Assembly (NCBI GenBank): GCA_028279065.1
Contig: JANQSY010000114.1
Span: forward strand, 1-36,553
DNA length: 36,553 nucleotides
Source: Cytophagales bacterium
GTDB lineage: Bacteria > Bacteroidota > Bacteroidia > Cytophagales > CCMP332
Reading direction: 5' to 3'
Shown: positions 1-36,553 of the stretch, in pieces
How positions within the stretch are numbered: position 1 is the first letter of the stretch
Layout of the letters: each line of letters starts with the position of its first letter
Position numbers and translations under genes: made by a program
The notes under the pieces: generated by a model
What the model was told of the DNA's origin: nothing
Databases searched by the model: none
What the model saw: the letters and a program-made list of their open reading frames with translations, nothing else

Positions 1-1
1 A

Positions 2-598
<597 letters not shown>

Positions 599-602
599 GT
601 CA

Positions 603-851
603 ATGTACATCGAGCTTGTAACCCCAGAAAACGTGATCTATGAAGGGCAGGCGGATATCGTCACCCTTCCGGGAACCGAAGGATCCTTCCAGGTGATGAA
701 CAATCATGCACCTATTATATCAAGCTTGAAGAACGGTGAATTGGTGATCAAGATAGGGAAGGAAGAAAGATTTTTTGAGGTCTCTGGTGGAGTTGTCGAG
801 GTTTTGGACAACAAGCTGGTAGTTCTTACAGAACAAGCTGAAGAGACCTGA
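603..851 (+). CDS. atpC: F1Fo ATP synthase subunit epsilon, short form
   Basis: This is the epsilon subunit of the F1 central stalk. The 82 residues cover the N-terminal beta-sandwich domain only (MYIELVTPENVIYEG at the start, LPGTEGSFQVMNNHAPIISSL in the middle, FEVSGGVVEVLDNKLVVL near the end). The C-terminal two-helix hairpin that inhibits rotation in E. coli, where the protein is about 138 residues, is absent. Short epsilon subunits of this kind are usual in Bacteroidota, so this is a lineage trait and not a truncation. The start is 4 bases after the atpD stop. It converges on crcB with only 2 bases between the stops. Confidence 0.96.
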   Translation: MYIELVTPENVIYEGQADIVTLPGTEGSFQVMNNHAPIISSLKNGELVIKIGKEERFFEVSGGVVEVLDNKLVVLTEQAEET

Positions 852-853
852 CC

Positions 854-1222
854 CTATCTGCTTAGTCTCATTCCCAGGAAGGCGAAAAGGAGACCCAGTC
901 CGACACTTCCAGTGATATAGCCTACAGCGAGAAGCCAATTTCCATTCTGGAATAATTGATGGGTTTCCACTGAAAAGGTGGAAAAAGTTGTAAATCCTCC
1001 ACAGAATCCTGTACCCAGGAGCATTCCAAATTCCTGACTCATCCATTTTCTGTTCTCCAAAAAACCGAGGAACAAGCCCAAGAGAAAACACCCGATAAGG
1101 TTGACAGTCAGAGTTCCGAAAGGGAAGTTGATCCTCAGATTATCAATGAAAAGCAATCCGACCCCGTATCGAAGAACACTACCTATCCCACCGCCGATAA
1201 AGACCAAGAATAAATTCCACAT
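854..1222 (-). CDS. crcB: Fluoride ion channel/exporter CrcB (Fluc)
   Basis: This is a small inner-membrane protein of 122 residues with four hydrophobic helices. It carries the CrcB signatures GGGIGSVLRY (residues 10-19), NLIGCFLLG, and the central GFCGGFTTFSTFS break that lines the fluoride path. Members of the family work as dual-topology dimers that let fluoride out of the cell. I searched the upstream strand for a fluoride riboswitch (GGCGATGG-like core) and saw none; instead there is a 14-base palindrome at 1269-1282. The gene runs against atpC, 2 bases apart at the 3' ends. Confidence 0.95.
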   Translation of the reverse strand: MWNLFLVFIGGGIGSVLRYGVGLLFIDNLRINFPFGTLTVNLIGCFLLGLFLGFLENRKWMSQEFGMLLGTGFCGGFTTFSTFSVETHQLFQNGNWLLAVGYITGSVGLGLLFAFLGMRLSR

Positions 1223-1268
1223 ACTTACAATTTACCGATGATCAGGATATATGAAGGAATTTATAATC

Positions 1269-1282
1269 ATTATGGCCATAAT
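1269..1282. promoter_or_regulatory. Perfect 14-base palindrome upstream of crcB
   Basis: The sequence ATTATGGCCATAAT is its own reverse complement. It lies 47 bases before the crcB start and 129 bases before the start of the lipoprotein gene at 1411, in the only divergent gap of this part of the window. A perfect 7+7 dyad fits a dimeric regulator site, but no regulator gene is adjacent. The function is inferred only from symmetry and position. Confidence 0.35.
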
Positions 1283-1315
1283 CTACAAAACTGTTTTTTA
1301 AGGTGACAATGGCAA

Positions 1316-1328
1316 GGGAATAGTTCCC
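1316..1328. repeat. Short inverted repeat GGGAA-TAG-TTCCC
   Basis: Two perfect 5-base arms are separated by three bases in the crcB/lipoprotein intergenic region, 82 bases before the lipoprotein start at 1411. It could be an operator or a weak hairpin; nothing else supports a role. Confidence 0.25.
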
Positions 1329-1410
1329 AGAAGGCTTGTGATTCTATGCTTGATTTAATTTTAAAAGGGTTTTGTTTGTAAGGCATTTAAGTGTTTTTTT
1401 GAGTTTAGCT

Positions 1411-2436
1411 ATGAAAAAGCTCGTACCGTCCATTGCATTAGTTGCAGCTATGCTTCTTCCTTTTGGCTGCAACTTCAATCCAGATCAACTTGTCCCTCCA
1501 CAATGGGATACTCAGTTCATTGGACCTCTTTTGAGAACAAATGCATCTCTTGATAATATTCTTGATATCGGGGACCAACAATTCCAGGAAGAATTTGTGA
1601 TCTGCGACCTCATCGGTCAGCCAAATTGTCAGGGGCAGATCATTGTTCCTCCAATTCCTCCAACGGACCTTCCCTCAGATACCATTAGCTATACGGACAT
1701 TTATAATCAGATCACCCTTGATTCGGGGATTCTGAACCTGGACATTACGAATACCCTTCCATTTAATGTCAAAGCCGGACTTGTAATTGAGATCAAGAAT
1801 ACCGATGGTTCTATCGTGGTAAGCTTTACCCTCAGTCAGGACCTGGCTGCGAATAATGGTAGCGCTTCTTTTACCGATGACCTTGCCGGAAAGTCTCTAA
1901 CCTCGGAATTCATTTTAGCCTTCAGGAATTTTGCTTCCGATGGAACAGGAGGAAATACTGTTACCATCACCGGGGATGAAAAAATTGGTTTTGTTTTCAA
2001 TGTCATTACCCTCAAGGTAAGATCGGTTTCATTAGTGCCGGGTAATGTTTTTACACTTACTGACACCTCTGCCTTTACCCTTGATGACGGCATAGTTATC
2101 AATTCTGAGCCCCTAACAGGAACTCTCAACATCCTTGCGGACAACCAGTTTGCAGCTGGATTTGTCTATCAGGCGGTGTTCTTGGATGATCTCAACAACG
2201 TGGTGGAAACCCTCTTCGATTCGGTGGGTATCCTCTTTCCAGATTCACTTTCTACGCTGTCAGTTGAGGTTACTGAAGAAACGATCTTAAACCTGAAGGC
2301 CGCAACGTCTGTGGCCTCGAGAATGGACTGGGTTGCGATTCCCAATAATCCGTCCTTCGATGCGGTTGAGCTTTTTAACACCGATTCGCTAAAGGCCACC
2401 TTGGTAGCTGAACTAAAAGTAAGGGTCAAGCCATGA
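1411..2436 (+). CDS. Secreted lipoprotein of unknown function
   Basis: This is a 341-residue protein from the ATG at 1411. That start is chosen because it gives MKKLVPSIALVAAMLLPFGC, a classical lipoprotein signal with the lipidated Cys at 20; an in-frame TTG at 1372 would add 13 residues in front of it. The mature protein starts with a Pro/Trp segment (PPQWDTQFIGPLL) and is rich in Asp, Asn, Thr and beta-forming residues. The segment around LDITNTLPFNVKAGLVIEI resembles the LEA-like beta sandwiches often seen in Bacteroidota surface lipoproteins. I do not recognise a named family. It overlaps the next gene by ATGA, so the two are translationally coupled and probably work together at the outer membrane. 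Confidence 0.8.
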   Translation: MKKLVPSIALVAAMLLPFGCNFNPDQLVPPQWDTQFIGPLLRTNASLDNILDIGDQQFQEEFVICDLIGQPNCQGQIIVPPIPPTDLPSDTISYTDIYNQITLDSGILNLDITNTLPFNVKAGLVIEIKNTDGSIVVSFTLSQDLAANNGSASFTDDLAGKSLTSEFILAFRNFASDGTGGNTVTITGDEKIGFVFNVITLKVRSVSLVPGNVFTLTDTSAFTLDDGIVINSEPLTGTLNILADNQFAAGFVYQAVFLDDLNNVVETLFDSVGILFPDSLSTLSVEVTEETILNLKAATSVASRMDWVAIPNNPSFDAVELFNTDSLKATLVAELKVRVKP

Positions 2437-3788
2437 GGAAGATATATTCCATACTATTCCTTGTTCTGCTGAGCCATTTGGGCTGGTCCCAATACAATAC
2501 CGGAACGACCTATTGTGAGCATAATGACCTAAATGCCTCAAGGTATCAACCCTCAGAAATGGACTTTGGGGAGCGTCAATTTCAGATCGGCTTGAATTAT
2601 GATTTCTACGTAGCCAACAGGTACATCAACTACGATGATATCAGGAATTATTATCGGGAGAATGAGATCGAAGAAGAGGACAATGAGGTTTTGGTATTCG
2701 AAAATCAGGGGGATAATATCATCAGTTTTGGCCAGAATTTTCAGGTCATCGGATTTGGATATCAGTTCAGAACCCAGGATGACCGCAAGTTTGATTTTGC
2801 CTTCCAGATAGTGGATAAGGCAACGGGAAACTTCGATGTTTCGGAAAACTTCACTACTCTGGTATTTCAGGGCAACAATAATTCCACCTTCAGAGGTAAC
2901 TGGGTTGATCTGGGGAAGACGCAGGTTCAACTACATTACTACAGGGAGTTTGCAGTCAATTTTGCATTCCCAATTCTCTATCGCGACCAAAATCATACCT
3001 TCAGGCTTGGAGTGAGGCCAAAGTATATTCAGGGTATCGGAGCAATGAAAGCGGTAAAATCCGACATCAATATGTACACCTCCGAGAGCGGTGATGAGAT
3101 CGGGATCAATTTTGACTATGAATACAAGACCTCCGGTCTTCTGAACTTCAATCCTACAAACAATAATGGTCGGGGCTTTGGAATAGATCTTGGCGCGACC
3201 TATTTCATCAATGAGCATTTTGAGGTTGTGGCTTCAGTTCTGGATATCGGAAGCGTTAGATATACCGATGATATCACCAATTATGCAAAGCAGGGCGACA
3301 CTACCTTTACCGGAATTGAGGCGGATAACCTTTTTGCCAATCAAGGTTCAGGATTCCAGGATTTTATAAACTCTCTTCAAAAGCAACTGGAACCGGTTGA
3401 AACAAGAGGAGGGGATTTCACCATGGCGCTTCCAACCAGATTTAGCCTGGAGGTACAATACCGGACTCCTGAGAAGAAAAGAAACGACCGGAGATACGTT
3501 TCAAATTCCATCTATCTGACCTATATCCAGGGCTTGAATACCCAACCGGGCAACACTACAAGGCCTTATGTTTCCTTGGGCTATATGCACGATTTCCATT
3601 CCTGGTTTGATGTAGGGGGTCTGGTATCCTATGGAGGGTTCAATAATTTTGCCCTGGGAGCTTTCTTCGCAGTAAATATTATGGAGTCGGCCAAATTCGG
3701 TTTGGCCTCGGATAATCTTACGGCCTGGCTATTTCCGAAGGAAGGGACGGGTTTGGATGTCTCTATGAATCTTTCCTTCTCGTTCTAA
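2433..3788 (+). CDS. Outer-membrane beta-barrel protein, DUF5723-like
   Basis: This is a 451-residue exported protein. The first 19 residues form a signal peptide ending LGWSQ. The mature part has the alternating polar/aromatic pattern of transmembrane beta strands and ends in SMNLSFSF, a typical barrel C terminus with terminal Phe. The early LNASRYQPSEMDFGE segment and the later RLGVRPKYIQGIGAMKA segment recall DUF5723 proteins of Bacteroidota, whose function is unknown. The assignment to that family is from memory of the pattern and is moderate. Its ATG overlaps the stop of the lipoprotein gene. Its TAA (3786-3788) sits inside the A-tract that forms the U-run of the minus-strand terminator downstream. 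Confidence 0.75.
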   Translation: MRKIYSILFLVLLSHLGWSQYNTGTTYCEHNDLNASRYQPSEMDFGERQFQIGLNYDFYVANRYINYDDIRNYYRENEIEEEDNEVLVFENQGDNIISFGQNFQVIGFGYQFRTQDDRKFDFAFQIVDKATGNFDVSENFTTLVFQGNNNSTFRGNWVDLGKTQVQLHYYREFAVNFAFPILYRDQNHTFRLGVRPKYIQGIGAMKAVKSDINMYTSESGDEIGINFDYEYKTSGLLNFNPTNNNGRGFGIDLGATYFINEHFEVVASVLDIGSVRYTDDITNYAKQGDTTFTGIEADNLFANQGSGFQDFINSLQKQLEPVETRGGDFTMALPTRFSLEVQYRTPEKKRNDRRYVSNSIYLTYIQGLNTQPGNTTRPYVSLGYMHDFHSWFDVGGLVSYGGFNNFALGAFFAVNIMESAKFGLASDNLTAWLFPKEGTGLDVSMNLSFSF

Positions 3789-3819
3789 AAATAAAAAGCC
3801 GCCAAATAATTGGCGGCTT
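3789..3819 (-). terminator. Intrinsic terminator reading on the minus strand
   Basis: A perfect 10-base-pair stem (3796-3805 with 3810-3819) and a 4-base loop, core AAGCCGCC/GGCGGCTT, is followed on the minus strand by TTTTTATTTTT. On the plus strand it is followed by AATAATTTGG, a poor U-run, so the terminator works best for transcription coming from higher coordinates. It could still give some stop to the plus-strand barrel gene, whose stop codon is 7 bases away. Confidence 0.8.
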
Positions 3820-3918
3820 AATAATTTGGGGGTGCGTTATTGGAGACCTTTCAAATCCAATAAGGGAACAAAAGCTATCCCCGCAATCGTTCACTGACAC
3901 CCCCATATTCCTCCGTTT
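3789..3918 (-). ncRNA. Candidate small structured RNA (family not recognised)
   Basis: Read on the minus strand, a TAAATTTG promoter box (3932 to 3925) is followed by about 13 unstructured bases. Then comes an 8-pair closing stem (3905-3898 with 3834-3827, TGGGGGTG/CACCCCCA), which encloses a hairpin GGGGA/TTCCC (3882-3878 with 3868-3864) and a perfect 7-pair hairpin CCAATAA/TTATTGG (3837-3843 with 3857-3863). Together they make a three-way junction. Seven bases later the intrinsic terminator ends the unit. The total length is about 130 bases. No convincing open frame fits. It does not match tRNA, SRP RNA, tmRNA, 6S or the riboswitches I know. The 5' end is estimated from the box and no -33 element is evident. 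That it is transcribed is inference. Confidence 0.5.
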
Positions 3919-3924
3919 TCATTC

Positions 3925-3932
3925 CAAATTTA
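3925..3932 (-). promoter_or_regulatory. TANNTTTG promoter box for the minus-strand RNA candidate
   Basis: The minus strand reads TAAATTTG, an exact match to the Bacteroidota -7 consensus TANNTTTG. It lies about 20 bases upstream of the closing stem of the RNA candidate. It is one arm of a perfect 9-base inverted repeat, CCAAATTTA/TAAATTTGG (3924-3932 and 3943-3951). The other arm therefore gives an equally good box on the plus strand (3943-3950), pointing away towards the lipoprotein gene at 4056. Confidence 0.4.
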
Positions 3933-3952
3933 GCCAGACCTTTAAATTTGGC

Positions 3953-3973
3953 TATCCCCACATTTGGGGGATA
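3953..3973. repeat. Hairpin TATCCCC-(7)-GGGGATA
   Basis: Perfect 7-base arms (3953-3959 and 3967-3973) flank a 7-base loop in the gap between the barrel gene and the lipoprotein at 4056. The left arm belongs to the 9-mer GCTATCCCC that also occurs at 3874-3882 inside the RNA candidate, and the right arm overlaps ATTTGGGGG, which also occurs at 3824-3832. Confidence 0.4.
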
Positions 3974-4043
3974 TTTGGATTTCCATTTCTGTTTTCTGTC
4001 GTGTAACTGACCAAGAATGGGCGCTCAGGTATAAAAGAAGCCT

Positions 4044-4051
4044 TATTTTTG
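4044..4051 (+). promoter_or_regulatory. TANNTTTG promoter box of the small lipoprotein gene
   Basis: TATTTTTG matches the Bacteroidota -7 box exactly and ends only 4 bases before the ATG at 4056. Transcription normally starts about 5-8 bases after this box, so the message would have almost no leader. No clear -33 TTG is seen at the usual distance. Confidence 0.5.
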
Positions 4052-4055
4052 ATTC

Positions 4056-4517
4056 ATGCTAAAATTCATCCCAGGTATTCTAATGTTGTTCGTTCTGATA
4101 TCCTGTGGCTCGGAAGATGAGCAGGATCCCGGTCCCGGAGTAATGATCATTGCTCCGGACAACCCAATGGAGATCAGAACCATTCTTTCCTCTTCAAATT
4201 CCAAGGAATGGGTCACAACTGAATTCACTATGGCTGGAATGGAACTAGAATGCAGGTTGGATGATACCTTTGAATTCAACAATGACGGCTCCTTCCGGTT
4301 TGATGGTGGGGATAAACTATGCGGCTTAGAGGATATTCTGACCATAAGAGAAGGAACCTGGACTTTGATGGCAGATGAGAACAAGATCAAATTCGACCTG
4401 GGATCAGGCGAAGTCTACTTCGCAGACTACCAAAAGATCACAGAAGAGGAGATCAGACTCTCCGGCTCTTGGGGAGGAATGAAGATCAAAGGGGCATTTG
4501 TTCCCTCTGATGGTTGA
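4056..4517 (+). CDS. Small lipocalin-like lipoprotein
   Basis: This is a 153-residue protein with a lipoprotein signal (lipobox LISC, Cys at 17) followed by an acidic linker GSEDEQDPGPG. The body reads as a small beta barrel: KEWVTTEF, FEFNNDGSFRFDGG, EGTWTLMADENKIKFDL, YQKITEEEIRL, GMKIKGAFVP. This 'work out the blank, add the term, test the residual' order is the pattern of lipocalin-like (DUF5004/DUF4923-type) Bacteroidota lipoproteins, and I give it as a fold guess only. Two Cys in the body (about 63 and 89) could form a disulfide. It has its own promoter box and converges on the response regulator gene, 3 bases apart at the stops. Confidence 0.75.
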   Translation: MLKFIPGILMLFVLISCGSEDEQDPGPGVMIIAPDNPMEIRTILSSSNSKEWVTTEFTMAGMELECRLDDTFEFNNDGSFRFDGGDKLCGLEDILTIREGTWTLMADENKIKFDLGSGEVYFADYQKITEEEIRLSGSWGGMKIKGAFVPSDG

Positions 4518-4520
4518 TCT

Positions 4521-5159
4521 CTAAATAAGCTTATCCTTTAGCGCTTTTTCGATCGCTTCAGCTTTGGAGTGTACCTCAAGCTTGAGATAGATATTCTTTA
4601 TATGCGTTCTGATGGTTTCCTTGTCGACGAATAATTCGTCAGCGATCGTAGAATAGCTTTTTCCTTTAGAAAGCAGCTCCAGGACTTCGGTCTCCCGTTT
4701 TGTCAATGGAGAATCCAGATTCTTCTGGAAGGAACCGACAACCATCCGGGCGATCTGGGTACTCATAGGGGCGCCTCCCTGATAGGCATCTATGATCGAT
4801 TCTATCAGCTTACTGGGAGAGATATTCTTTGTAAGGTATCCGGTAGCTCCGGCACATAAAGCCTCAAATACCAACTGATCGTTTTCATGTACCGTAATTA
4901 CAATGATGTTCACATTGGGCATCATGGTCTTGATCTTTGGAATGCCCTCTATCCCTGACATTCCCGGTAACTCGATATCCACCAGGATGACATCCAGTAA
5001 ATGATTCTCAAGGTCTTTCAAGGCTGATTCACAATCCCCGTAGCCAACAACACATTCACAATTCTCTTCACCATTGATCAATTGGGTGAATCCTTCTCTG
5101 ATCAGGCTATCATCCTCAATCAGGCCTACTTTGATTTTTTTATTCATTGGACTAATCAT
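4521..5159 (-). CDS. NarL/LuxR-family response regulator
   Basis: This is a 212-residue cytoplasmic transcription regulator. The receiver domain (residues ~8-125) shows the acidic pair E15/D16/D17, phospho-acceptor D61 in LVDIELPGMSG, T89 and K111. The LuxR-type helix-turn-helix (~148-208) reads LTKRETEVLELLSKGKSYSTI then VDKETIRTHIKNIYLKL. Its ATG overlaps the TGA of the kinase gene by 4 bases (ATGA), so the kinase at 5156-8395 is its evident partner. An in-frame ATG at residue 5 (MNKKIKVGLIEDD) is an alternative start. Target genes are not visible; no dyad shared with neighbouring promoters was found. Confidence 0.93.
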   Translation of the reverse strand: MISPMNKKIKVGLIEDDSLIREGFTQLINGEENCECVVGYGDCESALKDLENHLLDVILVDIELPGMSGIEGIPKIKTMMPNVNIIVITVHENDQLVFEALCAGATGYLTKNISPSKLIESIIDAYQGGAPMSTQIARMVVGSFQKNLDSPLTKRETEVLELLSKGKSYSTIADELFVDKETIRTHIKNIYLKLEVHSKAEAIEKALKDKLI

Positions 5160-8100
5160 GCGATATTCTTTTGAGTTTTTTGAGCGCTTCCTGAGTTTCT
5201 TAGCATAACCTTGAGCCCGGATGGGGTCCGTTCGATTATTGAAAGGTCTAATTTAACCTTTGATGCTCTCTTATTCATGCTTTCAAAGCCTTTGCCATCC
5301 ATTTTTCCTGCACCTGATAATCCGACTCCGTCATCTTCGACCGAGATCTCCCAATGTTGGGATCCAAGATTTGCAGTGCAATTCAAAAAGACATTTTGCC
5401 CTTGACAATGCTTTGCGGCATTATTCATCGATTCTTTGAAGAGCAAGACAACCTGACGACATACATCGGAGGGGATCTTGATCTCTTTCCATTTTGGTTC
5501 CAGGTCTTGTGAATGGAAATTGATCTTGGAGTCCTGGTAAAGGTCATCTCCAAAATCCTTTATCCTCACCATTACTTCAAAGAAATTATTGGTTCCCGGA
5601 TCGAAGGTCCAAATGAAATCCCTGGTGCCTTGATAAAGCCCACGGCTTTGATCCCCTATCCGCTCTACAAGATTCCCTAGCTCACCGGTTTCATTTCCAA
5701 TTTTCTGCTTCAGGAGTTCTGTCAAAACCGATATTCTGGTCAGGTAATGCCCCATTTCATCATGGAAATCTGCTGCTGCCTTTTTCCTGACCTTCTCATT
5801 CTCTTTTTGTCTGATCTTTTCAACCGTAATTACATACTGCAGTTTTTTCCTGATCCTGTTCCTATAGACCAGATAAACCGCGATAAGGAAAGCCGCTATT
5901 GTTGCTACATAGAAGATCGGCCTCTCCCAGAATGGAGGAACAATGCTGATGTTCACCATAGCCGGTTCGGTATTCCAAACCCCATCATTGTTTGAGCTGA
6001 TGACCTTGAAGGTGTATTTTCCGGGCTTTAGCCCCGGGTATTCTATGGTCCTTTTTGTGAATACCGTGGTCCAATCCTCATCCAGGCCTTCAAGAATATA
6101 GGAATACTGGTTCTTCTCAGGCTTTTGGTATTCCAGACCCACGAAGCTGAACTGAAGGTCATTTTGATTGTAAGAGAATTCCAGGGTCTCGTTAGATTTC
6201 AGGGTCTCAAGGTTTCTAACCATCTCTCCCCCTTCAATGACCGCTGTTATCTGAGTTTTCGGAAGGTTGGTGTTCAACCTGATGTCAGAGGGAGCAAACC
6301 TAGTCAAGCCGGCTAATCCTCCAAAATACATCTCCCCACCTGAGCTCTCTAGGTAAGCCCCTTGGTTGAATTCGTTGCTCTGGATTCCGTCGGCCTGGTC
6401 AAAATTCCTGAAAGTTTCCTTCTCGGGTTCAAACTCGACTATTCCGCGGTTCGAACTCATCCATAATTTTCCTTTTTCGTCCTCAAGGACTGAGTAAATG
6501 AACTGGTTTGGTATTCCTTCGTTTCTCCCATAATAGGTGAATTCAGGATTTCCCCTTCTGTAGGTAAGCTTGTTCAGGCCGAGCTTGGTAGCGATCCAAT
6601 AATTACCCTTAGAATCCTGGAAAACACTATTGACCTCATTTGAACAAAGGGAATTAGGATTTCTTGGATCATTTGAAAGGTGTTCGAACCGGTATTCCCC
6701 TTCTGAATCCAATCTTGCAACATGGACACCATTAGAGCTGGACAACCAAATGGCGCCGTCCCGATCCCTGTAGATAGATTTCAATTCCGGGGCATGGATC
6801 CCGGTTTGCTCAAGGCTGGCGGACCTCAATTCCTTGGTCGTCTGGGAGCTTTGGTCTATAATAATCAAGCCATCATCTACGCCAACCCAGATATCACCAT
6901 TATCCACCTCCATCAATGCGAAAACCTCAGGTGAGGATGCGGCTCTTGAAAATTGGTTGGTCAAAGGCCATTTAACAGTATTTTCCTTTAGGCTTGGCTC
7001 TGATATTTCACTTAACCCTGCACTGTCTGTTTTGAACAGGCCTTTATCAGTACCAAACCACATATTTCCATGCTGATCCTCTATAGCGCAATAGATCAAT
7101 ACCTGTGTGAGTTCAGAAAATTCCGAGGCCGACTGAAGATCCCTGAAAGTGCTGATCTGATCTTCAGGCCCTTCTATTATGTTGAAGCCCTTTAAACATC
7201 CTACCCAAATCCTTTCTCTGCTGTCCTCAAACACTGAAAACACAGAGCTGTTTGCAAGAGAGTGTTTGGAGTCAGGTGAGTAAAGAAAGTTCTTAAAAGG
7301 TTTAGTGGTGAAGGTGAGCTTCTTTAAACCATCGATCCAGGTCCCTACCCAATAGACCTCGCTTTGATCATCATGATATAAACACTGGTAACCCATCACA
7401 TCCTGTCCGGTGGTTGAGGAGCCAAAGTCGATCTTGTTTCCTTCTGAGTTCAAGTCTTCAAACCAGAACAACCCATGCCCGCTGGTACCGACCCAGATCT
7501 TTCCATGCTTGTCGCGTTCAATGAATGAAACCTCTTTGAAACCAAATAGGGCAGTCAAAGGGTCAAAATGAGGGGTAAAGGCGAGGCGAGAACGAGGTTG
7601 ATCAATGGAAAGGATCATGTCCTTATGGAACTTGAACAGGCCACTTGGTCCTCCACCCAGGACTAGATCATCGATCACGTCGAGTGTATTTACCGGCCCA
7701 AAGTTTGTTGTGGGGAAACGCATCTCAATCAGGATCCTATTAAAGCTGAAGCTCCAGTCGGTTTCAGGCTTAAAGAGGATCAATCCTTCTCCGGAAGCAA
7801 GTATCATGTTCTTTTCATCAATGAAATCGATATCATTGATCTGGTTGATCTTGTTCCTGTCATCAAAATGATGGAAGAAATAGGTATCTATGTCCATGCT
7901 GTCCCTGGATCTGAACCTGATCCTGTTCAGACCGAAATCGGTTGCGACCCAAAGGTTTCCCAGGGGATCTTCTGTTATCATGTTGATCCCATTATTGGAA
8001 AGGCTTCCCTCAGTGTTTTGTGGCGAGGCGAGTATACGCAGGAAGGATTGGGTTTTGGGCAGAAATAAGTTTAAGCCCTGGTTTTCAGTGCCTGCCCAAA

Positions 8101-8395
8101 GCCTTTCCTTTGAATCGACAAACAGGGCAGTAATAAAATTTCCTGAAATGCTGGTTGTATCAAAGGGCTTGGGTTTGAAGACGGTGAAATCATATCCATC
8201 ATAGCGGTTCAAACCATCCCATGTTCCTATCCATAAAAATCCATCATCATCCATGGTAACTGAATTTGCCTGATTTTGAGACAAACCAGCTTCCACTCCC
8301 AGGTGTTCTATATCCAGAAACTTATTTTCCTGAGCCGTAGAATAGCCAAAAACGGTCAGGAAAACCAAAATCAATATAGTTTTATGCTCGCGCAA
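5156..8395 (-). CDS. Two-component regulator-propeller sensor histidine kinase
   Basis: This is a membrane sensor of 1079 residues. I place the start at the TTG at 8395, which gives a normal signal peptide ending GYSTA|Q. A TTG at 8446 would add 17 residues and sit inside a promoter-like TTATTTTTTG. The periplasmic part is two seven-bladed propellers made of Reg_prop repeats (DDDGFLWIGTWDGLNRYDG and many like it), then a Y_Y_Y domain ending in the usual PPFWERP. One membrane helix follows (~821-845), then a HisKA_3 dimerisation domain with the phospho-histidine in DFHDEMGH (H878) and an HATPase with KESMNNAAKH and DDGVGL. Unlike hybrid members it has no receiver or AraC domain; the regulator is the next gene, overlapping by 4 bases. 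Such sensors often read glycans, but the ligand is unknown. Confidence 0.93.
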   Translation of the reverse strand: MREHKTILILVFLTVFGYSTAQENKFLDIEHLGVEAGLSQNQANSVTMDDDGFLWIGTWDGLNRYDGYDFTVFKPKPFDTTSISGNFITALFVDSKERLWAGTENQGLNLFLPKTQSFLRILASPQNTEGSLSNNGINMITEDPLGNLWVATDFGLNRIRFRSRDSMDIDTYFFHHFDDRNKINQINDIDFIDEKNMILASGEGLILFKPETDWSFSFNRILIEMRFPTTNFGPVNTLDVIDDLVLGGGPSGLFKFHKDMILSIDQPRSRLAFTPHFDPLTALFGFKEVSFIERDKHGKIWVGTSGHGLFWFEDLNSEGNKIDFGSSTTGQDVMGYQCLYHDDQSEVYWVGTWIDGLKKLTFTTKPFKNFLYSPDSKHSLANSSVFSVFEDSRERIWVGCLKGFNIIEGPEDQISTFRDLQSASEFSELTQVLIYCAIEDQHGNMWFGTDKGLFKTDSAGLSEISEPSLKENTVKWPLTNQFSRAASSPEVFALMEVDNGDIWVGVDDGLIIIDQSSQTTKELRSASLEQTGIHAPELKSIYRDRDGAIWLSSSNGVHVARLDSEGEYRFEHLSNDPRNPNSLCSNEVNSVFQDSKGNYWIATKLGLNKLTYRRGNPEFTYYGRNEGIPNQFIYSVLEDEKGKLWMSSNRGIVEFEPEKETFRNFDQADGIQSNEFNQGAYLESSGGEMYFGGLAGLTRFAPSDIRLNTNLPKTQITAVIEGGEMVRNLETLKSNETLEFSYNQNDLQFSFVGLEYQKPEKNQYSYILEGLDEDWTTVFTKRTIEYPGLKPGKYTFKVISSNNDGVWNTEPAMVNISIVPPFWERPIFYVATIAAFLIAVYLVYRNRIRKKLQYVITVEKIRQKENEKVRKKAAADFHDEMGHYLTRISVLTELLKQKIGNETGELGNLVERIGDQSRGLYQGTRDFIWTFDPGTNNFFEVMVRIKDFGDDLYQDSKINFHSQDLEPKWKEIKIPSDVCRQVVLLFKESMNNAAKHCQGQNVFLNCTANLGSQHWEISVEDDGVGLSGAGKMDGKGFESMNKRASKVKLDLSIIERTPSGLKVMLRNSGSAQKTQKNIA

Positions 8396-8457
8396 CGCGA
8401 TAAAGTTATTGATTGGTTTAATATTGTTAAATACCCGATTTTGCAAAAAATAATTCC

Positions 8458-9486
8458 ATGAAGGAGAATTCAGGTAATAGCTTTCTTCCCATCTTGCTTA
8501 CAGGTGGCCTTGCAATTGGAATTTTTGTGGGTTATTTCCTTATAAGAGAAAAGAAGGTCCCCACTCCGGATGAACTGAGGCTAAGGGAGATCATAACACT
8601 GATTGAGCAGAATTACGTAGATCCTGTGAATGGTGAGGTTCTGTTGGAAAATGCCCTGGTTGGATTGGTTAAGGGGTTTCCTGCAGAACGCCTTGTATCC
8701 AAAAAAGCCCTTGAAAGATGCCAGATCCTTCAAAAGTATGGAGTGGTCCTTTATCCGGGAGATCAGCATTTTCGGGTTGTAAATATTTTTCCGGGTTCCA
8801 TTACCGGGATCATGGGATTGACTGTGGGAGATCGAATTCAAAAAATTGAACAAGGTGAGAGAGAACTGTCCTTTGAATTGGTCCATGGCGGGATCAATAA
8901 AACAGAGATCCACATTCCTGATTCTTTTGCGGTGTTTGATCAATCAGTCCTTTCTTTTGAGATTGATGGAAGCAATGAAAGATTGCTTTGCCTATCTCCT
9001 ACGCTAAAAGAACTTATGGACCAGATCGACAGCAGGCAATCTCAATTTTCCATTCTTGACTTAAGATTTTTTTCAAACGTAGGTGTGGTTAAGCAGGATT
9101 ATGACCCACTTTTTCAAGACATTGATTCTATCATTGAAGGGCCTTATACTTTTGGTCTGGGTGAACTGGTTAGGGAACATTTGGAAAATGGTGAACCGAT
9201 AAAGGCCGCCGATTTTGAGACCAAGAATTTTACTTTGATTAGTTCAGGTGGCAAAAGTCTTCCTAAAAGCTCAAGGGGCTCAGAGGATAAAGGAGAATTG
9301 TTTTCTTCAAAGGTTTTGTTTGCAAAAGATGTCCTTGAAGGATTTTTAAAGAGAGCGACCGAAATAGAATTTATGGAGGCCAATTCGATCGGCGATATTC
9401 ATGACCTTGATCCTGAGCAACATTTCCATTTCTACCAGGGCATCCGGAAGAACGGCGTTAAGAAAACCTACAGACCTTTATTGTAA
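8458..9486 (+). CDS. Membrane-anchored S41 (CtpA)-like protein, probably inactive
   Basis: This 342-residue protein has one N-terminal membrane helix (~10-28). It then has a segment LREIITLIEQNYVDPVNGEVL that matches the N-terminal helical part of carboxy-terminal processing proteases (S41), a PDZ-like part (PGDQHFRVVNIFPGS then LTVGDRIQKI, ~98-135), and a core strand FSILDLRFFSNVG at the place of the S41 motif (DLRxNxGG). The region that should hold the catalytic Ser (GSASASE type) reads FTLISSGGKSLPKSSRGS, and no catalytic Ser-Lys pair can be assigned. The frame is intact, so it looks like a pseudoenzyme rather than a decaying gene. Its TAA overlaps the next start (TAATG). The family call rests on motif order and is moderate. 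Confidence 0.65.
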   Translation: MKENSGNSFLPILLTGGLAIGIFVGYFLIREKKVPTPDELRLREIITLIEQNYVDPVNGEVLLENALVGLVKGFPAERLVSKKALERCQILQKYGVVLYPGDQHFRVVNIFPGSITGIMGLTVGDRIQKIEQGERELSFELVHGGINKTEIHIPDSFAVFDQSVLSFEIDGSNERLLCLSPTLKELMDQIDSRQSQFSILDLRFFSNVGVVKQDYDPLFQDIDSIIEGPYTFGLGELVREHLENGEPIKAADFETKNFTLISSGGKSLPKSSRGSEDKGELFSSKVLFAKDVLEGFLKRATEIEFMEANSIGDIHDLDPEQHFHFYQGIRKNGVKKTYRPLL

Positions 9487-9956
9487 TGAAAAAAGTCCTT
9501 TTTGTTTGTCTTGGAAACATATGTCGATCTCCTGCGGCCGAGGGGGTCATGCAAAAAAAAATAAGGGAGCGCTCCCTTGATGAGCAATACAAGATCGATT
9601 CTGCCGGGACTTCATCCTTTCATATCGGAGAGCCACCGGATCCCAGAATGGCTTATGCCGCCGATCAACGAGAAATAGCTTTGGAAAGCAGGGCCAGACA
9701 ATTCATTTATGATGATTTCAAGGATTTTGACCTTATACTGGCTATGGACGAGGAGAACTTTGAAGATATTTCTCTTAAGGGATCTACAAAGGACATGGAA
9801 AAGGTTCGGTTGCTAAGGGAATTCGACCCGGAAGCAAACGGAAACCTGAGTGTACCTGACCCATATTATGGGGGCGCTCAGGGCTTTGATGATGTATTGG
9901 ATATGCTTGAGCGCTCCGTTGAAAACCTTATTGATTTTCTAGAACGTCAATATTGA
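9486..9956 (+). CDS. Low-molecular-weight protein-tyrosine phosphatase
   Basis: This is a 156-residue cytoplasmic phosphatase. The P-loop CLGNICRS near the N terminus holds nucleophile C8 and R14; the general acid is D125 in PDPYYGG. The length is normal for the family. It starts inside the stop of the S41-like gene (TAATG), so the two are co-translated. Its last 29 bases lie antisense to the end of the aspartate kinase gene. Family members dephosphorylate tyrosine (or arginine) residues; the substrate cannot be told here. Confidence 0.93.
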   Translation: MKKVLFVCLGNICRSPAAEGVMQKKIRERSLDEQYKIDSAGTSSFHIGEPPDPRMAYAADQREIALESRARQFIYDDFKDFDLILAMDEENFEDISLKGSTKDMEKVRLLREFDPEANGNLSVPDPYYGGAQGFDDVLDMLERSVENLIDFLERQY

Positions 9957-11238
9957 TCTTTTCATCCTCCCGAAGATCCTCAATTAGGACCCTGCAGGTA
10001 TTTCGGGTTTGCTGTTTCAACAAAACCTCATGGGAGCCTTCGATCTGAGAAATGATCGAGTCGGTATAATTCTTAATGGTCAGCAGGCTTAGGTCGAAAT
10101 TATACTTGCAATGAAAATCTCCGTCCAGGGAATTGATCAGGTTTATCGTCTTTTTTTCATCAAAATCTGCAACCACAGAGAATGAGATGGCAGAGCTTTG
10201 GGTCAGGTTGATTGCCACTGCAAGATTCTGGACCTCGCTGAAAATAAGCTCAAGATGATAAGATTTGATAAACTCAAAATTCTTGGTGGTAAATGAGATC
10301 AGTGCCTGGTTCTTTTTTAGGATCAGGGTGGGCACTTCTTCATGCAATCCTTTTTCAGAAATAATGGTTCCGGAGGCATGGGGATCATAAAATGATCGTA
10401 CATGGATGGGGATCTTCTTATTGGCCAAGGGTTTTATGGTCTTAGGGTGTATGACCTTGGCACCATAATAGGTGAGCTCTGATGTTTCGAAATATGAAAG
10501 GAAGGGAAATACATATTTTGGATTACAGATCTTCGGATCTCCATTCATGATCCCAGGCACATCCTTCCAGATTGTGAGAGAGGGAGCATCCAGGCTGGAA
10601 GCAAAAATTGCACCCGAAAAATCTGAGCCCTCTCTTCCCAGGGTGGTTGTGAATTCTTTTTCGAAGGTCCCGATGAATCCTTGAGTCACAACGATATCCT
10701 TTTCGGATTCTTCCATGAAATCCAATATGGCCTGTTGTGTTTTTTCCCAAAGCACTCCACCGTTCCTGTTTCTTGCGTTTGTAAATACAACTTCCTTGGC
10801 ATCCAGAAAGTCAACCTTATATCCCTCTTGATCGAGTGCGTGAAAAACCAGGATAGAGGAAAGGATCTCCCCATAGGAGACGATCTGGTCATAAACGAAA
10901 TCGTACTTTTTTCCTTTTTGGTCCAGAAGCTCCTTAAGGTTGGTTTTTATTTCCAGATCTATGTCAGCTATTTTCCTGATCACATGCTCGCTTTCCTTGC
11001 ATACTTCTTTTGCAATAGAGCAATGATCCTTGATCAATGCCTCAAGGGCAGAGCTGAAGTCTTTTCCTTCAAAACCAAGTTTAATGATCTCTTCCAGGGA
11101 GTTGGTGGTCTTACCTAGAGCGGATATGACAAGGACCAACCTTGAGGGTTCGGATTCTGCGGCAAGGATATCTATCAATCGTTTAATTTCGGATGCATCC
11201 TTCAGGCACCCACCCCCAAACTTGAATACTCTTGCCAT
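9928..11238 (-). CDS. lysC: Aspartate kinase (monofunctional)
   Basis: This enzyme phosphorylates aspartate, the first step towards lysine, threonine and methionine. It has 436 residues. The kinase domain begins with FKFGGG (K6; the usual form is KFGGTS, so Thr is replaced by Gly here) and contains E124 in SYGEILSS and the [10 protein letters not shown] motif (198-207), followed by [13 protein letters not shown]. The C-terminal ~140 residues are a pair of ACT-type regulatory modules, which suggests feedback control by an amino acid. It has no homoserine dehydrogenase fusion. It is divergent from fbp and has its own TATATTTG box 14 bases before the ATG. The lysC symbol is a functional guess; the enzyme class is firm. 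Confidence 0.92.
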
Positions 11239-11252
11239 ATCGAATTAGGCGG

Positions 11253-11260
11253 CAAATATA
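11253..11260 (-). promoter_or_regulatory. TANNTTTG promoter box of the aspartate kinase gene
   Basis: The minus strand reads TATATTTG, 14 bases before the ATG at 11238. It is back to back with the fbp box on the other strand, 13 bases away. Confidence 0.5.
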
Positions 11261-11273
11261 CCCTCTAAATTTC

Positions 11274-11281
11274 TATTTTTG
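11274..11281 (+). promoter_or_regulatory. TANNTTTG promoter box of fbp
   Basis: TATTTTTG ends 13 bases before the ATG at 11295. Its position inside the longer open frame that begins at 11232 is the main reason for using the downstream start of fbp. Confidence 0.55.
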
Positions 11282-11294
11282 CGGCCGTTTGCTT

Positions 11295-12284
11295 ATGGCA
11301 GAAAGATTTGACTATAAAAAATCAATAGGGGTCACACTGGACCGTTTCATTATGGAAAATCAATCGGATTTTCCATTTGCAACAGGAGAGTTGTCGCAGT
11401 TGCTGAGGGATATTGCAATAGCTGCAAAAATTGTGAATAAGGAGATCAACCGGGCCGGACTTTCGGACATTGTAGGAGCTATGGGATCCAAAAATGTTCA
11501 GGGTGAGGATCAGCAAAGGTTGGATGTGATTGCAGACTTCAGGTTCACTCAGGCCCTGACCCATGGTGGTGAGGTTTGCGTTGTTGTTTCTGAGGAGGTT
11601 GATGAGATCATTTTTACCGGAAATGATGATGCCAAATATGTTGTTGCCATCGATCCCCTGGATGGCTCTTCAAACATCGATGTCAATGTGGCAATCGGAA
11701 CGATCTTTTCGATCTACAGGAGGAAAAGCCCTTTGGGAAAGAAGCCAGGATTGGATGACGTTCTACAGAAAGGGACCGAGCAGGTGGCGGCAGGATATGT
11801 TTTGTATGGCAGTTCCACCATGCTGGTATATACCACCGGATTTGGAGTGAATGGCTTCACCTATGAACCTTCCTTAGGAGAATTTTTCCTTTCTCACCCA
11901 AACATGAAGACCCCGGAAATGGGCAGACTCTACTCTATCAATGAGGGTAATTATGACGATTTTGAAGATTCGCTAAAAGCCTATATCCAACTTTGCAGGG
12001 ATAGGAGATATTCAGGCAGATATATTGGCTCCCTGGTTGCGGATTTTCACAGGAATATGCTGAAGGGTGGAATGTACGTTTATCCGGCTACCAAAGGTTC
12101 GCCCAAAGGCAAATTGCGTCTGATCTATGAATGCAATGCTCTTGCGTTTATCTGTGAGCAGGCAGGGGGTATGGCTACGGATGGAAAAAACAGGATCCTG
12201 GAGATCCAACCTACCGAGCTTCACCAAAGAGTTCCATACTATGTCGGCTCCAAAAAGATGGTGGAGGAATCAATGGGTACCTGA
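11295..12284 (+). CDS. fbp: Fructose-1,6-bisphosphatase, class 1
   Basis: This is the gluconeogenic enzyme that hydrolyses fructose-1,6-bisphosphate to fructose-6-phosphate. It has 329 residues from the ATG at 11295, the normal length for class 1. The metal-binding motif IDPLDGSSN (119-127, with D120 and D123) is intact, and the substrate-site motifs [14 protein letters not shown] and [13 protein letters not shown] are present. An upstream in-frame ATG at 11232 would add 21 residues of non-family sequence and overlap the promoter box, so I reject it. The 3' end overlaps the small unknown gene on the opposite strand by 15 bases. Confidence 0.97.
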
Positions 12285-12572
12285 TCCGAATTCCCTTCTG
12301 AGTTTCAGTTTTTGTAATTGTCTTTCTACGATCAGCCTTGATACCTCAATATGAACGGATTCTGGGGGTGCTGTGGTAATGGTTTGCCTGAAGTCCATTT
12401 CTGACACATCGATCCTATAGATGGCGGCGATCAGTTTTTCCAGATCATTATCCAAAAGATCTTTGATCAGGACAGCAAGAGCTTTGATCATCTCCTCCTT
12501 TTGATCCCCTTCGAAATCAATCGAAAGATCTAGACTGTTTTGAATTTTCTCCTTAAACCCGGAAGGAAGCAC
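12270..12572 (-). CDS. Small conserved-looking protein of unknown function
   Basis: This is a 100-residue protein, mostly helical, starting with GTG that overlaps the TAG of the DUF5606 gene (TAGTG). Visible features are an acidic middle ([38 protein letters not shown]) that reads as two amphipathic helices, and a basic C terminus ([14 protein letters not shown]). No signal peptide or membrane helix is seen, so it is likely cytoplasmic. Overlap coupling and the absence of any other use for 12285-12571 support it as a real gene. I do not recognise the family. Confidence 0.7.
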
Positions 12573-13000
12573 TATTCCTTTTCTTCTGTTTTTTCTTCCT
12601 CCTCAGACGAATAATCGAGATCAGGAACCAGGGTCTTTAGTTTTTTGAACCAGGAGTAGAATTTTTTCAGGTCTGAATGGTAGATCCGGTCAGCATCATA
12701 CTCCGGCAATAGGTTTCCCAGAAATGTGAAGAGGTCTTGCTCGGACACTGCACCTTCATCTGGGACCAGATCAGGGTCTTGGTTCATCTTATTGTATAAC
12801 TCCTGGATTGGAACTGATCCTTCTGAAGTGGTGGTATACAGGCTGATCTCTTTAAGGAAGGAAATTCGATGTTGGTTTCCGAGGACCAACCTTTTTGGTT
12901 TATCGTTGATCTCTTCAACTATATAGGCATTTTGATTTGCTTTCAGGATCTTGAATAATCCTGATTTTCCGGAAACGGTGATTATCTCTTCGAACTTCAT
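12572..13000 (-). CDS. DUF5606-family protein
   Basis: This is a 142-residue cytoplasmic protein. The N-terminal half (IITVSGKSGLFKILKANQNAYIVEEI, then KRLVLGNQHRISFLKEISLYT) matches my recollection of DUF5606, a small barrel-like domain found almost only in Bacteroidota, usually near translation or ribosome-assembly genes. The middle is helical (LFTFLGNLLPEYDADRIYHSDLKKFYSWF) and the end is an acidic tail of Glu. It lies 30 bases downstream of engB and is probably in one transcript with it. The function is unknown. Confidence 0.85.
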   Translation of the reverse strand: MKFEEIITVSGKSGLFKILKANQNAYIVEEINDKPKRLVLGNQHRISFLKEISLYTTTSEGSVPIQELYNKMNQDPDLVPDEGAVSEQDLFTFLGNLLPEYDADRIYHSDLKKFYSWFKKLKTLVPDLDYSSEEEEKTEEKE

Positions 13001-13030
13001 TGAGCGATCAATTTTGTCGGCAAATTAAAA

Positions 13031-13630
13031 TCAATTTGTAGAACCAAGAATGGATAAGATGTAATTGAGGATGTCCTCCTTACCGATTTTCTTCTTTGAG
13101 GAACTTACAAACCTGGGAGGTAGCTCTTCCCAATCAGCCAGGAGCTTCTTTTCAAAATCCTGGATATTCGATCTTGTTTCCTTTGATCCGGGTTTATCGG
13201 CCTTTGTGAAAATCAGGGCAAAAGGGACCTCCTTTTTGCCCAGGGCATAAATAAATTCAAGGTCTATCCTTTGTGGAGGTATCCTTGAATCGATCAGTAC
13301 GAAAAGGCAATAAAGGTCTTTTCGATAATCCACGTAATCCATGACCAGCTTTTTTATCCTGGACCTTTCGTTTTTGCTGATCCTGGCGAAGCCATATCCG
13401 GGTAGGTCGGCAAGAATCCATTCTCCATTGATGTCAAAAAAATTGATCTCTCTTGTCTTTCCCGGGGTCGAGGATGTCTTTGCAAGTTTGTTATTCCTGG
13501 TCAGATAATTGATCATGGAGGACTTCCCAACATTTGATCGACCCACGAATCCGAATTCAGGCAAGCCCAAATCAGGGAAATGCTCACGAGAGGGGCTACC
13601 CAATATGAATTTTGCGATTAAATCTTTCAT
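13031..13630 (-). CDS. engB: Ribosome biogenesis GTPase YihA/EngB
   Basis: This is a 199-residue GTPase needed for assembly of the large ribosomal subunit. All GTP motifs are visible: G1 GRSNVGKSS (30-38), G2 TPGKT (55-59), G3 DLPGYG (75-80) and G4 TKAD (142-145). The length and motif spacing are normal for the EngB family. It is the first gene of a minus-strand unit with the DUF5606 gene and the 100-residue unknown, and shares a 62-base divergent gap with the PorE-like gene. On its strand the gap holds only a near match (TAAATTTA) to the promoter box. Confidence 0.96.
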   Translation of the reverse strand: MKDLIAKFILGSPSREHFPDLGLPEFGFVGRSNVGKSSMINYLTRNNKLAKTSSTPGKTREINFFDINGEWILADLPGYGFARISKNERSRIKKLVMDYVDYRKDLYCLFVLIDSRIPPQRIDLEFIYALGKKEVPFALIFTKADKPGSKETRSNIQDFEKKLLADWEELPPRFVSSSKKKIGKEDILNYILSILGSTN

Positions 13631-13653
13631 TTTTATCGGCCCATTCCGTTTTT

Positions 13654-13661
13654 TACCTTTG
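13654..13661 (+). promoter_or_regulatory. TANNTTTG promoter box of the PorE-like gene
   Basis: TACCTTTG matches the -7 consensus and lies 31 bases before the ATG at 13693, a longer leader than at other genes in the window. Confidence 0.45.
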
Positions 13662-13692
13662 GCTAAATTTACAGCCTTGGACCTAGAACTGT

Positions 13693-16137
13693 ATGAAAAA
13701 TAGAGCTGCTCTCACCTCCCTTGCCATTCTTACTTGTATTTGCATGGTAAGCTTCTCTTTTGGTCAATCAAAAGAGGTAAAAAAGGAGATCAAAAGAATC
13801 GAACCTGACGCAAAAGAAATGTTCAGGGTCGGGGAATATGATCATGCCTTTCCCCTTTATAAAAAGTTGGATTCATTGATGCCGGAGAATCCCGAGTATA
13901 ATTACCGACTTGGGGTTTGCTATCTCAACTCCCATGAAAAGGCGAAAGCCCTTCCATATTTCGAAAGAGCAAAAAGATTTAATTATGAGGATGAACTTCT
14001 GGGCTATTACCTGGCAAGGTCATATCACTACAGCCACTACTTTGATTCAGCGATCCAGTTCTACAATCAGTACAAAACAAAACTGGAAGAAAAGGGAAAT
14101 AAGGATGATGAGATCGCGATGATTGAAAAATATGTTGGGGAGTGTGAGTATGGCAAGGCCCTGGTCAAGACCCCGGTGGATGCCCGGATCGAAAACCTGG
14201 GCCCCACAGTTAATACTCGCTACCCCGAGTATGGCCCGGTGATCTCGGCTGATGAAGAGCTTTTGATCTTTACCTCCAAAAGGCCAAACTCGACCGGTGG
14301 TCAACTCGATCATGAGACCAGTGATTTTTATGAGGATATGTACCTGTCTTCAAAGAAGGATAAGGAATGGACCGAACCGCAGCAGCTTCCTTCATCCGTA
14401 AACTCGGTCAGCCATGATGCAAGTATTGGGCTATCCCCCGATGGACAGAAGTTATTCATCTATAGGAATAACGACCATGCAAACGAGCGTTCAGGGGATA
14501 TCTATGTAAGTAATATTAAGGGTAATGAATGGACTGTTCCCGAGAGGATGCCAGACCCGATCAATACCAAAGGGTGGGAGCCCAGTGCCAGTATTACTCC
14601 GGATGAGAAGGTCATTTATTTTTCCAGCACCAGAGAAGGAGGATATGGTGGCACCGACATCTATTCGGTGAAACTTCTTCCCTCAGGAGAATGGGCCACA
14701 CCGGTTAATCTTGGTGATAAGATCAATACTGAGCATGATGAGGATGGACCATTTATTCACCCAGACGGAAGGACACTCTATTTCAGCTCCGAAGGCCACA
14801 GGACTATTGGTGGATTCGATATTTTCAAATCTACCTATGATGAAAAAACCGAAACCTGGTCTACTCCAGAAAACGTGGGTTACCCCATCAACACTGCCGA
14901 CAATGACATTTACTATGTCCTTTCAGCGGATGGGCTCAGGGCTTACTTTTCATCGGTTCGAGAGGACACTTATGGAGATGCGGACATCTACGTAGCCCAT
15001 CTCCCTGAAAAATCGGTCCCTATTATTCAATTCAAGGGCCATGTGTTCCGCAAGGACAATCAGAGACCCGTTGCTGCTACCATTACTGTTACGGATAATG
15101 AGACCAAGCAACTGGTTGCCTTGACCAACTCGAATAGCTTTAACGGGCGGTTTACTACAATTCTTCCTCCTAAGGCCAATTATAATATTACAGTGGACCT
15201 TCCGAACTACCTCTTTTATTCCGAGAACATCAATATCCCGGATCAGGTTGAGTACTACGAGGTAAGTAAAGAGATCTACCTTGAGCCACTTTCTACAGAG
15301 GGTAGTGTTTCGGCGATGAGGAATATTTTTTTCCTTCCGGGAGAAGCGGAGATCAGGGTGGAATCAGAGACAGAGCTGAACAATATCTATAAGAAACTTT
15401 CCAACGATCCTGATCTTGAGATTGAGATCGCAGCTCATACCGACAATATGGGAGATCCGATGGTGAATAAGTTATTGTCCCAGGCCAGGGCCCAGGCGAT
15501 CAAGGATTATCTTGTTTCCAAAGGGATCGATCCCGACCGTGTCTTTGCTGTGGGTTATGGCGATGAATTCCCGGTTGCAGATAACAAAGAGGAAGAAGGT
15601 AGAAAGAAGAATCGCAGGGTTGAGGTAATTACAATTCATGGTTTGGCCGAGGGCTTCATTTCTGACCCCGAAGAGCATGGCTATTACTATCGCAAAGGTG
15701 TTTCTCCATTTGATGAAGCTGAAGCGGAATCCGGTACCGCCGGGGCCCTTGCGGCGATGGGATTACCTCCCGATTTTAAGGCAGGTTCCAAGCTGAAGGA
15801 TGTCAGTGTTCGATTCAAGTTTGATTCAGATGTGATCCAGCGGGATTTCTTCCAGGTCCTTGATGGGGTCCTAGATTACATGAAGAAATATAAAGGAGTG
15901 AAGTTTGAGGTTGCAGGCCATACCTGCAATATCGGGCCTAGTGCCTATAACCAACAATTGTCGGAAAGGAGGGTTAATTCCGTGGTAAACTATTTATCAC
16001 GCAAAGGAGTTGATGCCCAGAGACTTATCAGAAAAGGTTATGGTGAGGACAAACCTCTTGTTCCAAACGACACCAAAGCAAACCGATCGAAGAACCGAAG
16101 GGTGGAATTTATTATGCTTGAGGTGAAGAAAAAATAA
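13693..16137 (+). CDS. PorE-like outer-membrane protein: TPR, PD40 propeller, two OmpA domains
   Basis: This is an 814-residue exported protein with a signal peptide ending FSFGQ. Domains in order: TPR helices (~27-150), a WD40-like PD40 propeller (~165-450) with repeats such as ASITPDEKVIYFSSTREGGYGGTDIY, a carboxypeptidase-regulatory-like beta sandwich (~455-540), a first OmpA domain (~545-655) and a second (~690-812). The same order up to the first OmpA domain is that of PorE, the peptidoglycan-bound type IX secretion protein, and porT is two genes downstream. The first OmpA domain keeps D584 and R599, 15 residues apart, which bind diaminopimelate. In the second the Asp is Cys (C745 in HTCNIG) while R760 is kept. 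It could also be a general Pal-like anchor; the T9SS role is inference. Confidence 0.85.
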   Translation: MKNRAALTSLAILTCICMVSFSFGQSKEVKKEIKRIEPDAKEMFRVGEYDHAFPLYKKLDSLMPENPEYNYRLGVCYLNSHEKAKALPYFERAKRFNYEDELLGYYLARSYHYSHYFDSAIQFYNQYKTKLEEKGNKDDEIAMIEKYVGECEYGKALVKTPVDARIENLGPTVNTRYPEYGPVISADEELLIFTSKRPNSTGGQLDHETSDFYEDMYLSSKKDKEWTEPQQLPSSVNSVSHDASIGLSPDGQKLFIYRNNDHANERSGDIYVSNIKGNEWTVPERMPDPINTKGWEPSASITPDEKVIYFSSTREGGYGGTDIYSVKLLPSGEWATPVNLGDKINTEHDEDGPFIHPDGRTLYFSSEGHRTIGGFDIFKSTYDEKTETWSTPENVGYPINTADNDIYYVLSADGLRAYFSSVREDTYGDADIYVAHLPEKSVPIIQFKGHVFRKDNQRPVAATITVTDNETKQLVALTNSNSFNGRFTTILPPKANYNITVDLPNYLFYSENINIPDQVEYYEVSKEIYLEPLSTEGSVSAMRNIFFLPGEAEIRVESETELNNIYKKLSNDPDLEIEIAAHTDNMGDPMVNKLLSQARAQAIKDYLVSKGIDPDRVFAVGYGDEFPVADNKEEEGRKKNRRVEVITIHGLAEGFISDPEEHGYYYRKGVSPFDEAEAESGTAGALAAMGLPPDFKAGSKLKDVSVRFKFDSDVIQRDFFQVLDGVLDYMKKYKGVKFEVAGHTCNIGPSAYNQQLSERRVNSVVNYLSRKGVDAQRLIRKGYGEDKPLVPNDTKANRSKNRRVEFIMLEVKKK

Positions 16138-16173
16138 ATCTATAGGATGTAATTTCGCGTTCCATTTGAAGGA

Positions 16174-16893
16174 ATGCACGTAAAGCCCTATTCCCAAAAG
16201 ACAGGTACTAAAAAAGATCAGGTGCGCGAGATGTTCGATAACATTTCGCCGACCTATGATTTCCTTAACCATTTTTTAAGCCTTGGCATAGACAAGCGCT
16301 GGCGAAAAAAAGCAATCGAGCGCCTTGCAAAAGGTAAACCATCTCTAATTCTTGACATTGCGACGGGTACGGGGGATTTTGCTATTGAGGCCCAAAGTAT
16401 TTCGCCTGAAAAAGTCATTGGGGTGGATATTTCTGAGGGTATGTTAAGGAGAGGAAGGGTGAAACTCAGAAAAAAAGGCCTTTTGGAGAAGATTGAGATG
16501 GTCTGTGCTGACAGTGAGAATCTTCCTTTCAATGACAATTATTTTGATGCGGCTATCGTTGCTTTTGGAGTTCGGAACTTTGAGAACCTGCTTAAGGGTT
16601 TAAGAGAGGTTAACAGGGTTTTGAAGCCTGGAAAAGATTTTTTGGTACTTGAATTTTCAAAACCTTCAGGATTGTTTAAGCTGATGTTCAATTTTTACTT
16701 CAAGTGGGTATTACCGATTCTGGGAAGGATCTTTTCCAGGGACACCAGAGCTTACTCTTACCTTCCGGAAAGTGTAAAACAGTTCCCCGATGGCAAGGAT
16801 TTTATGGATTATATGGCCCGGGCAGGATTTCAGCAAATAAAGGCCCAAAGGTTTACTTTTGGTGTGTGTACACTTTATTCGGGTAAAAAGTGA
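16174..16893 (+). CDS. ubiE: Demethylmenaquinone methyltransferase UbiE/MenG
   Basis: This is a 239-residue SAM-dependent methyltransferase that carries out the last step of menaquinone synthesis. Visible family motifs are FDNISPTYDFLNHFLSLGID (22-41), SAM-binding DIATGTGDFA (61-70), FDAAIVAFGVRNF and SYLPESVKQFPDG. Bacteroidota respire with menaquinone, so MenG is the likely activity. Its TGA overlaps the GTG start of porT (GTGA), a linkage seen in many Bacteroidota genomes. Upstream a TAATTTCG at 16150-16157 is one base off the promoter box. Confidence 0.95.
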   Translation: MHVKPYSQKTGTKKDQVREMFDNISPTYDFLNHFLSLGIDKRWRKKAIERLAKGKPSLILDIATGTGDFAIEAQSISPEKVIGVDISEGMLRRGRVKLRKKGLLEKIEMVCADSENLPFNDNYFDAAIVAFGVRNFENLLKGLREVNRVLKPGKDFLVLEFSKPSGLFKLMFNFYFKWVLPILGRIFSRDTRAYSYLPESVKQFPDGKDFMDYMARAGFQQIKAQRFTFGVCTLYSGKK

Positions 16894-17582
16894 AGCGATT
16901 TATTCTTTTGCTTCTGACCTTACTTCCCCTGGCGTTGAGTGCCCAACGCTATGGTTTTGAGCAGAATCTTCCCTATTATGATGAAAAATGGTTCAGACCA
17001 GGGTTTTTTGTGGCGATGAACTATGCCACCTACAGGATGGAGCACAGTCCTGATTTTTTCCAGCCCCAAAATCTGGACTCGGTAAAAGCTGCTAATACTG
17101 TGGGAAGTCCCGGGATCACTCTAGGATTCATTGCGAATTTCAGACTTCATGATCAGGTGGATATAAGATTCAATCCGGGAGTAAGTTTTTATCAAAGAGG
17201 GGTGGAATTGGACTTTGCCAATGGCGCAGTGGAGCAACAAAAAATTGAAAATACCTTTTTGGAGTTTCCGCTGCTGATCAAGGTTAGATCTCAACGGAGA
17301 AAAAACTGGAGGATCTATCTGGTAGGGGGAGCAAAATATTCCGTGGAAGTAGGCTCCAGGAGAAGGGAAAGAACTGAGGACCAACTGAGGACCACCTCGC
17401 CTGATTATGCCATTGAATTTGGATTTGGATTCGACTTCTATTTCGAGATGTTCAAATTCGCACCTGAAATTCGCTTTTCCCATGGGCTTGCAAACCTGCT
17501 GAATGATGACCCGAACATTTATGCGGAAAGCCTATTACATTTAAAGTCACAAACCGTGACTTTGTACTTGAACTTTGAGTAA
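16890..17582 (+). CDS. porT: Type IX secretion protein PorT/SprT family, outer-membrane beta barrel
   Basis: This is a 230-residue exported protein with a GTG start overlapping the ubiE stop. A signal peptide ends at LSAQ; the mature chain is a small barrel with alternating strands (GVSFYQRGVELDF, FLEFPLLIKVRSQRRKNWRIYLVGGAKYSVEV, FGFGFDFYFEMFKFAPEIRFSHGLANLL). The last of these, with PEIRFS, is typical of PorT. PorT is required for type IX secretion (gingipain export in Porphyromonas, gliding in Flavobacterium). Family membership is good from motif and from the ubiE linkage; PorT-like barrels of other function exist, so the secretion role is somewhat less certain. The stop is 2 bases before the GTG of the SDR gene. 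Confidence 0.87.
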   Translation: MKRFILLLLTLLPLALSAQRYGFEQNLPYYDEKWFRPGFFVAMNYATYRMEHSPDFFQPQNLDSVKAANTVGSPGITLGFIANFRLHDQVDIRFNPGVSFYQRGVELDFANGAVEQQKIENTFLEFPLLIKVRSQRRKNWRIYLVGGAKYSVEVGSRRRERTEDQLRTTSPDYAIEFGFGFDFYFEMFKFAPEIRFSHGLANLLNDDPNIYAESLLHLKSQTVTLYLNFE

Positions 17583-17584
17583 CC

Positions 17585-18343
17585 GTGCCTAGAACCGCAT
17601 TGATCACAGGGGCTAGCTCTGGGATAGGAAGAGCTATTGCAGTAAAGCTACATTCTCTTGGCTATGACCTGATCGTTTGTGCGAGGCGGAGAGAAAGGAT
17701 CGAAGCCTTGAAAGCCGAGCTGGGGGATGAACCCAGGATCCATTGCCTTTCTTTTGATGTCAGAGATAAGGAAAAGGTCTTTGAATCGATCAAAAGCCTT
17801 CCCTATGAATTCCAGCAGATCGATCTGTTGGTAAATAACGCGGGAAATGCTCATGGTCTTGATCCTATCCAAAGGGGAAAAGTTGAGGACTGGGAGGCGA
17901 TGATAGATATCAATGTCAAGGGTCTCCTCTATGTTACCAAAGCGATCCTTCCCGGAATGGTGGAGAGAAAGGATGGAATGATCATCAATATTGGATCTAT
18001 TGCCGGAAAGGAAGTTTACCCCATGGGCAATGTCTATTCAGCTTCAAAGTTCGCGGTGGATGCCCTGAACCAGGGAATGAGGTTGGATCTTCATGCTGAG
18101 GGAATAAGGGTTTCCAGCATCAACCCAGGCCTGGTTGAAACGGAATTCAGTCAGGTTCGTTTTAAAGGGGATAAAGAAAAAGCGGAAAAAGTCTATAAGG
18201 GTTACAAACCATTGGACCCTGAAGATGTCGCTGAGATCCTTGAGTTCATGGTTACCAGGCCTAAGCATGTAAATCTTGCGGATATTTTGGTCCTTCCTAC
18301 TGATCAGGCAAGCAGTACCATTGTCAATAAAAAAACTGAATGA
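17585..18343 (+). CDS. Short-chain dehydrogenase/reductase (YdfG-like)
   Basis: This is a 252-residue NAD(P)-dependent oxidoreductase. The cofactor motif GASSGIG is at 9-15, CARRRERI follows the second strand and suggests NADPH preference, NNAG is in LLVNNAGNAHG, and the catalytic YSASK holds Y151 and K155 after the usual Ser in INIGSIAG. The start is GTG, 2 bases after porT. It belongs to the YdfG/serine-3-dehydrogenase type by similarity of the N- and C-terminal segments; the physiological substrate is not known. Its TGA overlaps the ATG of the next gene (ATGA). Confidence 0.92.
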   Translation: MPRTALITGASSGIGRAIAVKLHSLGYDLIVCARRRERIEALKAELGDEPRIHCLSFDVRDKEKVFESIKSLPYEFQQIDLLVNNAGNAHGLDPIQRGKVEDWEAMIDINVKGLLYVTKAILPGMVERKDGMIINIGSIAGKEVYPMGNVYSASKFAVDALNQGMRLDLHAEGIRVSSINPGLVETEFSQVRFKGDKEKAEKVYKGYKPLDPEDVAEILEFMVTRPKHVNLADILVLPTDQASSTIVNKKTE

Positions 18344-20262
18344 GTTGGAGAAAGAACATATTATTTGGAGCAAGCAGTCTTCTGTTTTTGTCAATTGTCT
18401 TTTTCTTCCAGTTCTGTGAGGAAAAGAAGGAAAAACCCAAAAGCATTGATCCTGAGATCGTTGCTCAAGGAGGAGAATATTTCAGATCAAGGGAGATCAA
18501 GGATCATGATTTTGTCGGATCAAGAGCTTGTGGGGATTGCCATTTTGCCATCTATGAGTCCTATTTAAAAACAGGGAAAGGAAGAGCTTTCCATCAACCT
18601 TTTAAGAATGATTCGCTTGTTGATTTTTCCGATATCCATGTCTATGATGAATATTCAGATTTCCACTATACGGGCTTTTGGGATGACGATTTCTTCTATG
18701 TAAATGAGTACCGGTTAAGGGGTACTGACACGGTTCATTCGCTTACCAGGAGGGTGGATTTTGTTATCGGATCCGGTAATCAGACCAGATCATTCCTCTA
18801 TCAGAAGAACGGTTATCTATTTGAGATCCCTATCACTTGGTATGTGAACAAGGAGATCTGGGATCTCAGCCCAGGATATGAAGAGGGAGCAAATACAAGG
18901 TTTGACAGGGCCATGGGTCTTCAATGCATCAATTGCCATAACTCCGGTTTCCAATTTGAGGCTAATTCGCTCAATTTATTTCATGACCTCGGCCTGGAAG
19001 GCATAGGTTGTGAAAAATGTCATGGCCCAGGAGGAAAGCATGTTATGGAAATGGAAAAACCTAAGACCGAGCAGTCCGGCGATTCCGAGATCGTTAATCC
19101 TGCCAAACTTCCTTTAAGCCTTCGTTTTGACGTATGCCGCCAATGCCATTTGGAAGGTGTGACTGTAGAAAAAGCCGGAAAGCATTTTGTTAATTTCTTG
19201 CCTGGAGAGGCGCTCAACGATTATTGGGAGGTCTTTGTGCCTCTCTCCGAAGAATCCAACAACTTTGGTTTTGCTTCCCATGTAGAGAGATTGCAACAAA
19301 GTCAATGCTTCCTGAACTCCGATGGCAGGATGAACTGCACGACCTGCCACGACCCCCATAAACCCTTGCCCAAGAACAAAGCGGTCTTCTATCAGGAAAA
19401 ATGTCTCAGCTGTCATGAGATGGAGGATTGTGGGGAAGAACATTTCTCAAGGGAGGAGGCAGGTGATAATTGCACCAGTTGCCATATGCCTACCGGTGGG
19501 ACAACAGATATTCCACATGTATTTTCAACCGACCACCATATCAGGGTTGTAAAAGATGATAGCAGGGGTGAGCAGGGAGAAGAGGGAATTAAGGAATTCG
19601 CAATTTTTTCTTCATCAGAGGCAAATTTCAGGGATAAGGTTATGGTCAATTTGGAATATTATGAAAAGTTCAAGCAGGAACCAGCTTACCTTGAAAGAGT
19701 GGCCCAATATGTGGATTCTATCGAATGGAGTGCAAGGCTCAAGTACTATTACCTGAGCAATGAGGAAAAGATCCCTCCTCAGGATATTCAGATGAAACCT
19801 TCAGAGATCAATGACCCATATTCCGCATTTTATGTTGCCGAATTGAGAAAGAGAAGCCAATTGAACGGTATTCCATATTTCAAAAGGGCGAGGGAATTGG
19901 CACCCCACAACATTGAGTTCGTCTATCGCCTGGGGCTTGAGCATATGAATGGCAACCACTGGGATAAGGCCAAAGCCTTATTTGAGGAGGTGTTGAACAA
20001 GATCCCATGGCATGAAAAGGCATTGGTGAATTATGGATTTATCCTTCAGGGAGAGGGACATTTTGAGACAGCCCTGCATATCACTCAACGGGCGATCGAC
20101 AATAACCCAAATTATCTGTTGGCAAGAGAAAACAAGGTCAACATCCTTTTGAACCTTGATCGGAGGTTGGAAGCAAAAGCCGAGCTTGATATTCTGATCG
20201 AAATGGCCCCTGACAATGCTCAATATCAAGCACTTAGGAATAGCCTGCTTGAAGCAAGCTGA
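18340..20262 (+). CDS. Heptahaem c-type cytochrome lipoprotein with C-terminal TPR
   Basis: This is a 640-residue exported protein. The N-terminal hydrophobic segment ends in FFFQFC (C26), a possible lipidation site. Seven CxxCH haem sites start at residues 64 (CGDCH), 196 (CINCH), 224 (CEKCH), 266 (CRQCH), 333 (CTTCH), 355 (CLSCH) and 378 (CTSCH). The first part resembles cytochrome c554-type multihaem proteins and the gap between sites 1 and 2 is long. Residues ~505-635 are TPR helices (PHNIEFVYRLGLEHMNGNHWDKAKALFEEVL). It may carry electrons across the periplasm or to the surface; the partners are unknown. It is coupled to the SDR gene by ATGA. Confidence 0.87.
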   Translation: MSWRKNILFGASSLLFLSIVFFFQFCEEKKEKPKSIDPEIVAQGGEYFRSREIKDHDFVGSRACGDCHFAIYESYLKTGKGRAFHQPFKNDSLVDFSDIHVYDEYSDFHYTGFWDDDFFYVNEYRLRGTDTVHSLTRRVDFVIGSGNQTRSFLYQKNGYLFEIPITWYVNKEIWDLSPGYEEGANTRFDRAMGLQCINCHNSGFQFEANSLNLFHDLGLEGIGCEKCHGPGGKHVMEMEKPKTEQSGDSEIVNPAKLPLSLRFDVCRQCHLEGVTVEKAGKHFVNFLPGEALNDYWEVFVPLSEESNNFGFASHVERLQQSQCFLNSDGRMNCTTCHDPHKPLPKNKAVFYQEKCLSCHEMEDCGEEHFSREEAGDNCTSCHMPTGGTTDIPHVFSTDHHIRVVKDDSRGEQGEEGIKEFAIFSSSEANFRDKVMVNLEYYEKFKQEPAYLERVAQYVDSIEWSARLKYYYLSNEEKIPPQDIQMKPSEINDPYSAFYVAELRKRSQLNGIPYFKRARELAPHNIEFVYRLGLEHMNGNHWDKAKALFEEVLNKIPWHEKALVNYGFILQGEGHFETALHITQRAIDNNPNYLLARENKVNILLNLDRRLEAKAELDILIEMAPDNAQYQALRNSLLEAS

Positions 20263-20273
20263 CTTAAAGTAAT

Positions 20274-20320
20274 GAGTTTGAAGTTCGGAGTTTGAAATCC
20301 ATAATCCAAAATCCATAATC
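20274..20320. repeat. Short 14-base-period direct repeats
   Basis: GAGTTTGAA occurs at 20274-20282 and 20288-20296, and ATCCATAATC at 20297-20306 and 20311-20320. Both pairs are spaced by exactly 14 bases. This is low-complexity A/T-rich intergenic sequence of a kind often scattered in Bacteroidota genomes. It fills most of the 61-base convergent gap between the cytochrome gene and the hydrolase gene, where no hairpin terminator is seen. Confidence 0.6.
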
Positions 20321-20323
20321 ATA

Positions 20324-20971
20324 TCAGGTTTTCCAGATCAAAGCCCTAAGTACCTCAACATCCACCTTGTGACCACCCTCGTAGACCTGCCAATCCAGGT
20401 TTTTAACGTTTGAAACCATTTCCTTTAGTTTCCTTAATTCATCGGATGGGAAAAACTCGTCCTGATCCCCGATAAAGATCCTTACAGGTTTTTCATTTCT
20501 GAAGTTCTCCAGATGCTGGTCCTGGAGGTCAGGGGGAAAGCGACATCCCCAGAGAATAAGCTCGTCAACCTTTTCAGCGTTTTGATCCGCCCAACGGGCA
20601 ATGGTTGCTCCACCCTGGGAAAACCCGAATCCCACCCTTTTTACACCTTCACTCAATAGGCCTTTAGATCCGAGCTCATTCCAAACCGAGCTGATATACT
20701 CATTCTGATTCCTGATATCAAGTAATCGATATAACCGGGTCATCCAGGAACCGACTACCCTTCCGGCATGGCCCCTATGGTAGAACCTGGAAATGGATTC
20801 GGGGAAAACCAACAAGCTATTGCTCAGATCTATCCCTTTGAATTCCTCGAGGAATTCTGCGGCCGTTTGACCGTAACCGTGGCAACAGACCCAGACCTGT
20901 TTTGGGTTGTCCATGTTTCCCAAGCAATGAACCGGTTGGGCACTGGTAAATTCTACTTCAAATGAATTCAA
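20324..20971 (-). CDS. Alpha/beta hydrolase, phospholipase/carboxylesterase type
   Basis: This is a 215-residue cytoplasmic alpha/beta hydrolase without a signal peptide. The triad is readable: nucleophile S118 in GFGFSQGG, an Asp at 169 or 171 in IGDQDEFF, and H201 in EGGHKVD. The oxyanion region CCHGYGQTAAEF (29-40) is like that of the carboxylesterase/phospholipase family (YpfH/EstB relatives). It is the last gene of a tight unit with cheR and cheB, its ATG overlapping the cheB TGA by 4 bases. The substrate is not known. Confidence 0.87.
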   Translation of the reverse strand: MNSFEVEFTSAQPVHCLGNMDNPKQVWVCCHGYGQTAAEFLEEFKGIDLSNSLLVFPESISRFYHRGHAGRVVGSWMTRLYRLLDIRNQNEYISSVWNELGSKGLLSEGVKRVGFGFSQGGATIARWADQNAEKVDELILWGCRFPPDLQDQHLENFRNEKPVRIFIGDQDEFFPSDELRKLKEMVSNVKNLDWQVYEGGHKVDVEVLRALIWKT

Positions 20972-21555
20972 ACCTGGAGAGTATTTCCGAACAGGTCGAT
21001 GATTTCGCCTGAGGTCAGGATAGCATCCAGCTTTGTCTTTTCTTTCGCTGCCTTAGGCATGGTATCGATAAGACAATCCTTGGGTTCCTGAATAATGGCT
21101 ATACCTCCATGAGCTTTGACCTTGCTCAGCCCGATGGCCCCATCTTCGTTTGCGCCGGATAATAATATTCCTGTAAGGCTTTCTTCCATGGCCTCGGCAG
21201 CGGATTCAAAAGCCAGGTCGATACTTGGTTTTGAAAAATAGGGTGCCGGCTCAGTAGAAATATTGAATCGATGATCCTTGTTGATCAGCAGGTTTCCACT
21301 TGAGGGTGCCAGATAGATCTTTCTCTTTTCAAGCTTCTCACCTTCTACAGGTTCATGCAGATCGTGAGGACAATTATGAGAAAAGACATGGAGCAATTTG
21401 TCATTGCCTTTCCTTGGCCTGTGCAAGGCCAGTATCATGGTGTTGAAATCAAAGGACTCCAGTCTTTCAAGGATCTTGATAATGGTCTTAAAACTGCCGG
21501 CCGAACCACCGATTATTATATTCCTGTTCTCTATCAATTTCCTTAATCCATCCAT
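20968..21555 (-). CDS. cheB: CheB-type protein-glutamate methylesterase, without receiver domain
   Basis: This is the 195-residue catalytic CheB domain. The triad residues fit the family spacing: S18 in GGSAGS, H45 in ALHRPRKG, D138 in SGANEDGA (usual form GMGxDGA). The N-terminal receiver domain that controls classical CheB is absent, so regulation must be different. It reverses methylation made by CheR on glutamates of receptor-like proteins. Its ATG overlaps the CheR stop by one base, and it overlaps the hydrolase gene by 4. No methyl-accepting receptor, CheA, CheW or CheY is in the window. Confidence 0.9.
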   Translation of the reverse strand: MDGLRKLIENRNIIIGGSAGSFKTIIKILERLESFDFNTMILALHRPRKGNDKLLHVFSHNCPHDLHEPVEGEKLEKRKIYLAPSSGNLLINKDHRFNISTEPAPYFSKPSIDLAFESAAEAMEESLTGILLSGANEDGAIGLSKVKAHGGIAIIQEPKDCLIDTMPKAAKEKTKLDAILTSGEIIDLFGNTLQV

Positions 21556-22370
21556 CAGAGTGGTTTTTGATAGATCTTGTTTGACTGATCGATGGTCTTG
21601 AATCTGTGGGACGCTTCAACCCACATAAGGCTTTCTTTGGTGCCAATGCACAAGTATCCCCCAGGGAAAAGAGAATCATAAAGCTTTTGCAAAACCTGGG
21701 TTTGAAGGTTTTGATTGAAATAGATCAAAACATTGCGACAAAGCACCAAATGGTATTTGGACCTGGGTTCATCTTTGACGAGGTCGAAGATCTCAAACTG
21801 GACATTTTCCAACAGGGACCGATCCATAGTGGCATTATTTCCCTTCTTCACATAGTACTTCAAAAGCTCTTCCTGACCTTCAGCGGCATAGTAGTTTTTA
21901 GTATTCAGCTCCATTTTGCTCATGGCGTATTGACCTTCCAGGGCTGAGTTGATAATGGTTTGATCGATATCTGCGGCATGGATCTCAGAGCTCTCATAAT
22001 ACCCCAATTCCTTTAGGAGAATTGCCATAGAGAAAACCTCTTCTCCGGAAGAACATCCGGCATGCCAAATGGAGATCTTTTCTGTCTTTTTTTGAAGTTC
22101 GGGAAGGACCTTGCGCCTTAATTTGACCCATGCCTCGGGTTCCCTGAACATTTCCGTAGTATTTACGGTGATCTGATCGAGCAATTCCTGTTTGATCCAT
22201 TCGTCTGCCTTGATCATTTCGACCAGGTCGTCGACGGAAGGGATCTTTTTCAAGTCCAGCAGCCGCTGGATCCTTCTCCGAAGGGAAGAGATCGCATAAT
22301 CCCGGAAATCCCATCCGTAGATTTCCATTATGGTCTTGGTTAGATTTTCCAGTTCCCTCTCTTTGATCAT
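21555..22370 (-). CDS. cheR: CheR-type protein-glutamate O-methyltransferase
   Basis: This is a 271-residue SAM-dependent methyltransferase. The N-terminal all-helical domain (~1-70, with the basic stretch SLRRRIQRLLDLKKI) precedes the SAM domain with ITVNTTEMFREP, HAGCSSGEE (103-111) and LCRNVLIYFN. The length is normal for CheR. It is the first gene of the cheR-cheB-hydrolase unit. In Bacteroidota stand-alone CheR/CheB pairs often serve sensor kinases rather than flagellar chemotaxis; this is inference. No perfect promoter box is seen in the 102-base divergent gap to the dehydrogenase gene. Confidence 0.92.
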   Translation of the reverse strand: MIKERELENLTKTIMEIYGWDFRDYAISSLRRRIQRLLDLKKIPSVDDLVEMIKADEWIKQELLDQITVNTTEMFREPEAWVKLRRKVLPELQKKTEKISIWHAGCSSGEEVFSMAILLKELGYYESSEIHAADIDQTIINSALEGQYAMSKMELNTKNYYAAEGQEELLKYYVKKGNNATMDRSLLENVQFEIFDLVKDEPRSKYHLVLCRNVLIYFNQNLQTQVLQKLYDSLFPGGYLCIGTKESLMWVEASHRFKTIDQSNKIYQKPL

Positions 22371-22472
22371 TTATCAAGAAATCTTTTGGAAGGAATGAAA
22401 GCTTTTTATTGGTTTACGGCTTTTTACTCCCATTGTTTTCAATAATCAGAACTTTTATCCAATAATTCTCCC

Positions 22473-23822
22473 ATGAAGCAGATTTTTTTGATCGGTGCAG
22501 GAAGGTCTTCCAACTACCTGATCAACTTCCTATTGAACGAGGCGGAGGCACATGATCTACAGCTTCTGGTAGGCGATATGGATCGTGGATTAGCGGAATC
22601 AAAGATCAAGGATCACCCTCATGGAAAAGCCATCCAATTTGATATCCAGGATGAAGAACAAGCAGGAAAATTGATCGAGGGGACTGATCTGGTGATCTCA
22701 ATGCTTCCGGCCAAGTTTCATTCTGTTGTTGGGAAGATCTGCCTCGAAAAGGGAAAAAACCTCCTTACAGCCAGCTATAATACCCCCGAGATGATGGAAC
22801 TGGACAATGGAGCAAGGGATAAGGGAATACTGTTTTTGATGGAAATGGGACTTGATCCGGGAATTGATCATATGTCTGCCATGAAGGTATTGGATGAATT
22901 AAATGAACAGGGCTATGTGATCCATGCATTTGAGACCTTTACCGGAGGCCTTTTGGCACCTCATGACAATGACAACCCCTGGGATTACAAATTCACATGG
23001 AATCCAAGGAATGTAGTCACCGCAGGACAAGGCATTGTGAAATTCGTTCAGGAAGGAAGATTCAAGTACATCCCCTATTACCGGCTTTTCAGAAGGACTG
23101 AAAGGATCTTTATTCCCGGACATGGATATTTCGAAGGGTATGCCAATAGGGACAGCCTGAAATACCGGGAGATCTATAAGTTGGAAGATGTGAAAACCCT
23201 GTATCGGGGGACATTGAGGAGGCCTGGATTTTCAAGGGCTTGGAACAATTTGATTCAGCTTGGGGCCACCGACGATGAATACCAAATGGAGGGAGTAGGG
23301 GACATGACCCATCGCGAGTTTACCAATTCATTTTTGCCCTTTAACCCTAACGATTCCGTAGAGCTGAAACTGGCCCATTATCTGAATCTGGATATGGAAG
23401 GTGAAGAAATGTATATGCTCCAATGGTTGGGTCTTTTCGATGATACTTTGGTCGGTATTGATGAAGGAAGTCCCGCTGTGGTCCTTGAGCATATCCTTAA
23501 GAAGAAATGGACCATGACACCGGAGGACAGGGATATGATCATCATGTTCCATAAGTTCATATACCATGAAAAGGGAAATCCGGAAGAAACAAAGGAATTG
23601 AATTCCCACATGGTAGTACTCGGGGAGGATGATGTGAATACTTCTATGGCTAAGACTGTAGGATTACCCTTGGCGGTTGCAGCTAAGTTGATCCTGCAAG
23701 AAAAAATAGATGCCAAGGGAGTTTGTCTCCCGATAACCAGGGAGATCTATAAGCCTGTGCTGGAAGAACTGGAGAAGGTAGGTATCAGCTTCCACGAAAG
23801 GAAGATCGTGGAGGAGGATTAA
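22473..23822 (+). CDS. Saccharopine dehydrogenase-like (glutamate-forming) protein
   Basis: This is a 449-residue cytoplasmic oxidoreductase. The N-terminal Rossmann motif GAGRSSNYL (8-16) and the middle segment (MEMGLDPGIDHMSAM, TFTGGLLAPHDNDNPWDYKFTWNPRNVV) match saccharopine reductase/dehydrogenase (LYS9-type) and related carboxynorspermidine dehydrogenase-like proteins. Family length is normal. The typical role would be in the aminoadipate route of lysine breakdown; no other gene of that route is here. It faces rnhA, the two stops sharing the bases TTAA. Confidence 0.88.
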   Translation: MKQIFLIGAGRSSNYLINFLLNEAEAHDLQLLVGDMDRGLAESKIKDHPHGKAIQFDIQDEEQAGKLIEGTDLVISMLPAKFHSVVGKICLEKGKNLLTASYNTPEMMELDNGARDKGILFLMEMGLDPGIDHMSAMKVLDELNEQGYVIHAFETFTGGLLAPHDNDNPWDYKFTWNPRNVVTAGQGIVKFVQEGRFKYIPYYRLFRRTERIFIPGHGYFEGYANRDSLKYREIYKLEDVKTLYRGTLRRPGFSRAWNNLIQLGATDDEYQMEGVGDMTHREFTNSFLPFNPNDSVELKLAHYLNLDMEGEEMYMLQWLGLFDDTLVGIDEGSPAVVLEHILKKKWTMTPEDRDMIIMFHKFIYHEKGNPEETKELNSHMVVLGEDDVNTSMAKTVGLPLAVAAKLILQEKIDAKGVCLPITREIYKPVLEELEKVGISFHERKIVEED

Positions 23823-24277
23823 TCCTGTTCTTCGTAACCCTTATCCACCCATAGCGGACCATTATCCGCGATATCCACTGCCAGCCTGTCGCAACGTTCA
23901 TTTTCTGGATGTCCTGCATGACCCTTTACCCAGATAAAATTTAGCTTGAAGTGCTTCTCAAGCTCAAGGAATCTTTTCCATAGATCCGGGTTCTTCTTCT
24001 TTTTGAAATCCTTTTTTTCCCAGTCAAAGACCCAGCCCTTATTATATGCTTCGACCACATATTTTGAATCGGAGTAGATCTTAAGATTGAGCCCTTTGAT
24101 CTTTAATGCCTCCAGGGCCATGATCACCGCTCTGAGTTCCATTCTGTTATTTGTGGTCAGCCGATATCCTTCCGCCAGCTCCTTTTCTCTTTTTCCCGAT
24201 CTCAGAATTGCAGCCGCACCACCCGGACCTGGGTTTCCCTTGGCTGATCCATCTGTGAAGATCTCAACGGTTTGCAT
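23819..24277 (-). CDS. rnhA: Ribonuclease HI
   Basis: This enzyme degrades RNA in RNA-DNA hybrids. It has 152 residues from the ATG at 24277, chosen because MQTVEIFTDGSAKGNPG is the usual start; an upstream in-frame ATG (24307) would add ten residues and lie deep in aroQ. The metal and catalytic residues D9, E47 (NNRMEL), D70 (SDSKYVVEA), H120 and D130 (VKGHAGHPENERCD) are all present. It overlaps the end of aroQ by 14 bases in another frame, so it is probably co-transcribed with it. Confidence 0.95.
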   Translation of the reverse strand: MQTVEIFTDGSAKGNPGPGGAAAILRSGKREKELAEGYRLTTNNRMELRAVIMALEALKIKGLNLKIYSDSKYVVEAYNKGWVFDWEKKDFKKKKNPDLWKRFLELEKHFKLNFIWVKGHAGHPENERCDRLAVDIADNGPLWVDKGYEEQD

Positions 24278-24695
24278 ACCGAGCATAGAGGTATTGGATG
24301 GCAACAAGGTATCCGTTCATTCCCAATCCGGAGATCAGACCATCGCAATAAGGGGCTAGCATACTGATCCTTCTGTATTCCTCCCTGGAGAAAATATGTG
24401 ATAAATGAACCTCAAGCTTCGGGATCTTAACGGATTCCAGGGCATCTGCAATGGCGATAGATGTATGGGTAAGGGCCCCGGCGTTTATCACCAGCCCATC
24501 ATATTCCTCAGCTTCGGATTGGAGCTTATCAATGATCTCCCCTTCATGATTGGTTTGAAAGAGGGTGACATCAACCAAGGGGTATTTTTCCTTGATCATT
24601 TTTTCCAGTTCTTCAAAGCTGATCTTTCCGTAAACCTTGGGATCTCTTTTACCTGTGAGGTTCAGATTGGGGCCGTTAAGGATCAGGATTTTCAT
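24264..24695 (-). CDS. aroQ: 3-dehydroquinate dehydratase, type II
   Basis: This is the third enzyme of the shikimate pathway, a 143-residue subunit of a dodecamer. The start at 24695 gives MKILILNGPNLNL, the standard N terminus; an upstream ATG (24761) is rejected. Visible motifs are RDPKVYG with active-site Tyr at 22, FQTNHEGEIID, INAGALTHTSIAI, and EVHLSHIFSREEYRR followed by GLGMNGYLVAIQYL. The minus-strand box TATCTTTG lies 8 bases before the ATG. It is divergent from xerD and overlaps rnhA. Confidence 0.95.
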   Translation of the reverse strand: MKILILNGPNLNLTGKRDPKVYGKISFEELEKMIKEKYPLVDVTLFQTNHEGEIIDKLQSEAEEYDGLVINAGALTHTSIAIADALESVKIPKLEVHLSHIFSREEYRRISMLAPYCDGLISGLGMNGYLVAIQYLYARYANR

Positions 24696-24703
24696 GGTCC
24701 GGG

Positions 24704-24711
24704 CAAAGATA
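24704..24711 (-). promoter_or_regulatory. TANNTTTG promoter box of aroQ
   Basis: The minus strand reads TATCTTTG, ending 8 bases before the aroQ ATG. It is separated by 7 bases from the plus-strand box of xerD. Confidence 0.5.
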
Positions 24712-24718
24712 TCTGTTT

Positions 24719-24726
24719 TATTTTTG
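24719..24726 (+). promoter_or_regulatory. TANNTTTG promoter box of xerD
   Basis: TATTTTTG ends 3 bases before the GTG at 24730, which would make the transcript leaderless. It supports this GTG as the start of xerD. Confidence 0.5.
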
Positions 24727-24729
24727 GCT

Positions 24730-25629
24730 GTGGCCTGGGATATCCTTGTTAAGCAGTTCAAAAGCTATCTTTCTCTGGAAAAAGGCTTGTCCAAAAACAC
24801 CCAGGATGCCTACCTCAAAGATGTCAACAAGCTTAGAGAATTTGCTGAGTTGGAACTGGGTGGAAAAAACCCCGAAAGAATAGATCCCTCTGATCTGGGT
24901 AAGCTTCTGGAATTCTTGAATGAGCTTGGGATCTCTGCCCATAGTCAGGCAAGGGTCATATCCGGGATCAAATCCTTTTATAGGTTCCTTGTTTTGGAAA
25001 ACTTGATCGAGGAGGATCCCTCCGGTCTGATTTCAGGTCCGAAACTGGGAAGAAAATTACCTGAAGTCCTTGATGTTCATGAGATCGACAGTCTGATGGG
25101 AACATTTCCCATGAACAAGGATGCAGGAGTAAGGGATAGAGCAATGATCGAATTGCTGTACAGCTCGGGATTAAGGGTCTCCGAGTTGATAGGGTTGAAG
25201 CTCAATCTCATCCTTTTCAATGAAAAGATCCTGAGGATATTGGGGAAAGGAAATAAGGAACGTTTGGTCCCGTTTGGATCCTCGGCTGAGAAGTATTTGA
25301 AAATGTATCTTGAAGAGATCCGGGTGCACATTGAAATCCAACATGGATTCGAGAATTTTGCATTCCTGGGACAACGAGGAAAACCATTGACAAGGGTATA
25401 TGTGTTCAAGGCCATAAAAGAAGCTGCCCAAAAAGCAGGAATAAACAAAAAAGTGAGTCCTCATACATTTCGACATTCCTTTGCCACGCATTTAATAGAA
25501 GGTGGAGCCGATCTTAGGTCTGTTCAGGCCATGCTTGGACATGAATCAATTACCACCACTGAGATCTACACCCACCTGGACCGGGATTATCTAAAACAGG
25601 TTATCATGGAATACCATCCAAGAAGTTGA
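24730..25629 (+). CDS. xerD: Tyrosine recombinase XerD
   Basis: This is a 299-residue site-specific recombinase of chromosome dimer resolution at dif. With the GTG start at 24730 the six catalytic residues are R149, K173, H245, R248, H271 and nucleophile Y280, each one position from the E. coli XerD numbering (148, 172, 244, 247, 270, 279). This strongly supports that start over the ATG at 24637, which would add 31 residues of antisense aroQ sequence. The core-binding domain begins WDILVKQFKSYLSLEKGLS. It overlaps pyrD by one base (TGATG) and lies two genes before ftsK, whose gamma domain activates XerD in other bacteria. Confidence 0.93.
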   Translation: MAWDILVKQFKSYLSLEKGLSKNTQDAYLKDVNKLREFAELELGGKNPERIDPSDLGKLLEFLNELGISAHSQARVISGIKSFYRFLVLENLIEEDPSGLISGPKLGRKLPEVLDVHEIDSLMGTFPMNKDAGVRDRAMIELLYSSGLRVSELIGLKLNLILFNEKILRILGKGNKERLVPFGSSAEKYLKMYLEEIRVHIEIQHGFENFAFLGQRGKPLTRVYVFKAIKEAAQKAGINKKVSPHTFRHSFATHLIEGGADLRSVQAMLGHESITTTEIYTHLDRDYLKQVIMEYHPRS

Positions 25630-26645
25630 TGGGGATTTACAATTTCCTCAAGCCGCTGCTATTCTCTATGGGTCCTGAGAAGGCCCATTCTGTAGCCATG
25701 AACGGACTGAAAATCATGCATGCTACACCTGGAATTTCGGGTTTGATAGGATCCATTTCAAACGACCCTTGCTTTGACCGACCGGTTGAGCTGTTTGGTT
25801 TGAAGTTCATGAATCCCATAGGACTCGCTGCTGGCTTCGATAAGGATGCGAAGTATGTGGATCCACTTTCGGAACTGGGATTCGGATTTATTGAGATAGG
25901 AACTCTCACGCCAAAAGAACAAAGTGGAAATCCCAAACCCAGACTATTCAGAATTCCCGGGGACAAGGCCCTGATCAATAGAATGGGATTTAATAATGAT
26001 GGTGTAGATCCTGCGGCCAAAAGGCTTGCAAAGAGGAAGACAGACCTGATCATCGGTGGGAACATTGGCAAGAACAAGGTTACCGAGAACGAAAAGGCCA
26101 TGCAGGATTACCTGATCTGCTTTGAGAGACTGTATTCACAGGTGGATTATTTCACCATAAATGTTTCCTCTCCAAATACACCTGGCTTAAGAGAGCTTCA
26201 GGAAAGGCCCTTTTTAACCCAATTATTCACGGAATTGGAAAGGCGAAATGAAGAAAGGAAACCGATCCTTCTGAAAATCGCCCCTGACCTTGAGGATCCT
26301 CAGTTGGATGATATAATAGACCTGTGTTTAGAACTAAATGTTTCCGGGATAATTGCCACCAACACCACAATACGAAGAAATCTGGCATCAATTGATCAGA
26401 AGGAGATCGAAAAAATAGGCAATGGGGGATTGAGCGGTGTCCCCGTCATGGATCTTTCCACTGGGGTTCTGGAAAAGATCTCGAAAAGGTCCCAGGAAAG
26501 ATTACCGATTATCGCCTCTGGGGGAATATTTGGGCCTGATGATGTAAAAAGAAAAATGGATGCCGGTGCAAAACTTGTTCAGGTATATACGGGCTTTATT
26601 TACGAAGGGCCCTATTTTGTCAAAAAATTATTAAAGAGTTTATAG
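25629..26645 (+). CDS. pyrD: Dihydroorotate dehydrogenase (quinone), class 2
   Basis: This is the fourth enzyme of pyrimidine synthesis, which passes electrons to the quinone pool at the inner membrane. It has 338 residues from the ATG at 25629; a TTG three bases earlier is less likely. The class 2 N-terminal helical extension (YNFLKPLLFSMGPEKAHS) is present. FMN-binding and catalytic parts are visible: NPIGLAAGFDKDA, NRMGFNNDG, INVSSPNTPGLREL with catalytic S181, LLKIAPDL, IATNTT and ASGGIFGPDD. It overlaps xerD; ftsK follows after 42 bases. Confidence 0.96.
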   Translation: MGIYNFLKPLLFSMGPEKAHSVAMNGLKIMHATPGISGLIGSISNDPCFDRPVELFGLKFMNPIGLAAGFDKDAKYVDPLSELGFGFIEIGTLTPKEQSGNPKPRLFRIPGDKALINRMGFNNDGVDPAAKRLAKRKTDLIIGGNIGKNKVTENEKAMQDYLICFERLYSQVDYFTINVSSPNTPGLRELQERPFLTQLFTELERRNEERKPILLKIAPDLEDPQLDDIIDLCLELNVSGIIATNTTIRRNLASIDQKEIEKIGNGGLSGVPVMDLSTGVLEKISKRSQERLPIIASGGIFGPDDVKRKMDAGAKLVQVYTGFIYEGPYFVKKLLKSL

Positions 26646-26671
26646 GCTCGGAATTGGCCTTTCTTTTATCA

Positions 26672-26679
26672 TAATTTTG
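26672..26679 (+). promoter_or_regulatory. TANNTTTG promoter box of ftsK
   Basis: TAATTTTG ends 8 bases before the ATG at 26688. A TTG at 26654-26656 is 15 bases upstream, shorter than the usual spacing for a -33 element. Confidence 0.5.
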
Positions 26680-26687
26680 CCCCCCAT

Positions 26688-29129
26688 ATGGCGACCAACT
26701 CCGTGAGGAAGAACAAACCCAAAAAAAAGGGTGGAAATTCAAGATCGTTCAAGTTTAACGTCAACCTTTTTAATGATAAAAGGGTGCAATTGGCCTTTGG
26801 ATTCTTCCTTATTGCAGCTTCCCTTTTTCTTGCTGTAAGCCTTACTTCTTACCTTTTTACCGGACACTACGATCAATCGGTTTTATCCTCCCTTGGCACC
26901 GAGGACACCAGGAATCTTGGTCTTGAAGCCAGGAACTGGCTAGGACTTATGGGCGCATGGGTTTCTCACCTCTTTATTTATCGCTGGTTCGGGATTGCCT
27001 CATTCCTTTTTGTCCCTATTCTGTTCTTCGGAGGATACAGGGTATTGTTTGCCAAGGAGATCGTTCCTCTCTCAAGGTTTTATTGGTTTTCAACCTTCTC
27101 CCTGATCTGGTTGAGCTTGTTGTTTGGGTACCTGGTGCTATTTCTGGGTGAAAATACCCGTTGGTTTTTCCTCGGTGGTGGATTTGGTTTTGAAATGGCT
27201 TTGTGGATGGAGGGCCTGATGGGATGGGGAACCATCATATTGCTGGTATTTACCCTTATCCTTTTTGCCATCTTCTTCTTTAATGTGACCAGAGTTGCCT
27301 GGTTCGGTTCCACGGAGAGTGGTGAAGCCACAGTCCCTTCAACCGATGACATGGGAGGAGTAGGGGTGAACCCTTTTGAAGATGAGCAAATCGAGGAGCC
27401 CGAGGAGAATGAAGAAATAGAGCTAATTCAAAAAGAGGAGGAGGCAACTGAAGAGGAAACATTGGAATCTGAGTTGGATCTTCAGGTAGAAGAGGAAGCC
27501 CCGGAACCCGAAATCCAACCGGAAGAATTTGAGGTGGAAGAAGAGATCACGGAACCGGAAGAAAACCCAGATCTGGAGATCGAGGAAACGGTTGAAGAAG
27601 AAAAAATAGGCGGGGAGTTAGAGCATTATGACCCCACCCTCGACCTTTCGAGTTATAAATACCCGAGTGTTAAGATCCTGAAAGACTATGATCATGGGAA
27701 GGCGAAGGTCACCCATGAAGAGTTGGAGGCCAACAAAAACAGGATCGTTCAGACCCTGAACAATTTTAAGATCGAGATCTCCAATATAAAAGCTACAATC
27801 GGGCCTACGGTCACCCTTTATGAAATAGTGCCCAAGGCGGGGATCAAGATCTCGAAGATCAAGAACCTTGAGGACGATATTGCACTAAGTCTTGCTGCTC
27901 TGGGAATCAGGATCATTGCTCCTATACCAGGTAAGGGAACTATCGGGATAGAGGTACCGAATAAGAACCGGGAATTGGTTTCAATGAAATCCGTCGTTAC
28001 TACGGAAAAGTTCCAGGAGTCCAAAATGGAATTGCCGGTCATCATGGGTAAGTCGATATCCAATGAGTTATTCCTTTCCGATCTCACCAAAATGCCGCAT
28101 ATACTTGTGGCGGGGGCAACAGGTCAAGGTAAATCCGTGGGTCTAAACGTACTACTGGCCTCATTGCTCTACAAAAAGCACCCATCGGAGCTGAAATTTA
28201 TTCTTGTAGACCCCAAAAAGGTTGAATTAAGCCTTTTCAACAAGATCGAGAGGCATTTTCTGGCCGTTCTTCCGAATTCCGAAGAACCGATCATCACAGA
28301 TACCAAGAAGGTCATATACACCTTGAACTCCCTTTGTATTGAAATGGATGATCGATACAATCTATTGAAGGATGCGGGTTGCAGGAATATCAAGGAGTAC
28401 AATAAAAAATTCCAGAACAGAAGGCTCAATCCTGAAAAAGGTCACCGTTTCCTTCCCTATCTGGTGCTGGTCATAGATGAACTTGCAGATCTGATGATGA
28501 CTGCGGGCAAGGAGGTAGAGACACCGATTGCCAGACTTGCTCAGTTGGCAAGAGCTATAGGCATCCACCTTGTGGTCGCTACTCAAAGACCTTCCGTGAA
28601 CGTGATCACCGGTGTGATTAAAGCAAATTTCCCGGCAAGGCTTTCCTATAGGGTTACCTCCAAGGTGGATTCGAGAACTATCCTTGATACCGGTGGGGCG
28701 GATAGGCTGGTTGGAATGGGGGACATGCTATTTGCCCTTGGGTCTGACATTATTCGCTTGCAATGTCCCTTTATCGATACCGATGAGATCGAAGACCTTT
28801 GTGAATTCATTGGTTCGCAAAGAGGATATCCTTCGGCATATCACCTTCCGGAGTATGTTGGGGACGAAGGAGAAGACAAAGGAGAGTTCAGTATTGATGA
28901 CCGGGATGCCCTGTTTGAGGAAGCTGCCAGATTGGTGGTTACGCACCAGCAAGGAAGCACCTCCCTTATCCAGAGGAAGCTCAGCCTTGGATATAACAGA
29001 GCTGGAAGGATCATCGATCAGTTGGAGGCAGCAGGGGTGGTAGGACCTTTTGAAGGGAGCAAGGCAAGGCAGGTCCTTTTCCAGGATGAAGCCAGTTTGG
29101 AACAGTATTTGAGTGAATTAGGCATATAA
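26688..29129 (+). CDS. ftsK: DNA translocase FtsK
   Basis: This is an 813-residue septal DNA pump. It has a basic N terminus (KNKPKKKGG), then about four membrane helices (~40-205), a very acidic Glu/Pro linker (~225-310), the alpha/beta motor and a C-terminal winged helix. Walker A GATGQGKS is at 476-483 (K482), Walker B is VLVIDELADLM, and the arginine-rich LAQLARAIGIHLVVATQRPS follows. The gamma domain (RKLSLGYNRAGRIIDQLEAAGVVG, ~763-786) should bind KOPS-like sequences and activate XerD. It has its own promoter box but lies in the xerD-pyrD-ftsK-lolA-pyrF row. Confidence 0.96.
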   Translation: MATNSVRKNKPKKKGGNSRSFKFNVNLFNDKRVQLAFGFFLIAASLFLAVSLTSYLFTGHYDQSVLSSLGTEDTRNLGLEARNWLGLMGAWVSHLFIYRWFGIASFLFVPILFFGGYRVLFAKEIVPLSRFYWFSTFSLIWLSLLFGYLVLFLGENTRWFFLGGGFGFEMALWMEGLMGWGTIILLVFTLILFAIFFFNVTRVAWFGSTESGEATVPSTDDMGGVGVNPFEDEQIEEPEENEEIELIQKEEEATEEETLESELDLQVEEEAPEPEIQPEEFEVEEEITEPEENPDLEIEETVEEEKIGGELEHYDPTLDLSSYKYPSVKILKDYDHGKAKVTHEELEANKNRIVQTLNNFKIEISNIKATIGPTVTLYEIVPKAGIKISKIKNLEDDIALSLAALGIRIIAPIPGKGTIGIEVPNKNRELVSMKSVVTTEKFQESKMELPVIMGKSISNELFLSDLTKMPHILVAGATGQGKSVGLNVLLASLLYKKHPSELKFILVDPKKVELSLFNKIERHFLAVLPNSEEPIITDTKKVIYTLNSLCIEMDDRYNLLKDAGCRNIKEYNKKFQNRRLNPEKGHRFLPYLVLVIDELADLMMTAGKEVETPIARLAQLARAIGIHLVVATQRPSVNVITGVIKANFPARLSYRVTSKVDSRTILDTGGADRLVGMGDMLFALGSDIIRLQCPFIDTDEIEDLCEFIGSQRGYPSAYHLPEYVGDEGEDKGEFSIDDRDALFEEAARLVVTHQQGSTSLIQRKLSLGYNRAGRIIDQLEAAGVVGPFEGSKARQVLFQDEASLEQYLSELGI

Positions 29130-29138
29130 CAGAACGGG

Positions 29139-29786
29139 ATGAAAAAATTAGTATCGTTTGTTTTTTTCTTTTTGATCCTTTTAGCCGCCGCCATGGCTCA
29201 GTACGATAAGGTGGCTGAGGAAATGCTAATGAAGGTCGAAAACAAATACAAGGCTTTGAAATCATTCAGAGCTACCTTCACCTATACAGGTGAAATGGCC
29301 GCAACTGAGGAGACAGAATCTCTTAGTGGTAGCATCACGGTTAAGGGATCCAGCAAGGTTGTATTGGACCTTTCCGACCAGGTGATCTATATAGATGGGC
29401 AAAAACAATGGACTCACCTTGTGGAAGAGAACGAAGTGAATATAATGGATTATGATCCTGACGAGGAGGAGTTTTCACCTAATAAGATGTACGACCTTTA
29501 TAAGAGGGGTTTCAAATACATTTTTGTTGAGGAGATAACTGAAAACGGAAAGACTTACAATGTCATAGACCTGGTTCCAGAAGACCGAAATAAGTCTTAT
29601 TTCAAGATCAAGCTTTTTATCAACAAGGCGGATAACAGTATAGCGGCTTGGCGCATTCTTGAGAAGAACGGAAACCGATATGAATACCGGATCAACACCT
29701 TTCAGACCAACATTGGTGTTGACGATTCCTTTTTCAGGTTTGATCCTTCCAAGCACAAGGGCATTGAAATCGTAGACCTCAGGTAA
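29139..29786 (+). CDS. LolA-like outer-membrane lipoprotein carrier protein
   Basis: This is a 215-residue periplasmic protein with signal peptide cleaved after AMA. The mature chain follows the LolA pattern: an N-terminal amphipathic helix (MLMKVENKYKALKSFRATFTY), then a half-closed barrel with VVLDLSDQVIYIDGQKQW, and a final FRFDPSKHKGIEIVDL. LolA carries lipoproteins from the LolCDE complex to the outer membrane, and this lineage is rich in lipoproteins. LolA-like domains of other function also occur, so the specific role is moderate. It starts 9 bases after ftsK and its TAA overlaps the pyrF ATG (TAATG). Confidence 0.85.
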   Translation: MKKLVSFVFFFLILLAAAMAQYDKVAEEMLMKVENKYKALKSFRATFTYTGEMAATEETESLSGSITVKGSSKVVLDLSDQVIYIDGQKQWTHLVEENEVNIMDYDPDEEEFSPNKMYDLYKRGFKYIFVEEITENGKTYNVIDLVPEDRNKSYFKIKLFINKADNSIAAWRILEKNGNRYEYRINTFQTNIGVDDSFFRFDPSKHKGIEIVDLR

Positions 29787-30607
29787 TGTACTATACTGCC
29801 AATGAGCTTGGGCAGCTGATCAAAAAGAAATCATCTTATCTCTGCGTAGGGCTTGACCCGGATAATGAAAAGATCCCCCGTCATTTTTTTTCTTCCAGGG
29901 AACCGGTGTATGATTTCTGCAGGGAGATCATCGACAATACTCATGATCTCGCACTGGCCTTTAAACCCAATCTGGCATTTTTTGAAGCCTTAGGTCCTTC
30001 TGGTCTTGAAACCTTTCAAAAAGTCTGTGATTATATTCCGGATGAGAATTTTGTTATCGCTGATGCAAAAAGAGGGGATATCGGGAATACTGCAAGAATG
30101 TATGCCAGATCCCTTTTTGAGAATTATAAGGTAGATGCCGTCACGGTAAATCCCTATATGGGAAATGATACCCTGGAACCATTCCTGGAGTTTGAAAACA
30201 AGTATACTATTGTGCTGGGTTTGACCTCCAATCCAGGCTCAGGGGATTTCCAAAAAAGGGAGTTAACAGGGGGGAACTCGGTCTTTGAAGAGGTTATAGA
30301 AAAGGTTCAGGAGATCGGAGATAGGGACCATCTGATGTTTGTGGTAGGTGCTACGCAGGATCAAAGTATTAGGGGAATTCGTGAACAGGCTGCGGAATGT
30401 TTCTTCCTCGTTCCTGGGATAGGTAGTCAGGGCGGTGACCTTGAATCGATCTCCATCAATGGATTCAATTCCAATGTAGGTCTGATAGTTAATTCCTCAA
30501 GATCGATTCTCTATGCCAGTTCTGACAGGAGTTTTGCGAGTGATTCAAGAAGGGCTGCATCCGATTTGAGAGACCAAATGAAATCTCTCCTCGATCGTAT
30601 GGGTTGA
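29786..30607 (+). CDS. pyrF: Orotidine 5'-phosphate decarboxylase, type 2
   Basis: This is the last step of UMP synthesis, a 273-residue enzyme. The family motifs are LCVGLDPD (19-26), the FKPN segment (59-62), and IADAKRGDIG (91-100) with catalytic K95 flanked by two Asp. The longer sequence with TVNPYMGNDTLEPFL and VPGIGSQGGD is that of type 2 (mycobacterial-like) enzymes. It is coupled to the LolA-like gene and one transcript may also carry pyrD. It meets the M61 peptidase gene stop to stop with no base between. Confidence 0.95.
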   Translation: MYYTANELGQLIKKKSSYLCVGLDPDNEKIPRHFFSSREPVYDFCREIIDNTHDLALAFKPNLAFFEALGPSGLETFQKVCDYIPDENFVIADAKRGDIGNTARMYARSLFENYKVDAVTVNPYMGNDTLEPFLEFENKYTIVLGLTSNPGSGDFQKRELTGGNSVFEEVIEKVQEIGDRDHLMFVVGATQDQSIRGIREQAAECFFLVPGIGSQGGDLESISINGFNSNVGLIVNSSRSILYASSDRSFASDSRRAASDLRDQMKSLLDRMG

Positions 30608-32443
30608 TCAGATCTTTCCCCATGCGTTTCTAAGGCCTAGTTGTTCAGCAGAAGGGTTTTCCAATGGCTCAAGGACATATTTCTTATTGGAATTCACCAA
30701 TTGAGCGGTGCCGGTCAGAGTCTTTTCTTTAAGTTTCTTTCCTTTCATTCTTTTTACCACGATCTCAACCTGGTCACCTTCCTTTGTTGATGCTTTGAAT
30801 CCTTTTACGACTGCTGGAAAGTTCTGTCCTTCAATTTTTTCTCCATTCAAACTGACAAGGATATCATCCTTTTGGAAACCCATTTCCCGGCCAAATGAAT
30901 TCATATTGTCCACACTTCCTACTATCCAATTCCCTGCTTCAGGATCGAAACCAATTCCAATACTTCCTAAGGTTATCTCTTCGGTTTCCTTGGATTCGCG
31001 GTATTCCACTCCGATCAGGTTAAAAGTTTGTTCCAGTGGCAGGGGATCTTTTCCTGCAACATACCTCTCAAGGAATTCTTTGGTTTCACTGGAGGTCATA
31101 TTTCCAATTATGTCAAAGATCTGCTCATCAGGGAAGGGTTTTGAGACCCCGAACCTGTTTCCAAGGTCTCTCATGAGCTCCTGAGTTCCATACCTCCCTT
31201 GGCTTCTATCCCTCAAATGAATGTCGAGACATAACCCTATGAGGGCTCCTTTTTCATATACGTTTAGATACTCATCCTTGTATTCATCCAAACAGCCCTT
31301 GCTCATGGTGGTAAAGGGCAGGGTATCATTGAAAACTTCTTTTGATCTCTTGATTTTATACCGCATGTTTTTGAGAAAATCTTCAAAGCTTATCAGGCCT
31401 TGCTTGAGTTGAACATGGTTTGCGGCATATTCAGTGATCCCTTCATAAAGCCAAAGGTTCTGGGACATTTGGGGATCTTGAAAATCAAAGTAATGGATCT
31501 GTTCAGAATGGATCGCAAGGGGAGTTATGATATGAAAGAATTCATGGGCTGTTACCCTCGTTATCATTGTACTGATTGAAGAGGGCTCCCTTTCGTAAAG
31601 GGTAAATAAGGTGGAGTAAGAATGTTCCAATGCCCCTTCTCCACCCGAAGGAGGTCTTTGGTTCTGGAGCAAGACCAGAATAGAATAACGGTCTACGGGC
31701 ATATAGCCGCCCAGGTAATCACGTTGGGCCTCCAGTATTGCCTTCACCTCAGGTCTAATATCCCTGGCAGTGACTTTTTTTCCCGGAGAATAAACCGAGA
31801 TCTCTACCTGGGTTTTATCCAGGGGGATAAACGTGGTATCCGGTTTGGAATATAGGATTGGTGAATCGACCAACTCATAATAATCTCCGGAAAAGAACCT
31901 ATCCAGAGTGGGTTGGCTTGATAATCTTTTTAGCGGAGTTGCACCATAGAGCTCTTCAGGGTGAATGATGGTGATATCGAAAGCTGTCCTTTTCTGGCCC
32001 TTGATGTATCCCATCAGGCAAAAGGTATTCAGCATGAAGACCTTTCCTTTTTCAAAGCTGGATCCTGCAGGCTCAAAGGGAAGGGTGTCCCCTTCGTAAT
32101 CATAAGTATCCTTTACCCAATAACTGATATTTGATATTCCGTTATTGTTTGGGATCATCCACCTGTTCTTATCTTTTCTTTCGACCTCCAGGCTATTCCC
32201 GTCCTTGTCTTTTGCCTCAAAAGCTTCTATGAATCGTCCAAAATCATAAATGGCATAGGTTCCGGGTACGATCTTTGGAAAATGGAACTCTACATACTCT
32301 TCATTGGATGCAGGAGGGATGAGTGAAACCTGCAATTTGTCATCCTTGAGTTTTCCCAGATCAAGGGAGTACTGGTACCTCCCCTGACTAAAAAGTCCTC
32401 CTGCCAAACAGGCCAGGAGGACAGACAGAAACCATTTCTTCAT
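30608..32443 (-). CDS. M61-family glycyl aminopeptidase-like zinc protease with PDZ domain
   Basis: This is a 611-residue exported protease. It has a signal peptide (~1-19), then an N-terminal beta domain (~20-190), a catalytic domain with the zinc motif HEFFH (H300, E301, H304) and the third ligand in EGITEY (E334), and a C-terminal PDZ domain (~500-580, with GFQKDDILVSLNGEKI). The order is that of M61 peptidases, which cut after N-terminal Gly or Ala. It follows the ABC ATPase gene by 2 bases, so a link with the transporter is implied but not shown. Confidence 0.92.
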   Translation of the reverse strand: MKKWFLSVLLACLAGGLFSQGRYQYSLDLGKLKDDKLQVSLIPPASNEEYVEFHFPKIVPGTYAIYDFGRFIEAFEAKDKDGNSLEVERKDKNRWMIPNNNGISNISYWVKDTYDYEGDTLPFEPAGSSFEKGKVFMLNTFCLMGYIKGQKRTAFDITIIHPEELYGATPLKRLSSQPTLDRFFSGDYYELVDSPILYSKPDTTFIPLDKTQVEISVYSPGKKVTARDIRPEVKAILEAQRDYLGGYMPVDRYSILVLLQNQRPPSGGEGALEHSYSTLFTLYEREPSSISTMITRVTAHEFFHIITPLAIHSEQIHYFDFQDPQMSQNLWLYEGITEYAANHVQLKQGLISFEDFLKNMRYKIKRSKEVFNDTLPFTTMSKGCLDEYKDEYLNVYEKGALIGLCLDIHLRDRSQGRYGTQELMRDLGNRFGVSKPFPDEQIFDIIGNMTSSETKEFLERYVAGKDPLPLEQTFNLIGVEYRESKETEEITLGSIGIGFDPEAGNWIVGSVDNMNSFGREMGFQKDDILVSLNGEKIEGQNFPAVVKGFKASTKEGDQVEIVVKRMKGKKLKEKTLTGTAQLVNSNKKYVLEPLENPSAEQLGLRNAWGKI

Positions 32444-32445
32444 CC

Positions 32446-33135
32446 CTAGATCAGAGCCTTTTCTTTAACATTTTCTGTTACGATCTGACCATCGAAAAGG
32501 TGGATTATCCTGTGGGAATACTCGGCATCGGAGGGAGAGTGAGTTACCATTACGATGGTAGTCCCTTCCTCATTGAGGCCGGAAAGAAGATTCATTACTT
32601 CCTGACCATGCGTAGAATCCAGGTTTCCCGTAGGCTCATCCGCAAGGATCAATTTAGGATTTGCCACAACGGCTCTTGCCACCGCAACCCTTTGCTGCTG
32701 ACCTCCGGAAAGTTGTTGTGGAAAGTGCTTTTCACGGTGCCTGATCTGCATTCTGTCCATGACCTCTTCAACTCTTTTCCTTCTTTCAGAACCAGGGATC
32801 TTCAGGTAAATGAGAGGAAGTTCAATGTTTTCAAAAACAGTCAGTTCGTCGATAAGGTTGAAGCTCTGAAATACAAATCCGATATTGGATTTTCTCAGGT
32901 CTGCTCTTTGCCTTTCGGAATACTTTGATACTTCATGTCCCACGAAATGGAACTCTCCATCTGAGGGATTATCAAGGAGTCCCACAATATTCAGCAACGT
33001 GGATTTCCCGCATCCTGAAGGGCCCATAATGGCTACAAACTCACCTTCTTTGATTTCAATGTTTACCTGATTGAGGGCGGTGGTCTCCACCTCCTCGGTT
33101 CGGTAGATCTTGGATAGGTTTACTGTCTTAATCAT
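32446..33135 (-). CDS. ABC transporter ATP-binding protein, MacB/LolD type
   Basis: This is a 229-residue ATPase. Walker A is GPSGCGKST (38-46, K44), the Q-loop is FVFQSFNL, the signature LSGGQQQR starts at 142, Walker B is LILADEPT with E167, and the switch is H199 in VTHS. Sequence and the short length place it in the MacB/LolD (FtsX-permease) branch that moves lipoproteins, antibiotics or peptides from the inner membrane. It is 6 bases downstream of the adaptor gene. No permease gene is adjacent on either side, which is odd for this branch. Confidence 0.93.
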   Translation of the reverse strand: MIKTVNLSKIYRTEEVETTALNQVNIEIKEGEFVAIMGPSGCGKSTLLNIVGLLDNPSDGEFHFVGHEVSKYSERQRADLRKSNIGFVFQSFNLIDELTVFENIELPLIYLKIPGSERRKRVEEVMDRMQIRHREKHFPQQLSGGQQQRVAVARAVVANPKLILADEPTGNLDSTHGQEVMNLLSGLNEEGTTIVMVTHSPSDAEYSHRIIHLFDGQIVTENVKEKALI

Positions 33136-33141
33136 TTTAAT

Positions 33142-34398
33142 CTAGTTTAATTTAATTACCAGTTTTTCAATTTTATCATATCCTTCGTAAGAAGATACGA
33201 CCACTTGCTCCCCTTCTTGAAGCCCATCAATGACCTCATAAAATCTTGAATTTTGTCTTCCGGTTCTAATATCTCTACGGACAGCAAAATCTCCTGATGG
33301 ATCAACTACGAAGATCCAATTGCCTCCTGTTTTCTGAAAAAATCCACCCCTCGGGATCATCAATGCCTTCTTAGGATCGCTTAGCTCCAGCCTGATCTGC
33401 AGGGTTTGGCCCCTTCGGATTCCGGGAGGCGTATTATCAGGAAAGACCAGATCAACCCTGAATTGTCCATTGGTTACCTCAGGATATACCCTTGTGATCT
33501 GTAGAGTGTGTTCAGCTCCGGCAAAGTCGAAGGTACCCTGAAGGCCCGGAAAGACCTTGGAAATATAATGCTCATCGATAAAGGCCCTCACCTTAAATCC
33601 ATTGATATCATCGATTTGACCTATGTTTTGGCCTGGAGCAACTGATTCTCCCACCTCCTGATCAATTGAGGAAAGCAAGCCGGAGATCGGTGCCATGATC
33701 AATAGATTCTGGAGGTTTTGTCTGTTGAATTCCAGGTTTCTTTCTGTCTGGGCAAGTGTCCTTTCCAACTGTTTGATCTGGGAATTCATATAGATTGAAT
33801 CCAACCTCATATTTTGTAAGTCAAGGTCCCGCTGGGCAACGAGCTTCTCGAAATTCCTTTTAAGGTCAAAATATTCCTGCTCAGATATAAGCTTTTCCTT
33901 GTATAAGGCTTCATTCCTTTTTATCCGGTCCTTAGCTTGTTCGATATCATAATTCAGGTCGGAAATGATCTTTTTGTTGGCGAATTTGTTCCTCTGAAGA
34001 TTGATCCTGGTGGTCTGGAGGTTGTTGATAAGATCTGATGCGCGGGTCTCCTGTTCCAAAAAGGCCATCATCATGTTATGATTGGCCAATTTCAAAATGG
34101 TATCACCCTGTTTGATCATGGTTCCACCCAGTGTGAATTTCTTTTCAACCCTTCCACCTTCAATCGCATCCAGGGTGACTGTTCTCAAGGGCTGGACTGT
34201 TCCATCTACAGGGATATAATCGATGTAATCTCCATAGGTAACATCGGCGATGCTTATCCTTTCACCCTTTACATTTAATTTCCTTGCCCCATCAGCTCTG
34301 ATCAGGTTAAATGCAAGAACGATGACCAATAATCCTCCCAGCGAATATGCCGCTATCTTCTTAGGAGGCCATTTCTTTTTTTCTATCTTCCTATCCAT
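33142..34398 (-). CDS. HlyD-family periplasmic adaptor (MacA/RND type)
   Basis: This is a 418-residue membrane-fusion protein. It has one N-terminal anchor helix (~14-30), a lipoyl-like half domain (VDGTVQPLRTVTLDAIEGG), a long coiled-coil hairpin (~115-235: TRINLQRNKFANKKIISDL to LAQTERNLEFNRQNL), the second lipoyl half (MAPISGLLSSIDQEVGESV), a beta-barrel domain and a membrane-proximal domain. With the ATPase behind it, it forms two of the three parts of a MacAB-TolC-like exporter. The permease and outer-membrane channel are not in the window. The 163-base gap upstream contains an imperfect 11-base inverted repeat and a direct repeat. Confidence 0.92.
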   Translation of the reverse strand: MDRKIEKKKWPPKKIAAYSLGGLLVIVLAFNLIRADGARKLNVKGERISIADVTYGDYIDYIPVDGTVQPLRTVTLDAIEGGRVEKKFTLGGTMIKQGDTILKLANHNMMMAFLEQETRASDLINNLQTTRINLQRNKFANKKIISDLNYDIEQAKDRIKRNEALYKEKLISEQEYFDLKRNFEKLVAQRDLDLQNMRLDSIYMNSQIKQLERTLAQTERNLEFNRQNLQNLLIMAPISGLLSSIDQEVGESVAPGQNIGQIDDINGFKVRAFIDEHYISKVFPGLQGTFDFAGAEHTLQITRVYPEVTNGQFRVDLVFPDNTPPGIRRGQTLQIRLELSDPKKALMIPRGGFFQKTGGNWIFVVDPSGDFAVRRDIRTGRQNSRFYEVIDGLQEGEQVVVSSYEGYDKIEKLVIKLN

Positions 34399-34427
34399 CC
34401 GGTTAGTGGCGAATGCTTATGGACTTT

Positions 34428-34447
34428 TGCCAATTAAGATGCCAATT
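34428..34447. repeat. Direct repeat TGCCAATT, 12-base period
   Basis: TGCCAATT occurs at 34428-34435 and 34440-34447, just upstream of the adaptor start codon (34398, minus). Two copies a helix turn apart could be a regulator site; there is no other evidence. Confidence 0.35.
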
Positions 34448-34479
34448 TTCTAGATTTTCTCAACTATTTAATAATCAGA

Positions 34480-34530
34480 CACTTAAGTACTCTAACGAGT
34501 GAGATATCCGGTTTATAGTGTACGTAAGTG
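34480..34530. promoter_or_regulatory. Imperfect 11-base inverted repeat upstream of the adaptor gene
   Basis: CACTTAAGTAC (34480-34490) and GTACGTAAGTG (34520-34530) pair at 10 of 11 positions across a 29-base spacer. They lie between the MbnH-like gene end and the adaptor start. They may be an operator for the exporter genes, or a large-loop hairpin at the end of the mbnP-mbnH transcript. No U-run follows, so it is not an intrinsic terminator. Confidence 0.35.
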
Positions 34531-34561
34531 AACGTTGATGTTCGAAAATTAAAAATGTGGA

Positions 34562-35629
34562 TTATTCAGCGAACGGGTCAGAAATGCTGGGATCAGTGGT
34601 GAATTTTTGGTCTGTAAGGCTATTTAAGAAGGCGATCAGGGACTTTCTGTCCTCGGGTGAAAACTTAAATTTTATTGGTTTGCCATCCTTTTGAAGCTTT
34701 TCATCCAGATAGGGACTTCCTTTTATTCCTTCGGAATAATGATCAAGGACTTCATCGATGGTAGAAAACCTGCCGTCATGCATATAGGGGGCAGTTAGCA
34801 TGATATTTCGAAGTGTTGGAGTTTTAAAAGCGCCCATGTCACTGGAATCAAAGGAGATCCTGAATCGGCCAAGGAAAATGAACTCATGGGATTTATCTGA
34901 AAAATCATCGTTCAGGCCGTTATTGTGGTAACTATTATCTGTAAACAGATCGGTGGAATGGCATGAAGAACAATATTTCTCGTATAAGCCCAGGCCCTTT
35001 TTTTCCAAAGGATCCAGTACCGCTCCGTTTTCCTTTCTTTTCCATTGGTCATACTTTGAATCAGCTGAAATAAGGGTACGTTGAAACTGAGCAAGGGCCC
35101 TGGCGACCTCAACTCTGCGCACCTCATTGACATCAAAGGCCTTCTTAAAAAGATCAGGATACTCAGCATGCGCATTCAACCTTTCCTCCATTTCTTTCAG
35201 GCTCAGCCCCATCTCATCAGGGTGTGTGATCGGACCAAAAGCCAAGGATTCAAGATCTTTAGCCCCGCCATCCCAGAACAGGCCTTCCATCCAAGCCAGG
35301 TTGATCAGGGAAGGGGAGTGTCTTAACAAAGGGTTTCCGCTGACTCCAATTTTTGTCAGTGCGGTTCCATCAGAAAATGCTTTGGATTGGAGATGGCAAC
35401 TTCCGCAGGAGATGGAATTGTCTGCAGAGAGGATGGGGTCATAGAAAAGCATTCTTCCCAACTCGATCTTGTCTTTTGAAAAGGGATTCCTTTCTTCATA
35501 TGGAACCTCTGTCCCCAGATTCCAAGGAGCTTCAACCTTGAATTCCGGGGACTGAGGTACAGGGTTTCCGGATTCATTGCAAGCCAGAAAACCCAAATAG
35601 AGGGGCAATATGAATAATGCCCTTCTCAA
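34562..35629 (-). CDS. MbnH-like dihaem cytochrome c peroxidase/MauG-family lipoprotein
   Basis: This is a 355-residue exported lipoprotein (signal ends LGFLAC, C17). Two haem-binding motifs are present, CGSCH at 75-79 and CSSCH at 220-224, with the two-lobed arrangement of the bacterial dihaem peroxidase/MauG family (KIELGRMLFYDPILS before haem 1; TPTLRNIMLTAPYMHDGRF in lobe 2). The gene starts 1 base after the MbnP-like gene, which is the known partner arrangement of MbnH; MbnH oxidises a Trp of MbnP to kynurenine to make a copper site. Sequence alone cannot separate it from a plain cytochrome c peroxidase, so the MbnH role rests on the neighbour. Confidence 0.9.
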   Translation of the reverse strand: MRRALFILPLYLGFLACNESGNPVPQSPEFKVEAPWNLGTEVPYEERNPFSKDKIELGRMLFYDPILSADNSISCGSCHLQSKAFSDGTALTKIGVSGNPLLRHSPSLINLAWMEGLFWDGGAKDLESLAFGPITHPDEMGLSLKEMEERLNAHAEYPDLFKKAFDVNEVRRVEVARALAQFQRTLISADSKYDQWKRKENGAVLDPLEKKGLGLYEKYCSSCHSTDLFTDNSYHNNGLNDDFSDKSHEFIFLGRFRISFDSSDMGAFKTPTLRNIMLTAPYMHDGRFSTIDEVLDHYSEGIKGSPYLDEKLQKDGKPIKFKFSPEDRKSLIAFLNSLTDQKFTTDPSISDPFAE

Positions 35630-35630
35630 T

Positions 35631-36410
35631 TTACTCTACATGATGGATCATGAACATGTTGGAGTAGTTCTGCTGGATATTGTCAAATAATGTACCGGGG
35701 AAAAAGGCTTGTAAATTTCCTCTCTCTGCCTGTACATTTATGGCATTTGGAGCATTATACGTCTTACCATTCATGGTCATCAAATGTATCTCATGATCTC
35801 CTCCTTTTTCCACTGTCAATGTAGAAGGAAGATCGAGTTGATAGGTTGTATAGTATGTATCCAGACCCATGTGCATTCTCAGTGGTTGATAGCTCATGCT
35901 GTCTGAATCATAGTACATGCCATTATGAACGAAGAACTTATAACCGATATTCCAGTTCCATGCCATCCCACCATTTTCATCCAATTCTCCTTCCTGCTGA
36001 TCCAATTCCTGATTGTGGGCGCTATCAACCCCCACTCCAAACTCGATCCTATCGTACTCACCTACAGGAACATCGTCGAACATTATCATTTCACGTTCAT
36101 TGCTGGCGGTTTTTTCTACGAGATAGAAGCTTTCGGCATCTGTCCATTTCAATTCTCCATTATTGTATAGTTTGACATTGGAGATCCACATTCTAACCTC
36201 ATTGATGATCAGGCTATCCCCGGAAGCGGTCACAAATTTATCCCCGGGATTATAGTCGATCCCATTTGCGGGATCCCACCTAAGATCAAAGTGAGTTGTA
36301 AGGTTTCCCACCTTGGGTTGACTTGGTACTGGGTTCTCATCATCATCGTTACAAGCGTTGAAAGTAACTGCCATTGCGATCAAGGCAAAGGCCATTAATA
36401 TTTTGTTCAT
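35631..36410 (-). CDS. MbnP-like copper-binding lipoprotein
   Basis: This is a 259-residue lipoprotein (signal ending NAC, Cys at 20, then an acidic linker NDDDENP). The mature chain shows the MbnP pattern: an opening HFDLRWD, then LIINEVRMWISNVKLYNNGE, VPVGEYDRIEFGVGVDSAHN, and the Trp-rich MAWNWNIGYKFF. Asn, His and Met residues (HLMTMNG, FMIHHVE) are candidate metal ligands. MbnP binds copper through a kynurenine made by its partner MbnH, which is the next gene. It is the first gene of the pair; the 143 bases upstream hold a CACCT-(9)-AGGTG dyad and no perfect promoter box. Confidence 0.85.
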   Translation of the reverse strand: MNKILMAFALIAMAVTFNACNDDDENPVPSQPKVGNLTTHFDLRWDPANGIDYNPGDKFVTASGDSLIINEVRMWISNVKLYNNGELKWTDAESFYLVEKTASNEREMIMFDDVPVGEYDRIEFGVGVDSAHNQELDQQEGELDENGGMAWNWNIGYKFFVHNGMYYDSDSMSYQPLRMHMGLDTYYTTYQLDLPSTLTVEKGGDHEIHLMTMNGKTYNAPNAINVQAERGNLQAFFPGTLFDNIQQNYSNMFMIHHVE

Positions 36411-36553
36411 GTTCTTTTGTTTTAAAATTTTTAGAAAAATCCTCTATTCCTTCCCCTCATTTGGTTTTACTATACCGGTTTTTGGGGAGGGCGAAACACC
36501 TCTTGCAATAAGGTGCTAGGGGGGTTGTCTTCTCTCGAAAAAAATACTAACTC
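36411..36553. other. Upstream region of the MbnP-like gene
   Basis: These 143 bases carry no open frame I can support. The only regular feature is a dyad, CACCT (36497-36501) and AGGTG (36511-36515) around a 9-base spacer containing TTGCAA, 86 bases before the MbnP-like start. It does not match the CueR or CsoR consensus. The rest is A/T-rich next to the gene and G-rich further out. Confidence 0.3.

Follow-up and report, generated by a model that had tools for sequence, protein, structure and literature searches.

What is encoded on the minus strand of the gap between the gene of a DUF5723 barrel protein and that of a small lipocalin-like lipoprotein? This was the question raised by a window of 36,553 nt (the whole stretch of DNA analyzed, positions 1 to 36,553 of contig JANQSY010000114.1, assembly GCA_028279065.1) from a Cytophagales bacterium, hereafter G000. 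A first-pass annotation had proposed here an independent minus-strand RNA of about 130 nt belonging to an undescribed family. Whole-genome searches found the element in two other genomes of the family, one of the same genus (G001) and one of another genus (G002, a single 3.3-Mb contig), on the identical strand and between the identical pair of genes, with the same gene for a LuxR-type response regulator coming next. The features of the locus are collected in Table 1.

Table 1. Features of the locus and candidate target sites (window positions unless a locus is named)
Feature	Position	Strand	Remarks
DUF5723 barrel gene	2433-3788	+	Pfam, E value 1.9e-44
Predicted sRNA transcript, ~132 nt	3787-3920	-	start predicted from box rule, end in U-tract
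Terminator U-tract	3787-3795	-	read from sequence; overlaps last 2 bases of DUF5723 stop codon
Intrinsic terminator stem	3796-3819	-	10 bp, 4-nt loop
Conserved 77-nt core	3828-3904	-	identity to G001 75/77, to G002 70/77
Closing stem P1, 3' arm (G/A)CACCCCC	3828-3835	-	pairs in 3/3 sequences
Hairpin P3, 8 bp (3856-3863/3837-3844)	3837-3863	-	100% conserved in three genomes
P3 loop UUUGAAAGGUC, 11 nt	3845-3855	-	invariant; likeliest seed
Middle hairpin, first-pass pairing (3876-3882 with 3864-3870)	3864-3882	-	favored in folds of the window and G001 sequences but not of G002
Middle hairpin, alternative P2' (3883-3892 with 3866-3875)	3866-3892	-	possible in 3/3; exposes invariant GGGGAUA loop
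Closing stem P1, 5' arm GGGGGUGU	3897-3904	-	pairs in 3/3 sequences
-7 promoter box TAAATTTG (TAnnTTTG of Bacteroidota sigma-A)	3925-3932	-	exact match
Inverted repeat TATCCCC-N7-GGGGATA	3953-3973		-33 to -53 of predicted sRNA start
Small lipoprotein gene	4056-4517	+	weak lipocalin-like match
AGACCTTTCAAAT sites after nqrE	L053:1182-1194 and L061:1500-1512		two species

Constraint, boundaries and fold of the element

The core is 97% identical to its counterpart in G001 and 91% identical to that in G002, while the fourfold-degenerate sites of three neighboring genes are only 14 to 41% identical in the same comparisons, that is, saturated; the core is therefore under very strong constraint at the nucleotide level. 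A binomial calculation at the neutral rate gave probabilities of 6e-26 (G001) and 2e-21 (G002) for this degree of identity, and 8e-6 and 3e-6 when the rate was instead taken from the best-conserved neighbor gene, as its identity over all nucleotides. The remaining intergenic DNA can scarcely be aligned with that of G002, and the conservation of the core is nucleotide level without a coding pattern. On these comparative grounds we are confident that a structured RNA gene exists at this position, very probably that of an intergenic small RNA (sRNA), apparently transcribed separately, restricted to the family and not yet catalogued.

The exact promoter box described in the first-pass annotation is present, slightly beyond the interval (3789-3918) given there. 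The sigma-A box TAnnTTTG of Flavobacterium occupies positions -12 to -5 (PMC9723704), and by taking the box in the same way we predict a start at about 3920 and a length of about 132 nt. The box alone is no evidence, as boxes of this kind are expected by chance (20 in the window versus 24 expected). G001 carries an exact box, TATCTTTG, immediately before the conserved stretch and at near-identical spacing; it has been retained although the sequence surrounding it has diverged, and conservation within the genus begins right after it. It is the conservation in two relatives, together with this spacing in G001, that lifts the predicted element above chance. No exact TAnnTTTG box was found at the locus in G002, nor was a -33 TTTG element found.

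The inverted repeat farther upstream has a similar spacing in G001 and is degenerate or weak in G002, and a search for a regulon sharing it found no second copy in the genomes of G000 or G001. One of its arms is complementary to the GGGGAUA stretch of the predicted sRNA, and in G001 and G002 it is followed, on the plus strand, by T-rich sequence. It may be an operator or a plus-strand terminator, and its association with the sRNA is putative.

At the other end of the element, the 10-pair terminator with its U-run was borne out. Only the minus side carries the T-run, which reads TTTTTATTTTT in the window and TTTTTATATTTT in G001 and consists of nine T in G002. In G001 one G-C pair of the stem has become A-U by changes on both sides, a compensatory change that keeps the pairing. 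G002 has an unrelated stem sequence, still with a T-run after the stem, so that a Rho-independent terminator, or its equivalent of stem and U-tract, is found in all three genomes. The swapping of the terminator in G002 with the body of the RNA fixed marks the end of the gene. Folding energy alone does not tell the strands apart, and the G-U pairs that the minus strand forms in P1 of the window and in the middle hairpin of the first-pass annotation become A-C mismatches on the plus strand. Synteny in three genomes, polarity and replacement of the terminator, the box kept within the genus, and the absence of an Rfam match all support the predicted minus-strand RNA.

The RNA predicted from 3920 to 3787 folds at -49.3 kcal/mol, compared with -32.7 +/- 3.9 for shuffled sequences (z = -4.2), and none of 200 shuffles was as stable. 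Its 8-bp closing stem P1, which had been recognized from the window alone, has a single U-A/U-G alternative, at the last pair, and P3 forms without any variation in all three sequences. Of the two internal hairpins first drawn, P3 stands, with its 8 bp and 11-nt loop, while the middle one (GGGGAUA with UGUUCCC) is uncertain, being one of two mutually exclusive pairings of which G002 clearly favors the other, P2' (pair probability, 0.97). In P2', GAAC..GC is paired with GC..GUUC and GGGGAUA forms the loop; in the window and in G001 the two pairings have similar energies, each hairpin being evaluated alone. Most of the differences found in G002 sit in the P2' stem, where two U-U mismatches turn into A-U and G-C, two pairs swap between G-U and G-C, and one C-G pair is broken. 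The covariance model called for at the outset was built from the core. Among the three near-identical sequences no core pair has changed on both sides between standard pairs, which, with sequences so few and so alike, does not count against the stems; the one compensatory change is that of the terminator.

The same box rule touches the downstream gene. A box TATTTTTG at window positions 4044-4056 would put the start on the A of the ATG of the lipocalin-like gene, and G001 carries TAGTTTTG at the matching position. The boxes of the two genomes suggest that this gene is read as a conserved leaderless mRNA.

Distribution and relation to known RNAs

The covariance model was run on 390 genomes of the order and 395 of the class under strict filters that weak members may escape, and it found no member beyond the three genomes (387 other genomes of the order and 395 of the class). 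A scan of 84,980 species with an exact 19-mer pattern of the loop found G001 as the sole true member; matches in Aquificaceae, Soehngenia, and Bacillus are three chance matches covering the loop hairpin only. Likewise discarded were BLAST matches in two genomes (G049 and G019) and a model match in another (G266), all within coding sequence, as well as matches in G006 and G024 that have only terminator letters in common with the element. Viral contigs, phages, and plasmids were searched and did not contain it, and DUF5723 barrel loci of other families lack it and have, where seen, a different downstream neighbor. Under lax settings no credible paralog was found in any of the three genomes. Its known range is one family and three genomes.

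The absence of a known family, Flavo-1 (RF01705) included, held in Rfam searches of the three species at gathering and lax thresholds, which returned only scattered subthreshold matches that did not repeat. Among these, frnS, Spot 42, NsiR4, and manA-II were far below the Rfam cutoff and did not recur in G001 or G002. ARAGORN detected no tRNA or tmRNA gene in the window. A subthreshold match to 6S RNA (20.5 bits) is located at L068 (G000:C112:25507-25633).

The closest known systems are the intergenic sRNAs of Bacteroides, GibS and the "high-confidence" class with a transcription start site and a terminator (PMC7366714), which are alike in their intergenic position, a TAnnTTTG-type promoter, although that of the present element is a predicted one, an intrinsic terminator, a length of about 130 to 145 nt, and conservation within a narrow clade. 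GibS is set apart, by description, by a long single-stranded 5' region (PMC7366714), whereas the element described here has a 5' leader of about 15 nt and a closed multibranch core. Rfp18 and other structured RNAs of Flavobacterium psychrophilum (PMC9723704), likened here by description, are independent transcripts, as the present element is predicted to be, and share with it strong folds, restriction to a clade and the lack of an Rfam match, but they come from another lineage of Bacteroidota. 6S RNA and 6S-Flavo (RF00013 and RF01685) are stand-alone structured RNAs too, the latter near in size, and Flavo-1 is a structured intergenic RNA motif of Bacteroidota; neither has a covariance model match at the locus, and the element differs further in its junction fold from the former and in being single copy in the genome from the latter. 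Intergenic sRNAs are a well-known kind, and the present element is best placed among them as a new, previously unlisted member. A limited search of the open-access literature found no Cytophagales sRNAs with mapped starts, and a strongly constrained sequence amid drifting intergenic DNA provides a concrete entry point.

Proposed function and alternative explanations

We propose an intergenic, independently transcribed, structured sRNA of about 132 nt that would act in trans by base pairing through the P3 loop, a proposal that, with its seed and trans action inferred, we consider somewhat favored overall. Transcription would run leftwards from about 3920 and stop near 3789 at the intrinsic terminator of the gene. 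The RNA would fold into a core closed by P1, with the stable P3 hairpin, a middle hairpin perhaps switching between its two pairings, and the terminator hairpin at the 3' end. The invariant 11-nt loop of P3, possibly together with the GGGGAUA stretch, would then pair with target mRNAs. Both loops are invariant, and that of P3, the most conserved single-stranded part, looks like a seed; if it is one, its targets, including a possible one linked to nqrE, are directly testable.

The complement of the P3 loop, GACCTTTCAAA, occurs outside the locus 6 times in G000, 10 times in G001, and 3 times in G002, compared with 5, 2, and 5 occurrences of a reversed-pattern control, and is clearly above the control in G001 only. 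A 13-nt perfect complement, AGACCTTTCAAAT, lies beside nqrE at orthologous positions in G000 and G001 (-17.8 kcal/mol), about 30 nt past the nqrE stop codon and about 65 nt before the start of a lipoprotein gene, in surroundings that have diverged. G002, with an identical P3 loop, has this site only in a broken form (-7.6 kcal/mol). Relatives that lack the sRNA and have a readable nqrE end showed no match to the P3 loop after nqrE, an absence that fits the site being a target. Judged from the box of the lipoprotein gene, transcription of that gene would begin about 43 to 55 nt farther downstream, so the site probably precedes the lipoprotein promoter instead of lying in the lipoprotein mRNA and, as a target, would have to belong to the nqr transcript at its 3' end. 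We regard it as a lead to a possible target of the sRNA.

Other explanations of the locus have to be weighed against an sRNA acting by base pairing. The conserved loops might be protein contacts and not antisense seeds, the RNA serving as a sponge, a scaffold, or a 6S-like partner of RNA polymerase. The near invariance of stems as well as loops, which exceeds what a short seed needs, is consistent with such a role, as is the lack of a target supported in all three species; moreover, no 6S or 6S-Flavo match above the cutoff was found anywhere in the three genomes. 6S RNA is defined by a long rod with a central bubble. The three-way junction found here is unlike that rod and no 6S model matches the sRNA locus, and on the whole we think a protein-binding RNA possible but unlikely. 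In a further reading, the middle hairpin of a lineage-specific regulatory RNA has two states, with GGGGAUA either sequestered against UGUUCCC or exposed as a loop, and the RNA would thereby change between one seed (the P3 loop) and two; this is in our judgment rather improbable.

The RNA would also overlap entirely a long 3' untranslated region (UTR) of the DUF5723 mRNA, if that mRNA crossed the element and ended at the inverted repeat, which would then be its plus-strand terminator. The repeat is terminator-like, and the T-rich sequence that follows it in G001 and G002 agrees with a cis-antisense role, but antisense pairing requires neither a conserved fold nor conserved loops, the DUF5723 gene is retained in other families without the element, and the repeat is weak in G002, all of which make this quite improbable. 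Even less can be said for a short coding gene, either a leader peptide or a longer minus-strand frame through the core, which we hold to be very improbable. A 15-codon ATG frame (MKTEEYGGVSERLRG) does follow just after the box in G000 and G001, with both differences between them synonymous; however, G002 has no start codon and has a stop slightly upstream in that frame, and the -12/-5 rule would place part of the ATG ahead of the start site. Across the core, six of the eight differences are nonsynonymous in the longer open minus frame, while variation is seen at just 1 of 12 fourfold third positions, so by these comparisons the constraint acts on nucleotides and not on a peptide. Finally, the gap might hold inverted repeats by coincidence, and a single box is indeed expected by chance, but the conservation and fold statistics contradict this explanation and the conservation in G002 refutes it, leaving it a negligible probability.

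Two other observations were made in passing. Further complements of the P3 loop lie about 50 to 60 nt upstream of a lipoprotein gene in G001 (L051, reversed, position 1501) and of a gene for a likely secreted protein in G002 (L049, reversed, position 1501). A second, more distant NqrE-like gene is present in G000, G002, and G001 (L093, L094, and L095, respectively), with 46 to 47% identity and perhaps of the RnfA/RnfE type.
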